A stretch of DNA of 64,000 nucleotides from NCBI RefSeq assembly GCF_003385185.1, contig NZ_PQHZ01000009.1, positions 124,001 to 188,000 of the forward strand, written 5' to 3'. The DNA comes from Amycolatopsis palatopharyngis. GTDB lineage: Bacteria; Actinomycetota; Actinomycetes; Mycobacteriales; Pseudonocardiaceae. The notes below the pieces were generated by a model, which saw nothing but the letters and a program-made list of their open reading frames with translations, was not told the DNA's origin and did not search any database. Shown in pieces: positions 1 to 64,000 of this stretch. Position 1 is the stretch's first letter; every line of letters starts with the position of its first letter. A program made the translations under genes and the position numbers.

Positions 1-1487
1 CGGCGATCAACTCGGCCAACGAGGACCTGATCCTCAACGGCATGGGCATCGAGGACGCCAAGAAGGCGATGATCGCCTGGCTGGAGCGGCACGACCACGG
101 AGAAGGCACCGTGCAGTACAAGCTGCGCGACTGGCTGTTCGCGCGCCAGCGGTACTGGGGTGAGCCCTTCCCCATCGTGTACGACTCCGACGGCCTGCCC
201 ATCGCGCTGCCGGACAGCCAGCTGCCGGTGGAACTGCCCGAGGTGGAGGACTACTCGCCGCAGACCTTCGATCCGGATGACGCCGACTCGGAGCCCTCAC
301 CGCCGCTGTCGAAGGCCACCGAATGGGTCGAGGTGACCCTGGACCTCGGCGACGGGCCGAAGAAGTACCGCCGCGACACCAACGTGATGCCGCAGTGGGC
401 CGGGTCCTGCTGGTACCAGCTGCGCTACATCGACCCGGCCAACGACAGGGCCTTCGTCGACCCGGAGAACGAGAAGTACTGGGTCGGTCCCCGTCCCGCC
501 GAGCACGGTGTCAACGATCCCGGCGGTACGGACCTGTACGTCGGCGGTGTCGAGCACGCCGTGCTGCACCTGCTGTACGCGCGGTTCTGGCACAAGGTGC
601 TGTACGACCTGGGCCACGTGTCGTCCAAGGAGCCCTACCGCAAGCTGTACAACCAGGGCTACATCCAGGCCCATGCGTACAAGGACGCGCGGGGCACCTA
701 CGTGCCGGCCGACGAGGTCGAGGAGCGGGACGGGAAGTTCTTCTTCGGCGAGGAGGAGGTGACGCAGGAGTACGGCAAGATGGGCAAGAGCCTGAAGAAC
801 GTCGTCACCCCCGACTTCATGTCGGAGAACTACGGGGCCGACACCTTCCGGTTCTACGAGATGTCCATGGGCCCGCTGGACGTGTCCAGGCCGTGGGCCA
901 CCAAGGACGTCGTCGGCGCCCAGCGATTCCTGCAGCGTCTGTGGCGGCTGATCGTCGACGAGGACACCGGCGAGCTGCGGGTTTCCGATCCGGACTCCGG
1001 AGCGGAGCCGACCGAGGAGGACCTGAAGCAGCTGCACCGGACGATCGCGGGTGTCCGCGAGGACTACACGGAGATGCGGTTCAACACCGCGGGCGCGAAG
1101 CTGATCGAGCTGAACAACTACTTGACCAAGACCTACGGCTCCGCGACCGCGACACCGAGGTCGCTGGCCGAGCCGGTCGTGCTGATGCTGGCCCCGCTGT
1201 GCCCGCATGTGGCCGAGGAGCTGTGGCACCGGCTGGGTCATCCCGACTCACTGGCACACGGTCCGTTCCCCGCGGTGGACGAGCGCTACCTGGTCGAGGA
1301 GACGGTCGAGTACCCGATCCAGGTCAACGGGAAGGTCCGCTCGCGGATCACCGTGGCCGCGGACGCGGACGACGACGCGGTGAAAGCCGCGGCACTGGCG
1401 GACGAGAAGGTCGCCGCGCTGCTCGACGGTGCCGAGCCCCGCAAGGTCATCGTGGTCCCCGGCCGGTTGGTCAACGTCGTCCGGTAG
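1..1487 (+). CDS. leuS: Leucyl-tRNA synthetase, C-terminal part (5' end outside window)
   Basis: Leucyl-tRNA synthetase, a class I cytoplasmic enzyme, charges tRNA-Leu with leucine. The window opens inside the gene. The frame is open from base 3 and gives 494 C-terminal residues of a protein usually about 950 long in actinobacteria. The KMSKS ATP-binding loop is present as KMGKS at bases 777-791, followed by LKN. The HIGH motif is off the left edge. The alpha-helical anticodon-binding domain and the small C-terminal domain ([13 protein letters not shown] near the end) follow. The gene stops 10 bases before the convergent TetR gene, with no obvious hairpin between them. leuS also opens the matching oriC-proximal block in mycobacteria. 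Identity is secure. Confidence 0.97.
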
Positions 1488-1497
1488 CTGGCTGCGG

Positions 1498-2307
1498 CTA
1501 CGTGAGGGTGAGGCCGATCTCCCTGGCGAGATCGGCCAGCATCGCGTCGAACAGGGCGTCCGGATTGGACACCACGATCGGGTAGTTGCCGAACACCTCC
1601 AGCGTCACGTGTCCGTACAGGCGAGCCCAGAACTGGATCATCAGGTATGTGGTGCCCAGGTCGAGCTTGTCCGCGGAGATGTCCAGCCCGGACTCGTTGA
1701 TCACGGCCAGGAGTTCGTCCCGGTAGGTGGCCAGGTCCTCCCACAGCTCGGGGGGCACCAGCTCGGCCGAGGGGATGGCGAGATCGTGTTTCGCGAGAAC
1801 CTCGCCCGCGGCGCTCAGGAAGATGCGGCCGAACGGCTCGGCGACGCGGTTGAGCGTGGCGACGCTGCCTGCCGCAGATCCGACCCCGCCCGTCGGTGAG
1901 GCGAACACCAGCGTGAACTCACGGGTATGGGTGAGCGCCCAGCGGCGGAAGCCCTTGCAGATGGCGAACAGCTGCAGGGCGCCGTCCTCCTGCAGTTCGG
2001 CGACCTCGGTGGACAGTTCTCCGGCGAGATCGGAGATCACGTCGAGCCGCAGGTGTTCGATGAGGTCGTCGCGGGAGCCGTAGTAGCGGTAGAGGGCGGG
2101 CGCCGTGATCCCGAGTTCCCTGGCAATCGCTCGCAGCGTCACCGCCTCGGGGCCGCGTTCCATCAGCAGCGTGCGCGCCGTCTGCTTGATGTCGTGGTCG
2201 GTCGCCGACCGTTCCCGCGCCCTGCCCTCCCGGCGCACTCGCCGCTGGGGTCGCGCCTCGTCCGACTGGTCGGTTTCGCCATTCGCGTCGCGTATGGGCT
2301 TGGTCAT
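1498..2307 (-). CDS. TetR/AcrR-family transcriptional regulator with WHG-type C-terminal domain
   Basis: A 269-residue one-component repressor. The basic N-terminal tail (about residues 1-36) is followed by a TetR helix-turn-helix around residues 40-85, with the typical stretch TLRAIARELGITAPALYRYY and GSRDDL. The rest looks like the WHG (TetR_C_13) ligand-binding domain, with FRRWALTHTREFTLVFASP. The frame stays open upstream, but the ATG at 2307 is chosen because GGGGA lies about 8 bases before it and the basic tail starts there. The gene converges on leuS. Its upstream neighbour across a 580-base gap is ptsI, transcribed away from it, so its target could be itself or something outside the window. 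The ligand is unknown. Confidence 0.9.
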   Translation of the reverse strand: MTKPIRDANGETDQSDEARPQRRVRREGRARERSATDHDIKQTARTLLMERGPEAVTLRAIARELGITAPALYRYYGSRDDLIEHLRLDVISDLAGELSTEVAELQEDGALQLFAICKGFRRWALTHTREFTLVFASPTGGVGSAAGSVATLNRVAEPFGRIFLSAAGEVLAKHDLAIPSAELVPPELWEDLATYRDELLAVINESGLDISADKLDLGTTYLMIQFWARLYGHVTLEVFGNYPIVVSNPDALFDAMLADLAREIGLTLT

Positions 2308-2876
2308 GACCGGTCCCCGTCCGAACTGCCGTATTCGTGTCGAATTCCGGAAGTCTAGGAGCTGAGGCGGCGGAACACTCGGTGTAACGGCGCGAGCGTC
2401 CACATCGAGACGATCACGATTGCGAGCGCGATCAGCGCGTGCACCGGTTCGGGGAGAACCCGCGTTCCGGCGCCCAGACGGGCCGGGCGCCGCCGGCACC
2501 GATCACTCGGGGGGCTACGTGACCGATGCCGGCGACCCGATGCCCGACCGGCGGTCCATCGGACCTCTGGCCGAACAACACCGGCACGCGAACGCACCGG
2601 TGTGACAGGAGAGCCCGCCATGTCCTTCGACGTGACGTTTCCGGATTGGATCCGCCCCGAACGAGTGACACGTGGTGGGCACTCCGCTGATTGTCGCATT
2701 GAGAGCCCGCAAAGTTACAAAGTTCTTCACATACGCATACGGAGCGGATCCGGTACACCACCAGCTGCATCGATCGGTTGCGTCAGATGCCGCGGGCTCG
2801 ATCCCGCCGATACCCTCGAAGGCGCGATCGGAGTTCGACGACCACGACAGGGGTCCAGATGCGGCAAACAACACGC
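2308..2876. other. Gene-poor stretch between tetR and ptsI
   Basis: About 570 bases separate the divergent tetR and ptsI starts. Apart from the possible membrane-protein remnant at 2355-2460 and the ptsI operator at its right end, I see nothing convincing. Short open frames here (for example a 94-codon frame from 2602) have no supported start and no recognisable motif. The stretch is less GC-biased than its surroundings (for example near 2700-2740, CAAAGTTACAAAGTTC), as expected for promoter DNA. Confidence 0.5.
2355..2460 (-). pseudogene. Possible remnant of a membrane protein C-terminus
   Basis: On the minus strand, a frame ending at the TAG of 2355-2357 encodes a hydrophobic helix (HALIALAIVIVSMWTLAPL) followed by a basic end, HRVFRRLSS. 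This looks like the last transmembrane helix and cytosolic tail of an integral membrane protein. Upstream the frame continues only as Arg/Pro-rich, non-protein-like sequence, and no start with a ribosome binding site is visible. It could be a decayed gene or a roughly 30-residue membrane peptide starting at a GTG. The call rests only on this composition. Confidence 0.2.
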
Positions 2877-2882
2877 TATGGT
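2877..2882 (+). promoter_or_regulatory. Putative leaderless -10 element (TATGGT) of ptsI
   Basis: TATGGT fits the actinobacterial -10 consensus TANNNT and sits 7 bases before the ptsI ATG. No Shine-Dalgarno lies in the 15 bases upstream of that ATG. Transcription would therefore start at or next to the A of the start codon. The element overlaps the DasR-type palindrome, so an operator-bound repressor would block it directly. Confidence 0.45.
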
Positions 2883-2891
2883 CTAGACCAT
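2878..2891. promoter_or_regulatory. DasR-type operator (dre site) overlapping the ptsI start codon
   Basis: ATGGTCTAGACCAT is a perfect 14-base palindrome. Its core, TGGTCTAGACCA (2879-2890), is the core of the published dre consensus bound by the GntR-family repressor DasR. In streptomycetes DasR controls the GlcNAc phosphotransferase genes, including ptsI, and responds to glucosamine-6-phosphate. Here the site covers both the likely -10 hexamer and the first two bases of the start codon. The dasR gene is not in the window. Confidence 0.8.
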
Positions 2892-4536
2892 GCCTGATTC
2901 TCAACTGTCCGGAGTCGCCGTCAGTCCTGGTCGCGCCAGGGGGCCCGTCGTCCGGGTCGCCGAACCGGCGGGAGCGCCACCCGCGACTCCAGCGCCAGCC
3001 GACCCACAGGTCGAGGCGAAGCGCATCGCCCCGGCCGCGCAGGCCGTCGTCGCCAGGCTCGAGGCAATGGCCGAGACCGCGACCGGCGAGGCCGCGACGA
3101 TTCTGATCACCACGGCCGCCATGGCCGGTGATCCCGCCCTGGTCGGCAACGCCGAGCAGCTGGTGAGCGCCGAGCGCCTGCCCGCGGCCAGGGCCGTCCA
3201 TATCGCGGCGGACGGATTCGCCGAGCAGCTCGCGGCCGCGGGCGGCTACCTCGCCGAGCGTGTGCGCGACGTCCAGGACGTGCGCGACCGCATCGTGGCG
3301 GAGCTGCTGGGAATCACTCCGCCCGGTGTTCCCGACCTCGAAGCACCGAGCGTGCTCGTCGCCCTCGATCTCGCCCCCGCCGACACCGCTGGGCTGGACC
3401 CGGCCAAAGTGCTCGCACTCGTCACCGCGGAGGGCGGCCCGACCAGCCACACCGCGATTCTCGCCCGCTCGCTGGGCATACCGGCCGTGGTCGCGGTGCG
3501 CGGCGTGCTGGAGCTGAACGCGGCGGCGCTGCTGGTGGACGGCGACACCGGGACGGTGACGGTGGCGGACGCCGGAGAGCCGGTGTTCGCCGCCGAACGT
3601 GGCGGCCCCGCGGAATGGAACGGCAAGGGCGAGACCGCCGACGGGCACCGGGTGAAGGTGCTTGGCAACGTCGGATCGGCAGGCGACGCCGAGGCGGCGG
3701 TCGCGGCGGGTGCCGAAGGTGTCGGCCTGTTCCGCACGGAGTTCTGCTATCTCGACGCCCCGACTGAGCCGTCGGTGGAGCAGCAGCGCAGTGCCTACAC
3801 AGCCGTGCTCGAACCGTTTCGCGGCAAGCCGGTCGTCGTCCGCACTCTGGACGCTGGCGCGGACAAGCCGCTGGCGTTCCTCGCGCAGGAGGAGGAGCCG
3901 AACCCCGCACTCGGCGTCCGTGGACTGCGAGTGGCGCTGGACCGCCCTGACCTGCTCGACCGTCAGCTCGAGGCGATCGCCGGAGCCGCTGCCGACTCCG
4001 GCGCCGAGGTCTCGGTCATGGCCCCCATGGTGGCCACGGCCGAGGAGGCCGCCTGGTTCGCCGAGCGGGTGCACGCGGCGGGTATCGCCAGAGCGGGGGT
4101 GATGATCGAGATTCCGGCGGCCGCACTCGCGGCGCGGGAGATCCTCGACGCGGTGGAGTTCGTTTCCGTTGGCACGAACGATCTCGCCCAGTACGCGTTC
4201 GGCGCCGATCGTCAGCTCGGCGCGGTCGCCGCCCTGAACGACCCGTGGCAGCCCGCCCTGCTGCGGCTGATCTCGTTCGTGGGAGATGCCGCGCGGGAGA
4301 CCGGCAAGCCGGCCGGGGTCTGTGGCGAAGCAGCTGCCGACCCACTGCTCGCGCGCGTGCTGGCCGGGCTCGGCATATCGAGTCTCTCGATGAACGCCGC
4401 CGCGGTCCGAGCGGTCGGTGCGAGCCTGGCCGCGGTGAGTCTGGACGACTGCAGGTCGGCGGCGGCGGCCGCGGTGGCCGCTGCCACCGCGACGGCGGCC
4501 AGGTCTGGCGCGGGCAGCGTCGCGGCACCCGCCTGA
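2890..4536 (+). CDS. ptsI: Phosphoenolpyruvate-protein phosphotransferase (PTS enzyme I)
   Basis: Enzyme I starts the PEP-dependent sugar phosphotransferase chain: it autophosphorylates from PEP and passes the phosphate to HPr in the cytosol. The 548-residue length is normal for actinobacteria. The phosphohistidine is H187 in GGPTSHTAILARSLGIPAVV. The C-terminal PEP-binding barrel shows GVGLFRTEF, GTNDLAQYAFGADR and GVCGEAA. No HPr or enzyme II gene is adjacent, as is usual when the general PTS genes are scattered. The start ATG lies in the dre palindrome and has no ribosome binding site, which suggests a leaderless mRNA under DasR control. It converges on the DUF1707 gene with a 16-base gap. 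Function is secure; regulation is inferred from the operator. Confidence 0.97.
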   Translation: MPDSQLSGVAVSPGRARGPVVRVAEPAGAPPATPAPADPQVEAKRIAPAAQAVVARLEAMAETATGEAATILITTAAMAGDPALVGNAEQLVSAERLPAARAVHIAADGFAEQLAAAGGYLAERVRDVQDVRDRIVAELLGITPPGVPDLEAPSVLVALDLAPADTAGLDPAKVLALVTAEGGPTSHTAILARSLGIPAVVAVRGVLELNAAALLVDGDTGTVTVADAGEPVFAAERGGPAEWNGKGETADGHRVKVLGNVGSAGDAEAAVAAGAEGVGLFRTEFCYLDAPTEPSVEQQRSAYTAVLEPFRGKPVVVRTLDAGADKPLAFLAQEEEPNPALGVRGLRVALDRPDLLDRQLEAIAGAAADSGAEVSVMAPMVATAEEAAWFAERVHAAGIARAGVMIEIPAAALAAREILDAVEFVSVGTNDLAQYAFGADRQLGAVAALNDPWQPALLRLISFVGDAARETGKPAGVCGEAAADPLLARVLAGLGISSLSMNAAAVRAVGASLAAVSLDDCRSAAAAAVAAATATAARSGAGSVAAPA

Positions 4537-4552
4537 CGGGCGCGGAGCCACC

Positions 4553-5275
4553 TCAGCTGAACAGGCCCCCGCGCGGGTTCTTGATGGTCAGTGAGCCGCC
4601 GTGTACCCGGCCGGTGAGTACGTAGCGAGGTGTGCCGGCTTTGCCGTTGGAGTTCGTCTTGTCCTCGAGGGAACCCCACTTCACCTCGGTGATGTTGTTG
4701 ATGTCCACCGAGGCCGTTTGCGGGATGACCACGGTGACGGAGCCCCATTTGGTGTCCAGCTCCACGTGTACGACGGGATGCGCCACCTCCGCCTCGGTGA
4801 AGTCCAGTTTCGTCTCGCCGTACTTGTTCCGCACGTAGATCTCGGCGGGCACGTGCCAGCGGCCGTTGCGTTTGAGGTTCGACCCGTGCGCCTTCAGCTC
4901 CAGCCGTTCGCCGGAGGCGCCGAGCGGCCCGGGGACGCCGGGAACACCGGGGACGGGGTTCGGTGCCGCGCCGGGAGCGGGCATGGCCGCGGTGGTCACC
5001 GCGTCGCGGTGCACCAGACCGGGGAGGTCGACCAGCACGGCGTTCAGCTCACCCCTGGTGCGTGCGGCCAGCGCCACATCGGTGCGCTCGGTGAACTCGT
5101 CGAGATCCAGCATCCCCCTGCCGATCGCCCGCTGGAGCAGGCCCACCACATGTTCACGCTCGCTGTCGGAGACCCGCAGATTGCGTTGCCGCTGCCGCTC
5201 CTGCGACATCGGGTCCGCCCGTTCCGGCTCCACCACGGTCTCCGGCGGCTGCTCTTCGCTCTGTTCCTCGGCCAC
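4553..5275 (-). CDS. DUF1707 / LiaF-like (DUF4097-type) domain protein
   Basis: A 240-residue cytosolic-looking protein with no signal peptide or membrane helix. Residues about 33-85 are a DUF1707 domain (LRVSDSEREHVVGLLQRAIG, then GMLDLDEFTERTDVALAARTRGEL), a short helical module common in actinobacterial membrane-stress proteins. A Pro/Gly/Ala linker follows. The C-terminal half is a repetitive beta-rich domain like those of the LiaF/DUF4097 group, with alternating motifs such as KYGETKLDF, TKWGSVTVVIP and VKWGSLEDK. The biochemical role is unknown; relatives are often linked to envelope-stress two-component systems. The GTG start at 5275 has the hexamer TACGCT 7 bases upstream and no Shine-Dalgarno, so the mRNA is probably leaderless. 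Confidence 0.85.
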   Translation of the reverse strand: MAEEQSEEQPPETVVEPERADPMSQERQRQRNLRVSDSEREHVVGLLQRAIGRGMLDLDEFTERTDVALAARTRGELNAVLVDLPGLVHRDAVTTAAMPAPGAAPNPVPGVPGVPGPLGASGERLELKAHGSNLKRNGRWHVPAEIYVRNKYGETKLDFTEAEVAHPVVHVELDTKWGSVTVVIPQTASVDINNITEVKWGSLEDKTNSNGKAGTPRYVLTGRVHGGSLTIKNPRGGLFS

Positions 5276-5282
5276 AACGACG

Positions 5283-5288
5283 AGCGTA
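5283..5288 (-). promoter_or_regulatory. Putative leaderless -10 element (TACGCT) of the DUF1707 gene
   Basis: Minus-strand TACGCT matches TANNNT and is followed by 7 bases and then the GTG start at 5275. No ribosome binding site is present. No clear -35 element can be seen. Confidence 0.4.
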
Positions 5289-5350
5289 GGTCGCGAGAGC
5301 CCGGACCGAATCGGGGAAAATCCCTGAAACTCAGCTGGGTTGACTACTGA

Positions 5351-5737
5351 TCAGCGGATGAGTTCCACGGGCACGCCGACGTCGACGCCGGCCCACGCGC
5401 GGTCGGTGGTCAGTGCGATGCCGTCGGGGAGGGAGGCCGCCAAGGCCAGGCAGGCGCGATCACCGAGGGACAGGTCCGCATGGCGGGTTACCGGCCACAT
5501 TTCCGCGGTGCGGACCGCGGCCTCGGCATCGAATGCGGCGACGGTCATGCCCAGCGCGCTCAGGACCGCGGCGTCCTCTGCGGCGCTGTCGCTGCCGAGC
5601 TGGGCGAGCTTCTGTACGACTTCGGTGTAGTTGACCGCCGATATCAGCGAGCCGCGCAGCCGGTCGGCGACCCGGTCGTGACCGGGTTCGGTGCGCAACA
5701 GCGCGATCGCCGCGCTGGCGTCGAGGACCGCCGTCAC
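5351..5737 (-). CDS. vapC: VapC-type PIN-domain toxin ribonuclease
   Basis: A 128-residue PIN-domain protein, the usual size for VapC toxins, which cleave RNA in a metal-dependent way. The acidic residues expected in the active site are present: D6 (VLDASA), E39 (NYTEV), D93 (LGDRACLALA) and D112 (TTDRAW). The GTG start at 5737 overlaps the stop codon of the upstream antitoxin gene by GTGA, the coupling typical of VapBC operons. A longer in-frame start is possible, but it would run through the antitoxin gene in another frame. The RNA target is unknown. Confidence 0.9.
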   Translation of the reverse strand: MTAVLDASAAIALLRTEPGHDRVADRLRGSLISAVNYTEVVQKLAQLGSDSAAEDAAVLSALGMTVAAFDAEAAVRTAEMWPVTRHADLSLGDRACLALAASLPDGIALTTDRAWAGVDVGVPVELIR

Positions 5738-6045
5738 GCCGGAGCGCCGTCGACGGTGGCGTTGGGGCTGGTGTCCTCGCGAGCTGTCTCGGCGCGCCGG
5801 TCGGCGAGCAGTTCGTCGGAGGCGAGACCGGGGTGGTCGGCGGTGGCTGCGGCGACCCGTTGCTGGACCCGACGTAGCAGGTGCCCCCATTCCTCCAGGA
5901 CCACGCGGCCGTTCTCCACGTAGGCGACGAGTTGCTGGCCCGGCTCGATGCCGGCCGCCCGCCGCACGGGTGCCGGAATGGTCACGCGCCCATCTGGGCT
6001 GGCGGTGACATGCGCTTGCGCCACACCCTGCTCGGTTGCCGACAT
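5734..6045 (-). CDS. vapB: VapB-type antitoxin with AbrB/SpoVT swapped-hairpin DNA-binding domain
   Basis: A 103-residue antitoxin and likely autorepressor of the pair. Residues about 10-50 form an AbrB/MazE-type swapped-hairpin domain (HVTASPDGRVTIPAPVRRAA, then GIEPGQQLVAYVENGRVVL). The charged C-terminal part should wrap around and inhibit the toxin. The first gene of a two-gene operon, it overlaps the toxin start by four bases. Its ATG at 6045 has TAGAAT 6 bases upstream and no Shine-Dalgarno. Antitoxins of this fold commonly bind their own promoter as toxin-antitoxin complexes; no obvious operator palindrome is visible here. Confidence 0.88.
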   Translation of the reverse strand: MSATEQGVAQAHVTASPDGRVTIPAPVRRAAGIEPGQQLVAYVENGRVVLEEWGHLLRRVQQRVAAATADHPGLASDELLADRRAETAREDTSPNATVDGAPA

Positions 6046-6051
6046 TCGGCC

Positions 6052-6057
6052 ATTCTA
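6052..6057 (-). promoter_or_regulatory. Putative leaderless -10 element (TAGAAT) of vapBC
   Basis: Minus-strand TAGAAT is a near-ideal -10 hexamer, followed by 6 bases and then the vapB ATG at 6045. Transcription would start at the start codon. Confidence 0.5.
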
Positions 6058-6174
6058 CCCGATGCGCCACACTTCGCCGCATTGTTGTGACTATGGAGAG
6101 CTTCTCCAAGCCCGCCAAGACTTCAATTATTTGGCGAATCGCGCGACAATGGAGTGCGCCAGCACCCTAGGCGT

Positions 6175-6843
6175 TCAGTCCGCGTCCCGGTCCAGCCCGT
6201 GCTCGATGGCGTAGCGGGCGAGTTCGACCCGGTTGTGCAGTTGCAGCTTGCGCAGCGTGGACTGCACGTGGTTCTCGACCGTGCGGTGCGAGATCACCAG
6301 GCGGTCGGCGATCTGCCGTGCGGTCAGGCCCTTGGCGACCAGGCGGAGTACGTCGGTCTCCCGCTCGGTGAGCTGTGGCGGCGGCTCGCCGTCCGCGGGT
6401 GTGTCCGCCATCCGCCGGTACTCACCGAGCACCAGCCCCGCGAGCCCCGCGGTGAACACGGGATCGCCTGCCGACGTCCGGCGCACGGCCTCCACCAGTT
6501 CGCTCGCCGAAGCGGACTTGACCAGGTAGCCAGAGGCCCCAGCCTTGACCGCCTCCAGCACGTCGTTGTGCTCGCCACTGGCCGAGAGCACCAAGACCCG
6601 GGTATCCGGCAGCGAGCTGGTGATCGACCTGGTCGCGTCCACTCCGGAGGTGTCGCCGAGGTTCAGGTCCATCAGCACCACCGAAGGGCGCACCGCACGG
6701 GCGATTCGTACCGCGGCGTTCCCGTCGGGCGCGGTGGCGCATACGTCGAAGCCGTTCTCGGCGAGATCGCGAGCCACACCGTCGCGCCACATCGGATGGT
6801 CGTCGACGACCATCACCGAGATGGCCTCCGCCTCGTGTGTCAT
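6175..6843 (-). CDS. NarL/LuxR-family response regulator (MacR-like)
   Basis: A 222-residue DNA-binding response regulator. The receiver domain occupies residues about 8-125 with phosphoacceptor D59 (VVLMDLNLG), an acidic pair (VVDDHP) and the conserved Lys in YLVKSAS. The C-terminal LuxR helix-turn-helix reads LTERETDVLRLVAKGL and IADRLVISHRTVENHVQSTL. The ATG at 6843 overlaps the stop of the histidine-kinase gene by ATGA and is preceded by GGGAGGG. A longer frame exists, but it would start inside the kinase. As last gene of a three-gene operon it should act with that kinase. The kinase type suggests the MacRS system described in streptomycetes, which affects development and antibiotic production. 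Confidence 0.93.
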   Translation of the reverse strand: MTHEAEAISVMVVDDHPMWRDGVARDLAENGFDVCATAPDGNAAVRIARAVRPSVVLMDLNLGDTSGVDATRSITSSLPDTRVLVLSASGEHNDVLEAVKAGASGYLVKSASASELVEAVRRTSAGDPVFTAGLAGLVLGEYRRMADTPADGEPPPQLTERETDVLRLVAKGLTARQIADRLVISHRTVENHVQSTLRKLQLHNRVELARYAIEHGLDRDAD

Positions 6844-8033
6844 CGAACTGCCCTCCCTTTCCGGTACCGGGGCCGCACGGTCTCCCGCGGCTTCGGAACC
6901 CGGATCTCCCATTCGGTTCCCGCGCCCGGTCCGGTCTCCAGGGAAATGGTGCCACCCAGGGCAGCCACCCGTCCCTTGATCGACTCCGCGACACCAAGGT
7001 GGCCCTGTTCGGCCGCGACCTCGAGCCGGCCTTCGGAAATTCCGGGCCCGTCGTCCCTGACCGTGATCGCGACCTCGCGCGCGAGGTCTTCCAGCAGCAC
7101 CCAGGCCCGGGCCTGGACACCCGCGTGCTGTTCGACGTTGGCCAGGGCCTCCTTGACCACGGCGGCGAGTTCGGCCACGACACCCGCGGGCAGCAGCACC
7201 TCACCCGCGGGAGCGGAAACCTGGAACCGTGGCGTCGCCTGTACCTGGAGGGCGGCCCGCAGGTCGGCGCTGCCGCCATCGTTCGCGGACACCGGCTTGG
7301 TACTCACCAGCGAGCGCAGTGCGATCTCCTGCTCGCCGGCGAGCGTGGCCAGTTCCGCCGCTTCCCCGCCGAACTCGGTTCCCCTTCTGCGCACCCTGGC
7401 CAGCACCTGCAGGACGCTGTCGTGGATCGATCTGGCCAGCCGCTCGCGTTCCGCGGTCGCCGCCTCCGTCCGCATCGCTCTGGCCAGCGCGTCCTGCGAT
7501 CTGCGCGCGGTCGTGGCGGTCATCCCGATCAGCAAACCGCTCGCGGTGAGCAGTACACCGTCGCGGGCGACGTCGAGGTTGACCTCGAGCCGGGCGAATC
7601 CGGTGGCGACGGCCATCACCAGCCCGGCGATCACTCCACCGGTGGCGCCGAAGCGTGCTCCCGCGGCGATCGGTGGCACGGCTGCCCATACGGTCGTGAT
7701 CAGCGGGTGCAGCGCCTCGTACTGCAGGTCCGAGAGCACGAGGGGCGAGGTGAGCATCAGGCCCGCCGTCAGGCCGACGTCGGCGATCACGAGCCAGTGC
7801 CTGCGCAGGCGCTCGCGTGCGTAGACGACGGTTGTCACGGCCGTCCATGCGGTCATCGCGGCGCAGACCGTCCAGGCCAGCCACGGTCGCTGGTACTGCT
7901 CGCTGTGCACCAGCACGGTGCCGACGGCGAAGACCAGCGTGACGATCCGGAGGGCGATCGTGCCCCACCACAACGGTGTGGCCGGGTCCCGCACCCGCAT
8001 GCCCACTCCGGGCGGTTGCTGCCTGCCGCTCAT
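6840..8033 (-). CDS. MacS-family sensor histidine kinase (DUF5931 sensor, HisKA_3 core)
   Basis: A 397-residue membrane kinase. The N-terminal 180 residues contain about five or six hydrophobic helices and look like the DUF5931 membrane sensor of MacS-type kinases. A dimerisation/phosphoacceptor HisKA_3 helix follows with the phosphorylated His in LARSIHDSVLQ. The HATPase_c domain shows VVKEALANVEQHA (N box) and VRDDGPGISEG (G1 box). The ATG at 8033 overlaps the stop of the upstream permease gene by ATGA, and its own stop overlaps the regulator start the same way. The three genes are therefore translated as a coupled unit. The signal sensed is unknown. Confidence 0.92.
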   Translation of the reverse strand: MSGRQQPPGVGMRVRDPATPLWWGTIALRIVTLVFAVGTVLVHSEQYQRPWLAWTVCAAMTAWTAVTTVVYARERLRRHWLVIADVGLTAGLMLTSPLVLSDLQYEALHPLITTVWAAVPPIAAGARFGATGGVIAGLVMAVATGFARLEVNLDVARDGVLLTASGLLIGMTATTARRSQDALARAMRTEAATAERERLARSIHDSVLQVLARVRRRGTEFGGEAAELATLAGEQEIALRSLVSTKPVSANDGGSADLRAALQVQATPRFQVSAPAGEVLLPAGVVAELAAVVKEALANVEQHAGVQARAWVLLEDLAREVAITVRDDGPGISEGRLEVAAEQGHLGVAESIKGRVAALGGTISLETGPGAGTEWEIRVPKPRETVRPRYRKGRAVR

Positions 8034-9283
8034 GACCTGCTGGCCGACTCACCGTCCGAATCGGGCGCCGGGGTACCGGTCTCGCCTTCGTCGCCGGATC
8101 GATCCGCGCTGTTCGGCGTCGCACTTTCCGGAACGAGGATGTCGACCTCGGCCTGGGCGGGATCGCGTTCGTGGAGCAGCGATTTGATGCCGGCGTTGAG
8201 CACGGCCAGCAGCGGCACGGACAGCAGCGCGCCCGCGATACCCGCGACCACGAGACCCGCGGCGATCGCCAGCACTACCGCCAGCGGATGCAGTTTGACC
8301 GCCCTGCCCAGCAGCAGGGGCTGCAGCACGTGGCTCTCCAGTTGCATCACGCCGATCACGATGGCCAGCACCACCAGCGAGGTGATGAAACCGTTGGTCA
8401 CCAGCGCGACGAGTACGGCCACCGCCCCGGCGACCACCGCACCGATGATCGGCACGAACGCGGCGAGGAAGACCAGGGTGGACAGCGGAACCACCAGGGG
8501 CACCCCGACGATCCACAGCCCGATGCCGATGCCGACCGCGTCCACGACGGCGACGGCAGCGGTCGCCCTGACGTAGCTGACCAGTGAGGCGAACCCGCGC
8601 CTTCCGGCGACATCCACCCGGCTGCGCACGTTGGCCGGAACGCCCTTCACGAGGAAGCCCCAGATCTGGGTCCCGCCGGACAGGAAGAAGATCAGGATGA
8701 ACAGCGTCAGCACGAAGCCGGTCAGTACCTCGCCGATGGTGCCCGCGGTGGTGATCGCGGTGTCGGTGAGCGCGGACTGGTTGTCCTGCAGGAATCCGAT
8801 GGTCTGATTGATGACGTCCTGAATCTGTTCCTGACGCAGGTGCAGCGGGCCGTTGATCAGCCAGTCCTGGATCTGCGCCAGGCTCTCGTTCAGCTGCGTG
8901 GTCAGCGCGGGCAGCCCCGCGGAGAACTGCACGATGACGAACGTGAGCAGGCCACCGAGCACACCGAGCCCGCCGACCAGCACGATGCCGGTGGCCAGGC
9001 TGCGCGGCACCCTGGCCCGGACCAGCCGTTGTACCGCGGGCGCCAGCAGGGCGGCGAGCAGGAGCGCGATCGACAGCGGGATGACGAGCACCGCGAGGTA
9101 GCCGACCATCCAGATGATCACGTACAAGGCCGCGATCACCATCAGGAAGCGCCACGACAGGGCGGCGCCCACTCGCAGCCCCCGCGGAACCATGCCGCTC
9201 ACGTCGTGATCTTCGGAGATCACCGGGACTCGGGGACGTTTCGGTGACTCGGCACCGACGGCAGCGTTCTCGCGGTCGCTCAC
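8030..9283 (-). CDS. AI-2E family (PerM/TqsA-like) membrane permease
   Basis: A 417-residue polytopic protein of the AI-2E/UPF0118 family. Members include proposed autoinducer-2 exporters and Na+/H+ antiporters, so the substrate here is not known. The hydrophobic pattern fits seven or eight helices, with the large soluble segment between the third and fourth (LPALTTQLNESLAQIQDWL) that is usual in this family. Charged tails flank the membrane part. It is the first gene of the operon with the MacS/MacR-like pair, each overlapping the next by four bases. That placement suggests the permease and the kinase work together. The GTG start at 9283 has TACGGT 6 bases upstream and no Shine-Dalgarno. Confidence 0.9.
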   Translation of the reverse strand: MSDRENAAVGAESPKRPRVPVISEDHDVSGMVPRGLRVGAALSWRFLMVIAALYVIIWMVGYLAVLVIPLSIALLLAALLAPAVQRLVRARVPRSLATGIVLVGGLGVLGGLLTFVIVQFSAGLPALTTQLNESLAQIQDWLINGPLHLRQEQIQDVINQTIGFLQDNQSALTDTAITTAGTIGEVLTGFVLTLFILIFFLSGGTQIWGFLVKGVPANVRSRVDVAGRRGFASLVSYVRATAAVAVVDAVGIGIGLWIVGVPLVVPLSTLVFLAAFVPIIGAVVAGAVAVLVALVTNGFITSLVVLAIVIGVMQLESHVLQPLLLGRAVKLHPLAVVLAIAAGLVVAGIAGALLSVPLLAVLNAGIKSLLHERDPAQAEVDILVPESATPNSADRSGDEGETGTPAPDSDGESASRS

Positions 9284-9289
9284 CTACCC

Positions 9290-9295
9290 ACCGTA
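9290..9295 (-). promoter_or_regulatory. Putative leaderless -10 element (TACGGT) of the permease-macS-macR operon
   Basis: Minus-strand TACGGT fits TANNNT, followed by 6 bases and the GTG start at 9283. No purine-rich ribosome binding site is present. Confidence 0.45.
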
Positions 9296-9645
9296 TCGGT
9301 CCGCGGCCCCGCACGTCCTCGGCTTTGTCGTTGGAAGCACCGAAATGACCCGAAGAGCGGCTTGACAGGAGCGGGAGGTTTCCGAGTCTGCCGACTCTCG
9401 AGTAACCACCGGCACGCAGCACTGATCACTTTTAGTGAAGTTAACGCACACTGTGTGTTCTTCACACGATCGTGCAGTCAAGTCGCGTCGAGCGTGCGGG
9501 AAGGGCTGGCAGTTTGCCAATGTCTGTGGTGCGCCAACGGAAAGCGCATCGGTAGACCATCCTCAGCGAAGATCAACTCGGGTAGTTGCGGTCAAGCGCG
9601 TCCAAGCGCGAACGGGCACCCACAGACACGCACGGCAGGAGCACA
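9296..9645. promoter_or_regulatory. Divergent intergenic region with two small inverted repeats
   Basis: 350 bases between the divergent permease operon and the acidic-protein gene. Two small symmetrical motifs occur here: TCACTTTTAGTGA (9426-9438, a 5-3-5 inverted repeat) and CACACTGTGTG (9447-9457, 5-1-5). They lie about 200 bases upstream of the rightward gene in a locally AT-richer patch. They could be operators for the surface-protein locus to the right. I do not recognise the cognate regulator. Confidence 0.35.
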
Positions 9646-10800
9646 GTGGAGACGGTGGCAGCGACCGAGGGGTGGCGCGGGCGACGCGCTGGCCGTTGGT
9701 GCTCCCGTTTTCTCCTGGTTCTCGGCGGAGCGGTCGCGGGCACCGCCGCCGCATGGGCCGTCACCACCTCTGGTGCCGCCGCGTCGACTGAGCCCGACGA
9801 CAACCTGATCACCAACATCGCTGCCGAGGTGCGCAGCCACACCACCGACTCGGATTCGGACACCCGGGACAAGGACGCAACCGCTGCTTCGGCCAGCCCG
9901 GCCACCGACGCCGTCGTCGAGGGCGCTGACGAGCTGACCTCCGGTGCCACCGACGCAGGTGCGGACGTACTGGCCCAGGCCTGCGACGGCCCGGTTGTCC
10001 CGCGCGAAGCCGATGACGCCTCGCAGGACCGCCGCGAGGCGCGCGACATCAGCGAAACCAGCGATGCCAGCGATGCCAGCGAAACCAGCGATGCCAGCGA
10101 CATCAGCGAGGTCACGGAGGCCACCACCACAGCCGCCGGCGAGGTGCGCACCGCGATCTGCGATTTCACCGAGCGTTCCGCGGCGCAGTCGGCGCACCGG
10201 CTGCTCAACTCGGTCGAGCAGGTCGTTCGCGATCCCAGGGAGACCCGGAGCGTCGTCGAGCGCACGCTGACTCCCTCTCAGGAAGTTCAGGACTTCGCCC
10301 ACAACGTGCTTGGGATGCTCCACCCCAGGACCGGTGGCGACCTGATCGACCAACTCCCCGCGCTCCCCGCGCTTCCGGGTGACGGCTCCGGCCAGCCCGC
10401 ATCGCCGGCACCGGACCAGGTTGCTCCCGAGCACACCTCCTCCGGAACCGGCTCCCCCGAAATCTTCACGGTCGAGATTCCCCCGGCCGCACTCGACGCC
10501 ATCGGCTCAGCCGTTGACGTCCGGCACTCCATCGGTGACTCCGCTGACGACGCGCGGGGTACCGGGGACGACCGTGAGGGCAAGACACCGGTTCAGCCGG
10601 TGCGAATTCCGCTGGCACCGATCACTGCGCCCACCGTTCCCGGTGGCACGCACGGTGGTGGCCACTTGGACGGCACGACGTTCGGCGTTCCCGCCGGCGC
10701 GTACGCCGCTTCCGACGACATCGTGATCGGCGAGATCCGGTCCGGTATGCGTCACCTGCAGGTCAGCCCGGGCTCTCAGCCCGGCGTGACGCCTGACTGA
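9646..10800 (+). CDS. Anchored acidic Ser/Asp/Glu-repeat protein, unknown function
   Basis: A 384-residue protein of unknown function. A short basic N-terminus is followed by a hydrophobic segment (residues about 21-45, LLVLGGAVAGTAAAWAVTTS), either a signal anchor or an uncleaved signal peptide. The rest is exported, acidic and low in complexity. It includes a run of Ser-Asp/Glu triplets around bases 10044-10111 (SETSDASDASETSDASDISE) encoded by near-identical 9-base units. Two Cys (QACDGP and AICDF) lie about 60 residues apart. The C-terminal third is Pro/Gly-rich. The GTG at 9646 is chosen over the in-frame TTG at 9586 because AGGAG lies 6 bases before it. It is tandem with the giant chaplin-like gene 200 bases downstream and may belong to the same cell-surface programme. 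Confidence 0.75.
   Translation: METVAATEGWRGRRAGRWCSRFLLVLGGAVAGTAAAWAVTTSGAAASTEPDDNLITNIAAEVRSHTTDSDSDTRDKDATAASASPATDAVVEGADELTSGATDAGADVLAQACDGPVVPREADDASQDRREARDISETSDASDASETSDASDISEVTEATTTAAGEVRTAICDFTERSAAQSAHRLLNSVEQVVRDPRETRSVVERTLTPSQEVQDFAHNVLGMLHPRTGGDLIDQLPALPALPGDGSGQPASPAPDQVAPEHTSSGTGSPEIFTVEIPPAALDAIGSAVDVRHSIGDSADDARGTGDDREGKTPVQPVRIPLAPITAPTVPGGTHGGGHLDGTTFGVPAGAYAASDDIVIGEIRSGMRHLQVSPGSQPGVTPD
10044..10111 (+). repeat. Short in-gene tandem repeat coding for Ser-x-Asp/Glu units
   Basis: About seven units of nine bases, close to AGCGATGCC or AGCGAAACC, in frame inside the acidic-protein gene. Codons stay intact, so copy-number change would lengthen or shorten an acidic surface segment without a frameshift. 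Confidence 0.7.
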
Positions 10801-11001
10801 TTCACCTCTCCCGGGGTAGCTGACGCACCCCACTGCCCGGCACCTTCGTGTCCCGGCTCGTGCGTCTTCGGCTCCCCGGCATCTCCCCAGCGGTCCGCGT
10901 ATCCACGCGTCCGCCTCATCCCCACCCCGGGTGCTTGGCGCCACTGCTCGAGCACCCCCATATAGCCCGCAAGGGAAACCAAGGAAAAGGAGAACCTGCT
11001 A

Positions 11002-13899
11002 ATGCAGACCTGGGCGAAGCGTGGACTACAGACCGCGCTGGTCACGGGTGGTTTGTTGATGCTCGGTACGGGCATCGCATCTGCCGATGAGAACGTCAAC
11101 CCGGACAGCCCTGCTGGCCCGCTGGACCTGAACGTCAACGTTCCGGTCCAGATTGACGACAACGCGGTCGGAACTCCCCTGGGGCAGATCAACACCCCTG
11201 GGTTCGAGGGCGAAATCAGCACCGACCCCATCACCGAGCCGCTGCGGGACGCCGCTGAATCGACTTCCACCGCAGGCGACGTGGCCAACGTCGCCTCGAC
11301 CGTCGAGTCGCGGACCACGCAGGACGGCGTTTCGGGTGGCTCGTTCGAGCAGACCGAGGACGCTTACAAGGGCAACAAGATCGACGGTGACCTCACGGTC
11401 CCGATCCAGATCTGCGGCAACGCGCTCGGCGTCATCGATGACGCATCGGTCGAGGGCGCCGACTGTGTTCAGACCTACGAGAACCACGAAGACACCACCA
11501 CCGACGGCGAGAACTCCGGCCTCGCCGGCAACGCCGTCGTGCTGGACTGGGCCCTGCCCGTGCAGATCGCCGGTAACGCGGGCGGCCTCGCAGGCGGCAG
11601 CGGATACGCCTCCGGTACCGCCACCCAGGAAGTCACCGAGACCGGCAACATCACCACCGACGGCGCAGGCTCCGGGGCCTCCGGCAACGTGGTCGCCGGC
11701 CAGTTCGCGACCCCGGTTCAGGTCACCGGCAACGCCGCGTCCTGGATCCTGGCGAACGCCTACAGCGACTTCGACGCCGAGACCGAAGCCGAGTCCGGTG
11801 GCTGGATCAAGACCGACGGTGAGGGTGGCTCCGCCAGCGGCAACGTCGTCGGCGCCCCGATCGCCCTGCCGGTGAAGTTCAACGGCAACGCCGCGGGCGC
11901 ATGGGGATCGGACGCCGACTCCGTGTCCAGCTCCTCGGCCGAGGCCGAGGCGAGCAACGAGGGCACGCCTGGCATCAACGGCATCCCCAGCTACATCCAG
12001 ACCGGTGGCGACGAGTCGTTCCTCGCCGGGAACATCGCGCAGCCGCAGGGTGCGCTGGTGGCCAACGTCGCGGGCAACGCGGCATCCTGGATCGGCAACG
12101 CCACAACCGGCAACGCACTGGGTGACGGCGCCGCCGGAACCTCCACCAGCGAGGTCGAGGCAGGCGGGTTCTCCAGCACCTCCGGCCAGAACTCCGGTGG
12201 GTCGGGCAACATCGCCGATGTCCCGGTCGGCCTGCCCGCCGAGGTCTTCGGCGTCGGTGGCACCTACATCGGTAACTCGCACGCCTCGCACGACGTGGTG
12301 ACCGACGCGACCGCTGGCGATGGCACCTACACCAACGGCGACGGCTCCGGGCTGGGTGGCAACAGCGTGCACGCGCCGCTGTCGCTGGCCCCCGAGGTCT
12401 TCGGCATCGGTGGCTCGCACATCGGTAACGCCTCGGGCACCGCGACCGAGGAGAAGACGGTCACCACTGGTGGCTACAACGGCACCAGGGGCAACGACTC
12501 CACCGTCGGTGGCAACCTGGTGCAGGTCCCGGCCGCCATCCCGGTCGAGGTCTTCGGCATCGGTGGCTCCTACATCGGCCAGGGCACGGGCACGGCCGCC
12601 GAGACCAAGCGGATCAAGGCAGGCGGCCCGGGCAACACCGAGGACGACGACGCTCTGGGTAGCTCCAACCTGGTCGCGACGCCGCTGTCGGTGCCGGTCC
12701 AGCTCTTCGGCATCGGTGGCTCGCACATCGGCCGTGGCGTCGGTGTCGCCTCGTCCGACACGATCACCGAGGCGGGCGGTGACCTGCACGCCAGCGGCAA
12801 GGAGGCAGGCGCCTCCGGCAACATCGGCACGGTCCCCGTGGCCCTGCCGGTGCAGCTGCACGGCATCGGCGGTTCCTTCATCGGGACCGGGCACGGCACC
12901 AGCGCGAACCTGACCGACTCGATCGCGGGCGGCGACGCCAGCACCGACGGCCAGGAAGGCGCGGTCTCCGGCAACGTCATCCAGGCGCCCGTCGCGGGTG
13001 CGGCCAGCGTGTTCGGTTCGGCAGCCAGCTGGATCGGGCTCGTCGGTGGCGAGAGCACCAACGACATCGTGGCCGTTGCCGGTGGCGACACCGAGACCAA
13101 CGGTGACGGTGGCGGGCTGGCCGGCAACGTGGTCAGCGCACAGGGGCTGCCCATCGCCCAGGTCTTCGGCGACGCCGCTGCCCTGATGGCGAAGGCATCG
13201 GGCGAGGCGACCAACTCGACCGACATCACCTCCGGTGGCGACATCGAGACCTCGGCCGTCGAAGGCGGGTTCTCGGGCAACATCCTCGACGTGCCGGCCG
13301 CTGCGGTCGTGCAGGTCTTCGGAAACGCGGCCGCGGCACTCGGAGTCGCGGACGCCGAGGGGCACAACGTCACCTTCGGTGAGGTCGGTGGCGAGACCAC
13401 GACCGGGCCGGAGGACGTCCAGAGCTTCTCGGGCATCGATGGTCAGCTGCCCATCGGCGCGCTGGTGCAGATCTACGACGTGCCGCTCGAGCTGCTCGGC
13501 CGCGCGACCACTGAGGCCAGCAACCTGACCGACATCTCGGTCGCCGGTGAGGAGCCGCAGTTCGACCTGCCGATCGACGGTGCAGAGCTGCCCGCCGACT
13601 CGCTGCCCAGCCTGCCCAACATGGACAGCCTGCGCTCGATGGACGGCCTGCCCCTCGGTGGATCGGTCGCCCGTTCGGACGCACCGAGCCTGCCGCAGGT
13701 GAACACGCTGCCGGTCGAGCTGCTGCCCTCGGGCCTCGCGCCGCAGACGGACCTCGGCAACCTGCCCTCGATGGACGTGACCGGCCTGGCCCCGAAGGCC
13801 GATCTGCCCGCGATGGCGGAGCTGGACAACGGCCCGCTGAGCGTGTTCGAGGAACTGCTGGCCGAGCTGTCCGACAGGTCGGTCAACATCCAGGGCTGA
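11002..13899 (+). CDS. Giant secreted chaplin-like repeat protein
   Basis: A 965-residue secreted protein. Residues 1-28 are a signal peptide (hydrophobic core LVTGGLLMLGTGIASA, then DEN). From residue about 124 it is made of 14 tandem units whose first GN codon recurs at 11371, 11527, 11683, 11839, 12028, 12205, 12358, 12511, 12664, 12817, 12970, 13123, 13276 and (degenerate) 13432. The spacing is 51 or 52 residues except for two longer linkers. Each unit reads roughly (S/A/G)GN-hydrophobic-P-x-P-V-x-V-x-G-x-x-x-x-(I/L)G, the pattern of the chaplin domain of streptomycete aerial hyphae. Only unit 1 keeps the two chaplin cysteines (ICGNALGV to GADC, 17 residues apart). The last 100 residues are Leu/Pro-rich without a sorting signal. 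AAGGAG lies 9 bases before the ATG. A surface or rodlet role is inferred. Confidence 0.8.
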   Translation: MQTWAKRGLQTALVTGGLLMLGTGIASADENVNPDSPAGPLDLNVNVPVQIDDNAVGTPLGQINTPGFEGEISTDPITEPLRDAAESTSTAGDVANVASTVESRTTQDGVSGGSFEQTEDAYKGNKIDGDLTVPIQICGNALGVIDDASVEGADCVQTYENHEDTTTDGENSGLAGNAVVLDWALPVQIAGNAGGLAGGSGYASGTATQEVTETGNITTDGAGSGASGNVVAGQFATPVQVTGNAASWILANAYSDFDAETEAESGGWIKTDGEGGSASGNVVGAPIALPVKFNGNAAGAWGSDADSVSSSSAEAEASNEGTPGINGIPSYIQTGGDESFLAGNIAQPQGALVANVAGNAASWIGNATTGNALGDGAAGTSTSEVEAGGFSSTSGQNSGGSGNIADVPVGLPAEVFGVGGTYIGNSHASHDVVTDATAGDGTYTNGDGSGLGGNSVHAPLSLAPEVFGIGGSHIGNASGTATEEKTVTTGGYNGTRGNDSTVGGNLVQVPAAIPVEVFGIGGSYIGQGTGTAAETKRIKAGGPGNTEDDDALGSSNLVATPLSVPVQLFGIGGSHIGRGVGVASSDTITEAGGDLHASGKEAGASGNIGTVPVALPVQLHGIGGSFIGTGHGTSANLTDSIAGGDASTDGQEGAVSGNVIQAPVAGAASVFGSAASWIGLVGGESTNDIVAVAGGDTETNGDGGGLAGNVVSAQGLPIAQVFGDAAALMAKASGEATNSTDITSGGDIETSAVEGGFSGNILDVPAAAVVQVFGNAAAALGVADAEGHNVTFGEVGGETTTGPEDVQSFSGIDGQLPIGALVQIYDVPLELLGRATTEASNLTDISVAGEEPQFDLPIDGAELPADSLPSLPNMDSLRSMDGLPLGGSVARSDAPSLPQVNTLPVELLPSGLAPQTDLGNLPSMDVTGLAPKADLPAMAELDNGPLSVFEELLAELSDRSVNIQG
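11371..13500 (+). repeat. Array of 14 chaplin-like coding units, 153-156 base period
   Basis: Distances between successive GN-codon anchors are 156, 156, 156, 189, 177, then seven times exactly 153, then 156 bases. The DNA of the units has clearly diverged (no long identical runs), so the array is old and maintained by selection on the protein rather than recently amplified. Confidence 0.85.
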
Positions 13900-13930
13900 A
13901 CACCTGATGCACTGAACCGAGATTGATACG

Positions 13931-13973
13931 GGCCGGGCCCGGGAGCACACCGCTCCCGGGCCCGGCCTCTTTT
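13931..13973 (+). terminator. Strong intrinsic terminator after the chaplin-like gene
   Basis: A perfect 16-base-pair stem (arms 13931-13946 and 13952-13967, arm sequence GGCCGGGCCCGGGAGC) with a 5-base loop, followed by TCTTTT. It lies 32 bases after the chaplin-like stop codon and just before the end of the convergent dioxygenase gene. Confidence 0.9.
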
Positions 13974-13983
13974 CGTCCGCGGG

Positions 13984-14772
13984 TCAGCCGAGCTGCAGCG
14001 AGCGTTTCGCGAGCCCGTACCAGTAACCGTCGATCACCGACCTGGGTCGTTCCGTGTCCTCCCCGGCGCCGAGGGAGATGAACAACGGGGCGAAATGTTC
14101 GATACGTGGATGCGCCAGCCGCGCCGCAGGCGCCTTGTGCTCGAAGTCGAGGACCGCGTCGATGTCTCCGGCTCGCAGGGTCTCCGCGCCCCACATGTCG
14201 AATTCCGCCGACCAGGACGGCGGTTCGGAGTCGCTGGGCCTGGCCATGTTCATCCCCTGGAGATTGTGGGTGAAAAAGCCGCTCCCCATGATCAGCACAC
14301 CCTCGTCGCGCAGCGGGGCCAGCCGACGGCCGATCTCGAACAGTTGTCGCGGGTCCAGTGAGGGCATCGAGATCTGCAGGACGGGGACATCGGCGTCGGG
14401 GAACATCTCCACCAGCGGCACGTAGGCGCCGTGATCGAGTCCGCGATCCGGCGCATCGTGCACCGGTGCGCCGCCGCCGCGCAGCAGTGCACGTACGCGC
14501 GCCGCCAGTTCCGGAGCCCCTGGCGCGGGATAGGTGACCTGGTAGTAGTGCTCGGGAAAACCCCAGAAGTCGTAGATCAGATCGACCGTGCTGGTCGCCC
14601 CGATCGTCAGCGGCGCCTCTTCCCAGTGTGCGGACACCACGAGGATCGCGGTGGGTCGATCGAGTTCGCTGGACCAGGCCGCGAGTTGCTGCGGCCACAG
14701 CGGATCATCGGCCAATGGTGGCGCGCCGTGGCTGAGGTAGAGCACTGGCATCCGGTTGGCGATGGCCGGCAT
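13984..14772 (-). CDS. LigB/DODA-type class III extradiol ring-cleavage dioxygenase
   Basis: A 262-residue cytosolic enzyme of the 4,5-DOPA dioxygenase extradiol (YgiD/DODA) family, which opens catechol rings using a metal held by histidines. Family motifs are clear: LYLSHGAPPL near the N-terminus, VVSAHWEE, YDFWGFPEHYYQ, GLDHGAYVPLVEMFP and IMGSGFFTHNLQ, which carry the expected metal-ligand and catalytic His residues. ATG 14772 is chosen over the TTG two codons upstream because GGGAG sits 7 bases before it. A perfect palindrome 18 bases upstream of the start suggests control by a MarR- or HxlR-like repressor, as is common for this family, but no such gene is adjacent. The real substrate is unknown. 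Confidence 0.9.
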   Translation of the reverse strand: MPAIANRMPVLYLSHGAPPLADDPLWPQQLAAWSSELDRPTAILVVSAHWEEAPLTIGATSTVDLIYDFWGFPEHYYQVTYPAPGAPELAARVRALLRGGGAPVHDAPDRGLDHGAYVPLVEMFPDADVPVLQISMPSLDPRQLFEIGRRLAPLRDEGVLIMGSGFFTHNLQGMNMARPSDSEPPSWSAEFDMWGAETLRAGDIDAVLDFEHKAPAARLAHPRIEHFAPLFISLGAGEDTERPRSVIDGYWYGLAKRSLQLG

Positions 14773-14789
14773 TGTCAACTCCCAAGTTG

Positions 14790-14805
14790 AGTTGAAATTT
14801 CAACT
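14790..14805. promoter_or_regulatory. 16-base palindromic operator upstream of the dioxygenase gene
   Basis: AGTTGAAATTTCAACT is a perfect 16-base palindrome, 17 bases upstream of the dioxygenase ATG. A second, overlapping inverted repeat, TCAACTCCCAAGTTGA (14775-14790), repeats the same half-site between the palindrome and the gene. TTGAAATTTCAA-like sites are typical of MarR-family repressors of aromatic-compound enzymes. Three copies of the TCAACT/AGTTGA half-site in 31 bases suggest cooperative binding. Confidence 0.65.
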
Positions 14806-14866
14806 ACTGAGTATACGACGATGCGGGCCGCGCCGGTATTCCCGAATCAGGTCCGTGGGGTCAGGA

Positions 14867-16108
14867 TTACCCGATCCAGTCCGCGGGCAGGCTACCGAGG
14901 CGCATCCGCTGCGGGTGATCGCCGACGCCGACGGCCGCGACCTCCTTGCCGGTCGCGTAGGAGATCGCCGAGATCCTGTCGTCGCCGCTCCACGAGACGA
15001 AGCAGTGCCTGCCGTCGCCGCTCGGGGTCGCCCAGTACGGCTTGGTCCCGGTGCTGACCAGTTCCTTGTGCCGGAGCGTCCGCGGCGACACGATCGTCGC
15101 GTAGTCCGACATCGTTCCCGCCACGCAGAGCGCGGTGCCCTGTGGGTTCATCGCGATCCCGTGGTGGGCGGAGTCCAGGAGGTACTGCTCGCGAGGCATG
15201 TCCTGGACGTGCTCGGCGATCGGCAGGTTGGCCACCCTGGTGACCCGGTCCGCTTCGAGGTCGTACTCGACGAAGCCGTGGAAGAAGGAGACCTGGAAGT
15301 AGACGAAACGCTCGTCGGTGGAGAACGTCATCGGCCGGACCGCGGAACTCATGTCCGGATAGCCCGCCTCCGCGAGCTTCTTGCCCATGTCGATCCTGCG
15401 GACCACCTCGTTCGAGTCGCGATCGACCACCTGGAAGTACCGCTCCCCCTTTGTCGTGTCCAGCCACGGCCGGTCGAGCGGGGTGTAGACCGTGCCGATG
15501 CTGGCGTGGAAGATGCGTTCGCCGTCGCCGGAGTAGACGTTCTCGTGCGGTGAGTCACCGGAGGGGAAGCGGCCCACCTCGGTGCCGGTCTCGATGTCGA
15601 GGATGTGCACGACATTGCCGGTCGAAGCGGATACCGCGACCTGGCTGCCGTCGGGTGAGACCGCCATATGATCGGACCGCTGACCATCGACCTGAAAGCG
15701 CCACACGAGCCGGCCACTGTTCACGTCGATAGCGACCACGTCGGCGAGACTCGGCCGGGAGACCACGAGGGTCCGCGCGTCCGGGCTGCTGTACATATCG
15801 TCTACGAACTGGTCGTGGCCTTCGCCGATGAGCGCTCGAATGCCGAGGAAGTAGGCCAGCCGGACCGGGTTGAGGTAGATCTCCTGCATCCGCTCGCGGA
15901 TGTCCGGGATGACGTTGATCCTGCCCAGCTTGTCGAGACTGCCGTCGGGGGCGGGCGATATGACGTCCACGGTGCCGTCCCAGTTGTTGCCGACGAACAG
16001 CACCTCCTGGGTTCCGGGGGGCTCCGGTATCGCCTGCGCGGGCGACACCACGACGCAGGTGAGTGCGAGGGTGGCCAGAATGGCAGCTGCCCGCTTCTTC
16101 GTGAGCAT
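14867..16108 (-). CDS. Secreted YVTN-type beta-propeller protein
   Basis: A 413-residue exported protein. The first 26 residues are a signal peptide (basic MLTKKR, hydrophobic core, SPAQA cleavage site). The mature part has the repeated blade pattern of seven-bladed YVTN/WD-like propellers, for example VAIDVNSGRLVWRF, MAVSPDGSQVAVSASTG, VHILDIETGTEVGRF, GIAMNPQGTALCVAGT and ISYATGKEVAAV. No catalytic motif can be identified; such proteins often act as surface binding scaffolds. The ATG at 16108 has AAGGGA 6 bases upstream. An inverted repeat about 20 bases upstream could be its operator. It is transcribed alone, between the dioxygenase and dnaB. Confidence 0.8.
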   Translation of the reverse strand: MLTKKRAAAILATLALTCVVVSPAQAIPEPPGTQEVLFVGNNWDGTVDVISPAPDGSLDKLGRINVIPDIRERMQEIYLNPVRLAYFLGIRALIGEGHDQFVDDMYSSPDARTLVVSRPSLADVVAIDVNSGRLVWRFQVDGQRSDHMAVSPDGSQVAVSASTGNVVHILDIETGTEVGRFPSGDSPHENVYSGDGERIFHASIGTVYTPLDRPWLDTTKGERYFQVVDRDSNEVVRRIDMGKKLAEAGYPDMSSAVRPMTFSTDERFVYFQVSFFHGFVEYDLEADRVTRVANLPIAEHVQDMPREQYLLDSAHHGIAMNPQGTALCVAGTMSDYATIVSPRTLRHKELVSTGTKPYWATPSGDGRHCFVSWSGDDRISAISYATGKEVAAVGVGDHPQRMRLGSLPADWIG

Positions 16109-16127
16109 TGATTCCCTTTCGCCCAGT

Positions 16128-16139
16128 TACCGACCGGTA
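16128..16139. promoter_or_regulatory. Small inverted repeat of TetR-operator type upstream of the propeller gene
   Basis: TACCGACCGGTA (5-2-5 inverted repeat) lies 19 bases upstream of the propeller start codon. Sites built on ACCGnnCGGT are common targets of TetR-family repressors in actinobacteria. The TetR at the left of the window is not an obvious partner because no such repeat lies near it. Confidence 0.35.
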
Positions 16140-16281
16140 GCCCCCTGCCTGACCATGATGGTGCCCACTCCGGGGGTAACGACCTTGGGATCCATCCCAG
16201 ACTTGCCGGGCAATCGTTGTGACCGGACACAAGTCCTTCGGGTTCTGTGGCCGAGATCAATGAGGCCCTGCAAAGCCGCCG

Positions 16282-18735
16282 TTACTCGTGGGCGAGGTCG
16301 GCGAAACGGCTGTAGTGCAACTGGTGAGCGACGACCACAGTGCTGGTCGGCCCGGCACGGTGCTTCGCCAGGATCAGGTCCGCCTCACCCGCGCGCGGGT
16401 CGTCGCGTTCCCAGGCGTCGGGCCGGTTGATCAGCAGCACGATGTCCGCGTCCTGCTCCAGGGAACCGGACTCACGCAGGTCGGAAAGCATCGGCCGCTT
16501 GTCCGTGCGCTGCTCCGGTCCACGGTTCAGCTGGCTGATCGCCACCACGGGAACCTCGATCTCCTTGGCCAGCAGCTTGAGCTGCCGGGAGAACTCCGAG
16601 ACCTCCTGCTGCCGCGACTCGACCCGCTTGCCCGAGGTCATCAGCTGCATGTAGTCGACGACCACCAGCTTCAGATCGTTGCGCTGCTTGAGCCTGCGGG
16701 CCTTCGCGCGGATCTCCATCATCGTCATATTCGGTGAGTCGTCGATGAACAGCGGCGCCTCGCTGATCTCGCTCATCCGCCTGGCCAGCCGCGTCCAGTC
16801 GTCGTCGGACATGCGGCCACCGCGCATGTCCTGCAGCCGGATGCGCGCCTCCGCCGAGAGCATGCGCATCACGATCTCGGTGCGGCTCATCTCCAGGGAG
16901 AAGATGACGCTGCTCATGCCGTGCCGAATCGAGCAGGACCTGGCGAAGTCCAGTCCGAGGGTCGAGTTGTGCGTGGGGATCATCGACCGGCCGGCCAGGT
17001 ACAGGTGATCCGGCGCGGCTACCTCGACACAGCGGACGGGAACACTGGGAATGGGACGTGCGGCGACGATGTAGCGAATCGGTGAGTGGCAGCGCCTGCC
17101 GGTCGACCGCTCCTTCTGCAACAGGTGCTTACGCTCGAGCCAGAACACCCGATCCTGTGTCGTGAAGTTCAGCGTGTACGCGGTCGAGGAGGCCTCGGTG
17201 CGCCCACGAACCGGCTTCTCGGTCATGGAGCACCGATAGCCCAAGCTCACGATGAGCTCGCGGGTATTTTCAGCCAACCTGCGGTTCGTAACGGAGAACT
17301 GCACTGATCCCGATGCGGTCACCGTGCCATCGGTGTCGAGCAGACCCGCGAGCAGGGCCCTTCGCTGATCGATCGACCCACGTAGATAGCGGGCCGGAAT
17401 GTGTTTGTCGCCCAGGACCCCGATGTTGCGCAGGATGCCCGGTACGGTCCCGTGGAACTCGATCGGCTCGGGTGGCGGCAGGGACAGGTCGTAGCTCAAG
17501 TTCCCTCGGGGCGCGGCGACCAAACCGCACTCTGCCTCCAGGAAGCAAACGATCTGCGGGTCCGCCGTTGTGAACCGTGCACCGGCGGAGTGCCCGTCTC
17601 CCAGCCACGCACCCAGTGCGTAGGGGTGCAACGGCAGGGATTGTTCGGGCAGGTGTAGCGCCTGAGTGCAGGCCACGGAGTGGTTGATCCGCTCATCTGC
17701 CGTATCGCAGCGGAGAGTGGCCGCGATCTCCCGTGTTGTGCGCACCGCGGAAGACGCGGTGTCCGCCCGCGCCGCGCGCCGTGACGCTCGGGTGTGGGTA
17801 ACCCACTGATGCTCGGCGTCAGCCACCACCACCGAACCGTCCGAGAACTCGACCTCGTAGCAAGGGCGGTCGTGCATCACCGGCGTAGCGGCCACCACGG
17901 TCGTCGGCGCACCGTCGGCACCCAGAAGCTGGTCGCCTGGGGCGACCTCCCCCATGGTCGTCCAGCCCTGTGGCGTCGGCAGCGGTGTGTCCAGTGCCAA
18001 CGCCTTACCGACACCGGGCCGGGCGGCGACGATGACCATCTGACCCGGATGCAGGCCGTTGGTCACCTCGTCCAGGTCGAGGAATCCGGTCGGGATGCCC
18101 TGTGCCGAACCACCGCGCGACGCGATCGCATCGATCTCGTCCATCGTCGGCTGGAGCAGCTCCTCCAGCGCGACGTAGTCCTCACTGGTACGTCGCTCCG
18201 TCACCTCGTAGATGGCGGCCTGTGCGCGGTCCACCACCTCGGAGACATTGCCGCCGTCACCGTTCGAGTTCGCGCCGTACCCGTACTGCACGATCCGGGT
18301 GCCCGCCTCGACCAGCCTTCGCAGGATGGCCTTCTCCGCGACGATCTCCGCGTAGTAGCCGGCGTTCGCCGCGGTGGGCACGGTCGCGATCAGGGTGTGC
18401 AGATAGGGCGCGCCGCCCACGCGACCCAGCTCGCCGCGCCGCTCCAGTTCGGCGGAGACGGTGATCGGGTCCGCGGGCTCGCCCCGGCCGTACAGATCGA
18501 GTACGCAGTCGTACACGGCCTCGTGCGCAGGCCGGTAGAAGTCACCAGCGCGCAACACCTCGACCACATCGGCGATGGCGTCCTTGGACAGCAGCATGCC
18601 GCCGAGAACCGACTGTTCGGCCGCGAGGTCCTGAGGCGGCTGGCGGTCGAACTCGCCCTGCCGTGGCTCGCCCTGCCCGGAAGCAAAAGCGGGACCTCGG
18701 TCGTCGGTGATCGCCACCGCTGCTGGCACCTCCAT
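16282..18735 (-). CDS. dnaB: Replicative DnaB helicase precursor containing an intein
   Basis: DnaB unwinds DNA at the replication fork as a hexamer. The 817-residue precursor has a DnaB N-terminal primase-interacting domain (residues about 35-135, LAAEQSVLGGMLLS) and a RecA-type ATPase domain. That domain is split after the Lys of its Walker A loop (RPGVGK) by a 346-residue intein (residues 245-590). The extein resumes with STLGLDFARS. Walker B-like LVVVDYMQLM and the arginine-finger region RGPEQRTDKRPMLSDLRESG follow. Spliced DnaB would be 471 residues, normal for the family. Since the intein interrupts the P-loop, helicase activity depends on splicing. The ATG at 18735 begins a short non-conserved tail; the rpsF-ssb-rpsR-rplI genes lie upstream, as in mycobacteria. 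Confidence 0.97.
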   Translation of the reverse strand: MEVPAAVAITDDRGPAFASGQGEPRQGEFDRQPPQDLAAEQSVLGGMLLSKDAIADVVEVLRAGDFYRPAHEAVYDCVLDLYGRGEPADPITVSAELERRGELGRVGGAPYLHTLIATVPTAANAGYYAEIVAEKAILRRLVEAGTRIVQYGYGANSNGDGGNVSEVVDRAQAAIYEVTERRTSEDYVALEELLQPTMDEIDAIASRGGSAQGIPTGFLDLDEVTNGLHPGQMVIVAARPGVGKALALDTPLPTPQGWTTMGEVAPGDQLLGADGAPTTVVAATPVMHDRPCYEVEFSDGSVVVADAEHQWVTHTRASRRAARADTASSAVRTTREIAATLRCDTADERINHSVACTQALHLPEQSLPLHPYALGAWLGDGHSAGARFTTADPQIVCFLEAECGLVAAPRGNLSYDLSLPPPEPIEFHGTVPGILRNIGVLGDKHIPARYLRGSIDQRRALLAGLLDTDGTVTASGSVQFSVTNRRLAENTRELIVSLGYRCSMTEKPVRGRTEASSTAYTLNFTTQDRVFWLERKHLLQKERSTGRRCHSPIRYIVAARPIPSVPVRCVEVAAPDHLYLAGRSMIPTHNSTLGLDFARSCSIRHGMSSVIFSLEMSRTEIVMRMLSAEARIRLQDMRGGRMSDDDWTRLARRMSEISEAPLFIDDSPNMTMMEIRAKARRLKQRNDLKLVVVDYMQLMTSGKRVESRQQEVSEFSRQLKLLAKEIEVPVVAISQLNRGPEQRTDKRPMLSDLRESGSLEQDADIVLLINRPDAWERDDPRAGEADLILAKHRAGPTSTVVVAHQLHYSRFADLAHE
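16966..18003 (-). mobile_element. Class 3 (Ala1, WCT-type) DnaB intein with LAGLIDADG homing endonuclease
   Basis: 346 residues inserted in the DnaB P-loop between Lys and Ser. The first residue is Ala (ALALDTPLPTP) instead of Cys/Ser. The three residues that define class 3 inteins are present: W67 in block B (DAEHQW), C325 in block F (RCVEVAAPDHLYL) and T344 in block G (IPTHN), with terminal Asn346 and Ser as the +1 residue. C325 would be the splicing nucleophile. Two LAGLIDADG motifs, ALGAWLGDG and LLAGLLDTDG, show an intact-looking homing endonuclease. The frame is uninterrupted, so both splicing and homing may be active. Base composition matches the host, so acquisition is not recent. Confidence 0.9.
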
Positions 18736-19279
18736 GATCGAACGCGTTACCGATCGGCGTCCGGGCCCACCTGGTCCGGGTCGACGATCAGAGTCAACAG
18801 GGCCGGCAACTCAGGTCGAACACCAGTTCGACTATACCGGATTCCGTTCCGTGTCGCGGTCATTTCCGACCGGCGTTTCACTGCTCCGGTCGTGACGTTG
18901 CTGACCCGGATGGGCCCCCTTGAGGCCAACAATGAGTGTCCGCCCGCGGGCACGCTAGAGCGCCCGGAAGGAGTAGCGCAATTCCGCCTGGGGACCGTCG
19001 TGTGGACAACCTGTGGATGAAACGCCAGAACGAGTCACAGGCCTGTGGACCCCTGTTGATTACCTGTGGACAAACTTCCGCCTCGACAAAGAAAATGCAG
19101 GTCAGGGCGCATGTGGAAGCTGTGGGTAAGTTTGTTTTGCCCAGACCGGCGTGTCGTTCGAAACAAGCCGATCGGCGTGTCGCGGATGGGGAAGAACAAG
19201 CTGATCCCCAGCGCCTGTGGATAGATGCTACGGAGCGTAGAGAGCCAACTCGTTAGGCTGAAAGGACGGCAGGCAGAGT
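18736..19279. other. dnaB upstream region
   Basis: 544 bases between the dnaB start and the end of the EspG-like gene, both on the minus strand, with no credible gene. The right half holds seven DnaA-box-like nonamers, listed separately. Nearer dnaB, minus-strand TATAGT (18831-18836) is a good -10 candidate about 90 bases upstream of the dnaB ATG, with no obvious -35. No hairpin plus T-run is visible to terminate the EspG-like gene. Confidence 0.5.
19001..19224 (+). promoter_or_regulatory. Cluster of seven DnaA-box-like nonamers, all in one orientation
   Basis: The reverse complement of the actinobacterial DnaA box TTGTCCACA is TGTGGACAA. Perfect copies lie at 19001-19009 and 19065-19073. 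Close variants lie at 19012-19020 (TGTGGATGA), 19044-19052 (TGTGGACCC), 19112-19120 (TGTGGAAGC), 19121-19129 (TGTGGGTAA) and 19216-19224 (TGTGGATAG). All read the same way on the plus strand. They lie 265-490 bases upstream of dnaB. The real origin should sit between dnaA and dnaN, neither of which is here, so this is more likely a DnaA-titration or DnaA-regulated element. Confidence 0.6.
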
Positions 19280-20074
19280 TCAGGCAGCCAGCGAAGTCTG
19301 TGCGCTGCGTAGCCGGTCTGCGAGCAGTTGCGGCGTGGCCGGGGTGAAGCCGATGAGGGGTTCACCGCTGCCCGGTCGCTCCTCTGTCAGCCACCTGCCC
19401 TCGACCGTGTCGATGTAGTTCACCGGCCGCTCGATCCGCTGCCTCGTCCCCATCCGGCTCCGAGCTGCCACGTACAAACTGCCGCCGCCAAGCCTGCGCA
19501 GGCCGAGCAAGCGGCGGAGTTCGTCGGCCGCGAGGCTGTTCGGATCGGGCCGTGCGCCACGCATCACCGCGAACCCGCCATCGGCCTCCGCGCTCGCACG
19601 GCGGGCACCGGTGGCCTCACTCTTCGGCACCAGCAATGGCTGCCCCTTGCCGGGAGCGAGTTTCGGGACCTGTGCGAGAAAGTTGTCCAGCACCTCGTCC
19701 GGTCGCACGCTCACCAGCACGACACCCTCGTACTCGGTGTTGCGCGCCAGCACGAAAGCCTCTCCGCCCGCACTGCCGGCCAGGAGTGTGTAGTTGACGG
19801 CCTTGCCGTCGTAGCCGCCCTGGACCCAGGCGTAGTACTCGAGGGAGGGGCGGGCTACTGCGTCGACCGTGGCCAGCAGCCCCGGGTCGATCCCCCGTGG
19901 ACCCGCGAGCCCGTACTTCGCCAGCTCGGCATCGGCTCGCGCGTCCTCCGACCGCCGTGCTTGCGGGCTGAGCCAGGTCGGCGTGCTCGCGAGCACGGTG
20001 TGCGGCTCGGCCGCGCGGCGGCGCAGGAGGGTGAGCAGTGTGCCCGTCGTCAAGGTCACCTGCTGGTGCAGCAC
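19280..20074 (-). CDS. EspG-family ESX secretion-associated protein
   Basis: A 264-residue cytosolic protein resembling the EspG family. EspG proteins are chaperones that bind WXG/PPE-type substrates before export by type VII (ESX) systems. The length is usual (about 270), and the order of beta-strand and helix segments fits. Examples are PTWLSPQARRSEDARADAEL, YYAWVQGGYDGKAVNYTLL, the strand VLARNTEYEGVVLVSVRPDE, and the late motif PVNYIDTVEGRWL. It is the last gene of the four-gene cassette, 56 bases after the Gly-rich WXG protein that is its likely client. The GTG start has only a weak GGGGA upstream, which fits translation inside an operon. No ESX core component is encoded nearby. Confidence 0.8.
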   Translation of the reverse strand: MLHQQVTLTTGTLLTLLRRRAAEPHTVLASTPTWLSPQARRSEDARADAELAKYGLAGPRGIDPGLLATVDAVARPSLEYYAWVQGGYDGKAVNYTLLAGSAGGEAFVLARNTEYEGVVLVSVRPDEVLDNFLAQVPKLAPGKGQPLLVPKSEATGARRASAEADGGFAVMRGARPDPNSLAADELRRLLGLRRLGGGSLYVAARSRMGTRQRIERPVNYIDTVEGRWLTEERPGSGEPLIGFTPATPQLLADRLRSAQTSLAA

Positions 20075-20130
20075 CGTGTTGTCCCCGTTTCCAGTTTCGT
20101 GAGAGTGATGGCGTGGCGTTGCGGCGTCGG

Positions 20131-21504
20131 CTACTCGCCGATCACCGGGGGCGCGGTCAGCTCGTCGCTGCCGAACAGTGAGTTCGGATCCTCCTCGACG
20201 AGGAACTTGGACTGGTGCTCCTCGTCCTCGCCACCCTTGCCGCCACGGGCGCCGCCGCCCATCATGCCGCCCATTCCGCCCATCATGCCGCGACCACCCG
20301 CGCCACCGCCGACAGCGCCGCCACGGGCACCGCCGGCCCCGCCCGCACCGGATCCAGATCCCGCACCCGGCGCTACCGACCCGGTGCCTCCGCCGGGGCC
20401 GAAGCCCGCCGCGCCAGGGCCAAAGCCGCCCGCGCCGCCGGGCCCGAAGCCGCGCGCAGCGCCGCCACCCGCGCCGATGCCACCCGCGGAGCCAGGGGTG
20501 TAACCGCCCCCGCCACCACCACCCCGAGGTAGATCAGCCGCGGGAATGCTGCCGGGTTTGTAGCCGGATGCGTTGGTGCCGTCGTCCCATTCGGGAATCT
20601 GCCCCGGCCGGTAACCGCCGCCGCCGGGTGCGTTGTCGCCCGGCCTGTAGCCACCCCCACCCGGCAGGTCACCGTAGCCACCGCCGCCGGGGATCTGGCC
20701 GGGGCCGTAGCCCCCGCTTCCGCCACCGCCGATACCGCCCCCGCCGCCGCCCGGGATGTTCCCCGGCTGGTAACCGCCGCCCCCGCCGCCACCGGGGATC
20801 TGGCCGGGGGTGTAGCCGCCACCGCCACCACCGTCGCGATCGCCGCCCCCGCCGTCGCGATCTGCGCCGTCCTTGTCGCCGCCACTGCCGTCGCCGTCGA
20901 CCTCGATACTGCCGAACTCGCCGTCCACCTCGCTGTAGGTGGGCATCCCGCTGGCGTTCTCGTTGCTCGCCTCGAAGTACGTGTTGAACGCGTCGACGTT
21001 GGCCTGCGCTTTGGTGTTGTAGTCCTTGATCGCCCTGTCGGTATCGGTCTCCCAGGGCGTGATGTCGTTCAGGAAGCCGCTGTCCGGCGGCTGCTGCGGA
21101 ATCGGCTCCACCCGCGAGTGGACGGTGGTGAAGGCGTTGCGCTGCTCGCCGAGATAGGTGTCGCTGTCCTTCAGCTTGTCCCGGGAGTCCTCCATCCAGA
21201 CCTTCAGCGGATGTGCGCCCGAGTTCGCCGCGTCACCGGCCTTGCCCTGCCAGGCCGCGTCCATATCCCTGGACAGGTCCTCGATGGTGTGCACCCGTTG
21301 CTCGTAGGTCCCCTTCAACCGGCCCGCGGCCTGCTGGCCGTCACTGATCGAGCCGACGCCGGGACCGGAGGTGATCTGCTCCCAGATCTGGTACGCGTCG
21401 ATCCTGCGCTCGCCGTCGCCAGCCGCGTACTGCCCAGCCTCGTCCTGTGTGGCCGCACCGTACGTAGCCGCTCCGACGACGATGGGAATGAGGAAGAATG
21501 GCAT
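20131..21504 (-). CDS. WXG100-like protein with long glycine-rich tail, ESX-substrate type
   Basis: A 457-residue protein. The first 20 residues are hydrophobic (FFLIPIVVGAATYGAA). Residues about 40-180 are helical and contain a WXG-type turn (MDAAWQGKAGDAA), like the helical hairpin of WXG100/PPE substrates. From about residue 190 to 420 it is mostly Gly with repeated YxPGxIPGGG units, each centred on Y-x-P-G. It ends with a non-Gly tail, SKFLVEEDPNSLFGSDELTA. The sequence fits an ESX-exported surface protein, by analogy with the Gly-rich tails of mycobacterial PE-PGRS/PPE proteins. It follows the DUF3558 gene by 6 bases and precedes the EspG-like gene. The exact function is unknown. Confidence 0.75.
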   Translation of the reverse strand: MPFFLIPIVVGAATYGAATQDEAGQYAAGDGERRIDAYQIWEQITSGPGVGSISDGQQAAGRLKGTYEQRVHTIEDLSRDMDAAWQGKAGDAANSGAHPLKVWMEDSRDKLKDSDTYLGEQRNAFTTVHSRVEPIPQQPPDSGFLNDITPWETDTDRAIKDYNTKAQANVDAFNTYFEASNENASGMPTYSEVDGEFGSIEVDGDGSGGDKDGADRDGGGGDRDGGGGGGYTPGQIPGGGGGGGYQPGNIPGGGGGGIGGGGSGGYGPGQIPGGGGYGDLPGGGGYRPGDNAPGGGGYRPGQIPEWDDGTNASGYKPGSIPAADLPRGGGGGGGYTPGSAGGIGAGGGAARGFGPGGAGGFGPGAAGFGPGGGTGSVAPGAGSGSGAGGAGGARGGAVGGGAGGRGMMGGMGGMMGGGARGGKGGEDEEHQSKFLVEEDPNSLFGSDELTAPPVIGE

Positions 21505-21510
21505 CCGCGA

Positions 21511-22137
21511 TCAGCCCTTCAACGTCTCGATCATCGATTCGGCCGCCTCGGCGACGACCGGGCACGGGTCACTCAGGTCGGAGCCGGTCAAGAACTGCGA
21601 GCCGGCTGACATCGCGACGTTGTCGTTCAGGCCGACATACATCGTGCAGAAACCACTGGTCCGCTGATCCGCGTCGGAGGCGTACACCGCGGGATACCCG
21701 CTTACCTCGGTCTCCTCGAAGTAGGCGAACTCGGTGCGCTGGTCGTAGATGTCGCTCAGGCCACCGGAGTTCTGTTCGACGAGCGTGAAGTCGATGCGGT
21801 TGGCGTCCTCGGCCGCGACCTTCCAGTAGCAGCTCGGGCCAACCGCGGACTGGCGCGGCGTTCCCGCGGTGAGCCCGAGCGTGTCGAGCTGAGCCGGTGT
21901 GAGTGCGCCACAGGCGTCGGCGCTGATCGCCGAGGGGTCGATCGGGTCGCTCACCTGCGGCGCGGATCCGGTCGACGGAGCATCCGGGCTCGCCGAGCCG
22001 GTCGGTGCGCGGCTGTCACCGCCGGGGACGGTCTTGCTCGGGATGGAACCCGCGGAACCGGGTTCGACGCCCGAGCAGGCGCCGAGCAGGAGCCCGAGGG
22101 AGGCGAGTGCGGCGACGCCGATACGGGAGATCCTCAT
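21511..22137 (-). CDS. DUF3558-family lipoprotein
   Basis: A 208-residue lipoprotein. The signal peptide ends in the lipobox LLGAC, so Cys21 should be lipidated and the protein anchored outside the cell membrane. A Ser/Pro linker of about 50 residues leads into a DUF3558 domain with its usual Cys pairs (ADACGALTP, GPSCYWKV, SGFCTMYV, SDPCPVV). DUF3558 genes are common beside ESX-type genes in Pseudonocardiaceae and mycobacteria, but no function is known. The ATG at 22137 overlaps the stop of the upstream WXG-like gene by ATGA, so the two are coupled. Confidence 0.88.
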   Translation of the reverse strand: MRISRIGVAALASLGLLLGACSGVEPGSAGSIPSKTVPGGDSRAPTGSASPDAPSTGSAPQVSDPIDPSAISADACGALTPAQLDTLGLTAGTPRQSAVGPSCYWKVAAEDANRIDFTLVEQNSGGLSDIYDQRTEFAYFEETEVSGYPAVYASDADQRTSGFCTMYVGLNDNVAMSAGSQFLTGSDLSDPCPVVAEAAESMIETLKG

Positions 22138-22544
22138 GCCTGGTCCGCCCCTGCCTTGTTGATCTGTTCCCGCATGTCGTCCTCGGTGTTCTCGGTGCCC
22201 TTCTTGGCGTTCTCGAGGGCCTCGATGTAGTCCTGCACGTACCGCTGCATGCGGAGGTTCTGCTGGAGAAACGCCTGTCCCGACGGGTTCGCGGTCTTCT
22301 CGAAGTCACCGCTCGCGAACTCCTTGCCGGGCGCCTGCACGCTGGCCATCATCTCGGCCTCGGTGCGATCGTTCTGCAGATCGTCACGCAGCGCCTTCCA
22401 CTTCCCGATGACTTCGTCGAACTGCTCGGCATCGAACTTGTAGCCGCCGCCCTCGGCGGGAGCCGGCGCGCCTGTGCCCTTGGCGACCGGTGCGCGCATG
22501 CTGACCATGCGCTTTCCGCCGCCGTCCATCGATGCCTCGACCAT
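22134..22544 (-). CDS. Small helical WXG100-like protein, first gene of the ESX-associated cassette
   Basis: A 136-residue, mostly helical protein without a signal peptide. The core (residues about 35-130) predicts a long helical hairpin: YKFDAEQFDEVIGKWKALRD, then a second charged helix through LQQNLRMQRYVQDYIEALEN. Size and pattern resemble WXG100-family ESX substrates, although the turn is not a textbook W-x-G. The ATG at 22544 has AAGGGGA 9 bases upstream; the longer open frame starting at 22688 runs into the palindromic repeat and is rejected. It heads the operon with the DUF3558 lipoprotein, the Gly-rich WXG protein and the EspG-like chaperone. Confidence 0.75.
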   Translation of the reverse strand: MVEASMDGGGKRMVSMRAPVAKGTGAPAPAEGGGYKFDAEQFDEVIGKWKALRDDLQNDRTEAEMMASVQAPGKEFASGDFEKTANPSGQAFLQQNLRMQRYVQDYIEALENAKKGTENTEDDMREQINKAGADQA

Positions 22545-22682
22545 GCTCGCAAGTCCCCTTCGCAATCCCCAGGTCGCCGAGCGGCGTCGCCACGCTCGGT
22601 AAACAGATCTTCCCGCCGCTCCGGAGTCGTAGTCAACCACTCCGACGTGCGCGTGCCCCCCACGGTTCCCGCTCCCCAAGCG

Positions 22683-22706
22683 CCGCACTTTCCCGGGAAA
22701 GTGCGG
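22683..22706. repeat. Palindromic repeat, single copy (family core GCACTTTCCCGGGAAAGTGC)
   Basis: A perfect 24-base palindrome: the 20-base core GCACTTTCCCGGGAAAGTGC plus CC and GG at its ends. It lies between the end of the rplI operon and the start of the ESX-associated cassette. This is the only one of the four loci in the window that has a single unit rather than a pair. Confidence 0.85.
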
Positions 22707-22732
22707 TTGACGGATGGGCCGAACATGACGAA

Positions 22733-22772
22733 GGGGCCGTCCCTGCCGGAAATCCGGATCAGGAACGGCCCC
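22733..22772 (-). terminator. Probable terminator of the rpsF-ssb-rpsR-rplI operon
   Basis: Inverted repeat with arms GGGGCCGTCCC (22733-22743) and GGAACGGCCCC (22762-22772). It starts 18 bases after the rplI stop codon on the minus strand. The loop holds a second small hairpin. There is no long T-run, so termination strength is uncertain. Confidence 0.6.
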
Positions 22773-22790
22773 GCCGTTGGTGCTACGTAC

Positions 22791-23246
22791 TTACTTCGCG
22801 GTGACCTCGAGGCGCACCTCGGCACGCACGTCCGGGTGCAGACGCGCGGTGACCTGGTGCTTGCCGACCGTCTTGATGTGGTCGCTCAGCTGGATGGTCC
22901 GCTTGTCGAGCAGCGGGCCACCGGAGGCCTTGATCGCGTCCACGATGTCACCCGTGGTGACCGAGCCGAACAGCTTCTTCGAGCCCTCGGCGGCCTTCGC
23001 CTGCAGTGTGATGGCACCGAGGCCCTCGAGCGTCGTCTTGATCTCCTTGGCGTGGTCCAGGTCCCGGATGCGCCGGGACTCCTGGGCACGACGGATGGTC
23101 CGCACGTTCTTCTCGGCACCCTTGCTGGACGGGATCGCGTAGCCCCGGGGCAGCAGGTAGTTACGCGCGTAGCCGTCCTTGACCTCGACGATGTCGCCGG
23201 GAGCGCCAAGGTTTGCCACGTCGGTGGTGAGAATGATCTTCGCCAT
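22791..23246 (-). CDS. rplI: 50S ribosomal protein L9
   Basis: L9 binds 23S rRNA near the L1 stalk and helps keep reading-frame accuracy. The 151-residue length is normal. The N-terminal rRNA-binding domain starts [14 protein letters not shown] and includes the signature [14 protein letters not shown] long charged helix connects to the C-terminal domain ([25 protein letters not shown]). It is the last gene of the rpsF-ssb-rpsR-rplI operon, 12 bases after rpsR. Confidence 0.98.
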
Positions 23247-23258
23247 GACCCGGTTCTC

Positions 23259-23507
23259 CTAGCGCGCTGTCGAGGTGTAGGGCAGCAGCGCCATCTCGCG
23301 GGAGTTCTTGACCGCGATGGCGACGTCGCGCTGGTGCTGGCTGCAGTTGCCGGTCACTCGGCGGGCACGGATCTTGCCGCGGTCGGAAATGTACTTCCGC
23401 AGCAGGTTGGTGTCCTTGTAGTCGATGACTTCCGCGCGGCCCTTCTTCGCGTCCTTGCAGAACACGCAGACCTTCTTCTTGGGCTTACGAATGGGTGGCT
23501 TCGCCAC
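23259..23507 (-). CDS. rpsR: 30S ribosomal protein S18, zinc-binding (C+) form
   Basis: An 82-residue S18, which pairs with S6 on the small-subunit platform. Conserved segments include [20 protein letters not shown] and [20 protein letters not shown]. It has an intact metal-binding set, C14-x-x-C17 (CVFC) and C55-x-x-H58 (CSQH). This marks the zinc-containing C+ form. Actinobacteria often also carry a zinc-free C- copy induced by zinc starvation; none is in this window. It lies 38 bases after ssb in the operon. Confidence 0.97.
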
Positions 23508-23545
23508 GATGTACTCCTGGGGAAATTCGTGTGGTTGCTAAAAGA

Positions 23546-24049
23546 TCAGAAGGGAGGCTCGTCCGAGAAGCCGCCGCCGCCTGCGTTGCTGCCGGCGGGC
23601 GGGGCCGAACCCCACGGGTCGTCGGCGGGGGCGCTACCGCCGCCGCCACCGCTACCGCCACCGAAGCCGCCGCCACCGGAGCCGCGGCTGACCTTGTTCA
23701 CCTTGGCGGTCGCGTAGCGCAGCGAAGGCCCGATCTCGTCGACCTCGAGCTCGACGACCGTGCGCTTCTCGCCCTCTTTGGTCTCGAACGAACGCTGCTT
23801 CAGGCGGCCCTGCACGACGACACGGGCACCCCTGGTCAGCGACTCGGCGACGTTCTCCGCCACCTGACGCCAGACGTTGCAGCGCAGGAACAGCGCCTCG
23901 CCGTCCTTCCACTCACCGCTCTGCTTGTCGAACATCCGCGGAGTGGACGCGACCGTGAAGTTCGCGACCGCTGCGCCGGACGGCGTGAAGCGGAGTTCGG
24001 GGTCCGCGGTGAGGTTGCCGACCACCGTGATGATGGTGTCTCCAGCCAT
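23546..24049 (-). CDS. ssb: Single-stranded DNA-binding protein
   Basis: A 167-residue SSB that coats single-stranded DNA at forks and recruits repair and replication partners. Residues 1-110 form the OB fold ([45 protein letters not shown]). A Gly-rich linker (about 120-155) leads to the conserved acidic tip DEPPF that binds partner proteins. It sits between rpsF (10 bases upstream) and rpsR, the standard arrangement. Confidence 0.98.
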
Positions 24050-24059
24050 CGCTGCGGCC

Positions 24060-24401
24060 TCAGGCCTTCGCGGCGGGCTTGGAGGTGCGGGCGACGCGGG
24101 AGCCCGGACGCGGCGCCTCGCGACGCACGACCTTGGTCCGCAGCACGGTCTCCTGCAGGGAGAGCTGCCGGTCGAGCTCCTTGACCGCTTCCGGCGTGGA
24201 GTTCAGGTCCAGCAGGGCGTAGATGCCCTCGGAGTTCTTCCTGATCTCGTACGAGAGCCGCCTGCGGCCCCATACGTCGAGCTTCTCGACACTGCCACCG
24301 GACGTGCGGATCACGTTGAGGAACGTGTCCAGCGTCGGGGCGACCGTACGCTCGTCGAGGGTGGGATCGAGGATGATCATTACCTCGTAATGGCGTGACA
24401 C
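24060..24401 (-). CDS. rpsF: 30S ribosomal protein S6
   Basis: A 113-residue S6, which binds 16S rRNA together with S18. Typical segments are [35 protein letters not shown] and the C-terminal basic extension ending in KPAAKA. The start is the GTG at 24401, two codons inside the longest open frame. It lies 8 bases after a near-perfect Shine-Dalgarno (AGGAGG, 24410-24415), whereas the GTG at 24407 is only 2-3 bases from it. The resulting N-terminus, MSRHYEV, fits S6 proteins. It is the first gene of the rpsF-ssb-rpsR-rplI operon. Confidence 0.97.
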
Positions 24402-24484
24402 AACCACTCACCTCCTATGGGCTCGCGGCCACGGGCGTTCCGTGGCAGGAGGGTTGCCAACGAGCCAGTGTAACCAGGGACGTT

Positions 24485-25441
24485 CTAGACCCTGCGCAGC
24501 ACCCAGGTGCGAACCAGCGCGGCGGTGACTCCGGCGAGGGCGACCACGGCCAGCAGCATCGGCAGCTGGACGTTGTCCGGCGTCGAAGGCGCGGCCAGTA
24601 CGTCGGCGTTCCCGGCGTTACGGACGTCGGGCTGTCCAGTGTCACCGAGGCCTTCCGAGCCTTCGGCGCCGAGAATGCCGAACTCCGGTGAGGTCTGGCC
24701 GGGAACGCCGTTCGACGGCGGGTAGCGCAGACCGGGCGGAACCGCGATACCCGCGGTGGCCTTGGGAATGCCGCTGTAGTCCCGCTGCGGCGCACGTGCG
24801 TCGCCGGTGCCGGTGTAGGGAAGGGCGCCCGCGCCACCGTTGATACCGCTGTCGCCACGGTTGGTGCCGCCGGTGCCGCCCGCGTTGCTGCCCGGGCCGC
24901 TGGTGGTGGGCGACTGGCTGCCCTGCGCAGGCGGCTGTGAGGTCGGGGTCTGGTAGTCGGCGGCGAACACCGTCAGGCCGCAGAGCCCGGAGACCTTGTT
25001 CTTGATGTGGTCGAGAGTGCGCTGTTTGGTGGAGTCGAGCACGCCGAGGCCGGGCGAGTCCTTCAGCGCCTTCGCCACGGCGGAGCCGACCGCGGTACCC
25101 GCGATCTTCCCGCTCGAGGCGTCGGGAATCTTGCCGACGTTGATGGTGGCCTGCTTCTCCACGTGGTCCGCGATTCGCTCCGGGTGCACGGTGAGGAAGT
25201 TCCAGAACTCGACCGCTTCCTGAGCCGCGGTCTTCACCATGCCCCGCATCGAGGGACCGGTGACCGCTACCTGGTCGCCGGTCTGCCCGGTCACGCTGGA
25301 GGTGCAGCTCTGCGCGGCGAGCGTCGCCGCGCTCGCGGTTCCGGCGCCCGCGAAGGAGAACCCGGTCACGGCCGCAGCGATCGCCGTCGCGGTGAGCACC
25401 TTGCGTGATGTTCTGGCGAGGGCAGTCCGGTGAATCCGCAC
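24485..25441 (-). CDS. Membrane-anchored surface protein, tandem paralogue A
   Basis: A 318-residue exported protein of unknown function, first of three neighbouring paralogues. The signal peptide runs to about residue 38 (TAIAAAVTGFSFAGAGTASA). The mature head of about 130 residues carries two lone Cys (QSCTSS and GLCGLTV), probably a disulfide. A Gly/Pro/Ser linker follows, containing RDYSGIPKATAGIAVPPGLR and SPEFGILG, both shared with paralogue B. It ends in one membrane helix and a short basic tail (LPMLLAVVALAGVTAALVRT, then WVLRRV). It would be anchored by its C-terminus with the head outside. The GTG at 25441 is chosen over the ATG 18 bases upstream because GGAGG lies 9 bases before it. 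Confidence 0.75.
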   Translation of the reverse strand: MRIHRTALARTSRKVLTATAIAAAVTGFSFAGAGTASAATLAAQSCTSSVTGQTGDQVAVTGPSMRGMVKTAAQEAVEFWNFLTVHPERIADHVEKQATINVGKIPDASSGKIAGTAVGSAVAKALKDSPGLGVLDSTKQRTLDHIKNKVSGLCGLTVFAADYQTPTSQPPAQGSQSPTTSGPGSNAGGTGGTNRGDSGINGGAGALPYTGTGDARAPQRDYSGIPKATAGIAVPPGLRYPPSNGVPGQTSPEFGILGAEGSEGLGDTGQPDVRNAGNADVLAAPSTPDNVQLPMLLAVVALAGVTAALVRTWVLRRV

Positions 25442-25676
25442 GGGGGTTTTCCTCCGCATTTCTTCGACAGTGTCGTTCGCGATGGTCTGGCTGCTCCGGC
25501 CCGTCGCCGCTCGCACGAGCCTGGCGGCTCGCGGTCGCTGGGTCGGTGCTGAACAACCCTCAGGGGAAGGGAGCCTCGCAGGATCAACGAGCCCTTGCCG
25601 GAAAAGGTACGCGAACTTTCACGTTAGACAGATTTCCGCCGGGATCGCCGTGACTCGCGATTCTCGCCCCGCCCTG

Positions 25677-26588
25677 TCAGCCCCTGGCCTTGCGCAGCAC
25701 CCACGTCCGCACCAGTGCGGCCGAGGCACCGGACAGCGCGAGCACGGCGAGCAGCAGGGGCAGGGTGGCGCCGTCCGCCGAACCGGGGGTTCCCGGTAGC
25801 GCCTGCGCCTGGCCCGCGTTGCGTACGCCGTCGTCCGGGGCGGGCGACTCGCCCTGGCCCAGAATGCCGAACTCCGGTGAGTAGCCGGGGATCTGCCCGC
25901 CGTACCGGACGCCGGGGGACGGTGCGAACAGACCGGCGGTCGCCATTGGGATACCGCTGTAGTCACGCATGGCCGCGTACCCGGTGCCGTAGGTCGTGGG
26001 CAGTCCGGCGAAGCCGGGCAGGCCACCCGCCCCGCCGAGGACCGGACTGTTCGGTGCGGGGACGGTCATGCCGCGCGCGGCCGGGCCACCGCTCTGACTG
26101 GGCTTGCCACTCGCGCCTGGTTGCTGCGGAGCGGGCTGGCCGTCCTGCCCTGGAGGGTTCTTCGGTTCCGGGTCGCCCCCGCCTCCGGTGAGGGCGTTCG
26201 CCGCGTTGCCGGTCGCTTCACTCAGCCCGTTGGTGGTGCCCGCGACACCGTTGTTGATCGCGCCTGCCGCCGACTCGCCCACCACCGGCACTGGCGAGAC
26301 CGCCGTGTCCACCACGGTGACCGTGACCTTGCAGACGGTGCCGAGCACGGCGTTGATCGTGCCGGTGAGGACCTTGGTGCCCTCGGTGACGATGCCGAGG
26401 TCGAGCGGGAGACCGAGCAGTGGGGTGGTGCCGAGGATCTTGTCCCCTGGCTTCGCGGAGACCGAGCCGCCACAGGGCACGCTCTTGGTCTCGGCGGCGG
26501 CCGTGCCGGGCAGCGTCAGTGCCGCCGATCCGGCCAGTACGAGTGCTGCGGCGCCGACTGCTGCCGCCCGCTGTGTTCGCCCTTGCAT
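25677..26588 (-). CDS. Membrane-anchored surface protein, tandem paralogue B
   Basis: A 303-residue exported protein of unknown function. The signal peptide is about residues 1-32 (VGAAALVLAGSAALTLPGTA). The head domain has two Cys (VPCGGSV and GTVCKVTV) spaced much as in paralogue A. The linker repeats two paralogue-A motifs almost exactly, RDYSGIPMATAG and YSPEFGILG. The end is a membrane helix with the same terminal motif, LPLLLAVLALSG ... RTWVLRK. ATG 26588 has GGAGGG 6 bases upstream. It has its own 5' gap of 156 bases and is probably transcribed separately. A and B are the closest pair and look like a tandem duplication. Confidence 0.75.
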   Translation of the reverse strand: MQGRTQRAAAVGAAALVLAGSAALTLPGTAAAETKSVPCGGSVSAKPGDKILGTTPLLGLPLDLGIVTEGTKVLTGTINAVLGTVCKVTVTVVDTAVSPVPVVGESAAGAINNGVAGTTNGLSEATGNAANALTGGGGDPEPKNPPGQDGQPAPQQPGASGKPSQSGGPAARGMTVPAPNSPVLGGAGGLPGFAGLPTTYGTGYAAMRDYSGIPMATAGLFAPSPGVRYGGQIPGYSPEFGILGQGESPAPDDGVRNAGQAQALPGTPGSADGATLPLLLAVLALSGASAALVRTWVLRKARG

Positions 26589-26744
26589 CACTCGCCCTCC
26601 AGCGCTTGTGCTCCGGCTAGCTCCCGAAAAACCTGGGTTACTCACCGGGAACAACGACGCTAACGGAGGACAGTGACGCGCTGCGCGCCCGATTGCTCTC
26701 GCGATCGGGTGGTCTTGTGCTGACGGAGCGTCACTCCGGCGCGA

Positions 26745-27644
26745 TCAGGCTGTTTTGCGGGCCCTGATCCAGGTCCTGGCCAGGATTGCGGCGACGATCA
26801 CCACGGCCAGCACGGCGAGCAGCAGCGGCAGGCGCTCCGGCGGGCTGGAGGCGGGTATCGCCTCGGCGGTCCCGGAGTTCTCGGCGAGCACGTCGGGCTG
26901 CTTCTCCGCGTTCGGTGCGTTCAGGTCCGGGCCCTGAACCGGAGGCTGCACCTGCGGGAGTCCGGCCAGCGGCGGCACGGTGATCGGCCCAAGGGCCTGG
27001 AACTGGCCCGCCGGGATGAACGGGTTCGCGTCGTTGCCACCGAGGCCCCCGCCGATCGAGCCGGGGCCGGTCAGGCCGGGGAAGCCGTCTTTCTCACCGG
27101 GTGCCGGGTCCTCGGGGTCACCGGGCGCGGGCGGAGTGGGTTCGGGTCCGGGTTCGGGCGCAGGTTCTGTGGGGTCGGGCTCGGTCGGCTCGGCGGGTTC
27201 GGAATCGAGCAGGTCATCGCCAGGCAGGACTTCCTGGACCGCCATCGCGGTGGAGTTGCCTGCGTCCTTGACGACCCCGCAGGTCTCGCCGGTGACGTCG
27301 CGGACGACCGGCGTATCACTGAGGCCGAGGCCGTCGACCCCCTCCTTCACCGGTACCACGACCAGGGGCTTCTCGTTGCCGTTGGTTCCCTCGGACTCGT
27401 TGCCAAGACCCACGGTGAGAATTCCGGGCGCCTCGAGGATGGCGCCGACGTCCAGGGTGGCTGGCTTGCCCGGCTCATCTTTCAGGGTGGCGTCACAGTC
27501 GTTCACGATCAGCGGATCGGGCCCGGGTGCGGCAGTGGCCATTCCGGGGAAGACGAGTGCGGCAGACAGTGCGAGCACGAATCCGGTCGTGCCCGTCCGG
27601 CGGACGCCGGGCCGTCGGATGCGGTTTCGCAGTGCCGTTCCCAT
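26745..27644 (-). CDS. Membrane-anchored surface protein, tandem paralogue C
   Basis: A 299-residue exported protein of unknown function and the most diverged of the three paralogues. The signal peptide ends near AMATAA (about residue 38). The head has the same two-Cys layout (VNDCDATL and GETCGVV). The linker is dominated by Glu-Pro repeats (PTEPDPTEPAPEPGPEPTPP) and lacks the RDYSGIP motif of A and B. The C-terminal helix and tail match the family: LPLLLAVLAVVIVAAI, then RTWIRARK. ATG 27644 has GGGGAG 5 bases upstream. It is divergent from nfo, sharing a 104-base promoter region. Confidence 0.72.
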   Translation of the reverse strand: MGTALRNRIRRPGVRRTGTTGFVLALSAALVFPGMATAAPGPDPLIVNDCDATLKDEPGKPATLDVGAILEAPGILTVGLGNESEGTNGNEKPLVVVPVKEGVDGLGLSDTPVVRDVTGETCGVVKDAGNSTAMAVQEVLPGDDLLDSEPAEPTEPDPTEPAPEPGPEPTPPAPGDPEDPAPGEKDGFPGLTGPGSIGGGLGGNDANPFIPAGQFQALGPITVPPLAGLPQVQPPVQGPDLNAPNAEKQPDVLAENSGTAEAIPASSPPERLPLLLAVLAVVIVAAILARTWIRARKTA

Positions 27645-27736
27645 GAGCTCCCCTTGTCCTGCGTGACTGCCTGTGTGACCCCGGTTAAGTGCACGGAACG
27701 TGGTCACCGTACTCGATGATCGTCACTGGACGCGGG

Positions 27737-27742
27737 TACCCT
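27737..27742 (+). promoter_or_regulatory. Putative leaderless -10 element (TACCCT) of the nfo operon
   Basis: TACCCT fits TANNNT and is followed by 6 bases and the ATG of nfo at 27749. There is no Shine-Dalgarno between them. Confidence 0.4.
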
Positions 27743-27748
27743 CGCCGA

Positions 27749-28525
27749 ATGCTGATCGGCGCTCACGTCCGCCACGAAGACCCGCTCGCCGCCGCACGAG
27801 AGACCGGTGCGGAGGTGGTGCAGATCTTCCTCGGAGACCCGCAGAGCTGGAAGGTCCCGCCGCCTTATCAGTGGGCGGACGAGCTGCGTGAATCCGCTCT
27901 CGAGGTGTTCGTCCACTCGCCTTACATGATCAACGTGGCCTCGCTGAACAACCGCGTCCGCATCCCCTCGCGAAAGGCCGTGGCGCAACAGGTCAGCGGT
28001 GCCGCCGCGATCGGCGCGAAGGGCGTGGTCGTGCACGGCGGGCACGTGCGCCAGGGCGAGGACGTGGCCGAGGGGCTGGCCAACTGGCGCAAGATGTTCG
28101 AACGGCAGGCGGCCCAGGGCGGCTTCGAGGTGCCGGTACTGATCGAGAACACCGCGAGTGGTGACAACGCGATGGCCAGGGACCTCGACGTGATCGCCCG
28201 GCTGTGGGACGAGGTCGGTGACTTCGGTGCCGGGTTCTGCCTGGACACCTGCCACGCGTTCGCCGCGGGCTGGGAGCTCGACAGCGTGGTGGACAAGGTC
28301 AAGGCCATCACCGGCCGGATCGACCTGTTGCACCTCAACAACTCACGCGACGAGTTCGGCTCGGCGCGCGACCGGCACGCCAATGTGGTGCACGCGGGCG
28401 GCACCATCGACCCCGAGGTGCTCGCCGAGGTGGCCGCCCGCGCTGGAGCACCGGTCGTGGTGGAGACCGCGGCCGAAGGGCAGGCGGACGACATCGCGTT
28501 CCTGCGGGAGGCAACCGCGGGGTGA
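27749..28525 (+). CDS. nfo: Endonuclease IV (AP endonuclease, deoxyribonuclease IV)
   Basis: A 258-residue base-excision-repair enzyme that cuts DNA 5' of abasic sites using three zinc ions. It is a TIM barrel with the expected metal-ligand segments: IGAHV near the start, [62 protein letters not shown] and VVVETA. The length matches the shorter actinobacterial forms. ATG 27749 is chosen over the upstream in-frame start because the conserved barrel begins right there. The stop overlaps the GTG start of the downstream GT87 gene by GTGA, so the two are co-translated despite unrelated functions. Confidence 0.95.
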
Positions 28526-29943
28526 GCAGCGGACGGTGGTCGAACCTGCGACCTTGTATCAACCGGGCATTGAGTAAGCCACGGGGTGGCGCGGTCCTGG
28601 CCGGGCTGGTGGTGTTGTGCGGGCTGACGCTGGTGCTCGGCTTCGCCAACAAACACCGCTGCAGCGGGCCCGAGTTCGATGAGCAGGGGCGCAGCACCCC
28701 CGGGTACGCGGAGCGGAACTACTCCGACGCCTGCTACTCCGACATCCAGTTCCTCTGGCTCGGCAGGGACATAGACCAGCACGCGTTCCCCTACGTGGAC
28801 GGCGGTCTCGAAGAAGGGCAGCTGGTCGGTGGCGCGTTGGAGTACCCGGTGCTCACCGGTGTCCTCGTCTGGGCCGGCGCCTACTTCGCCGACACCGACG
28901 CGGGCTTCCTGCTCGGTTCGGCGCTCCTGCTGGCCCCGTTCGGCCTGCTCACCGCCTGGTTGCTGGGGCGGATGGCCGGATGGCGGGCACTGCTGTGGGC
29001 GCTTGGACCGCCGCTGGTGCTCTACGCCTTCCACAACTGGGAGCTTCCCGTCGTGGCGGCCACGGTCGCCGCGTTCGCGGTCCTCCACCTCGGCAGGGGG
29101 ACGTTGCGCCGCAGGGCGCAGTGGGCCGCGGTGCTGCTCGGCCTCGGGTTCGCACTGAAGATCTATCCGGCGATCTTCGTGCTCCCGCTCGCCCTCTACG
29201 TCCTCACCGGTGGTGACGAAGGCAGGCACGGTCGTGATCCGCGTGGGGCGCTGCGGGTGTGCGGCGTCGCGATCGGCACGGCGCTCGCGGTGAACCTGCC
29301 GTTCATGCTTGCGGGCTGGGACGGCTGGCTGGCCTCCTACCTCTTCCAGGCGGATCGGGACGTCGACGCCACCACGAACTCGATCTGGTACTGGGGATTC
29401 CGGCCGGAGTCGGACACCGAAGGCTTCCAGTCGCTGGTAGGCGTGCTGTCCCCGTTGCTGGTGCTGGCCTCGTTCGCGGTGGCGGCCTGGTTCGGCTGGC
29501 GGCGCTACCGGCTGACGGGCACGTACCCGATGCTCGCGGTGTCGGCAGCCATGTTGTGCGGATTTCTGCTGCTGCACAAGGTGCACTCGCCGCAGTACAC
29601 GCTCTGGCTGCTGCCCATGTTCGTACTGCTGCGTGTGCGGTGGGGCTGGATCCTCGCCTACTTCGTGGCGGACCTGGCGATGGGCATCGGGATCTTCCGC
29701 TGGTACGGCGAACTCGGTGACGGCGGCGCGATCTACGAGGGCTTCGCCGCGCAGGCGGTGATGATCGGGGTCTGGGGCAGGGCGGCCCTGCTGGCCGGCC
29801 TCTTCGTCGCCTTCCTCAACGCGGACACCGCCGACACCGCCCGGCCCTCCCACGCCCGGCCCTCCCACGACCGGCGAACCCACGACCGGCGAAAATCGGT
29901 TGAACCGCAAACGAGTACAAGCCCACCCCCGCACCGAGCCTGA
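28522..29943 (+). CDS. GT87/DUF2029-type polyprenol-phosphate-mannose mannosyltransferase
   Basis: A 473-residue integral membrane glycosyltransferase of the GT-C fold with about ten hydrophobic helices. The first is at residues 24-42. Members of this family use polyprenyl-phosphate mannose to build cell-envelope glycans. Family signatures shared with the convergent paralogue are [17 protein letters not shown] and [10 protein letters not shown]. The C-terminal tail (about residues 435-473) is cytosolic, rich in Arg, His, Ser and Pro, with short repeats RPSH. The GTG start overlaps the nfo stop codon (GTGA). Its stop is immediately followed by the paired palindromic repeats. The exact acceptor is unknown. 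Confidence 0.85.
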
Positions 29944-30011
29944 GTACCGCACTTTCCCGGGAAAGCGCGGTACTTGCGCCCGCACGTACCGCGCTTTCCC
30001 GGGAAAGTGCG
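29944..30011. repeat. BIME-like pair of palindromic repeats between convergent GT87 genes
   Basis: Two palindromic units, 29944-29973 and 29986-30011. Besides each unit being nearly self-complementary, bases 29948-29973 and 29986-30011 are perfect reverse complements of each other (26 bases), separated by a 12-base spacer. The pair starts on the base after the stop codon of one GT87 gene and ends 15 bases before the stop of the other. It may act as a bidirectional terminator or mRNA 3'-end stabiliser. No T-run follows. Confidence 0.85.
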
Positions 30012-30025
30012 TGGTTCCACGTGAA

Positions 30026-31621
30026 TCATCGTTTGCCGGACGGTTCCAGCTGTCCGTCTCTCGCGTGCCGTGGAATCCGCTTCGTGCGCGAGGGAAGGCC
30101 GGGCAGCTTGCGCACGTCTCGGGCCTTGTCCAGCACCCCGCCGAGCGGATCGTCCACCCCCGGAGTACGAACGAGGTCGGCCGCAGGCCGGTAGATCTCT
30201 CGGATGATCACCGCGCAGACGGCGATAACCGCCAGGTCGCGCACAACGACCGTGCCGAGGAACCAGCCCTCGGGCAGGCCCCGGTTGTCGACGCCGAGGT
30301 AGTAGAACATCCGTGGCGCCCAGACGAGTGCGTCGATGAGCATCCAGCCCAGCAGCAGCCGCCAGCGCGGTATCGCCAGGACCGCCAGTGGCACCAGCCA
30401 CAGCGAGTACTGGGGACTCCACACCTTGTTGGTCAGCAGGAATGCCGCCACCACGAGGAAACAGAGCTGAGCGACTCGCGGCCGGACCGGCGCGGACAGT
30501 CCGATGTAGGCGATACCCGCGCAGCAGGCGAGGAACAAGCCGCCGCTCACGGCGTTCAGCACGGTCGGCGCCTCGCCGCGAATCAGTTCGCCGTCGAATC
30601 CGGCCCAGCCGGTGAAGTAGGAGACCACGTTGTAGAGCGAGTCGGGATCCATCCCCCGCTCGGTGTTCAGCCGGAAGAACTCCTCCCAGCCCTCGCGCAT
30701 GAACAGCGCGATCGGCAGGTTGACCACCGCCCACGCGACCCCGGTCGTCACCGCGGTGACGGTCCACGTGCGCAGCTTGCCCGCGCGCAGGCACAGGATC
30801 AGCAGGGGGCCCAGCAGGAAAAGCGGGTACATCTTCACCGCCGCACCGAGGCCGAGCAGCAGCCCCGCGAGCGCCGGTCTGCGCCGGGACCAGGCCAGCA
30901 GGCCGGTCGCGGCCAGCATGGTGGCGAGGGTGTCGAAGTTGGTGAAGGCGTGCACCAGCACAAGCGGTGATATCGCCACCAGCACCGCGTCCCACGGTCT
31001 GTGCCGAGCGGATCTCGCCACGGCCCACACGGTGGTGAGCCAGGCGAGCGCGAGGAACAGCGCGGTGATGTTGAAGTAGATGACCACCGGTAGCGCGCCG
31101 GGTAGCCAGCCGGTCGCCGCGACGTCGGCCCAGGCGTGGGTGAGCTTGGCGTTGACCCATTGGAACAGCCCGGTGAGCACCGGGTACTCCATGTAGCGAA
31201 CCTGCTCGTTCGGCTCGCCCTCGTTCTCGATCCACTGCGTCGCGTACGGGAACGTGCTCGGGTCGTTCAACCGCTCGGCGCCGTAGAGCGGCACGATGTC
31301 GGAGTAGCACATCGCCACGTACGGCCTGCCGGAGCGCCAGTCGAGCTCGGCGTCACCGTTGTCGTTGGTGAACTGCTGGATGCAGGCGGCCTTGCCGAAC
31401 CAGCTGACCGTGAGCGCCAGCACCGCGAGCAGCAGCCCGACGCGCAGCGGCGACCAGAACCAGTGCCGTCCGACGGTCGCGTGCTCGCCGATCGGCCCGC
31501 CGACGGGTCTGCTCGCAGCCGTTGCCAGCGGCTCGTTTCTGGTCGGGAGAACCCGCTCGTCGGCCGTGAGAGACACGGTCTCCGGCACCGTGGGCGATGC
31601 TTCGTCGGGCGAGCTGGACAC
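30026..31621 (-). CDS. GT87/DUF2029-type mannosyltransferase (Rv0051-like)
   Basis: A 531-residue membrane glycosyltransferase and paralogue of the gene it faces. After a soluble N-terminus of about 50 residues come about eleven hydrophobic helices. Shared family motifs are CYSDI, MEYPVLTG, KMYP and SPQYSLWLVP. Its place beside ponA, DUF5318, padR and ino1 corresponds to Rv0051 of M. tuberculosis. The C-terminal 60 residues are basic and cytosolic. The start is taken as the GTG at 31621, because TAGGCT lies 7 bases upstream and no Shine-Dalgarno is seen. A longer frame from 31693 exists but would include poorly conserved sequence. Confidence 0.87.
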   Translation of the reverse strand: MSSSPDEASPTVPETVSLTADERVLPTRNEPLATAASRPVGGPIGEHATVGRHWFWSPLRVGLLLAVLALTVSWFGKAACIQQFTNDNGDAELDWRSGRPYVAMCYSDIVPLYGAERLNDPSTFPYATQWIENEGEPNEQVRYMEYPVLTGLFQWVNAKLTHAWADVAATGWLPGALPVVIYFNITALFLALAWLTTVWAVARSARHRPWDAVLVAISPLVLVHAFTNFDTLATMLAATGLLAWSRRRPALAGLLLGLGAAVKMYPLFLLGPLLILCLRAGKLRTWTVTAVTTGVAWAVVNLPIALFMREGWEEFFRLNTERGMDPDSLYNVVSYFTGWAGFDGELIRGEAPTVLNAVSGGLFLACCAGIAYIGLSAPVRPRVAQLCFLVVAAFLLTNKVWSPQYSLWLVPLAVLAIPRWRLLLGWMLIDALVWAPRMFYYLGVDNRGLPEGWFLGTVVVRDLAVIAVCAVIIREIYRPAADLVRTPGVDDPLGGVLDKARDVRKLPGLPSRTKRIPRHARDGQLEPSGKR

Positions 31622-31628
31622 GGGCGGC

Positions 31629-31634
31629 AGCCTA
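31629..31634 (-). promoter_or_regulatory. Putative leaderless -10 element (TAGGCT) of the Rv0051-like gene
   Basis: Minus-strand TAGGCT fits TANNNT and is followed by 7 bases and the GTG start at 31621, which decides the start over the longer open frame. Confidence 0.45.
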
Positions 31635-31729
31635 ACCGCAGCGGCGTGGTGTGCGTGTTCCAAGTACACGAGACTGTGAGGAAAGCCCGCCAACTGGGGG
31701 CGGGATCGCTGTAGCCGGACTTACGACGG

Positions 31730-32845
31730 TCAGCCCGGCCTGCCCGCGGAGCCGAGCCAGTTGGCCGGGCGGCCCCGGTTCGCCGATTGTGCGGCGAGGA
31801 CACCTTCCAGCACGGTCACGGCTGCCGTCACCCCGCCCGAACGCTCGATGCGGTGGCGCATCGAGCGCAGGCTGATCGCGATGTCCTCGTCCGCGCACAC
31901 GCCGAGGACCGCGTCCCGCAGCCGGTCGCCCGAGGCCTCCCGTGGGTCGAGGCGCGCGCCGAGCCCCAGGTCCACGACTCGGGTGGCCACGTGTTGCTGC
32001 TCGGCGGAGCGTGGAACGACCACGAGCGGAACCCCGGCGCGCAGGGCCGAGAGGGTCTGGTCCAGGTCGCCGTCGCTCACGAAAGCGACGGCCCGTTGCA
32101 GCGCCTCCTGAGACATTCGGTTCCCGATCGGTGCCACCGCGTGCGAGTTCCGTCCGGCGAACGCGTCGGCGCACCGCCGTTGCAGCTCCGGCGCGGCCAT
32201 CACCAGTGGCAGTCCGGTGGAGGGCACCCCAAGCGCGGGTACGCGACCGTTGGGTGGAGTTCGGGATGATGGCGGCGGGATCGGACCGACGAACTGGTAG
32301 CTCTGGTCGAAAGCGTCATTATCGTCCTGAAACGCCCTCGGCAGCAGGACCAGGTGCGCTGGCGATCCGGTACCGAGCAGCACGTCCTCCGGGGTCAGCC
32401 GCAGGTCTGCTGCCAGTTTCGCGATACCGCGTTTCCGGGCCAGCGGACCCGTACGTGTCGCTGGGTGTTCACGCGGAACGAAGCCCGGCCACACCGGCAC
32501 CGCCGGCACACCCCAGCGAGCGGCCAGCAGCCGTCCCCACCAGGCCATCGTCGCGTCGTAGACCACGAGGTCCGGAACGGAGGCCGCGTAGCGCTGTGTC
32601 AGAGCGGGCAGCACGAGCCTGGCTTCGCGGAGCAACGCGCTGAACCGGGGGATACCGGTGTCGTCCTCGTCCAGGCTCGTGTCGTACTCGATCAGGATGG
32701 CTCCCGCCGCGGCCACCGCGGGAGCGGCCTTCCGGGTGGCCGCGAAGCTCACCCGGTGTCCACGCCGTGCCAGTTCCGCCGCGATTCCGAGAGCCGGACC
32801 GATACGGCCGGCTCCCGGTGGCGCGCAGAACGAGACGTGATTCAT
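31730..32845 (-). CDS. GT1-family (macrolide/UGT-like) glycosyltransferase with altered donor motif
   Basis: A 371-residue GT-B-fold protein resembling nucleotide-sugar-dependent glycosyltransferases of natural-product type. The N-terminal acceptor half begins HVSFCAPPGAGRIGPALGIA with the typical LARRGHRVSFAAT. The C-terminal donor half contains the usual helix ALRAGVPLVVVPRSAEQQHV and VVDLGLGARLD. The donor signature normally reads HGG followed by Ser/Thr, but here it is SDGDLDQT. The family His is replaced by Asp, which questions ordinary sugar-nucleotide use. The ATG at 32845 starts the first beta-strand; a GTG at 32863 is the alternative. No biosynthetic cluster surrounds it. Confidence 0.8.
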   Translation of the reverse strand: MNHVSFCAPPGAGRIGPALGIAAELARRGHRVSFAATRKAAPAVAAAGAILIEYDTSLDEDDTGIPRFSALLREARLVLPALTQRYAASVPDLVVYDATMAWWGRLLAARWGVPAVPVWPGFVPREHPATRTGPLARKRGIAKLAADLRLTPEDVLLGTGSPAHLVLLPRAFQDDNDAFDQSYQFVGPIPPPSSRTPPNGRVPALGVPSTGLPLVMAAPELQRRCADAFAGRNSHAVAPIGNRMSQEALQRAVAFVSDGDLDQTLSALRAGVPLVVVPRSAEQQHVATRVVDLGLGARLDPREASGDRLRDAVLGVCADEDIAISLRSMRHRIERSGGVTAAVTVLEGVLAAQSANRGRPANWLGSAGRPG

Positions 32846-32940
32846 CGCCGGTATGACTAGCACGTCCTGGTCATGGCTGCGATTCCCGCCCCACGTTTAC
32901 CGCGTGGGAGGGCGGGATCTACGGCACCTCCCGGCGTTCC

Positions 32941-35850
32941 TTACTCGTCGTCGTTTCCGCCGCCGCGTGACGGTCTGGGGAAGAGGCCGATGTCGCTGGG
33001 GTCCTCGTCCGGATTGCCCGTGCTGTCCTCGGGGCTGGTCGTGCTGTCCTCGGACGACTTCTCGGGCTTCTTCGACTTGCTCGGCTTCTCCGTGGTCTTC
33101 GACGCTTCGGTGGTCTCGACCGCCTCGGTAGTGCGCACCTGGGTCCTGGTCTGCGGCGGTGGTTCCGGCTGGACCTGCTTACCGATCATGTCGACCTCGG
33201 GGAACTTCAGCTTGGGCTTGCCCTCGAGGTAGGAGTTCATGAACTTCTGCCAAATCTCACCAGGAAGGCCACTGCCGTAGATCTTCTGCCCGTTTGCGGT
33301 CTGGATCGGCTCGTTGACTCCGGTCCCGACCCAGGTCGCCGTGGAGATCTGTGGCGTGTAGCCCACCATCCAGGCCTGCGCGTTCTCATCGGTCTCCGCG
33401 CCACCGTCGGCCACGTACTGGTGCGTGCCGGTCTTACCGGCGCAGTCGCGACCATCGGCACAGGTCAGATCGGAGAACGGCAGCACCGGCTCCAGTGACT
33501 CCGTGACGTTGCCGGCGATCTGCTTGCTCTTCGCCTTGTCGTCCGAGAAGGCCACCTTCTCCTCGACTGGAGTCTCGTACACCAGCGTGCCGTCCGATTC
33601 CTCCACTCGCGTGACGAAATGCGAATCCCGGTGGACGCCATCCGCGGCAAAAGTGCCGTACGCGGACGCCATGTCTTCCGGAGTGACCATGACGTCCCCA
33701 CCACCGATCGCGATGTTGCCGTCCGGCTTCGGCATGGTTTCGGTCTTTCCGTGCTTCTCCGGGATACCGGCCGCCAGCGCGGCGTCCTTCACGCCCTGCA
33801 CGCCCGTGTCATTGAGCACCATGTCGTAGAACACGGTGTTCGCCGAGCGCTCCATCGCCTCGGCAACCGTGCAGTTGGGGCCGCAGCTGCTGTTCGGGCC
33901 AGCGTTGTTCACCGGCGCCTCCCTGCCCGGGAACATCCGGCCGGAACGGCCGTCGTAGGTCTCCCCGAGGCCCTTGCCGCGTTGCAGCAGGGCCACCAGG
34001 TCGAACGCCTTGAACGCCGACCCCGGGTTGCGCTGCGTGTTGCCCCAGTCCACCGCGTCCAGCTTCGGGTCCGCCGGGCCGCCGTAGTAGGCCAGCACGC
34101 CGCCGGTGTTCGGGTCCACCGCGACCAGTGCCTTACGCAGTTCGGCGGGCTGGCCCTCCATCACCTCGTCCACCGCCGCGACGGCCTTGGCCTGCGCGTC
34201 CGGGTCGATGGTGGTGTAGATCTTGAAGCCGCCCGCCCGGATCTTCTCCTCGGGATAGCCCCTGGCGGCGAGCTCCTGCTCCACCCGGCTCTGGATGTGC
34301 CGGTTGGGTCCGGTGATCTTTTCGGACTTGGTCTCGTCCTCGGGGACCAGTTCCGGCAGCTGCGCGGCGTCCCGGTCGGCCTTCGGCAACCACCTGTTGG
34401 CCACCATCTGGTCCATCACGAAGTTCCAGCGGCGGTCCAGGTACTCCGGATCGTCCGATCGGCTCGGCGCCTGGATGACTCCGGCCAGCACCGCCGCCTC
34501 GGATGCCGACAGCTTGTCGACCGGTTTGTTGAAGTACGCCTGAGAGGCCGTCGAGATCCCGTGCGCACCGCGACCGAAGTAGATCGTGTTCAGGTACGCG
34601 GTGATGATCTCGCTTTTTTCCTGCTCGTTGTTCATCTTGAACGACTTGACGAGCTCGAGGAACTTCCTGGTGTAGGTCGCGTCGTCGTTCTCGGTGGCCT
34701 TCTTGATGTACTGCTGGCTGATCGTGGAACCGCCACCGACGCCGCCGGTCACCTGGTTCCAGGCCGCCCGCATGATGCCGGTGACGTCGAACCCGGGGTT
34801 GGTCTCGAAGGTCGCGTCCTCGGCGGCGTAGACCGCGTGCTTGACGACGTCGGGGATCTCCTCCGCCTTGAGCAGTTGCCGGTTGCCGTTGCCCTGGATG
34901 TCCTTACCCAGGACGTCGCCGTTGGCGTAGAAGTAGGTGACGACCTTGTCCTGGCTGGCCGCGACCTCGTCCGGCGACGGCACGTCCACCAGGAAGTAGG
35001 CGATCGTGAACGCCAATGCGGGCAGCACGAGGAACAGCCCGGTCATCACGTAGAGCGAGCGGCGGACCCGCCGCCACCGGCGCTTCTTGCGCTGCTCCGG
35101 CGTCAGGATCGGCTTGCCGTCCTCGTCGTAGTCCTGCTCGTCCTCGTCGTAGTAGTCGTCGAGGCCTGGTTCGTGCAGGCTGTGCTCTTCGTCATTGGTC
35201 CAGTGGGCGTCGTAGCCGTCCTCGTCGACACCCGTGCCGTTGTGGGTGTGATGGGTCAGCAGCTCAGGCTCCCGGTCCTCGGGACCGATGCGCTGGCCGA
35301 CCATGCCGGTCGGCTGCTCCACCTGCGGGCGACGCGGTGGGGGTGGCGGTGGTGGCGCCATCCCGCCAGGGCGCTGCCCGCCACGTGGGGGTGGCCCTGC
35401 GGGACCACCGGGACCACCAGGTGGGCGAGCGCCGGGAGGAGGCGGCCCCTGGTGCCTGCCCGGCATTCCACCGGGTGGAGTCGGTGGCTGCTGCCGACCC
35501 TGAGCGGGCCCCGGATACTGGGGGCCGGGGCGGCGGGGCTGCGCGGGGCGCTGGGGAACATCCGGCACGCCACCGCCACCGGGCCAGCGGGGAGCGGCGT
35601 CCTCCGCGCCTGGCCACTGCGGCTGCTGGGGAGGCTGCTGCGGCTGCCGAGGTGGCTGCTGCGGTGGCTGTTGCGGTGACTGTGGCGGGCGCCGCGGCGG
35701 AACCGGACGCTGCGCCCGAGGTGGCGGAGGTGGGGGTGGCTCGTCACCGGAGGGCCACTGTGGTGCGCCGCCTTCGCCTGCCGGCCACTGCTCGTGCCTG
35801 CCGCGGCCTGGTTCCTGCTCCGGCCAGCGGCGGTTGTGGTCGTCGTTCAC
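32941..35850 (-). CDS. ponA: Class A bifunctional penicillin-binding protein (PBP1A/PonA1-like)
   Basis: A 969-residue peptidoglycan synthase that polymerises and crosslinks glycan strands outside the membrane. The first ~260 residues are cytosolic and very rich in Pro, Gln and Gly, then acidic. One membrane helix follows at about 265-288 (MTGLFLVLPALAFTIAYFLV). The transglycosylase domain has the catalytic Glu in YAAEDATF (about 343) and GGSTISQQYIKKAT. The transpeptidase domain has SAFK (about 610), SAN (about 668) and KTGT (about 803). The C-terminus (from about 890) is disordered: Pro/Thr, then Lys/Ser, then acidic. The GTG start has GGGAGG 7 bases upstream. Position beside DUF5318, padR and ino1 matches ponA1 of mycobacteria. 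Confidence 0.96.
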   Translation of the reverse strand: MNDDHNRRWPEQEPGRGRHEQWPAGEGGAPQWPSGDEPPPPPPPRAQRPVPPRRPPQSPQQPPQQPPRQPQQPPQQPQWPGAEDAAPRWPGGGGVPDVPQRPAQPRRPGPQYPGPAQGRQQPPTPPGGMPGRHQGPPPPGARPPGGPGGPAGPPPRGGQRPGGMAPPPPPPPRRPQVEQPTGMVGQRIGPEDREPELLTHHTHNGTGVDEDGYDAHWTNDEEHSLHEPGLDDYYDEDEQDYDEDGKPILTPEQRKKRRWRRVRRSLYVMTGLFLVLPALAFTIAYFLVDVPSPDEVAASQDKVVTYFYANGDVLGKDIQGNGNRQLLKAEEIPDVVKHAVYAAEDATFETNPGFDVTGIMRAAWNQVTGGVGGGSTISQQYIKKATENDDATYTRKFLELVKSFKMNNEQEKSEIITAYLNTIYFGRGAHGISTASQAYFNKPVDKLSASEAAVLAGVIQAPSRSDDPEYLDRRWNFVMDQMVANRWLPKADRDAAQLPELVPEDETKSEKITGPNRHIQSRVEQELAARGYPEEKIRAGGFKIYTTIDPDAQAKAVAAVDEVMEGQPAELRKALVAVDPNTGGVLAYYGGPADPKLDAVDWGNTQRNPGSAFKAFDLVALLQRGKGLGETYDGRSGRMFPGREAPVNNAGPNSSCGPNCTVAEAMERSANTVFYDMVLNDTGVQGVKDAALAAGIPEKHGKTETMPKPDGNIAIGGGDVMVTPEDMASAYGTFAADGVHRDSHFVTRVEESDGTLVYETPVEEKVAFSDDKAKSKQIAGNVTESLEPVLPFSDLTCADGRDCAGKTGTHQYVADGGAETDENAQAWMVGYTPQISTATWVGTGVNEPIQTANGQKIYGSGLPGEIWQKFMNSYLEGKPKLKFPEVDMIGKQVQPEPPPQTRTQVRTTEAVETTEASKTTEKPSKSKKPEKSSEDSTTSPEDSTGNPDEDPSDIGLFPRPSRGGGNDDE

Positions 35851-35956
35851 GAATGAGCCTCCCAGACCGGCGCGAACTTGCTCGCCGCCCTGTGTTCATG
35901 AGCTGTGGTGTTCAGGGTGTTCTGCATGGTCAGAGTGGTCGGAACGGTCGGAGTGA

Positions 35957-36355
35957 TCACTGCCCCGCAGTCCTCCGAGAGCGGGTTTGTGTCTCTCCGG
36001 TTCCCAGGACGTATGACTGCACCAAATGGTTCCAGCTACACGACCGGCACACCTCGACCACGTAGACGGTGAACTCGCCGAACAGGCCGGCCATCCGGTC
36101 CAGTTCGTCAGGTGCCCGCGCCGATCCGGCGACGTGCTTGAGCTCGTCTCCGTACACCCAGCTGACCTGCGTCAATGCCTCTTTGCGACAGACAGGGCAA
36201 CTCGAGTCGGTGGACCGGCCGTGGAACTTCGCCGCCCGCAGCAGATACGGGCTGGCGTCACACACGTCCATGGTGCCGACTCGACCGGAGTAGACCTCGG
36301 CGAGCAGCGCTTTGCGCTGTAACGCGTAGTCGACGACCTGCCGCTGGTTTCGCAC
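35957..36355 (-). CDS. DUF5318 protein with zinc ribbon (Rv0049-like)
   Basis: A 132-residue conserved actinobacterial protein of unknown function. It has a zinc-ribbon pattern: CPVCRKE in the middle and VCRSCSWNHL near the C-terminus. The N-terminus RNQRQVVDYALQRKALLAEV and segment PYLLRAAKFHGR match the Rv0049 family as I remember it. The GTG at 36355 is chosen because TACTCT lies 6 bases upstream, the conserved N-terminus starts exactly there, and there is no Shine-Dalgarno. It is transcribed towards ponA and divergent from padR, the standing arrangement of this block, so a cell-envelope role is possible but unproven. Confidence 0.88.
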   Translation of the reverse strand: MRNQRQVVDYALQRKALLAEVYSGRVGTMDVCDASPYLLRAAKFHGRSTDSSCPVCRKEALTQVSWVYGDELKHVAGSARAPDELDRMAGLFGEFTVYVVEVCRSCSWNHLVQSYVLGTGETQTRSRRTAGQ

Positions 36356-36361
36356 CTCAAC

Positions 36362-36367
36362 AGAGTA
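36362..36367 (-). promoter_or_regulatory. Putative leaderless -10 element (TACTCT) of the DUF5318 gene
   Basis: Minus-strand TACTCT fits TANNNT and is followed by 6 bases and the GTG at 36355. This start agrees with the conserved N-terminus of the family, which supports the leaderless reading here more strongly than at most other sites. Confidence 0.55.
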
Positions 36368-36509
36368 CGTGCTGCCGGTTGGAACGCCATGAGCCGATCC
36401 GCGGAGTGACGGTCGCAACCGAGGCGACACGCCCAAAACTGAATAACTTTTCGGTAAACATAGCCTGGCCTATGGGTGGATCAGGGCCGTTAGCTACACC
36501 ACTTCGATG

Positions 36510-36526
36510 TATCGGTGCGATATAGT
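36510..36526 (+). promoter_or_regulatory. padR promoter with overlapping inverted repeat
   Basis: TATCGGTGCGATA (36510-36522) is a 5-3-5 inverted repeat that overlaps TATAGT (36521-36526), a good -10 hexamer. Transcription would start near 36533, about 77 bases before the padR start codon. An inverted repeat on the -10 fits negative autoregulation by PadR, which is usual for the family. Confidence 0.5.
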
Positions 36527-36609
36527 GGCGCGGTAGGTTTCGGTTCGTCATCGCCGGGTACTACCTGAAATCCGTTGGTGGCGCCGTTTGTTCCCGAAGG
36601 GGGTGCACT

Positions 36610-37233
36610 GTGCTGGAGTTCGCCGTACTGGGTCTGCTGCACGAGGCGCCCATGCACGGCTATGTGCTGCGCAAACGGCTACACGAAACGCTCGGACCGT
36701 TCCGCACGTTCTCCTACGGCTCGCTTTATCCGACCCTACGTCGGTTGCAACGAGCCGGGTTGATCGTGGAGGAGCCGGCCGAGGTCGGTGCGGCTGGGAC
36801 CACCGAGTCCGCGACAGCCACACCGGCGACACCAGGTCAGGCAAAGGCGGCTGGCCGTCAGCAGAACAGAAGTGGCTGGGGCCGCCGCGCCAAGCGGGTC
36901 TACAAGCTCACGGCGGAAGGCAAGGAGCGGTTCGCCGAACTGCTCGGCGACGCCGGGCCGCAGACCTGGGACGACGAAGGTTTCGGTGTCCATCTGACGT
37001 TCTTCTCGAGGACACCGGCCGACGTCAGGATGCGGATTTTGGAGGGCAGGCGCCGACGCGTCGAGGAACGCCGCGAAGGTTTGCGCGCCGCCATGGCCAG
37101 GGCCGAGGAGAAGATCGACCGCTACACCCGGGAACTGCACCGGCTTGGGCTGGAGACCAGTGAACGGGAGGTGCGTTGGCTCAACGAGCTGATCGCGCAT
37201 GAACAGGCCGAGCAACGCGGGCAGCAGACCTGA
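36610..37233 (+). CDS. PadR-family transcriptional regulator
   Basis: A 207-residue regulator. The N-terminal winged helix is typical of PadR proteins: [20 protein letters not shown], then [21 protein letters not shown] disordered Ala/Thr-rich insertion (about residues 62-90) precedes the wing and [16 protein letters not shown]. The C-terminal helices (about 140-207) form the dimerisation arm. The GTG start has AAGGGGG 7 bases upstream. It is 56 bases upstream of ino1 in the same direction. In mycobacteria the Rv0047c-ino1 neighbourhood is the same, so ino1 is a natural candidate target. Ligand unknown. Confidence 0.93.
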
Positions 37234-37289
37234 CCGGACGGCTCGGAAAAGACCTACGACAGAGAACACGAGTTAAAGGAGAAACCGGC

Positions 37290-38381
37290 ATGGGCGAGAA
37301 CCGCCGCAAGGTGCGGGTGGCCATCGTGGGCGTTGGCAACTGCGCGGCGTCGCTGGTGCAAGGCGTCCAGTACTACCAGGACGCCGACCCCACAGCGCGC
37401 GTGCCAGGGCTGATGCACGTGCAGTTCGGTGAGTACCACGTCCGCGACATCGAGTTCGTCGCCGCGTTCGACGTGGACGCCAAGAAGGTCGGCCGCGACC
37501 TCTCGGAAGCCATCGTCGCCAGCGAGAACAACACGATCAAGATCGCCGACGTGCCGCCGCTCGGGGTCACCGTGCAGCGTGGGCACACCTATGACGGGCT
37601 CGGCCGGTTCTACCGCGAGACCATCGACGAGTCCGACGAGCAGCCGGTCGACATGGCGACGGCGCTGCGTGAGGCCAAGGCCGACGTGCTGGTGTCGTAC
37701 CTGCCGGTCGGCTCCGAGGACGCCGACAAGTTCTACGCGCAGGCCGCGATCGACGCGAAGGTCGGCTTCGTCAACGCGCTGCCGGTGTTCATCGCCTCCG
37801 ACCCGGAGTGGGCGGCGAAGTTCACCGAGGCCGGGGTGCCGATCGTCGGTGACGACATCAAGTCCCAGGTCGGCGCGACCATAACGCACCGGGTGCTGGC
37901 GAAGCTGTTCGAGGACCGTGGCGTGCAGCTCGACCGCACGATGCAGCTCAACGTGGGCGGGAACATGGACTTCCTGAACATGAAGGAGCTGGAGCGGCTG
38001 GAGTCCAAGAAGGTCTCCAAGACCCAGTCGGTCACCTCACAGGTCGACCGCGACCTCGGCAAGGGCAACGTGCACATCGGCCCGTCCGACTACGTGCAGT
38101 GGCTGGACGACCGCAAGTGGGCCTACGTGCGGCTCGAGGGCCGCGCCTTCGGCGACGTGCCGTTGAACATGGAGTACAAGCTCGAGGTGTGGGACTCGCC
38201 GAACTCGGCGGGCATCATCATCGACGCCGTGCGCGCGGCGAAGATCGCCATCGATCGCGGCATCGGCGGCCCGATCCTCTCGGCGTCCTCGTACTTCATG
38301 AAGTCGCCGCCGGAGCAGTACCGCGACTCCGAGGCCTACGACGCGGTGGAGAAGTTCATCGCGGGCGAGCTCGACCGCTGA
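37290..38381 (+). CDS. ino1: Myo-inositol-1-phosphate synthase
   Basis: A 363-residue NAD-dependent enzyme converting glucose-6-phosphate to inositol-1-phosphate, the entry to phosphatidylinositol and mycothiol. The Rossmann glycine motif [17 protein letters not shown] is at residues about 11-27. Other family segments are [37 protein letters not shown] and [12 protein letters not shown] with SKKVSKT. The length and motifs match the short bacterial type (Rv0046c). ATG start with AAAGGAGAAA 5 bases upstream. It ends in a strong terminator shared with the convergent HAD gene. Confidence 0.97.
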
Positions 38382-38395
38382 TCGTTCGGCCCATT

Positions 38396-38449
38396 CACCA
38401 TGGCCATCTCGGGGACGGCAGAGGCCCCCGAGGTGGCCATGGTGTTTTT
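38396..38449. terminator. Strong terminator between ino1 and the convergent HAD gene
   Basis: A 19-base-pair stem (arms 38396-38414 and 38426-38444, one G-U-type mismatch, arm begins CACCATGGCCA) with an 11-base loop, followed by TTTTT at 38445-38449. It serves ino1 on the plus strand and, lacking a T-run on the other side, perhaps only weakly the HAD gene, whose stop codon starts at its edge. Confidence 0.9.
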
Positions 38450-39099
38450 CAGCTGAGCAACCCGCTGACGGTGGCGGGCAGCTCGGCCAGGTCGTCCAGC
38501 ACGGTGTGAACCTCGGCGAGCACGTCGGGGTCCGGTGGGAAGTGCGGGTTCGGCACGCCGATCACGGTCATCCCGGCCGCCAGCGCCGACCGGAGTCCGT
38601 TGGTCGAGTCCTCGACGGCGATGCACGACCGAGCGTTCACGCCAAGCTGGGCGGCCGCTTCGAGGTAGACGTCCGGCGCGGGCTTGCCAGCGGCCACCTG
38701 CTCGCTGGACAACGCGACCCGGACGAGCCCGGTCAGGTCCGTCGCTTCCAGAAACGCCGTGATCAGTACCGGCGGTGACGAGCTGGCGATCGCGACCGGA
38801 CACAGCTCGCCTACCGCGCGGACTGCCTGTTCGGCTCCGGGCAGGACCGGCGGGCCCTGCTCGTAGCGCTGTGCCATCCGGTTGACAACCAGCTCGGCGA
38901 CCTCCTCCGGAGGCAGCGGCAGCCCCAGCTCCGTCACCAGATATCGCGCCCACTCCGGGGTGCTCATCCCCTGCAGAGCTCGAGTGGCCTCCTCCCGCCA
39001 CTGCCCGCCCTGCTCGGCGACCACGGCTCTGCGCACCTCGTCCCAGGTTCGCTCCGAGTCGACCAGTACTCCGTCAAGATCGAATATCACAGCATCCAC
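38449..39099 (-). CDS. HAD-superfamily sugar-phosphatase-like hydrolase
   Basis: A 216-residue haloacid-dehalogenase hydrolase of the beta-phosphoglucomutase/phosphatase subgroup. Motif I, DAVIFDLDGVLVDS, carries nucleophile D7 and D9. Motif II is AIASSSPP, motif III the Lys in AAGKPAPDVYL, and motif IV VEDSTNGLRSALAAGM. The helical cap domain (residues about 20-80) is present. Likely substrates are small sugar phosphates, not determinable here. The GTG at 39099 is preferred over the TTG at 39108 because TACGTT lies 7 bases upstream of it and the protein then begins directly with strand one. It is divergent from the first phoX gene. Confidence 0.92.
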   Translation of the reverse strand: MDAVIFDLDGVLVDSERTWDEVRRAVVAEQGGQWREEATRALQGMSTPEWARYLVTELGLPLPPEEVAELVVNRMAQRYEQGPPVLPGAEQAVRAVGELCPVAIASSSPPVLITAFLEATDLTGLVRVALSSEQVAAGKPAPDVYLEAAAQLGVNARSCIAVEDSTNGLRSALAAGMTVIGVPNPHFPPDPDVLAEVHTVLDDLAELPATVSGLLS

Positions 39100-39106
39100 G
39101 ACAGCC

Positions 39107-39112
39107 AACGTA
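39107..39112 (-). promoter_or_regulatory. Putative leaderless -10 element (TACGTT) of the HAD gene
   Basis: Minus-strand TACGTT fits TANNNT, with 7 bases to the GTG at 39099. It decides that start over the TTG three codons upstream, which it would overlap. Confidence 0.45.
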
Positions 39113-39125
39113 CCTGTGAGTCGAT

Positions 39126-39165
39126 TTACTTAGCATTGCTCAGTAAATAAGTTAGCCTTGCCGAT
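39126..39165. promoter_or_regulatory. Inverted repeat and possible IdeR/DtxR iron box upstream of phoX
   Basis: Two adjoining motifs in the HAD-phoX intergenic region. TTACTTAGC-ATT-GCTCAGTAA (39126-39146) is a 9-3-9 inverted repeat with one mismatch. ATAAGTTAGCCTTGCCGAT (39147-39165) matches 13 of 19 positions of the IdeR/DtxR consensus TTAGGTTAGSCTAACCTAA. Either could be an operator. PhoX enzymes use iron, so iron control is plausible, but the match is only moderate. Confidence 0.35.
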
Positions 39166-39311
39166 CCGCACACGGTGCCCGCCGAGGCGGCATTGGCCGG
39201 CGAGGAGTTCTGAGCACAACAACATCTTCGTGAAGAACTGTCGAATGGCGGATTCCATCCAGATGGATAGTGGCTTAACGTCGGGGCCCGAACTGAGCCC
39301 CGGAGGTCGCG

Positions 39312-41381
39312 TTGCCAGCACTGCCGCAGCACCTGCTCCCCATCCAGCCCGTGCATTCCGGCGGGCGAGCCGCCGTCACCTGTAAGTACCGGTGCGGGGA
39401 TGCCTGCTTCCACGAGCCATCGAATCCCACGAGCAACCCGTACTTCGGGGAGATCGTCGACCAGGTGATGAGCCGCCGTGGCGCACTGCGTGCCGCGGCT
39501 GTGGTGACGTTCGCCGCCGGCGCCCTCGGCGCGGGCGGACTCGCCCGCCCTGCTGGTGCCGCAGCAGCCGAGAGCGGCAGGCCGGCGGGCCCCGCGCCGG
39601 GGACGGACTTCCAGCGGGTCGAGCCGAACACGCTCGATACCGTCGTCGTGCCGGACGGCTACGAGCAGGCCATCGTCATCCGCTGGGGTGATCCGATCCT
39701 GCCGGGTGCACCCGAGTTCGATTTCGAGAACCAGACGGCGGCCGCGCAGGAGCAGCAGTTCGGCTTCAACAACGACTTCGCCGCCCTGCTGCCGATGGAT
39801 CATCAGGGACTGGCCGCGCTGCTGGTGACCAACCACGAGTACACGACAGAAGAGTTCATGTTCCGTGGCTACGACGAGGCGAATCCGACCGAGGAACAGG
39901 TGCGCATCGCCTGGGCCGCGCACGGGCTCTCGGTCCTCCTGGTCACGCGGAGCTGGAACTCCGGCGCCTACAGCTCGAGGTCGTCCGGGTTCAACCGCCG
40001 CATCACCGCCCGCACGCCGTTCGTCGTCGCCGGTCCCGCTGCGGGCAGCGACCTGCTCAAGACCCCGGACGACCCCACCGGAACCCGGGTGCTGGGGACG
40101 TTGAACAACTGCGCGGGCGGTGTCACCCCGTGGGGCACGATCCTGTCCGGCGAGGAGAACTTCAACCAGTACTTCGCGAACGCGGACGAGGTGGCCGACC
40201 CCGCGGTACGCGCACGCCTCGCCCGATACGGCATGACGGGCACGGAGACCGGTCGCAAGTGGGAGCGCTTCGACTCCCGCTTCGATCTCACCCAGCAGCC
40301 CAACGAGGCGAACCGATTCGGCTGGATCATCGAGCTCGACCCGCGGGACCCGCACAGCGCACCGATCAAACACACGGCACTCGGCCGGTTCAAGCACGAG
40401 GGCGCCACCATCCGGGTCGCGGACGACGGCAGGGTGGTCGCCTACTCCGGCGACGACGAAGCCTTCGAGTACGTCTACAAGTTCGTCTCCGACCGCAAGA
40501 TGAAGAAGGGCGCCAGCAGGTCGGCTCGCCGGCACAACATGACCCTGCTGGACGAGGGCACCCTCTACGTCGGCCGGTTCACCGGGGACAGCCCAGGTGA
40601 GATCGACGGTTCCGGGACTCTGCCTGCCGACGGCGAGTTCGACGGCACCGGTGAGTGGTTGCCGCTGGTCAGCGGCAACCGTTCGTTCGTGCCGGGAATG
40701 ACCGCGGAGGAGGTCTACGTCTTCACCAGGGAGGCCGCCGACCGCGTCGGGGGCACGAAGATGGACCGGCCCGAGGACATCCAGCCGCACCCGGGTACCG
40801 GCCGGGTCTACTTCGCGCTCACCAAGAACTCGGCAAGGGGTAAGGAAGGCTTCCCCGCCGCCGACGAGGTGAACCCGCGCACCGGCAACAAGCACGGTCA
40901 GGTCGTGGAGCTGGAAGAGGAGCGGGGCGACGCGCTGGCCACCAGCTTCAGCTGGCGGCTGCTACTGGTGTGCGGGGACCCGAACTCCCCGGACACCTAC
41001 TTCGCCGGTTTCCCGAAGGACCAGGTCAGCCCGATCTCCAGTCCGGACAACGTGGCCTTCGACCACCACGGCAACCTGTGGGTCTCCACCGACTCGGGCG
41101 GCGCGCTCGGCATCAACGACGGGCTCTACGCCGTGCCGCTGGAAGGCAGCAGGCGCGGCGACCTGCGGCTGTTCCTCACGGTGCCCCGGGGTGGGGAGAC
41201 CTGTGGCCCGGTGATCGGGGACAAGGTCGTCACGGTGTGTGTGCAGCACCCCGGCGAGGTGGACGGTGCCAGTGCCGACAACCCCGCCTCGAACTGGCCG
41301 GACGGTGGTGACAACCGCCCCCGGCCTTCCGTGGTCGCGGTGTGGAAACCAGGCAGGAACGGCCTGTCCCCCATCGGCTGA
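39312..41381 (+). CDS. phoX: PhoX-family (DUF839) Tat-exported phosphatase, copy 1
   Basis: A 689-residue PhoX-type alkaline phosphatase, an iron/calcium enzyme that frees phosphate from organic esters outside the cell. A conserved leader with three Cys (CKYRCGDACF, residues 24-33) precedes a twin-arginine export signal (SRRGALRAAAVV, from residue 54). The long beta-propeller body has family segments DFENQTAAAQEQQFGFNNDF, LLVTNHEYTTEE, NNCAGGVTPWGTILSGEENF, KHTALGRFKHEGA, VYVFTREAADRVG, TKMDRPEDIQPHP and SSPDNVAFDHHGNLWVSTD. The TTG start has GGAGG 5 bases upstream, as in copy 2. Phosphate-starvation control is typical of the family. The paralogue follows 160 bases downstream. Confidence 0.93.
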   Translation: MPALPQHLLPIQPVHSGGRAAVTCKYRCGDACFHEPSNPTSNPYFGEIVDQVMSRRGALRAAAVVTFAAGALGAGGLARPAGAAAAESGRPAGPAPGTDFQRVEPNTLDTVVVPDGYEQAIVIRWGDPILPGAPEFDFENQTAAAQEQQFGFNNDFAALLPMDHQGLAALLVTNHEYTTEEFMFRGYDEANPTEEQVRIAWAAHGLSVLLVTRSWNSGAYSSRSSGFNRRITARTPFVVAGPAAGSDLLKTPDDPTGTRVLGTLNNCAGGVTPWGTILSGEENFNQYFANADEVADPAVRARLARYGMTGTETGRKWERFDSRFDLTQQPNEANRFGWIIELDPRDPHSAPIKHTALGRFKHEGATIRVADDGRVVAYSGDDEAFEYVYKFVSDRKMKKGASRSARRHNMTLLDEGTLYVGRFTGDSPGEIDGSGTLPADGEFDGTGEWLPLVSGNRSFVPGMTAEEVYVFTREAADRVGGTKMDRPEDIQPHPGTGRVYFALTKNSARGKEGFPAADEVNPRTGNKHGQVVELEEERGDALATSFSWRLLLVCGDPNSPDTYFAGFPKDQVSPISSPDNVAFDHHGNLWVSTDSGGALGINDGLYAVPLEGSRRGDLRLFLTVPRGGETCGPVIGDKVVTVCVQHPGEVDGASADNPASNWPDGGDNRPRPSVVAVWKPGRNGLSPIG

Positions 41382-41540
41382 CCCCCGCTGAAACAGCTGA
41401 ATCGCGGACCCAGCTCGCCCCCGGACGAGCTGGGTCCGCTCACGTTCGCGTGGTGTTCATTTGGACTTTCGAAGCGCATCGCTTAGCCGACCTAACGTTT
41501 GCCACGTTCCCCTGACCGAGTGAACCACCATGGAGGCCTT

Positions 41541-43640
41541 GTGTCCTTCGAACCCCGACTGCTTCCGCTGTCGACCTCCCACCCAGGTGGCCGATCCGCG
41601 GTCACCTGCGAGTACCGGTGCGGCAACGCCTGTGCCCACCCCGCGCCCAACACCTCCGGCAACGAGTACTTCGGCGACGTCGTGTCCGAGGTCGTGTCGC
41701 GGCGCGGTGCACTGAAGGCGAGCGCCGTGATGGCCGCGGCAGCGGGCGGGTTCGCCGCACTGTCCGGTACGGCCGCCGCGGCTCCCAGCCACGGGGCTCC
41801 CGGCCGAGGCCAGGGCAAGCCCGGCAGGCCGGAGCGGCCGGTGCCCGGCACCGAGTTCGACGCCGTCGAACCGAACATCGACGACGCCGTCGTCATCCCG
41901 CGCGGCTACGACCAGAACGTGGTCATCGGCTGGGGTGACCCGGTGCTGCCCGGTGCGCCGAAGTTCGACTTCGAGAACCAGACGGCGGCCGCGCAGGAGC
42001 AGCAGTTCGGCTACAACAACGACTTCGTCGGGCTGATCCCGCAGGACCCGCTGGGCCACCGCAACCTGCTCGTGGTCAACCACGAGTACACGACCGAGAC
42101 GCATATGTTCCCGGTCGACCAGTACGACCCGGCGAACCCGACCGAGGAGCAGGTCCGGATCGCCTGGGCGGCGCACGGGCTGAGCGTGGTGCAGGCCTAC
42201 CGCGACCCGGCCCAAGGTGGACTGCGGGTGCAGCCGAGCCGTCGCAACCGGCGGATCACAATCAACACCGAGTTCGAGCTGCGCGGCCCCGCCGCTGGGT
42301 CGAAGTACCTGAAGACCTCCGCGGACAGCACCGGCAGGAAGGTCTTCGGCACGCAGAACAACTGTGCGGGCAGTGTCACGCCGTGGGGCACGGTGCTGTC
42401 GGGCGAGGAGAACTTCAACCAGTACTTCGCCAACGCGGGCACGGTCACCGACCCCGTCGAGCGGGAGCGGCTGGACCGCTATGGCCTGCGCGGTGGCGAG
42501 AGCAGGCGCAAGTGGGAGCGCTACGACAAGCGCTGGGACGTCGCCAAGGAGCCGAACGAGGTGAACCGGTTCGGCTGGGTCGTGGAGATCGACCCGCACG
42601 ATCCGAACTCCACGCCGGTGAAGCACACCGCGCTCGGCCGGTTCAAGCACGAGGGTGCCGCGGTGAAGATCACCAAGGACAACCGCGTCGCGGTGTACTC
42701 CGGTGACGACGAGCGGTTCGACTACATCTACAAGTTCGTCTCCAACGGCAGGTACAAGCGGGGCACGAGTGCGCACGCGCGCAGGCACAACATGGGCCTG
42801 CTCGACGACGGCACGCTGTACGTCGCCAAGTTCACCGGTGACAGCCCGGCGGACGAGTTCGACGGGTCCGGCAGCCTGCCTGCCGACGGCGAGTTCGACG
42901 GCGTCGGCGAGTGGATCAAGCTGGCCAGCGGCGACAAGTCCTTCGTGGACGGTTTCACCGCCGAAGAGGTGTACGTCTTCACGCGCCTCGCGGCCGACAG
43001 GGCCGGTGCGACCAAGATGGACCGTCCCGAGGACATCGAGCCGAACCCGGTCAACGGCCGGATCTACGCCGCGCTCACCAACAACTCCGACCGCGGCAAG
43101 GCGGGCAAGGCGGGGGCCGACGAGGCAAACCCGCGCGTCGGCAACCGCAACGGTCACGTGCTGGAGTGGGAGGAGCAGGGTGGCGACGGCGCCGCCACCA
43201 GGTTCTCCTGGCGGTTGTTGCTGGTCTGCGGTGACCCGGAGACCGCCGACACCTACTTCGGTGGGTTCGACAAGAGCAAGGTCTCGCCGATCTCCTGCCC
43301 GGACAACGTCGCGTTCGACCGGCACGGCAACCTGTGGATCTCCACGGACGGCAACGCGCTCGGCTCGAACGACGGCCTCTTCTCGGTGCCGGTGGAGGGC
43401 CCGGAGCGCGGCTACGTCAAGCAGTTCCTCACGGTGCCCTACGCCGCCGAGGCCAGCGGCCCTGTGGTGACGGACAACCTGGTGCTGGTCGCCGTGCAGC
43501 ACCCCGGCGAGGACGCGCCGAACTCCGGCGCCCCCACGTCGCACTGGCCGGACGGGGGCAGGTCCATCCCGCGTCCCGCCATCGTGTCGGTGTGGAAGAA
43601 GGGCAGGTTCGGCAGGCCGGGTGAGATCGGTTCCCGCTGA
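41541..43640 (+). CDS. phoX: PhoX-family (DUF839) Tat-exported phosphatase, copy 2
   Basis: A 699-residue tandem paralogue of copy 1. It has the same leader Cys cluster (CEYRCGNACAH), twin-arginine motif SRRGALKASAV and conserved segments (NNCAGSVTPWGTVLSGEENF, KHTALGRFKHEGA, TKMDRPEDIEPNP, SCPDNVAFDRHGNLWIST). The GTG at 41541 is chosen because GGAGG lies just upstream, exactly as in copy 1, and the resulting N-terminus aligns with it; an ATG 14 codons earlier has no such site. Between the copies, TTAG-N5-CTAA at 41483-41495 is a small inverted repeat. Divergence throughout the protein shows the duplication is not recent. Specificity differences are unknown. Confidence 0.93.
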   Translation: MSFEPRLLPLSTSHPGGRSAVTCEYRCGNACAHPAPNTSGNEYFGDVVSEVVSRRGALKASAVMAAAAGGFAALSGTAAAAPSHGAPGRGQGKPGRPERPVPGTEFDAVEPNIDDAVVIPRGYDQNVVIGWGDPVLPGAPKFDFENQTAAAQEQQFGYNNDFVGLIPQDPLGHRNLLVVNHEYTTETHMFPVDQYDPANPTEEQVRIAWAAHGLSVVQAYRDPAQGGLRVQPSRRNRRITINTEFELRGPAAGSKYLKTSADSTGRKVFGTQNNCAGSVTPWGTVLSGEENFNQYFANAGTVTDPVERERLDRYGLRGGESRRKWERYDKRWDVAKEPNEVNRFGWVVEIDPHDPNSTPVKHTALGRFKHEGAAVKITKDNRVAVYSGDDERFDYIYKFVSNGRYKRGTSAHARRHNMGLLDDGTLYVAKFTGDSPADEFDGSGSLPADGEFDGVGEWIKLASGDKSFVDGFTAEEVYVFTRLAADRAGATKMDRPEDIEPNPVNGRIYAALTNNSDRGKAGKAGADEANPRVGNRNGHVLEWEEQGGDGAATRFSWRLLLVCGDPETADTYFGGFDKSKVSPISCPDNVAFDRHGNLWISTDGNALGSNDGLFSVPVEGPERGYVKQFLTVPYAAEASGPVVTDNLVLVAVQHPGEDAPNSGAPTSHWPDGGRSIPRPAIVSVWKKGRFGRPGEIGSR

Positions 43641-43660
43641 CCGGGTGAACCGCTGACGCG

Positions 43661-43698
43661 GCACGCCCGGGTACGGCGCTTCAGCCGTACCCGGGTGC
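43661..43698 (+). terminator. Hairpin after phoX copy 2
   Basis: A stem of CCGGGTACGGC with GCCGTACCCGG plus flanking GCAC/GTGC pairs and a 2-base bulge, about 20 bases after the phoX stop. There is no T-run, so it may slow rather than fully terminate transcription. Confidence 0.5.
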
Positions 43699-43723
43699 CC
43701 GCGCGGGCGGCAGGCCCGGCTCT

Positions 43724-43729
43724 TACGGT
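43724..43729 (+). promoter_or_regulatory. Putative -10 element (TACGGT) of the SDR gene
   Basis: TACGGT fits TANNNT and lies 6 bases before the ATG at 43736. The bases between (GGAGCC) also resemble a Shine-Dalgarno, so leaderless initiation is less certain here than elsewhere. Confidence 0.3.
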
Positions 43730-43735
43730 GGAGCC

Positions 43736-44428
43736 ATGGCTCAGCAACCGCTCGCACTGGTCACCGGCGCGTCGAGGGGCATCGGCGCGGCCGTCGCCCA
43801 TGCCCTCTCACCCACCCATCGGGTCCTGCTCGGCGGCCGGGACGGCGACGCGCTCGCCGAACGGGCCGCCGAGATCCCCGGCTCGACCCCGTGGCCGGTG
43901 GACCTCACCGAGCCGGAGGCGTTGAGCGCGGCCGCCGGCGACATCGGTCACCTGGACGTGCTCGTCCATTCGGCGGGGGTAGCCACCCTGGGGACCGTCG
44001 AGCGGGCCGCGCCGGACGACTGGCGGCAGAACTTCGAGGTGAACGTCGTCGCGGTGGCCGAGTTGACCCGGCTCCTGCTGCCCGCTCTGCGGGCCGCGAA
44101 GGGACACGTGGTGGTGCTCAACTCCGGTGCCGGGCTGAACGCGCGGGCAGGCTGGGGCCCCTACGCGGCGAGCAAGTTCGCGGCCCGCGCCTTCACCGAG
44201 GTGTTGCGCGCCGAGGAGGAGGCCAACGGGATCAGGGTGACCTCGGTGCACCCCGGCCGCACCGACACCGAGATGCAACAGGCGCTGGTCGCCGAGGAGG
44301 GCGGCGAGTACCTCCCCGAGCGTTTCCTCCGCCCGGATTCGGTGGCGACAGCGGTGCTCGCGGCCGTGTCCGCCAGCCCCGACGCTCATCTCACCGACCT
44401 CGTCATCCGCCCCCGCCCCACCCGCTGA
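43736..44428 (+). CDS. Short-chain dehydrogenase/reductase
   Basis: A 230-residue classical SDR, an NAD(P)-dependent oxidoreductase of unknown substrate. The cofactor motif TGASRGIG is at residues 10-17, and the arginine GGRDGDAL after strand two suggests NADPH preference. The catalytic residues are S130 (VVLNSGAG), Y143 and K147 (YAASK). HPGRTDTEM after strand six is typical. It is a single gene between phoX copy 2 and the palindromic repeat pair, and faces the amidohydrolase gene. No pathway partner is evident nearby. Confidence 0.93.
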   Translation: MAQQPLALVTGASRGIGAAVAHALSPTHRVLLGGRDGDALAERAAEIPGSTPWPVDLTEPEALSAAAGDIGHLDVLVHSAGVATLGTVERAAPDDWRQNFEVNVVAVAELTRLLLPALRAAKGHVVVLNSGAGLNARAGWGPYAASKFAARAFTEVLRAEEEANGIRVTSVHPGRTDTEMQQALVAEEGGEYLPERFLRPDSVATAVLAAVSASPDAHLTDLVIRPRPTR

Positions 44429-44446
44429 CGCGCCCACACACCAAGT

Positions 44447-44532
44447 CGCACTTTCCCGGGAAAGCGCGGGGCCCGGCGAGGCTTTGCCCAGGCCAGGCCC
44501 CATAGGGGAGCGCACTTTCCCGGGAAAGTGCG
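44447..44532. repeat. Pair of palindromic repeats between convergent SDR and amidohydrolase genes
   Basis: Two units of the GCACTTTCCCGGGAAAGTGC family: 44447-44469 (imperfect, right arm AAGCGCGG) and 44511-44532 (perfect 22 bases). They are 41 bases apart, starting 18 bases after the SDR stop and ending 16 bases before the amidohydrolase stop. The spacer itself is GC-rich and can form a smaller hairpin. Confidence 0.85.
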
Positions 44533-44548
44533 AGGCAGGCTGGTGGGG

Positions 44549-45862
44549 TCAGGCGCGGATGCGGGCGGCGGCCGTCGCGACGGACGCCTGGGCGGCGCCG
44601 CGGTCCACGCGGGTGGACTCGCCGCCGCCCACCACCTGCTCGCCCGCGACCCAGACATCGCGCACCCGCCGCGAGCCCGCCGCCCACACCAGGTTCGACA
44701 GCAGCTGCTCGTCCGGCACGTCCTGGCCCGTGGCGAATGCCGGGTCGTCCAGATCGATGTGCACGACGTCGGCCCAGCGTCCGGTCTCCAGCGCTCCGAT
44801 GTCGTCGCGTCCGAGTGCGCGGGCGCCCTCACGGGTCGCCAGTAGCAAGGCCTGCCTCGCGCCCAGCGCAGTCGAATCCCCTGTGGACAGACGGCTGAGC
44901 ATCGCGGAGAGCTGGACCTCCTCCCACAGGTCGAGGTCGTCGTTGCTGGCCGGTCCGTCCGTGCCGAGCCCAACCGGGACCGACGCCGCGCGGAGATCGC
45001 TCAACCTGGCGATGCCGGACGCGAGTTTGGCGTTCGACCCCGGGCAGTGCGCGACCGCCGCGCCCCGTGCGGCCAGCAGAGTGATGTCCTCATCGGACAG
45101 ATGCACGGCGTGTGCCGCGATGAGCCTGCCGTCCAGCAGGCCCACCTTGTCCAGCAATCGCGGAACAGAGCCGTACTCGGCCCGCTGCCGCTCGTCCTCG
45201 TCAGCCGCCTCCGCGACGTGGATCTGCACGAGTGCCCTGCGGGCCGCGGCCTGCTCGGCCACGTTCTCCAGCGCCTCGGGCGGCAGCATGTACGCCGAGT
45301 GCGGCCCGTAGCTCAGCTCGATCCGTTCGCCCGGCCCGAATCGCAGCCCGTCGGCGTCGATCCACCGGTCGGTCGCATCGGTCATCGCGCGCCAGTCCAT
45401 CCCCGGCAGGTCGATGATCGGCGATCCGATCACCGCCCGCGCCCCCGCCGCCAGCACCGCATCCGCCACCTGCTCGCCGTGGAAGTACATCTCCGCGCTC
45501 GTGGTCACCCCGTGCCGGAGCATCTCCACCGATGCCAGCAGCATTCCGGTGCGGATGTCCTCCGGGCGCAGTCGCGCCTCGGCGGGCCAGATGATCTCGC
45601 GTAGCCACCGCAGCAGCGGCAGCTCCCCGCCCATCCCGCGCAGCAGCACCATCGGGCTGTGCGCATGCGTGTTGACCAGTCCGGGCAGCAACATGCCCGG
45701 CAGGTCGGTGACCAGCGCGCCGTCCGGGGCGGGGGCGCCAGCTGCTGGCCCGCAGTAGGAGATCCGGCCGTTCGAGTCGATGTCGACCACCGCGTCGCGC
45801 AGCACGGAGCAGGCTGGATCGGCTGGCAGGACGAGTGGGGCACGAAGCCGACGGGACGTCAT
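44549..45862 (-). CDS. Amidohydrolase of the SAH/MTA-deaminase (TrzA/AtzA-like) group
   Basis: A 437-residue metal-dependent hydrolase of subtype III, a group that deaminates adenosine-type or guanine/triazine-type rings. Metal ligands are visible: H66 and H68 (NTHAHSP), the His of VQIHVAEAADE, the His pair region IAAHAVHLS, and the Asp of GLGTDGPASND. The N- and C-terminal strands form the usual composite beta-sandwich. The most likely activity is S-adenosylhomocysteine, 5-methylthioadenosine or 5-deoxyadenosine deamination, but the sequence alone does not settle it. ATG 45862 has TAGGAT 6 bases upstream and no clear Shine-Dalgarno. It is followed by the repeat pair and converges on the SDR gene. 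Confidence 0.9.
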   Translation of the reverse strand: MTSRRLRAPLVLPADPACSVLRDAVVDIDSNGRISYCGPAAGAPAPDGALVTDLPGMLLPGLVNTHAHSPMVLLRGMGGELPLLRWLREIIWPAEARLRPEDIRTGMLLASVEMLRHGVTTSAEMYFHGEQVADAVLAAGARAVIGSPIIDLPGMDWRAMTDATDRWIDADGLRFGPGERIELSYGPHSAYMLPPEALENVAEQAAARRALVQIHVAEAADEDERQRAEYGSVPRLLDKVGLLDGRLIAAHAVHLSDEDITLLAARGAAVAHCPGSNAKLASGIARLSDLRAASVPVGLGTDGPASNDDLDLWEEVQLSAMLSRLSTGDSTALGARQALLLATREGARALGRDDIGALETGRWADVVHIDLDDPAFATGQDVPDEQLLSNLVWAAGSRRVRDVWVAGEQVVGGGESTRVDRGAAQASVATAAARIRA

Positions 45863-45868
45863 GGCGCG

Positions 45869-45874
45869 ATCCTA
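45869..45874 (-). promoter_or_regulatory. Putative leaderless -10 element (TAGGAT) of the amidohydrolase gene
   Basis: Minus-strand TAGGAT, an excellent TANNNT hexamer, is followed by 6 bases and the ATG at 45862. It lies only about 15 bases after the stop of the upstream regulator gene. Confidence 0.5.
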
Positions 45875-45887
45875 CGGAGGCGTGAGC

Positions 45888-46541
45888 TCAGGACAGCAGC
45901 CCGCTGCGCCACGCCCACGCCGCGATCTCGACCCGGTTGCGCGCACCGATCTTGCCCTGAACCGACGCCAGGTGGGTCTTCACCGTGGACAGCGAAAGGA
46001 ACAGCTCCGCGCCGATCTCCGTGTTCGTCAGCCCGCGCGCGGTGGCCTTCACGACGTCGGTCTCGCGGGCGGTCAGCGGCTCGTCGGGCTGTTCGAACTC
46101 CCGTTTCACGGCGCTGCCGTTGAAGTGCTGCAGCAGTCGCACGGTGATCTGCGGTGACACCAGCGCGTCACCGCGAACCGCGGCGCGTACGGCCTCCAGC
46201 AGCAGCGGTGGGCCCGCGTCCTTCAGCAGAAAACCACTGGCGCCGTTGCGCAGCGCGGTGTGTACGTACTCGTCAAGGTCGAAGGTGGTCACCACGACGA
46301 CCTTGATCGGATCGGTGACGTCGGGACCGGCGAGCTGCCTGGTCACCTCGAGTCCGTCGAGGCCCGGCATCCGGATGTCGAGCAGGCACACGTCCGGTCG
46401 CAGCTCGCGGGCCTTGCGTACGGCGTCCACGCCGTTGCCCACGTCGGCGACGACCTCCATGTCCTCCTGCGCGTCCAGGATCATCCTGAACCCGATCCTG
46501 ACCATGTCCTGGTCGTCGGCGATCAATGCCCGGATCGTCAC
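45888..46541 (-). CDS. NarL/LuxR-family response regulator
   Basis: A 217-residue response regulator. The receiver domain has acidic pair DD (ALIADDQD), phosphoacceptor D55 (VCLLDIRMPG) and the conserved Lys in GFLLKDAG. The LuxR helix-turn-helix is LTARETDVVKATARGLTNTE, then LFLSLSTVKTHLASV. The GTG at 46541 overlaps the kinase stop by GTGA and has GGAG 7-8 bases upstream. It pairs with the adjoining membrane kinase. The ABC/FtsX exporter genes divergent from the kinase are its likely targets. Confidence 0.95.
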   Translation of the reverse strand: MTIRALIADDQDMVRIGFRMILDAQEDMEVVADVGNGVDAVRKARELRPDVCLLDIRMPGLDGLEVTRQLAGPDVTDPIKVVVVTTFDLDEYVHTALRNGASGFLLKDAGPPLLLEAVRAAVRGDALVSPQITVRLLQHFNGSAVKREFEQPDEPLTARETDVVKATARGLTNTEIGAELFLSLSTVKTHLASVQGKIGARNRVEIAAWAWRSGLLS

Positions 46542-48301
46542 TCTTCTCCGCCCTCCACCGGCAGCCATGCCTCGACCAGCCAGCCCCCGTCCGGACCCGG
46601 CCCCGCGGAAAGTCTGCCGTGCAGCAGTTCGACCCGCTCACGCATGCCGATCAAACCGTAGCCTCCCGAGCCGAGCGCGGCCGCGCGGTCCGGGCGGGTG
46701 GCGTCGTGGTTGCCGTCGTCGCGCACCCGGACGTGCAGTTCCCCTTCGGTCACGCGCACCGAAACGGTCGCCTTCGTGGCGCCGGTGGCGTGCTTGCCGA
46801 CGTTGGTCAGCGACTCCTGCACGAGTCGCAGCGTCGACCTGGCCACCTCTTGCGGAAGTCCTGGGGGCAGCTCGAGATCCACCTCGGTGGGTACACCGTG
46901 GTTCGCCGAGTCGACCAGTTTCCGCAGGTCCGCCCTGAGGTCGGTGGTGGCCTGTTCATTGAATTCGCCCGCGCCGGCCGGAGCGTCCCCGCGCATGCTC
47001 CGCACCAGCCTGCGCATGGCGGTCAACGCCTCCGCACCCGCGGTCTCGATCCGATCCATCGCCTCGGCGGCGATCCGCGGATCCCGCTCGGCCAGCATCT
47101 TGGCCGCCTGTGCCTGCACCACGATGCCGGTGACGTGGTGTGCCACGACGTCGTGCAGTTCTCTCGCCAGTGCCATCCGCTCCGCGGTTTGTGCGTCGCT
47201 CACCGCCGTCTGCACGGCCTGGGTCCGCTGGGCATCCCTGGACCGGAGGAACAGGCCGAAGGCGACCGCGATACCCAGCAGCAATGCCGCGGAGACGAAC
47301 AGCTGCCGCAGCGAGGCGCCGCTGAAGGGGGTTCCCCAGCTGCCGTCGGCGGCGATCGCGGTCATCGCGACCACAGCGGAGAGTAGTCCGATCAGCGGCC
47401 ACGCCCGTCTGTTCTCGGCGAACCGGATCAGGAACACCACCACGGCCAGCCCCGCCGTGATCTGGGTCAGCGGAACCGCGCCGACCATCAGGTAGCTGTT
47501 GCCGGAGCGCAGGAACAGGTTGGTGAACAGGCCGGAGGTGAACATGACCGCCACGAGGGCGAGCGCGGCGGGCACCGGGTACCGGGCGGCGAGAACCGCG
47601 ATCAGTGCGGCCGCCATCGAGCAGACCACCGTCGGACCCGCGCGCAGGCCGGGCCCTGCCGCGGAGGCGAGTTCGAGGAACAGCGCCAGCGTCAACACGC
47701 CGATCACCGGCCACTGCGTCCGCATCAGCTCGCCGAGCAGCCCCTCCGAACGCCGCTGCTTCGGATTTCTGCCCTGCAGACCGCTGAGTACCGCGGCGAG
47801 CAGGAGCAGGGAACCGAACAACATCGACTGGAAGAAGTCCGAGCCGCCGGGGTCGATGTACCCGGTCCTCGTGCCGACCGCGATCAGGCCACCCACCACG
47901 AGGGAGCTGCTGGTGACGACGGCGACCCCGGCGTGCAGCCCGCGAACGGCGAAGAACACCAGCTCGAATCCGGCCACCGTCTCGGTGAACGAGACGTTCG
48001 ACAGGATCGCCGAGTACGGCGTCGCGGTACTGCTCCGGATCAGCACGGAAGCCGCGACGAGCACGCCCGCACCGGCGAAGGCCGCCATCGCGGGCCGGCG
48101 CGACGCCCACCGAGCGCAAGCGGCCATCGCGAGCACGCCGGGCAGCAGCGCCAGGTCACTACCCGCGGGGCCGATGCTGTCGAAACTCGCCATCCCGATG
48201 ATGGCGAGATCGCACAGCAGCGCGGCGAGCAGCACGACTCCGGGCAGACCGAGCCGCTGCAGCCATTCGCCGGCCGTGCGCACGGGAGTTTCGGGGGACA
48301 C
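46538..48301 (-). CDS. Sensor histidine kinase with large polytopic membrane domain
   Basis: A 587-residue kinase. The N-terminal ~370 residues are almost entirely hydrophobic (about ten or more helices), an unusually large membrane sensor. The HisKA_3 phosphoacceptor is in ALARELHDVVAHHVTGIVVQ. The HATPase_c domain has LRLVQESLTNVGKHATGATK and VRDDGNHDATRPDR. The start is set to the GTG at 48301, because TACCGT lies 6 bases upstream and the longer open frame (to 48577) would run through the promoter and into the divergent ABC gene. Kinases of this build beside exporters often sense antimicrobial peptides or membrane damage; the signal here is not known. Confidence 0.9.
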   Translation of the reverse strand: MSPETPVRTAGEWLQRLGLPGVVLLAALLCDLAIIGMASFDSIGPAGSDLALLPGVLAMAACARWASRRPAMAAFAGAGVLVAASVLIRSSTATPYSAILSNVSFTETVAGFELVFFAVRGLHAGVAVVTSSSLVVGGLIAVGTRTGYIDPGGSDFFQSMLFGSLLLLAAVLSGLQGRNPKQRRSEGLLGELMRTQWPVIGVLTLALFLELASAAGPGLRAGPTVVCSMAAALIAVLAARYPVPAALALVAVMFTSGLFTNLFLRSGNSYLMVGAVPLTQITAGLAVVVFLIRFAENRRAWPLIGLLSAVVAMTAIAADGSWGTPFSGASLRQLFVSAALLLGIAVAFGLFLRSRDAQRTQAVQTAVSDAQTAERMALARELHDVVAHHVTGIVVQAQAAKMLAERDPRIAAEAMDRIETAGAEALTAMRRLVRSMRGDAPAGAGEFNEQATTDLRADLRKLVDSANHGVPTEVDLELPPGLPQEVARSTLRLVQESLTNVGKHATGATKATVSVRVTEGELHVRVRDDGNHDATRPDRAAALGSGGYGLIGMRERVELLHGRLSAGPGPDGGWLVEAWLPVEGGEE

Positions 48302-48307
48302 ACAGCG

Positions 48308-48313
48308 ACGGTA
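48308..48313 (-). promoter_or_regulatory. Putative leaderless -10 element (TACCGT) of the kinase-regulator operon
   Basis: Minus-strand TACCGT fits TANNNT and is followed by 6 bases and the GTG at 48301, fixing the start 92 codons inside the longest frame. Confidence 0.45.
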
Positions 48314-48497
48314 GAGGATCCCGGCGCCCGCGCACCTTGGCCAGGTAGCCATCGCCGCCTCGGCCGAACGGCCGATACGCCGAGCCCGAGTGCTGGCCTT
48401 CTGTCCGAAGTGGCCGGCCCCGCTCGTGGACCAGTGTTCTCGGCGAGGAAGAAACCGGGCGTTCCCGGACGCCGTGAATCCGTGAGGGAGAACACTC

Positions 48498-49223
48498 GTG
48501 CACCCGCAGACCACCGACCACCGTCCACCAGGGACGGTCGCAACCGCTCCCGCGCTCGCCGGGCGTGGGCTGGTCAAGCGCTACGGAAACCAGCACGCGC
48601 TAGCCGGGGTCGATATCGACATCGAGGTGGGTGAGGCGGTGGCGATCGTCGGACCTTCCGGGTCGGGCAAGACGTCGCTGTTGCACGTGCTGGCCGGCAT
48701 CCTGCGTGCCGACTCCGGTGAGATCCACCTGGCCGGTACCCGCATCGACCAGTTCAGCGAGACGAAACGCAGCGAGTTGCGCCGGACCGAGTTCGGTTTC
48801 GTTTTCCAGTCCGGGATGCTCGTCGCCGAACTGACCGCGGAGGAGAACGCCGCGCTCCCGCTGCTGCTCGGGGGCAGGAGCCGGGGTGCCGCGCTGCCCG
48901 CCGCGCGCGAGTGGCTGTCGCGGCTCGGGCTCTCCGGCAAGGCGCAGCGCAGACCGGGAGAGCTCTCCGGCGGTGAGGCACAACGGGTCGCGATCGCCAG
49001 GGCACTGGCCCACCGGCCGAAGGTGATCTTCGCCGACGAGCCGACCGGCGCATTGGACACCCGCACAGGGCGCGACACGATGGACGCTCTGCTCGGTGCC
49101 GCCGCGGAGACCGAGGCCGCGGTGGTCATCGTGACCCACGACCGCGAGCTGGCGGAGTCGGTGCCGCGAACCGTGACGATCCGGGACGGAAAGATCACGC
49201 GACCGGATGGTGTCGTTCGATGA
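48498..49223 (+). CDS. ABC transporter ATP-binding protein (MacB/LolD type)
   Basis: A 241-residue ATPase that should drive the FtsX-type permease encoded next. Walker A is GPSGSGKT (residues 52-59), the signature is LSGGEAQRVAIARALAHRP, Walker B is VIFADEPTGALD, and the switch His is in VIVTHDREL. The Q-loop is FVFQSGMLV. The GTG start follows GAGGGAGAA. The ATG of the permease gene overlaps its stop codon (ATGA). It is divergent from the two-component operon across about 200 bases, an arrangement typical of peptide-resistance exporters. Confidence 0.95.
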   Translation: MHPQTTDHRPPGTVATAPALAGRGLVKRYGNQHALAGVDIDIEVGEAVAIVGPSGSGKTSLLHVLAGILRADSGEIHLAGTRIDQFSETKRSELRRTEFGFVFQSGMLVAELTAEENAALPLLLGGRSRGAALPAAREWLSRLGLSGKAQRRPGELSGGEAQRVAIARALAHRPKVIFADEPTGALDTRTGRDTMDALLGAAAETEAAVVIVTHDRELAESVPRTVTIRDGKITRPDGVVR

Positions 49224-51457
49224 ACAGTTTCCGTCTCGCGCTGCGCGTCCTGCGGGTCGATCGCCGGACGCGCACCTCCGCGATCCTCACCGCTGCCGGG
49301 GTCGCCGTGGCCACGGCGCTGGTGTTGCTGCTCGTGGCGCTGCCGTTCGCGACCGAGGCCAGGGCCGACCGCGCATCCTGGCAGAACCCGTACTTCGGGA
49401 TGACCTCCGCCCAGAACGAGGGCCCGCCGGTGATGCGGGCCGACAACAGCACCGACTTCATCGGCTCCGAGCGGATCGAGCGGGTCGATGTCGCACTGAC
49501 CGGTGAGACCGTGCCCGAACTACCGCCGGGCGTACCGAAGTTCCCCGCGCCTGGTGAGGCACTGCTCTCCCCCGCGCTGGCGGAGAAGGCGGCCGCCCTG
49601 CCAGCTTCGCAGCTGTCCGACCGGTTCGGTGACAACGTCGTCGGCACGCTCGGCGAGGACGCGATCAGCTCCCCGGGGCAGCTGGTCGCACTGGTCGGGC
49701 ATTCCGCCGGCTCGATGTCGGAGTACGCGGTTCCGCTGCCCGGCTTCGCGATCCACGACGGCGATCCGGATCCGCTGCTGACCGTGCTCGCGGGGGTCGG
49801 TGTGGTCGTGCTGGTGGTCCCGAGCCTGGTGCTGGTCGGTTCCGCTGCCCGGCTGACCGCCGCGCGCAGGGAACGCCGGCTCGCCGCGTTGCGTCTGGCC
49901 GGTGCGACTCCAGGCCAGGTGACGTCCATGGTCACCGCCGAGACCGCCATCGCGGCGACGGGTGGAGCGCTGCTCGGTCTCACGCTGAGCCCGGTGTTCA
50001 GCATGCTCGCCACCAATGTGTCGTGGGACGGCGGCAAATGGCAGGCCGGTGACTTCATCCTGCCGCTCCCGGTGACCGCGTTGATCGTCGTGGTCATGCC
50101 GTTGCTGGTCCTCGCCGCGGCCGTATTCGCGCTGCGAAGGGTGATGGCGACCCCGCTCGGGGCGGCGGCGGCGCACTCGCCCAAGCCGTTGCACTGGTGG
50201 CGCCTGCTCGCGGTGCCTGCCGCCGGGTTGTTCTTCTTCGTCACCGTCACCACGGCGGACAGCAACGCTGACCTGATGCTGGTGTTCCTGGCACTGGGCT
50301 GTCTCGTGGGCTCCGCCGCGGTGGTCGGGCCATGGGTGACCTCGGTCATCGGCGGGATCTTCGTGCGCCTCTGGCGCAAACCCGCAGGTCTGCTCGCGGG
50401 GCGCAGACTGCGCGACGACCCGAGAGGTGCGTATCGAGCCTCGGCCGGGGTCGTGCTCGCGGTGTTCGCGGGTTCGATGGCGCTGACCCTGATGCCGACC
50501 TTCGAGGCAAAGGCAGGCGGCGGTCGCGAGTTCCAGGACTCGGTGCTCTACCTGAACGCCGGCAGCGAGCAGGTCCAGCAGATCGCGGACGACGCGAACG
50601 CCGAACTCGAGCGCTACGGCCAGCCGCAACGAGCGAGCGCCATAGACATGGTGACGCTGGTCAACAGGGAGGGGTCGGGAGAGTCCGCACTCCTGCTCAG
50701 TTGCGCGGATGCCGAGAAGCTCATCCGGCTCGACATGCGGGGAGCGTGCGCAGGTGTTCCCGGCATCTACAGCGAATACCGGATCGAGACCGACGGCCTC
50801 GAGGTGCGGCCGGACTACGACACTGCCGGAGTCCCCCTGGCGGCGGACACCCCGTGGCGGCCGGTGACGAGCAAGGACGCCGACATGTTCGGCGTGGTGG
50901 TGGTCGATCCCGCTGTGGTGCCGGACGGTCTCACTCCCGGGATGGCCACGGTCGCGGTGCAAACCACGCCGGAGAACCGGGAAGTGGTGCGGACCGCTTT
51001 GGTGGGGGCCGCGGGCGGGAGCCCGGTGATGAGCCGGGAACTGATGCTGGACCGGGAGCAGACGCAGCTCGCCGACCTGCGCAGGGTCACAGTCATCGGA
51101 CTGATCGCGGCCGCGATGCTCGCGGGGTGCAGCGCGGCGATCGCGACCGCCGGTTCGGTGATGGACCGCAGGCGCACGTTCGGGGCGCTCATCGCGGCCG
51201 GAACGCCGGTGCGCACCATCGCGCGGGCGCTGCGGATGGAGGCCGCGCTGCCCGCGATGGTGGCCACGGTCGGGGCCGGAGTGGTCGGCGTGTTCGTCGG
51301 GACGGGAATGCTGATCCTCATCGAGGAGGGAGCACCGGTGCTCACGCCGTGGATCCTCGCGCCGATCGTGCTCGGCGCCGGTGTCGCGGCGCTGGCCGCG
51401 TCGGTCTGTACACCCGCGCTGAAGCGGGTCAGGGCCGAGCCGCTGGCCGACGAGTAG
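49220..51457 (+). CDS. FtsX-like ABC transporter permease
   Basis: A 745-residue membrane permease of the FtsX/MacB superfamily. An N-terminal helix (about 24-45) is followed by a large extracytoplasmic domain, then several helices of the first FtsX domain (around 180-330, LAALRLAGATPGQVTSMVTA). Another exported segment follows (about 430-600), and the second FtsX domain is at the C-terminus (GALIAAGTPVRTIARALRME and on). Proteins with two FtsX domains in one chain usually act in mechanotransmission or lipoprotein/peptide export rather than cell division. It works with the ATPase it overlaps by four bases. The substrate is unknown. Confidence 0.92.
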   Translation: MNSFRLALRVLRVDRRTRTSAILTAAGVAVATALVLLLVALPFATEARADRASWQNPYFGMTSAQNEGPPVMRADNSTDFIGSERIERVDVALTGETVPELPPGVPKFPAPGEALLSPALAEKAAALPASQLSDRFGDNVVGTLGEDAISSPGQLVALVGHSAGSMSEYAVPLPGFAIHDGDPDPLLTVLAGVGVVVLVVPSLVLVGSAARLTAARRERRLAALRLAGATPGQVTSMVTAETAIAATGGALLGLTLSPVFSMLATNVSWDGGKWQAGDFILPLPVTALIVVVMPLLVLAAAVFALRRVMATPLGAAAAHSPKPLHWWRLLAVPAAGLFFFVTVTTADSNADLMLVFLALGCLVGSAAVVGPWVTSVIGGIFVRLWRKPAGLLAGRRLRDDPRGAYRASAGVVLAVFAGSMALTLMPTFEAKAGGGREFQDSVLYLNAGSEQVQQIADDANAELERYGQPQRASAIDMVTLVNREGSGESALLLSCADAEKLIRLDMRGACAGVPGIYSEYRIETDGLEVRPDYDTAGVPLAADTPWRPVTSKDADMFGVVVVDPAVVPDGLTPGMATVAVQTTPENREVVRTALVGAAGGSPVMSRELMLDREQTQLADLRRVTVIGLIAAAMLAGCSAAIATAGSVMDRRRTFGALIAAGTPVRTIARALRMEAALPAMVATVGAGVVGVFVGTGMLILIEEGAPVLTPWILAPIVLGAGVAALAASVCTPALKRVRAEPLADE

Positions 51458-51473
51458 GCCTCGGCCCGCGCGA

Positions 51474-51518
51474 GCCGCGTCTGCCGCCTTCCGTCGGGGG
51501 GAGGACGGCAGGCGCGGC
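51474..51518. terminator. Hairpin between convergent ftsX-like and trmB genes
   Basis: Arms around GCCGCGTCTGCCG (from 51474) and CGGCAGGCGCGGC (to 51518), with a loop of about 18 bases that includes CTTCC/GGAGG. It can serve both genes. No T-run is seen on either side. Confidence 0.55.
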
Positions 51519-51524
51519 ACTCGT

Positions 51525-52370
51525 TCAGGCCTCGGTCCCGGTGACCTTCTCGAAGATCAGGTCGCGGCTCACGCGGCCCTCCTCACGTGCCCGCTGCTCG
51601 AACTTCGTCACCGGCCGCCAGTCCGGCCGCGGCGCCCAGCCCGGCTCGGTGGTGCTCGTGTTGCGCAGGGCAGGCTCTGCGGAGCACACCTCGAGCATCT
51701 GCTCCGCGTAGTGCTCCCAGTCGGTGGCCAGGTGCAGTGTCCCGCCGGGAGCGAGCCGGGACGCGATCAGCGCCACGAAATCCGGTTGTACGAGCCTGCG
51801 CTTGTGGTGGCGCTTCTTCGGCCATGGGTCCGGAAAGAAGATCCGCACGCCGGAGAGGGTGCCCGGCTGGATGTGCCTGGTGAGCAGGATGACGGCGTCG
51901 CCGTGCAGCAGCCGCAGGTTGCCAACGCCGAGTTTGCCGGCGCGCAGCATCAGCTGACCGAGCCCGGCCTGGTAGACCTCGACGGCGAGGTAGTTGAGCT
52001 CGGGCGCCGCCGCTGCGAGTTGCGAGGTCGTCTCGCCCATACCGGAGCCGATCTCCAGCAGCAGTGGCGCGGACCGGCCGAACCAGGCGTCGAAGTCGGT
52101 CGGTTCGTCGTCGATGTCGCCCAGTTCGGAAACCGCACGGCCCATCGTCGGCCACAGCTCTTCCCAGGCACGCTCCTGGCCGACAGTCATCCGGCCGCCA
52201 CGCTGTACGTAACTGACCACGCTGCGCATCCGCGGCAGCGTGGACTCCGGCCTGCCCTGCCGCGAACTCAGGTCCGCGATCGCGTCGCCAGGGCTCTGAC
52301 TTCCGGGGACAGTCCCCTTCTGCTGCTTGACGCCCTGTCGTCTCGATAGCGGGACTTCGTCGTTATCCAC
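51525..52370 (-). CDS. trmB: tRNA (guanine-N7-)-methyltransferase
   Basis: A 281-residue TrmB that makes m7G46 in tRNA using S-adenosylmethionine. The SAM-binding motif is LLLEIGSGMGETTSQLA. The family motif RIFFPDPWPKKRHHKRRLVQ and the C-terminal TKFEQRARE (T-x-(Y/F)E) are intact. The first ~75 residues are a non-conserved polar extension (VPLSRRQGVKQQKGTVPG), longer than in most bacteria. The GTG at 52370 is taken as start because TATCGT lies 6 bases upstream and there is no Shine-Dalgarno; a shorter protein starting nearer the domain cannot be excluded. It lies 20 bases after the unknown 190-residue gene. Confidence 0.94.
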   Translation of the reverse strand: MDNDEVPLSRRQGVKQQKGTVPGSQSPGDAIADLSSRQGRPESTLPRMRSVVSYVQRGGRMTVGQERAWEELWPTMGRAVSELGDIDDEPTDFDAWFGRSAPLLLEIGSGMGETTSQLAAAAPELNYLAVEVYQAGLGQLMLRAGKLGVGNLRLLHGDAVILLTRHIQPGTLSGVRIFFPDPWPKKRHHKRRLVQPDFVALIASRLAPGGTLHLATDWEHYAEQMLEVCSAEPALRNTSTTEPGWAPRPDWRPVTKFEQRAREEGRVSRDLIFEKVTGTEA

Positions 52371-52376
52371 TCGGCG

Positions 52377-52382
52377 ACGATA
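52377..52382 (-). promoter_or_regulatory. Putative leaderless -10 element (TATCGT) of trmB
   Basis: Minus-strand TATCGT fits TANNNT with 6 bases to the GTG at 52370. It sits in the 20-base gap after the upstream gene, so trmB may have its own promoter besides read-through. Confidence 0.4.
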
Positions 52383-52390
52383 ACGGGGCC

Positions 52391-52963
52391 TCAGCGCACC
52401 GCTTCGAACTCCCCCAGCCGGGCACGCAGGCCGGCCAGCCCCGCGACGGCGATCGGTTCGGGAGCCTGCCCGCTGTGCGCGGGCAGAACGTCGATCCAGC
52501 CGGAGTGGCGATCGGTGTTCAGTACCGTCGTGGGATTGGCGTGACCCGCGGCGCCGCGTTCGGAAGGCATGAACTCCCAGTACCCGGACTCGCCGTCGGA
52601 TGCCCATGGCACGTATTCCCAGCCCGGCCGCCTGCTGAGAAGTTGTGCGATGCGGTCCTCGATCCGGAATCCGTCACTACGGCTCGCCAGATCTCCCACG
52701 GCGAGCGCGCGCAGCCACCAGGGTGCGGGCACCGGTTTCCCGCCCGCGCAGGCAGCCCGGAACAGCGACAGCACGTGCTCCTGCGGTGCGCGATGTATCC
52801 AGGCCTTGCGGATCTCCGCGGGACGGGTGGCCGAGGCGGCGACGCGCGGAAGTTCGATCGCTTGGGACCATTCGAGGCCGAGCATGGGTTCCAGCCGCGG
52901 TGGGCGAACGGCTTCGGCTGGTACTGGACGTTTGGCACGTGCTCCGAGATCAACCACCGTCAA
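52391..52963 (-). CDS. Hypothetical 190-residue protein upstream of trmB
   Basis: A 190-residue cytosolic protein I do not recognise. It has no signal peptide or membrane helix. Notable segments are EIRKAWIHRAPQEHVLSLFR, PVPAPWWLRALAVGDLASRS and RRPGWEYVPWASDGESGYWE, the Trp-rich middle being the most conserved-looking part. The TTG at 52963 is chosen because a strong ribosome binding site, GGAGGTGA, lies 3-5 bases upstream; a GTG two codons inside is the alternative. It precedes trmB on the same strand by 20 bases, which hints at an operon but not at a role. Confidence 0.7.
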   Translation of the reverse strand: MTVVDLGARAKRPVPAEAVRPPRLEPMLGLEWSQAIELPRVAASATRPAEIRKAWIHRAPQEHVLSLFRAACAGGKPVPAPWWLRALAVGDLASRSDGFRIEDRIAQLLSRRPGWEYVPWASDGESGYWEFMPSERGAAGHANPTTVLNTDRHSGWIDVLPAHSGQAPEPIAVAGLAGLRARLGEFEAVR

Positions 52964-53214
52964 GGGTCACCTCCGTAGAGTCCGTGACGGGTCTGCTGCC
53001 ATGTCACCTTGTGTCAATAACACCTGGTCAACGGCACCCCGTCTGCTCCGAGTGGGGCAGACCACAACCGCTTTACGTGGTCTTAACGCCCCGGGTGAGG
53101 TAGTACACCTTCCACATCGTTGCCCGACGCCAATTTGTTACCTGCTGCAATGCCGAGGTGACACAACGAGTACAGGCATCGACTCCGGGGACCGCCCCGG
53201 CTGCTGGGGTTCGC

Positions 53215-53961
53215 TCAGGCGTCTTTCCTGGTCGCGGCCAGGATTCCGGCTGCGAGCAGAGCGAGGCAGATCGCGGCGAAGTAACCGCCGTACGCCAGCG
53301 GACTCATCGGCATGTCGCCGAGGCCAAGCGTGCTGCGGGCGAACTCGGCGCCGATGAACTGGTCGGCCGCGAAGAACGGCATCCATTGGTACAGATCGGT
53401 CCCGATACCGGGGATCAGCACGACCAGCCCCTCCACCAGCTGCGTCCACACCAGTGCGACACCCAGTGCCATCGCCGTGCTCCGCAGCAGCAGGCCGAGG
53501 CCGACACCCGCGGATGCGCTCATCAGGTAGACCACGCCCTGCCCCGCGACCGCACGCCAGTCCGCGGCCGAGTTCAGCGCGAGGTCGGCCCCGGGTCGCA
53601 GCAGCAGCGCGAGGCCCCATGAGGCGAAACCGATGACCAGGCCGAGCAGGGCGCACCAGACGCTCACCACCACGGCCTTGGCCAGCAGGGCCGGGAAACG
53701 CTTCGGTACGGCCTGGAACGTGGTGCGAATGGTGCCCCAGTTGTACTCGCCGGCCGCGGCGATCACCGCGAGCACGAGGATCACCACCCGCCCGAAGGAC
53801 GAACCGATCTGTGAGCTGGACACCGTCAGGTCGATCTGGTCGCCCGCGAGACCCACGAACAACGCGGCGAACCCGAGCGAGGCGGCCACCGCGATCCCGG
53901 TGCACCACCACGGTGCGCGCGTGCTGAACAGCTTGATCCGCTCAACCCTGAGCAGTGTCAT
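53215..53961 (-). CDS. ABC-2-type transporter permease, cassette 1
   Basis: A 248-residue membrane permease with about six helices, of the ABC-2 type seen in bacitracin/lantibiotic-immunity-like exporters. The N-terminus LLRVERIKLFSTRAPWWCTG matches that of the cassette 2 permease almost residue for residue. Another shared block is YNWGTIRTTFQAVPKR. The ATG overlaps the stop of its ATPase gene (ATGA), so the two are coupled. It is the last gene of the leftward series. A short GC hairpin at 53185-53200 (CCGGGG-ACCG-CCCCGG) follows. Confidence 0.9.
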   Translation of the reverse strand: MTLLRVERIKLFSTRAPWWCTGIAVAASLGFAALFVGLAGDQIDLTVSSSQIGSSFGRVVILVLAVIAAAGEYNWGTIRTTFQAVPKRFPALLAKAVVVSVWCALLGLVIGFASWGLALLLRPGADLALNSAADWRAVAGQGVVYLMSASAGVGLGLLLRSTAMALGVALVWTQLVEGLVVLIPGIGTDLYQWMPFFAADQFIGAEFARSTLGLGDMPMSPLAYGGYFAAICLALLAAGILAATRKDA

Positions 53962-54899
53962 GACTTCACCCGCGTCTCGCCGGCGTCGATCGCCGGTTCG
54001 TGTGCCGCGTACTCCACCGAGTCCCCGGTGAGCTGAATGAAGGCCTGCTCCAGCGACCCGCGGTGCGGGCTCAGTTCGTGCAGGGTCGCGTGGGCGGTGA
54101 AGGCGAGCTCGCCCAGTTCGTCACTGCTCATCCCGGAGACGTCGAGTGCGTCGTCGTCGGTGGCCGTGAAGGCGGCCCCCTTGCGTTCGAGGGCCTCCCG
54201 CAGTACCGGCAGATGCGGGCTGCGCACCCGCACCCTGTCCTCGGTCGCCCGCTCGACGAAGTCCTCGGTGGTCCCCTGGTAGATCAGCTTGCCCTTGCCG
54301 ATCACCACCAGGTCCTGCGCGGTCTGCGCCATCTCCGAGAGCAGGTGGCTGGAGACGAACACTGTGCGGCCCTGGTCGGCGAGGGTGTGCATGAGCTGGC
54401 GAATCCAGTGGATGCCCTCGGGATCGAGGCCGTTCACCGGTTCGTCGAACAGCAGCACCTGGGGGTCACCGAGCAGTGCGCAGGCGATGCCGAGCCGCTG
54501 CAGCATGCCGAGGGAGAAGCCACCAGCGCGTTTCCTGGCGACCGACGTCAGCCCGACGACGTCGAGCACCTCGTCCACCCTGCTGTCCGGAATACCGTTC
54601 GAGGCGGCGATCCACAGCAGGTGGTTGCGGGCCGAGCGGCCCGGGTGGCGCCAGCCTGCCTCGAGAAGTGCGCCGACGGTGTGCAACGGCTGTTCGAGGT
54701 CGCGGTAGTGCTTGCCGTCGAACCGGACCTGTCCCGAGGTCGGGTTGTCCAGGCCGAGCATCATCCGCATGGTGGTCGATTTGCCGGCCCCGTTCGGGCC
54801 GAGGAAGCCGGTGACCCGGCCGGCGTTGACGGTGAAGGACAGATCGTCCACGGCGAGTGTCGAGCCGTACCGTTTGGTCAGTCCCCTGGCTTCGATCAT
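53958..54899 (-). CDS. ABC transporter ATP-binding protein, cassette 1
   Basis: A 313-residue ATPase of the BcrA-like drug/peptide exporter group. Walker A is GPNGAGKS (34-41). The ABC signature is degenerate, FSLGMLQRLGIA, as common in this group. Walker B is VLLFDEPVNGLD and the switch His lies in VFVSSHLLSEM. The last ~90 residues form the accessory domain (VRSPHLPVLREALERKGAAF, then a short beta region). The ATG at 54899 follows GGGGGTAAATCG. It is about 70 percent alike by eye to the cassette 2 ATPase over the nucleotide-binding domain, so the cassettes are paralogous. Confidence 0.94.
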   Translation of the reverse strand: MIEARGLTKRYGSTLAVDDLSFTVNAGRVTGFLGPNGAGKSTTMRMMLGLDNPTSGQVRFDGKHYRDLEQPLHTVGALLEAGWRHPGRSARNHLLWIAASNGIPDSRVDEVLDVVGLTSVARKRAGGFSLGMLQRLGIACALLGDPQVLLFDEPVNGLDPEGIHWIRQLMHTLADQGRTVFVSSHLLSEMAQTAQDLVVIGKGKLIYQGTTEDFVERATEDRVRVRSPHLPVLREALERKGAAFTATDDDALDVSGMSSDELGELAFTAHATLHELSPHRGSLEQAFIQLTGDSVEYAAHEPAIDAGETRVKS

Positions 54900-54985
54900 C
54901 GATTTACCCCCGGTGCGCCGGTAAGTGTGGCGTACTCAGAGATCCTGCCAGCAGTCGAGCTCTGTCGTGAACCGGGTGACAGAGC

Positions 54986-55022
54986 GAGGTCCGGGTCGCC
55001 CCCCGAAGGCGACCCGGACCTC
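54986..55022. terminator. Perfect 15-base-pair hairpin between the two ABC cassettes
   Basis: Arms GAGGTCCGGGTCGCC (54986-55000) and its exact complement (55008-55022) with a 7-base loop, then ATTTCC on the plus strand. It lies between the cassette 1 ATPase start and the end of cassette 2, and probably ends the cassette 2 transcript so that each cassette is its own unit. Confidence 0.65.
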
Positions 55023-55035
55023 ATTTCCCCTTACC

Positions 55036-55092
55036 GGTTGCGCGGATAGGGCGAATGCCTGCTGCGCGACGGCAGTCCCTATCCGCGCAACC
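55036..55092. repeat. Long inverted repeat of unknown role between ABC cassettes
   Basis: Arms GGTTGCGCGGATAGGG (55036-55051) and CCCTATCCGCGCAACC (55077-55092) are perfect complements, with a 25-base loop that has its own TGCC/GGCA stem. It is flanked on both sides by CCTTACC-like sequence. It lies 72 bases after the cassette 2 permease stop. It has no T-run and is unlike the GCACTTTCCC repeat family, so it may be another repeat element or a structured RNA end. Confidence 0.6.
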
Positions 55093-55163
55093 CCTTACCC
55101 CGCAAGCTGTCGCGCCCCGAATATCCGCGACGACTGCCGGAGTTTCCTGTGTGGCTTGTCCTG

Positions 55164-55931
55164 TCAGGCGTCCCGTTTGTTCGCCGCGGTCAGTGCGATG
55201 GCCAGCATGACCAGTGCGATACCGGCGAAGTAGGCCAGCGCCCAACCGGGGCTCAGCGGTGTGCTCGACAGCGGCGCCCCCGCGGCCACGTCGCGGCCCG
55301 CGTTGGACGCCCCGTCGCCGGTGAGGAACTTGTTGGCGGCGTTGAAGGGCATCCACTTGTAGATGTCGTCAACGATGCTCGGAATCAGCTGCACCAGGCT
55401 TTCCACCGCAAGGGTGTAGATCAGCAGGAGCGAGATGGCGCCCGCGCTGTGCCGGATCAGGATGCCGACCGCGATCGCGATCACGGCGGCGAACGCGTAG
55501 ACCGGGCCGACACCGGCGACGTTGATCCAGTCCGCCGCGCTGTTCAGCTTGAGGTCGAAGTCCGGCTGCATGATCAGCGAGAGTCCCCAGGAACCGAACG
55601 CCGACACCTCGCCGATGACGAATGCGAGCAGTGCGACTACGCCGGTTTTCGCGAGCAGGGCGGAACTGCGGTGCGGGACCGCCTGGAAAGTGGTGCGGAT
55701 GGTGCCGAAGCGGTACTCGGTGGTGACCGCGAGTGCGGCGAGCACCATGATCACGGCGAGGCCGAAGCTGTAGGCGAACTGGGTCGTCGCGACGGTGGCG
55801 GGGAACTGCGCGTCGGCGTTGCCCACCACCAGCGCGGTGAAGCCGACGGTGATCACCAGGGTGATCAGCGCACACCACCACGGAGATCGCGTGGTGAACA
55901 ACTTGATGCGTTCCACTGCGAGCAGAGTCAT
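55164..55931 (-). CDS. ABC-2-type transporter permease, cassette 2
   Basis: A 255-residue permease with about six helices and a paralogue of the cassette 1 permease (LLAVERIKLFTTRSPWWCAL, then YRFGTIRTTFQAVPHR). The end differs: a longer extracytoplasmic loop before the last helix (GDGASNAGRDVAAGAPLSST). It lies 38 bases after its ATPase gene instead of overlapping it. The substrate cannot be told from sequence; the BcrAB-like build suggests a membrane-active peptide or drug. Confidence 0.9.
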   Translation of the reverse strand: MTLLAVERIKLFTTRSPWWCALITLVITVGFTALVVGNADAQFPATVATTQFAYSFGLAVIMVLAALAVTTEYRFGTIRTTFQAVPHRSSALLAKTGVVALLAFVIGEVSAFGSWGLSLIMQPDFDLKLNSAADWINVAGVGPVYAFAAVIAIAVGILIRHSAGAISLLLIYTLAVESLVQLIPSIVDDIYKWMPFNAANKFLTGDGASNAGRDVAAGAPLSSTPLSPGWALAYFAGIALVMLAIALTAANKRDA

Positions 55932-55969
55932 GAGTCTTCTCTAATCCTCGAAAGTTGCTGTACTGACAG

Positions 55970-56917
55970 TCAGTTGGCGGCGGGAGTGGCGCCGACGACC
56001 TGCTGCACTTCGGCTTCCAGTCCGGTGTGGTACTCGACGGAGTCGCCGGTGATCTGCATGAAGGCCTGTTCCAGCGAGCCCTGCTGTGGGCTCAGCTCGT
56101 GCAGCACGATGCCACTGGTCGCGGCCATTTCACCGATCTTCTCGCTGTCCATTCCGGACACGAGGATGCCGTCATCGGTGTCGTTGAGCTCGGCACTCGC
56201 CTGCCGCAGTGCGTCGCGCAGTTGCGTCAGCTGCGGGCTGCGCACCTTGACGGTGTTCTCGGAAGCCCGTGCGACGAATTCCTTCGTGCTGCTCTGCGAG
56301 ATCAGCTTCCCCTTGCCGATCACCACGAGCTCGCTCGCGGTGAGCGCCATTTCCGAGAGCAGGTGACTGGACACGAAAACGGTGCGACCCTCGTCCGCCA
56401 GGCGATGCATGAACTTGCGAATCCAGAGGATGCCCTCGGGGTCGAGGCCGTTCACCGGCTCATCGAACAACAGCACCTCGGGGTCACCGAGCAGGGCCGC
56501 CGCGATACCGAGTCGCTGAGACATACCGAGCGAGAAGCCACCCGCCCTCTTGCCGGCGACGGAGCTGAGACCGACGAGGTCGAGCACCTCGTCCACCCTG
56601 CGGGCCGGCAGCTTGTTCGACTTGGCCATCCAGGCGAGATGAGCCCGGGCGGAGCGGTTCGGGTGTACCCACTTCGCGTCGAGCAGGGCGCCGACAGTCC
56701 GGAGTGGATGGTGCAGATCGTGGTACTTCTTCCCGCCGATCGTGACATCCCCCGCCGTCGGGTTGTCCAACCCCAGGATCATCCGCATCGTGGTCGACTT
56801 TCCCGCGCCGTTCGGCCCGAGGAATCCGGTGACACGGCCGGTTTCGACACTGAAAGACAGGTCGTCCACCGCCAGTGTCTTGCCGTACCGTTTGGTGAGG
56901 CCTCGTGCCTCGATCAT
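55970..56917 (-). CDS. ABC transporter ATP-binding protein, cassette 2
   Basis: A 315-residue ATPase of the same BcrA-like group. Walker A is GPNGAGKS, the degenerate signature is FSLGMSQRLGIA, and Walker B is VLLFDEPVNGLD. The accessory C-terminal domain ends in QVVGATPAAN. The start is the ATG at 56917, with GAGGAGGAAAG just upstream; the longer open frame (to 57037) has no ribosome binding site and does not match the paralogue. The NarL-type two-component genes lie upstream on the same strand and may control both cassettes. Confidence 0.95.
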   Translation of the reverse strand: MIEARGLTKRYGKTLAVDDLSFSVETGRVTGFLGPNGAGKSTTMRMILGLDNPTAGDVTIGGKKYHDLHHPLRTVGALLDAKWVHPNRSARAHLAWMAKSNKLPARRVDEVLDLVGLSSVAGKRAGGFSLGMSQRLGIAAALLGDPEVLLFDEPVNGLDPEGILWIRKFMHRLADEGRTVFVSSHLLSEMALTASELVVIGKGKLISQSSTKEFVARASENTVKVRSPQLTQLRDALRQASAELNDTDDGILVSGMDSEKIGEMAATSGIVLHELSPQQGSLEQAFMQITGDSVEYHTGLEAEVQQVVGATPAAN

Positions 56918-57320
56918 CTTTCCTCCTCGGATGCGCCTGCCCCCGCAGTTACGCTCGCTGTACAAAACTCTGTGTTCTCGCCTCATTCGCCGCGGCGGGC
57001 TGCACCACACGCATCGGCTTTGTCGCGACAACAGCATCTTCTCGGACGAGCCGGTCCGGCCGCGTCATCCTGTGGGCCGAACTTCCTCCCCGCCTGCAGA
57101 GGTAGCTTGCCGGGTCCAGACACCGAACGCGATCAGTGATGACCCTGACTCCACCCTGAATCCCCAACCCCCAGTCCCCCGACTATCGCCTGCCCACCAG
57201 TATCCCCGAATCCCACCCTAGCCACGTCCCCAACCCGTCCTCGCACTTTCCCGGGAAAGCGCGATACGTGTGCGCGCAACTACCGCGCTTTCCCGGGAAA
57301 GTGCGAGGTGGGGGACCCGA
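56918..57320. other. Intergenic region between the response regulator and ABC cassette 2
   Basis: About 400 bases with no credible gene. The left part, next to the ATPase start, should hold the cassette 2 promoter (an AT-richer patch near 56955-56975). The middle is C-rich on the plus strand with runs such as CCCCAACCCCC (57162-57177), without coding signal. The right end is the pair of palindromic repeats at 57239-57308, listed separately. Confidence 0.5.
57239..57308. repeat. BIME-like pair of palindromic repeats after the response-regulator gene
   Basis: Two units (57239-57266 and 57281-57308) of the GCACTTTCCCGGGAAAGTGC family. The two 28-base units are reverse complements of each other with one mismatch, separated by a 14-base spacer, closely copying the layout at 29944-30011. 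The pair begins 12 bases after the stop of the minus-strand regulator gene. Confidence 0.85.
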
Positions 57321-57977
57321 TCAGGCGAGGCCGGGGCGGGTCAGGCCGGTTTCGTAGGCGAGGACGACAGCCTGCACCCGGTCGCGGAGGTCTAGTTTGG
57401 ACAGGATGCGGCCGACGTGCGTCTTGACCGTGGCCTCCGAGAGGAAGAGCGTCGCCGCGATCTCGGTGTTCGACAGTCCCTTCGCGATCAGCAACAGCAC
57501 CTCCCGCTCGCGGTCGGTCAGCAGGTCCAGCACCGCGCTGTCCCGGATCGGGCCGCCACCCTTGCCGATGAACCGGTCCAGCAATCTGCGCGTGACGCTG
57601 GGCGAGACCACCGCGTCGCCGCTCGCCACCGCCCGCAGGGCTGACACCAGGTGATCGGGCGGCGTGTCCTTGAGCAGGAAACCGCTGGCACCGCCCTGTA
57701 GCGCCGAGTAGACGTACTCGTCCAGATCGAACGTCGTCATCACCAGCACCCGCGAGGATCCCGCTTCAACGATGCGTTTCGTCGCCTCGACGCCGTCGAG
57801 CACCGGCATCCGGACATCCATCAGCACTACGTCGGGTCGCAGTCGTTCGGCCAGCTCGACCGCCTGCGCACCGTCGCCTGCCTCCCCCACGATCTCCAGG
57901 TCGGGGTGTGCGCCGAGGACCATGCGGAAACCCGCCCGCATCAGCTCCTGGTCGTCGACCACAACTACAGAGATCAT
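57321..57977 (-). CDS. NarL/LuxR-family response regulator
   Basis: A 218-residue response regulator. The receiver domain has acidic residues VVVVDDQE, phosphoacceptor D54 (VVLMDVRMPV) and Lys in GFLLKDTP. The LuxR helix-turn-helix is LTDREREVLLLIAKGLSNTE, then LFLSEATVKTHVGRILSKL. The ATG at 57977 has GGAGGCGG upstream. The kinase gene ends 35 bases upstream, and ABC cassettes lie downstream on the same strand after the repeat pair. It resembles the other regulator at 45888 closely. Confidence 0.95.
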   Translation of the reverse strand: MISVVVVDDQELMRAGFRMVLGAHPDLEIVGEAGDGAQAVELAERLRPDVVLMDVRMPVLDGVEATKRIVEAGSSRVLVMTTFDLDEYVYSALQGGASGFLLKDTPPDHLVSALRAVASGDAVVSPSVTRRLLDRFIGKGGGPIRDSAVLDLLTDREREVLLLIAKGLSNTEIAATLFLSEATVKTHVGRILSKLDLRDRVQAVVLAYETGLTRPGLA

Positions 57978-58012
57978 TGCCGCCTCCGCGGTAGTAAGTG
58001 CGTCGGCGGGGA

Positions 58013-59197
58013 TCACGGTGTCGGCAGTGTCGCTCGTACCCGCCACCCACCGCCGGGATTCGGCCCGACGTCGAGCGTGCCACCGAACACGTTCGCCCGC
58101 TCGCGCATACCGATCAGCCCGTTGCCGCCCGAGACCGAGGACGCGTCCGTGCCGGGTACCAGGGCGCGCGCCTTTCCCGCCCCGTCGTCGGACACCTCGA
58201 CCCGCACCTCGTCCCCGCGACGCGATACGCGCACCTCGGCCGCCGCACCGGGACCGGCGTGTTTCAGCGTGTTCGTCAACGACTCCTGCACGATCCGGTA
58301 CACCCCAAGGGCCACCCCCGTCGGCAGCTCCGCGAGCCCGTCACCCAGTTCAAGCCGTACGGGTACTCCGGCGGCGCGGATCCGCTCGGCCAGCTCGCCA
58401 AGGGCTTCCGTGCCAGGCTGCGGCACCCTCGGTTCACCGTTCGCGTCCTCGTTGCGCAACACGTCGAGCAGCCTCCGCAGTTCCGCGAGCGCCCCGCGTC
58501 CGGTGTCCGAGATCGTCCGCGCCGCCCGTTCCGCCAAAGTGGGGTCGGTCCTGATCGCGTACGAGGCGCCGTCGGCCTGCACCACCATCACGCTCACCGC
58601 GTGCGCCACCACGTCGTGCAGCTCGCGAGCGATCCGGCTGCGCTCCTCGGCCACGGCGATCCGGCTCGCCTGGTCCCGTTCGGTTTCCAGTAGATGCAAC
58701 CGTGCCTCGAGTTCGGCCTGGTAGGCGCGGCGGGCGCCGGCGAACTCACCGAGCGCCCAGCAGAACGCGTACACCAGCACGAGGATGATCGAGTTGATCA
58801 TCCACTGGTCGTGGAACTGGACGTATGTCTGCACTCCGGACGACAGAAGGCTGGCGAGCAGGTAGATGGCACCCTGCTTGCGTCCGCTGTAGACCACCAC
58901 GCTGTACACGCTGATCGCGCCCGCGATCAGCGAGGCGAGGCCGAGTTCGAGTGCCGCGTGCGGGATTCCGATCAGCAGCACCAGATAGGCGACGACCACC
59001 GGGTGCCTTCGCCGGAAGACCAGCGGCAGCACCAGCAGCAGGTCGATCGGCAGGGCGACGTACCACGGGCCTGGCGAGCTGCCCGGCTCGAAGCGCGCCA
59101 ACACGAGAATGGCCGCATCGATGAGCAGGAGCAGCCCCGCGATCAGGCTGTCGCCGACCATGGGGTGCGTCCGCATCCACATACTCAGCCGCCGCAC
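58013..59197 (-). CDS. Sensor histidine kinase (NarL-type partner)
   Basis: A 394-residue membrane kinase. Residues about 12-150 hold four or five helices, forming a simple membrane sensor with short loops. The HisKA_3 helix carries the phosphoacceptor His in RIARELHDVVAHAVSVMVVQ. HATPase_c motifs are YRIVQESLTNTLKHAGPGAA, VSDDGAGKARAL and GGNGLIGMRERANVFGGTL. The GTG at 59197 has TAGTGT 6 bases upstream. It is divergent from the dynamin operon across 119 bases. It should phosphorylate the regulator downstream. Confidence 0.94.
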   Translation of the reverse strand: MRRLSMWMRTHPMVGDSLIAGLLLLIDAAILVLARFEPGSSPGPWYVALPIDLLLVLPLVFRRRHPVVVAYLVLLIGIPHAALELGLASLIAGAISVYSVVVYSGRKQGAIYLLASLLSSGVQTYVQFHDQWMINSIILVLVYAFCWALGEFAGARRAYQAELEARLHLLETERDQASRIAVAEERSRIARELHDVVAHAVSVMVVQADGASYAIRTDPTLAERAARTISDTGRGALAELRRLLDVLRNEDANGEPRVPQPGTEALGELAERIRAAGVPVRLELGDGLAELPTGVALGVYRIVQESLTNTLKHAGPGAAAEVRVSRRGDEVRVEVSDDGAGKARALVPGTDASSVSGGNGLIGMRERANVFGGTLDVGPNPGGGWRVRATLPTP

Positions 59198-59203
59198 GCC
59201 ATC

Positions 59204-59209
59204 ACACTA
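59204..59209 (-). promoter_or_regulatory. Putative leaderless -10 element (TAGTGT) of the kinase-regulator operon
   Basis: Minus-strand TAGTGT is a good TANNNT hexamer, followed by 6 bases and the GTG at 59197, with no Shine-Dalgarno. Confidence 0.45.
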
Positions 59210-59316
59210 GGTTGTCCCCTGGTATCCGCGCGTCAGCCGGCGGTAGCACCGTCGGTGCGACCGGAGGATGAGCGTGGCACGATTCTGCTCGCGGACGACG
59301 TGATGGGGAGGACGGC

Positions 59317-60900
59317 GTGACGGCAGTGGGAACGGAGCAGGGTCGGCTCGCCGGTCCGCTCTCGACCTCGGTGGCCAATCTTTGCCGCAGGTTGCAGCCC
59401 CAGGTGTCCGCACGTACGGCGGCGGGATTCGCCGAGGTACTGCGCAGGCTCGGAGGGCCACTGCAGGTCGCCGTCGCGGGCCGGATCAAGTCCGGGAAGT
59501 CCACCCTGGTCAACGCGTTGATCGGGCGCAGGGTCGCGCCCACCGACGTGGGCGAGTGCACCAGGCTGGTCACCCGCTTCCAGTACGGCACGGTGGACCG
59601 GATCGAGGTGGTCCTCACCGACGGCCGCAAGCAGGTACTGCCCTTCGCCGCTGACGGAATGATCCCCGCCGAACTGGGTGTGGACATCGGCACCGTCTCG
59701 CACGTCGAGGCCTACCTGACCAGCGCTGTGCTGCAGAACATGACCGTGATCGACACTCCCGGCCTCGGTTCCCTCGACGCCGCCTCCGTATCGAGGACCG
59801 AGCAGCTCCTTGGTGCCCGCAAGAACGGCGAAGACAGCGAAGAGGAGGGTTCCGACGAGCTCGACGACACCTCCCGCAGCGCGGTCGCAGGTGCCGAAGC
59901 CGTGCTCTACGTGGTGACCCAGGGCATTCGCGCCGACGACGAGCAGGCCCTCGCGTCCTTCACCGCGGCCACCGCCAGCCGGGAGGCAGGGCCGGTGAAC
60001 GCCATCGCCGTGCTGAACAAGGCCGACACGATCGCACCCGAGTCGGTCGCCGGGGCCGACAAGGCGGCGGACCCGGTCTGGGCCGCGGCGACGACGCTCG
60101 CCGAGAAGCAGGCAGCGATGCTCAAACCGAGGGTGGCCGACGTGCTGCCGGTGATCGGGCTGCTCGCCGAGTCGGCGGAGTCCGGCGCCTTCACCTCCGC
60201 CGATGCCGAAGCCCTGCGTCAGGTGGCCGCGCTCGAGGACGACGTGCTGGAGACCATGCTGATCTCCGCGGACATCTTCACGAGCTGGGAATGCGACGTG
60301 CCCTCCGGAACCCGGCTGCGCCTGCTGGAAAAACTCGACCTCTACGGCATCCGCCGAGCGACCGAGGCGATCCGCGCCGATCCGGAGATCACGGCGGGTG
60401 CGCTGCGACGCACGCTGCTCGACGCCTCCGGGCTCGCCGAGGTCCGCGCACGGCTCGGCGTCGTGTTCGCCGCGCGTGCCGACGGCATCAAGGCCGCTGC
60501 CGCGCTGGCCTCGGTGACCGCGCTCGCGCAGGCATCGGGCGACCCCGCCGAACGCCAACGGGTGCACGACGCGATCGAGGTCCTGCTGGCCAAGCCCGAA
60601 GCCCACCAGCTGCGGCTGCTGGAGGCGTTGACGCTGGTGGCCGCAGGCGCGGTTGACATGCCCGAGGACCTGGCCGAGGAGGTGCTGCGGGTGGGCAGCA
60701 ACGCCGATCTCGGCGCCCAGCTCGGAATGCCTGGAGCAGGCAGGCCCGAACTGGCCGCGCACGCACTGGAACGGGCGGGCTGGTGGCGTTCGTTCGCCTC
60801 TTTCGGTGCCACTCCGGCGCAGAGCCGGGTCGCGCACGTGGTGCACCGGGCGTACTTCCTCATCTGGCAGCAGCTTCGCGACCCGGCAGGAGGCCGATGA
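59317..60900 (+). CDS. Dynamin-family GTPase, first of pair
   Basis: A 527-residue bacterial dynamin-like GTPase. G1/P-loop is GRIKSGKS (residues 55-62), G2 is likely the Thr of VGECTRLVTR, G3 is MTVIDTPGLGS (about 143-153) and G4 is NKAD. An acidic insertion after G3 (KNGEDSEEEGSDELDD) is unusual. The C-terminal half is helical stalk without a strong membrane segment. Actinobacterial dynamin pairs (DynA/DynB in Streptomyces) act in sporulation septation; IniA-type proteins of mycobacteria act in membrane remodelling. GTG start with GGGGAGG 5 bases upstream. The GrpE-like gene overlaps its stop codon (ATGA), so the proteins should be made together. Confidence 0.88.
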   Translation: MTAVGTEQGRLAGPLSTSVANLCRRLQPQVSARTAAGFAEVLRRLGGPLQVAVAGRIKSGKSTLVNALIGRRVAPTDVGECTRLVTRFQYGTVDRIEVVLTDGRKQVLPFAADGMIPAELGVDIGTVSHVEAYLTSAVLQNMTVIDTPGLGSLDAASVSRTEQLLGARKNGEDSEEEGSDELDDTSRSAVAGAEAVLYVVTQGIRADDEQALASFTAATASREAGPVNAIAVLNKADTIAPESVAGADKAADPVWAAATTLAEKQAAMLKPRVADVLPVIGLLAESAESGAFTSADAEALRQVAALEDDVLETMLISADIFTSWECDVPSGTRLRLLEKLDLYGIRRATEAIRADPEITAGALRRTLLDASGLAEVRARLGVVFAARADGIKAAAALASVTALAQASGDPAERQRVHDAIEVLLAKPEAHQLRLLEALTLVAAGAVDMPEDLAEEVLRVGSNADLGAQLGMPGAGRPELAAHALERAGWWRSFASFGATPAQSRVAHVVHRAYFLIWQQLRDPAGGR

Positions 60901-61403
60901 TGGCTGCATGGTTCCGCAGGACCGGCGCTGATTCCGAGGCGACCGGCGACGTATCCGAGGAGGCTCTCGACGCGCCGACAGGCCAGATTCCCGGCGCCGA
61001 CCTTTCCAGGATCATCGAGGAGGCGGACGGAACCGGGCCGCGTACCGAAGCGTCGGAACCGGATGTGGAGCCCGTAGGACTGGCCGGCCCCGGCGTCGCC
61101 GACGACCTGGACCAGGCGCTCGCCGATCGTAAGGCGCTGATCCAGCTCTGCTTGTACGCGATGGACAGGGCGCGCAGCGGCGGAGTCGCGGAGCGGCTGG
61201 AGCAGGGCCTCGCCGCGATCGGAGTGACCGCGATGCGCCCGGACGGCCAGCGGTTCGACCCGGCGCTGCACGAGGCGGGTGGTGCGGTGCCGACCGGTGA
61301 CGCCGGGCTCGAGGGCACCGTCGCCGAGACCGAGGTCGTCGGATTCGCCGACCGCGGCCGGCTGTTGCGGGCGCCAATCGTCATCGTCTACACCAGGCGG
61401 TGA
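60897..61403 (+). CDS. GrpE-like protein between two dynamin genes
   Basis: A 168-residue protein. The N-terminal ~60 residues are acidic and probably disordered. The C-terminal ~100 residues resemble a shortened GrpE: a helix (ADDLDQALADRKALIQLCLY) followed by a beta domain with RPDGQRFDPALHEA, GTVAETEVVGF and LLRAPIVIVYTRR. GrpE is the nucleotide-exchange factor of Hsp70 chaperones. The long coiled-coil dimer helix of true GrpE is missing, so it may have been recruited to another partner. The ATG at 60897 overlaps the first dynamin stop by ATGA; a second ATG follows directly. It ends 4 bases before the second dynamin gene, in a tight three-gene operon. Confidence 0.75.
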   Translation: MMAAWFRRTGADSEATGDVSEEALDAPTGQIPGADLSRIIEEADGTGPRTEASEPDVEPVGLAGPGVADDLDQALADRKALIQLCLYAMDRARSGGVAERLEQGLAAIGVTAMRPDGQRFDPALHEAGGAVPTGDAGLEGTVAETEVVGFADRGRLLRAPIVIVYTRR

Positions 61404-61407
61404 GTCG

Positions 61408-63249
61408 ATGACGGCGCCGTCGCTCGGCAAGCCCGCGCTGCCCGCGCAGGTCAAGCAAGCGCGGGAAGCCCTGCTTTCGCTGCTGCGGGACCTCGACCCG
61501 CAGGCCGCGAAATGGGTTGACGATCTGCGCCGCGCCCGCCCGAAGAAGCCCTCGGTCGTTGTCGTCGGTGAGACGAACCGAGGGAAGAGTTCGCTGGTCA
61601 ATGCCCTGCTGGCCAGGCCGGGGTTGTCTCCTGTGGACGCCGAGGTGGCCACCTCCACCTACCTGGTGTTCGACCACGACGAGCAGTGGACGGCGCAGGC
61701 CTGCTACCCGGGTCAGCTCGCTCCGGTGGCGATCGAGCCCGCCGACCTGGTCCGCTGGGTGTCGGTGAACCACGAGTTACCCGAGGGGCAGATCCCGCCG
61801 CGCTACGTCGAGGTGGCCGGGCCGGTTCCGCTGCTGGAGCGGGTGACCGTCGTCGACACCCCGGGCGTCGGCGGGCTGGAGGCGGCGCACGCCGAACTTG
61901 CCATGGAAGCGGCGGCCAATGCCACCGCACTGCTGTTCGTGGTGGACGCGTCCTCGCCGTTCACCTCCAGTGAGCTGCAGTTCCTGCGCAACATGGGCGA
62001 CCGGGTGGAGACGGTGATCTTCGCGCTGTCCAAGACCGACCAGTTCCGGGGCTGGCGACAGGTACTCGACGCCGACCGCGAGCTGTTGACTGAGCACGCG
62101 CCCAGGTTCGCGAACTCCCCGATTCACGCCGTGTCGGCACGGATGTTCGAGATGGCGGACAAGGCGCCGAACGAGCAGGCCGCGGCCATGCTGCGGGAGA
62201 AGTCCGGGGTGGCCGAGTTGCAGACCGCGGTGCAGGAACTGCTGGTCGGGCGGTCGGCGATGCTCGGCGAGGCGAACACGCTCCGGGCGTTGTCCAGCGC
62301 ACTCGGCGAGCAGCACTCGAGGTTGCAAACCGAGCGCAGGGCGCTGTCCGCGGGCGAGGAGGAGGCCGCGGCGCTGCGCGAGCGCAGGGATCAGCTGGCC
62401 GCCGAACGGCGTTCCTCCACCCGGGGCTGGCAGCTGCGGTTGCGCGGCGAGGTGCAGCGCACCCGCGTGGAGATCGGGCACGAGGGCAGCAGGCAGATGC
62501 GCGACGCCCAGTCCTGGTTCCGGCAGCGGATCGACGCGGCGAAACGCGAGCAGCTGGCCGCGATGCCGCAGCAGGTGGACGCGGCGCTGCAGTCGATCTC
62601 GCAGCGTGTCTCCACGATGCTGGCGCATCGGCTCAACCGGGTCACCGACATCGCGCTGGCCGAGCTGTTCTCCGCCGAGGAGCTCGACGTCATCCGGGCG
62701 CAGTTCGCCAGGGCGGGCGGGCCACCGGTCGTGCTGCGCCCACCGGATCGGCGGCCGCCGAGCGCAGAGGACAAACTGCTGGTCTTCATGGGTGTGTCCG
62801 GCGGTGTCGGCGCGGGCAAGCTGGCCGCCGCGCCGCTGGCCGGGGTGGCACTGCTGAACCCGGTGATCCTGCCCGCGACCATCGTGATCGGGCTCGGCGC
62901 GGGCTGGTGGATGGCCCGCACCCGCAGGCACGCAGCCGACAAGCAGCACATGAAGCAGTGGCTGGTGGAGTCCATCGCCGACGCCCGCTCGACGCTGGAT
63001 CAACTGGTCGCGGAGCAGCTGATCGAGGCGGAGCAGCAGCTCTCGCTCGCGCTGGACGAGGCACTCGGGAGGCGGATCGAGGGCATCGAGGCCGAACTGA
63101 AGGACGTCGACAGGACGATCAAGATGGATGCGCAGGAGCGTTCGAAGAACCTGTCCGTCGTGACCAGGCGGATCAAGGAGGTCAGTGAGGCACGTGATCG
63201 TGCGGAGAGCTTCCTGACCAGGATCCGCAGCCTGCGTGACGGGTCGTGA
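61408..63249 (+). CDS. Dynamin-family GTPase, second of pair, with membrane hairpin
   Basis: A 613-residue dynamin-like GTPase. P-loop GETNRGKS is at residues 54-61, G2 is probably in DAEVATSTYL, G3 is VTVVDTPGVGG and G4 is FALSKTD. A charged coiled coil runs from about 325 to 430 (LRERRDQLAAERRSSTRGWQ). A hydrophobic hairpin near residues 455-505 (GVSGGVGAGKLAAAPLAGVA, then a second helix through GLGAGWWMA) is a likely membrane-inserting paddle. The final 100 residues return to coiled coil. ATG 61408 follows GGCGGTGAG. With only this partner carrying the paddle, the two dynamins may form a heteromer in which one anchors the other. Confidence 0.88.
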   Translation: MTAPSLGKPALPAQVKQAREALLSLLRDLDPQAAKWVDDLRRARPKKPSVVVVGETNRGKSSLVNALLARPGLSPVDAEVATSTYLVFDHDEQWTAQACYPGQLAPVAIEPADLVRWVSVNHELPEGQIPPRYVEVAGPVPLLERVTVVDTPGVGGLEAAHAELAMEAAANATALLFVVDASSPFTSSELQFLRNMGDRVETVIFALSKTDQFRGWRQVLDADRELLTEHAPRFANSPIHAVSARMFEMADKAPNEQAAAMLREKSGVAELQTAVQELLVGRSAMLGEANTLRALSSALGEQHSRLQTERRALSAGEEEAAALRERRDQLAAERRSSTRGWQLRLRGEVQRTRVEIGHEGSRQMRDAQSWFRQRIDAAKREQLAAMPQQVDAALQSISQRVSTMLAHRLNRVTDIALAELFSAEELDVIRAQFARAGGPPVVLRPPDRRPPSAEDKLLVFMGVSGGVGAGKLAAAPLAGVALLNPVILPATIVIGLGAGWWMARTRRHAADKQHMKQWLVESIADARSTLDQLVAEQLIEAEQQLSLALDEALGRRIEGIEAELKDVDRTIKMDAQERSKNLSVVTRRIKEVSEARDRAESFLTRIRSLRDGS

Positions 63250-63376
63250 CCACTGCCGGGTCGGGCTGTTGTGCGGTGGAACCGAAGCGGCATACGGTGA
63301 GTCATATCCGCGGATAAGCGAAGACGCAGGTCCTGAATACTCCGGCGACAGCCGGTAACCCGAGGGGGAGTTCCCA

Positions 63377-64000
63377 GTGTGGGTCGACGAGAGTGGCGCG
63401 ACGGACACCACCGGCACCACCGGTAGCTCGGACGAGATCACCGTCAGCGTCGAGGGCGAGGAGTACGTCGCCGAGATCAACTTCGACATCGACGAAGACG
63501 GTGTCGAGGACACCGCGATCATCGAGCACGCGGACGGCAGTGGTCAGGCGTTCATCGACTCCGACGGTGACGACCAGGCCGATGAGTACATCCAACTCGA
63601 CGCGCAGGGCGAGGTCGTCACCCACGCGGAGTTCGACGAGGCCACCGGGGACTGGGTCGCGATCGACCCGGGAGCGGGCGATTCGAGTGACCCCCAGACC
63701 GGGTCCGCGGGCCCGATGACCGCGGACCTGCCCGACGGTCAGGTCGAGGTCGGACCCGCCACAGTCGACACCAACGAAGACGGCGTCAACGACACCGCGG
63801 TCGTGCAGGACGAGAACGGCGTCACCACCGCCTTCACCGACGTCGACGCCGACGGCGAGGCCGATGTCGCGGTGATCATCGACCAGAACGGTGAGTCGAC
63901 CACGTACGAGCACACCGGCGACGGCGAGTGGACCGAGACCGGCGCGACGAACAACGCCGTCGGGGACAGCGGTATCGCCGCGGGCGCGAGCGACGCGGCC
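63377..64000 (+). CDS. Acidic protein with repeated calcium-binding-like loops (3' end outside window)
   Basis: 208 residues are visible and the frame is open to the right edge. The GTG at 63377 follows GAGGGGGAG by 8 bases. The sequence is very acidic and built from repeats of a strand followed by an Asp-rich loop: FDIDEDGVEDTA, FIDSDGDDQADEY, VDTNEDGVNDTA and VDADGEADVA. The D-x-D-x-D/N-G pattern recalls EF-hand-like or thrombospondin type-3 calcium loops. No signal peptide is seen at this N-terminus (VDESGATDTTGTTG), so export is uncertain. It follows the dynamin operon by 127 bases. Unknown function; some actinobacterial DUF proteins with this loop pattern sit beside secreted-protein genes. 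Confidence 0.7.
   Translation, partial: MWVDESGATDTTGTTGSSDEITVSVEGEEYVAEINFDIDEDGVEDTAIIEHADGSGQAFIDSDGDDQADEYIQLDAQGEVVTHAEFDEATGDWVAIDPGAGDSSDPQTGSAGPMTADLPDGQVEVGPATVDTNEDGVNDTAVVQDENGVTTAFTDVDADGEADVAVIIDQNGESTTYEHTGDGEWTETGATNNAVGDSGIAAGASDAA

Follow-up and report, generated by a model that had tools for sequence, protein, structure and literature searches.

What does a protein built of fourteen chaplin-like units in a single chain represent, and what could such a chain do for the soil bacterium that secretes it? The question is raised by an open reading frame at 11002-13899 (+) of the window, by which we mean the whole 64,000-nucleotide stretch of Amycolatopsis palatopharyngis DNA that was analysed. 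The frame encodes 965 residues, arranged as a signal peptide (by eye), then a half unit and a linker, then 14 units (residues 124-861) and finally a Leu-Pro-rich tail. The parts are given below; every unit was placed by its anchor, and the Pfam result quoted for a unit is that of the unit searched alone.

11002..13899, +, 14-unit chaplin-like secreted protein, 965 residues (open reading frame, ChpA-C match, unit anchors)
11002..11085, +, signal peptide of Sec type by eye, residues 1-28, cut near A28-D29
11122..11220, +, N-terminal half unit or cap, residues 41-73 (strands predicted by AF2; 5.6 bits)
11371..11526, +, unit 1, with C138 and C155; ChpA-C E=0.0012
11527..11682, +, unit 2; no Pfam match
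11683..11838, +, unit 3; ChpA-C E=0.085
11839..12027, +, unit 4, 63 residues with an insertion; ChpA-C E=0.00099
12028..12204, +, unit 5, 59 residues; weak DUF7265 match, E=0.097, nothing else
12205..12357, +, unit 6; ChpA-C E=0.039
12358..12510, +, unit 7; no Pfam match
12511..12663, +, unit 8; ChpA-C E=0.00047
12664..12816, +, unit 9; no Pfam match
12817..12969, +, unit 10; ChpA-C E=0.016
12970..13122, +, unit 11; ChpA-C E=0.014
13123..13275, +, unit 12; weak ChpA-C match out of register, E=0.2
13276..13431, +, unit 13; ChpA-C E=0.0029
13432..13584, +, unit 14, degenerate, C-terminal rung; no Pfam match
13585..13899, +, Leu-Pro-rich tail, mostly of low AF2 confidence, short predicted helix at its end (AF2; end script)

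The anchors fall at residues 124, 176, 228, 280, 343, 402, 453, 504, 555, 606, 657, 708, 759 and 811 (bases 11371 to 13432), and the spacings are 52, 52, 52, 63, 59, seven times 51, and 52 residues. Recomputed from the unit positions, the anchors and the unbroken run of seven 153-base spacings are exactly as the original prediction gave them, and secretion, which it also proposed, agrees with the Sec-signal composition of residues 1-28 as judged by eye. The half unit, at about residue 42, scores 5.6 bits with a profile of the unit. Autocorrelation with BLOSUM62 over residues 120-830 peaks at 0.814 at lag 51, with 0.571 at lag 102, against -0.214 for the best lag of any among 1000 shuffles, which rules out chance periodicity. 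Identity between units is about 31% (ungapped, first 30 residues), which makes the repeat an old one. Tandem Repeats Finder reports no array across the units; it does report an 18-base array in the tail, 13608-13662. Compared with four orthologues, the units of the window protein find the orthologous unit as best match in 14 of 14 cases for two (L053, L098) and 11 of 14 for the other two (L112, L119). With units diverged and orthologous units mostly the best matches, recent tandem expansion is ruled out as well.

The source genome (7.0 Mb, 131 contigs, completeness 100, contamination 6.49) has one match to the protein at E<=1. All 36 same-genus genomes examined, the source genome included, have the protein; 28 show one match and eight more than one, some of the extras being short and leader-only, and two genomes carry second long copies (G012, where the copy has an internal stop, and G027). 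Among other genomes of the order a weak match was seen in 1 of 24. At E<=1e-10, 115 of 200 family genomes match, in 29 of 46 genera, a count for which four first-look candidates were scored in each genome. Among the named relatives are Amycolatopsis, Prauserella, Saccharomonospora, Thermocrispum, Saccharothrix, Lentzea, Actinosynnema and Actinokineospora. Twenty of the 85 family genomes lacking the protein were searched with PF03777; 15 gave no match at E<=0.01, and the other five gave weak matches in frames of 135-207 residues.

Loci were collected with two leader peptide patterns, yielding the best 80 of 163 relatives, of which 79 loci were read; relatives with other leaders are therefore missed, and invariance of the leader can be read only from the 30 same-genus loci that a whole-protein search gave. 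Counted with the unit profile, the 80 proteins divide into 66 with 14 units, 11 with 15, and one each with 16, 13 and 11; the window protein itself counts as 15, since its half unit scores too. A spacing of 51 is the most frequent (540 cases). An alignment of 78 rows excludes one protein of 788 residues (L102) and one that runs off the contig end (L090). Leaders are usually more variable than the mature protein. Here the signal peptide, 11002-11085, is near-invariant in the 30 same-genus proteins, though most are 52-70% identical overall.

The gene has a regular neighbourhood, in which two elements precede its start.

9586..10800, +, partner gene, longest open reading frame, true start uncertain; signal-like hydrophobic segment, ends QPGVTPD (10777-10797)
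10965..10994, +, leader element with CCCGCAAGGG (CCCGCAAGGGAA) and a ribosome-binding site before the 14-unit gene; conserved, 20 sequences

In 71 of 80 loci a gene whose product ends in QPG[VI][TN]PD finishes upstream, 145-221 bases ahead of the start; by whole-protein tblastn the partner is found in 49 of 79. Its body is variable, and a signal-like hydrophobic segment is present in the 24 examples inspected (one by eye alone). The source genome's partner has no Pfam or NCBIfam match and is probably secreted and disordered. A search for the tag as a DNA pattern in 20 genomes found it once in each of 12 of the same genus and in none of eight others, and the reversed pattern, used as a control, was not found in those 20; one locus (L057) has an additional tag 2492 bases away. 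Across 71 tags the codons CAG and GAC and the stop TGA are among the invariant ones and others vary, so both the peptide and its DNA may be under constraint. The tag DNA also holds, by eye, an inverted repeat CCGGGCT...AGCCCGG. No known riboswitch precedes the 14-unit gene, Rfam giving nothing at gathering score anywhere in the window and nothing at E<=1 in 10600-11200. Of the 79 loci, 76 have a gene for an AI-2E family transporter next upstream, and 52 have one for a LigB-type dioxygenase downstream. Elsewhere in the window, 14867-16108 (-) encodes a beta-propeller-like protein with a signal-like start that has no relative at E<=1e-8 around the 79 orthologues (flanks up to 6 kb), and overlapping tandem repeats occupy 20254-20932 within the open reading frame 20131-21504 (-).

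The relation to chaplins that had been proposed from a GN pattern holds on sequence evidence: it is borne out by a PF03777 match, by profile scores set against shuffles, by matches in orthologues and by a bridging sequence, L031. Searched whole, the protein matches ChpA-C (PF03777, DUF320) at 35.1 bits against a cut-off of 21, the sole Pfam family to appear at E<=1. ChpA-C is matched by 17 of 20 orthologues scanned (Pfam, E<=0.01), with no other family, and NCBIfam gave no match for the window protein at E<=1 or for the 20 orthologues at E<=0.01. A home-made profile of 27 strong chaplin domains from class-level genomes scores the whole protein at 46.2 bits, the reversed sequence at 2.6 and the best of 100 shuffles at 8.2. 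Profile-profile comparison of the unit with chaplins gives a probability of 96%, as against 24% or less in 60 column shuffles. Searched unit by unit, as the original prediction had suggested, the answer divides: with the home-made profile 9 of 14 units beat the best shuffled unit (8.3 bits, from the 6052 of 7000 shuffled units for which a score came back), whereas none of the 14 reaches the Pfam cut-off, ChpA-C being matched by nine at E<=10 and below 0.01 by units 1, 4, 8 and 13. The alignment is in register and sets the chaplin core SGNVVQVPVHVPVNVCGNTVNVIG against GGNLVQVPAAIPVEVFGIGGSYIG of unit 8.

In other features the protein departs from published chaplin definitions. One passage of PMC13251363 requires three GN motifs; here the first GN is present in 13 of 14 units, the second keeps its G in 13 but its N in 6, and the third GN is not kept. 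Each chaplin domain is also described as having two cysteines, apart from ChpE and domain 2 of ChpB, and here a pair occurs in 1 of 14 units. Two domains plus a C-terminal sortase signal, the mark of the long chaplins ChpA-C, are likewise not the arrangement seen.

Within its own genome the 14-unit gene is, judged by profile matches, the sole credible chaplin locus. Nine of ten PF03777 matches at E<=10 fall inside it and the tenth scores 12.3 bits. At E<=0.001 the genome search with PF03777 gave no match anywhere, controls included, probably because single stretches are scored; at looser thresholds E. coli and other control genomes match too, all below the cut-off.

The only cysteines of the protein are C138 and C155, 17 residues apart and both in unit 1, so that the sequence confirms what had been said of unit 1 and of units 2-14. 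The redox-controlled N-terminal cap built on that observation is rejected, since orthologues place the pair in unit 1, 4, 5, 6 or 7 (the numbering of units 5-7 may be alignment-shifted in some) and 14 of the 78 aligned proteins have no cysteine. Inside their units the 78 proteins contain 83 pairs; offsets 14-15 plus 26-31 account for 81 of these and other offsets for two. A further 13 single cysteines in units are spread over 12 proteins, and one protein (L100) has two outside its units. The pattern fits a putative disulfide staple within a rung, shifting its position in evolution.

Averaged over the 10 regular units of 78 sequences, the unit has two unlike halves. Offsets 0-22 have a mean hydropathy of +0.75 with 4.1% charged residues, and offsets 23-50 have -0.57 with 16.9%. 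Asn occupies offset 1 in 93%, which would suit an asparagine ladder. We propose that 14 chaplin-derived units have been fused into one secreted chain, a poly-chaplin, in which each unit would most likely form one rung of a long beta-solenoid. The chaplin half of the rung (GN-V-V-x-x-P-x-x-x-P-V-x-V-F-G...I-G) would be hydrophobic and nearly charge-free, and the second half polar (T, S, D, G). An in-register stack of such rungs would lay a hydrophobic stripe and a polar stripe along the protein, with the asparagine ladder at a turn, making an amphipathic rod that might lie on the hyphal surface or at an air-water interface. One covalent chain might thus do the job that amyloid assembly of many small chaplins does in Streptomyces, with the tail and the tagged upstream partner perhaps retaining it at the wall.

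A surface coat, or the scaffold of one, is the most likely role, inferred from homology, from secretion, from the two faces of the unit and from the want of another credible chaplin in the genome. By analogy the protein may coat these bacteria as the small chaplins coat Streptomyces, and a hydrophobic sheath is plausible. Homology, repeat, conservation and gene pair are observed; for the fuller reading, a secreted poly-chaplin solenoid with a film or sheath role, we judge the balance to be about even, the sheath role and any tie to aerial growth being what we infer. Adhesion is the main rival: chaplin units might have been remade into a soluble or wall-bound beta-helical rod, an adhesin or matrix scaffold that sticks to surfaces or cells and forms no film. 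The charge-poor hydrophobic half of the unit, kept across all 78 aligned proteins, speaks against such a rod, which we regard as unlikely but worth keeping in view. A shade more doubtful is a stronger version of the coat, in which a pre-assembled covalent chaplin amyloid, together with the secreted partner and its nearly invariant C-terminal tag, would serve Amycolatopsis-type bacteria as sheath or nucleator.

For the full protein AlphaFold2 (AF2) predicts one confident beta-solenoid (mean pLDDT 84.8, pTM 0.81), with strands at equal offsets in units 1-3 and mostly low confidence in the tail beyond residue 879. The single-chain beta stack of the original prediction is thereby supported, as a prediction. 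The nearest solved folds include curli CsgA, the autotransporter beta-helices of antigen 43 and Vag8, and EtpA; the best Z for the full model, to CsgA, is 12.3 with rmsd 8.5, and the Foldseek E-value is not significant. A five-unit model aligns along the full 111-residue length of a chain from a CsgA fibril, a chain of five repeats, and the full model covers 336 residues of a large CsgA across about 13.7 units, so that one unit apparently corresponds to one rung of the predicted beta-solenoid. An autotransporter-like helix had been named as evidence against chaplin kinship; antigen 43 and Vag8 are indeed near, but so is the amyloid CsgA, and a beta-solenoid does not exclude chaplin ancestry. 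Sequence searches for solved relatives of the 14-unit protein gave nothing below E=0.05, and a PDB sequence search with one chaplin core did not find a chaplin structure.

The solenoid could itself be an artefact, with the units strung like beads and joining between chains as ordinary cross-beta fibrils. AF2 is biased toward solenoids on repeat sequences, as described in part of PMC11795689, and short chaplins form amyloid, according to a passage of PMC5618241. Diverged units, each with its own identity at its position, and strict spacing nevertheless suit a fixed stack, and units 6-10 modelled alone (pLDDT 93.9, pTM 0.85) fold like the full protein; we consider the artefact improbable.

The original prediction contrasted the protein with normal chaplins of one or two domains. 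That picture stands for Streptomyces coelicolor, as given in a section of PMC5618241, but is not general: order- and class-level genomes, from other actinobacterial families, contain stop-to-stop frames of 384-719 residues with 4-10 units by the chaplin profile and 4-12 by the unit profile, most with cysteines. Many units per chain therefore already occur in other Actinobacteria and are not unique to the 14-unit protein. Two frames (L169, L171) were excluded as being in the wrong frame. A third, L033, matched neither profile and is probably in the wrong frame too, given a 31.4-bit PF03777 match in its 133-residue frame.

The link between chaplins and the 14-unit family comes from L031, in a genome of another family in the same order. 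This frame of 719 residues contains 10 or more chaplin units, the majority bearing cysteines, ends in a sortase-type signal, and matches both the chaplin profile (1.2e-58) and the unit profile of the 14-unit family (5.9e-51); a second frame of 521 residues in that genome has several chaplin units. That the window protein is an unrelated Gly/Asn-rich secreted repeat with a chance or convergent likeness, a view favoured by its simple pattern and by the failure of any lone unit to pass the Pfam cut-off, is very improbable in view of the in-register match, controls that lie far below it and the transitive link through L031, and convergence is rejected on the profile scores against shuffles, the profile-profile controls and that same link. 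A simple script found sortase-type ends in 5 of 11 multi-unit chaplin frames and missed one visible by eye (L037, LPYTG). The same script, with that one known miss, found a C-terminal transmembrane-like stretch in none of 80 proteins of the 14-unit family (L090 being off its contig), and neither such a stretch nor a sortase signal in the window protein's tail; sortase anchoring is accordingly rejected.

Amycolatopsis-type bacteria form aerial hyphae. When about 100 actinobacterial genomes were surveyed in 2013 (PMC4255298), Amycolatopsis mediterranei, Saccharomonospora viridis, Saccharopolyspora erythraea and Actinosynnema mirum were among them; the chaplin passage of that survey names chaplin-like genes in several other genera but in none of these four. 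Titles and abstract openings of mostly open-access literature describe no many-unit chaplin in this group. The 14-unit family is a candidate for the missing coat protein of these bacteria. An expressible single-chain chaplin rod would open the fold of the chaplin unit and the GN asparagine ladder to direct test, and, if the covalent-amyloid reading were true, would offer a tractable monomeric model of how chaplin units fold inside a rodlet.

Among known systems, the autotransporter beta-helices (antigen 43, Vag8) and the two-partner adhesin EtpA share with the model of the 14-unit protein a long beta-helical rod, being among its nearest folds. Autotransporters differ in having an outer-membrane transport domain or C-terminal beta-barrel, which Pfam does not find here, and the host group has no outer membrane of their kind. 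CsgA shares the in-register stack with one repeat per rung, predicted for the 14-unit protein by AF2 with its bias on repeats, and differs by the rmsd of 8.5 and by the absence of the curli family from the Pfam matches. Curlin repeats are about half the length of the 51-residue units. The multi-unit chaplins (for example L031, L037, L158, L172) likewise carry several chaplin units per chain; by eye the 14-unit protein has a leader similar to those of L031, L037 and L049, and a polar spacer similar to that of L031 (TDG.GS..GN). They mostly have several cysteines (L172 has none) and some have sortase-type ends, and it is the nearly cysteine-free 14-unit form without a sortase signal that is distinctive. 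Set against the chaplins ChpA-H of Streptomyces, the protein has 14 units rather than 1-2, a 51-residue period to which a polar half is added, cysteines confined to one unit of the 14, no third GN and no sortase signal, and 965 residues compared with the roughly 55-225 listed in a portion of PMC5618241; in orthologues the second cysteine follows the first by 11-17 residues, against 18 in the chaplin core. What the two share is a core of GN-V-V-Q-x-P-x-x-x-P-V-x-V-C/F-G in register, a distance of 15 residues from the first GN to the second G, and a cysteine pair that in 81 of 83 orthologue cases starts at offset 14-15, the counterpart of chaplin position 14.
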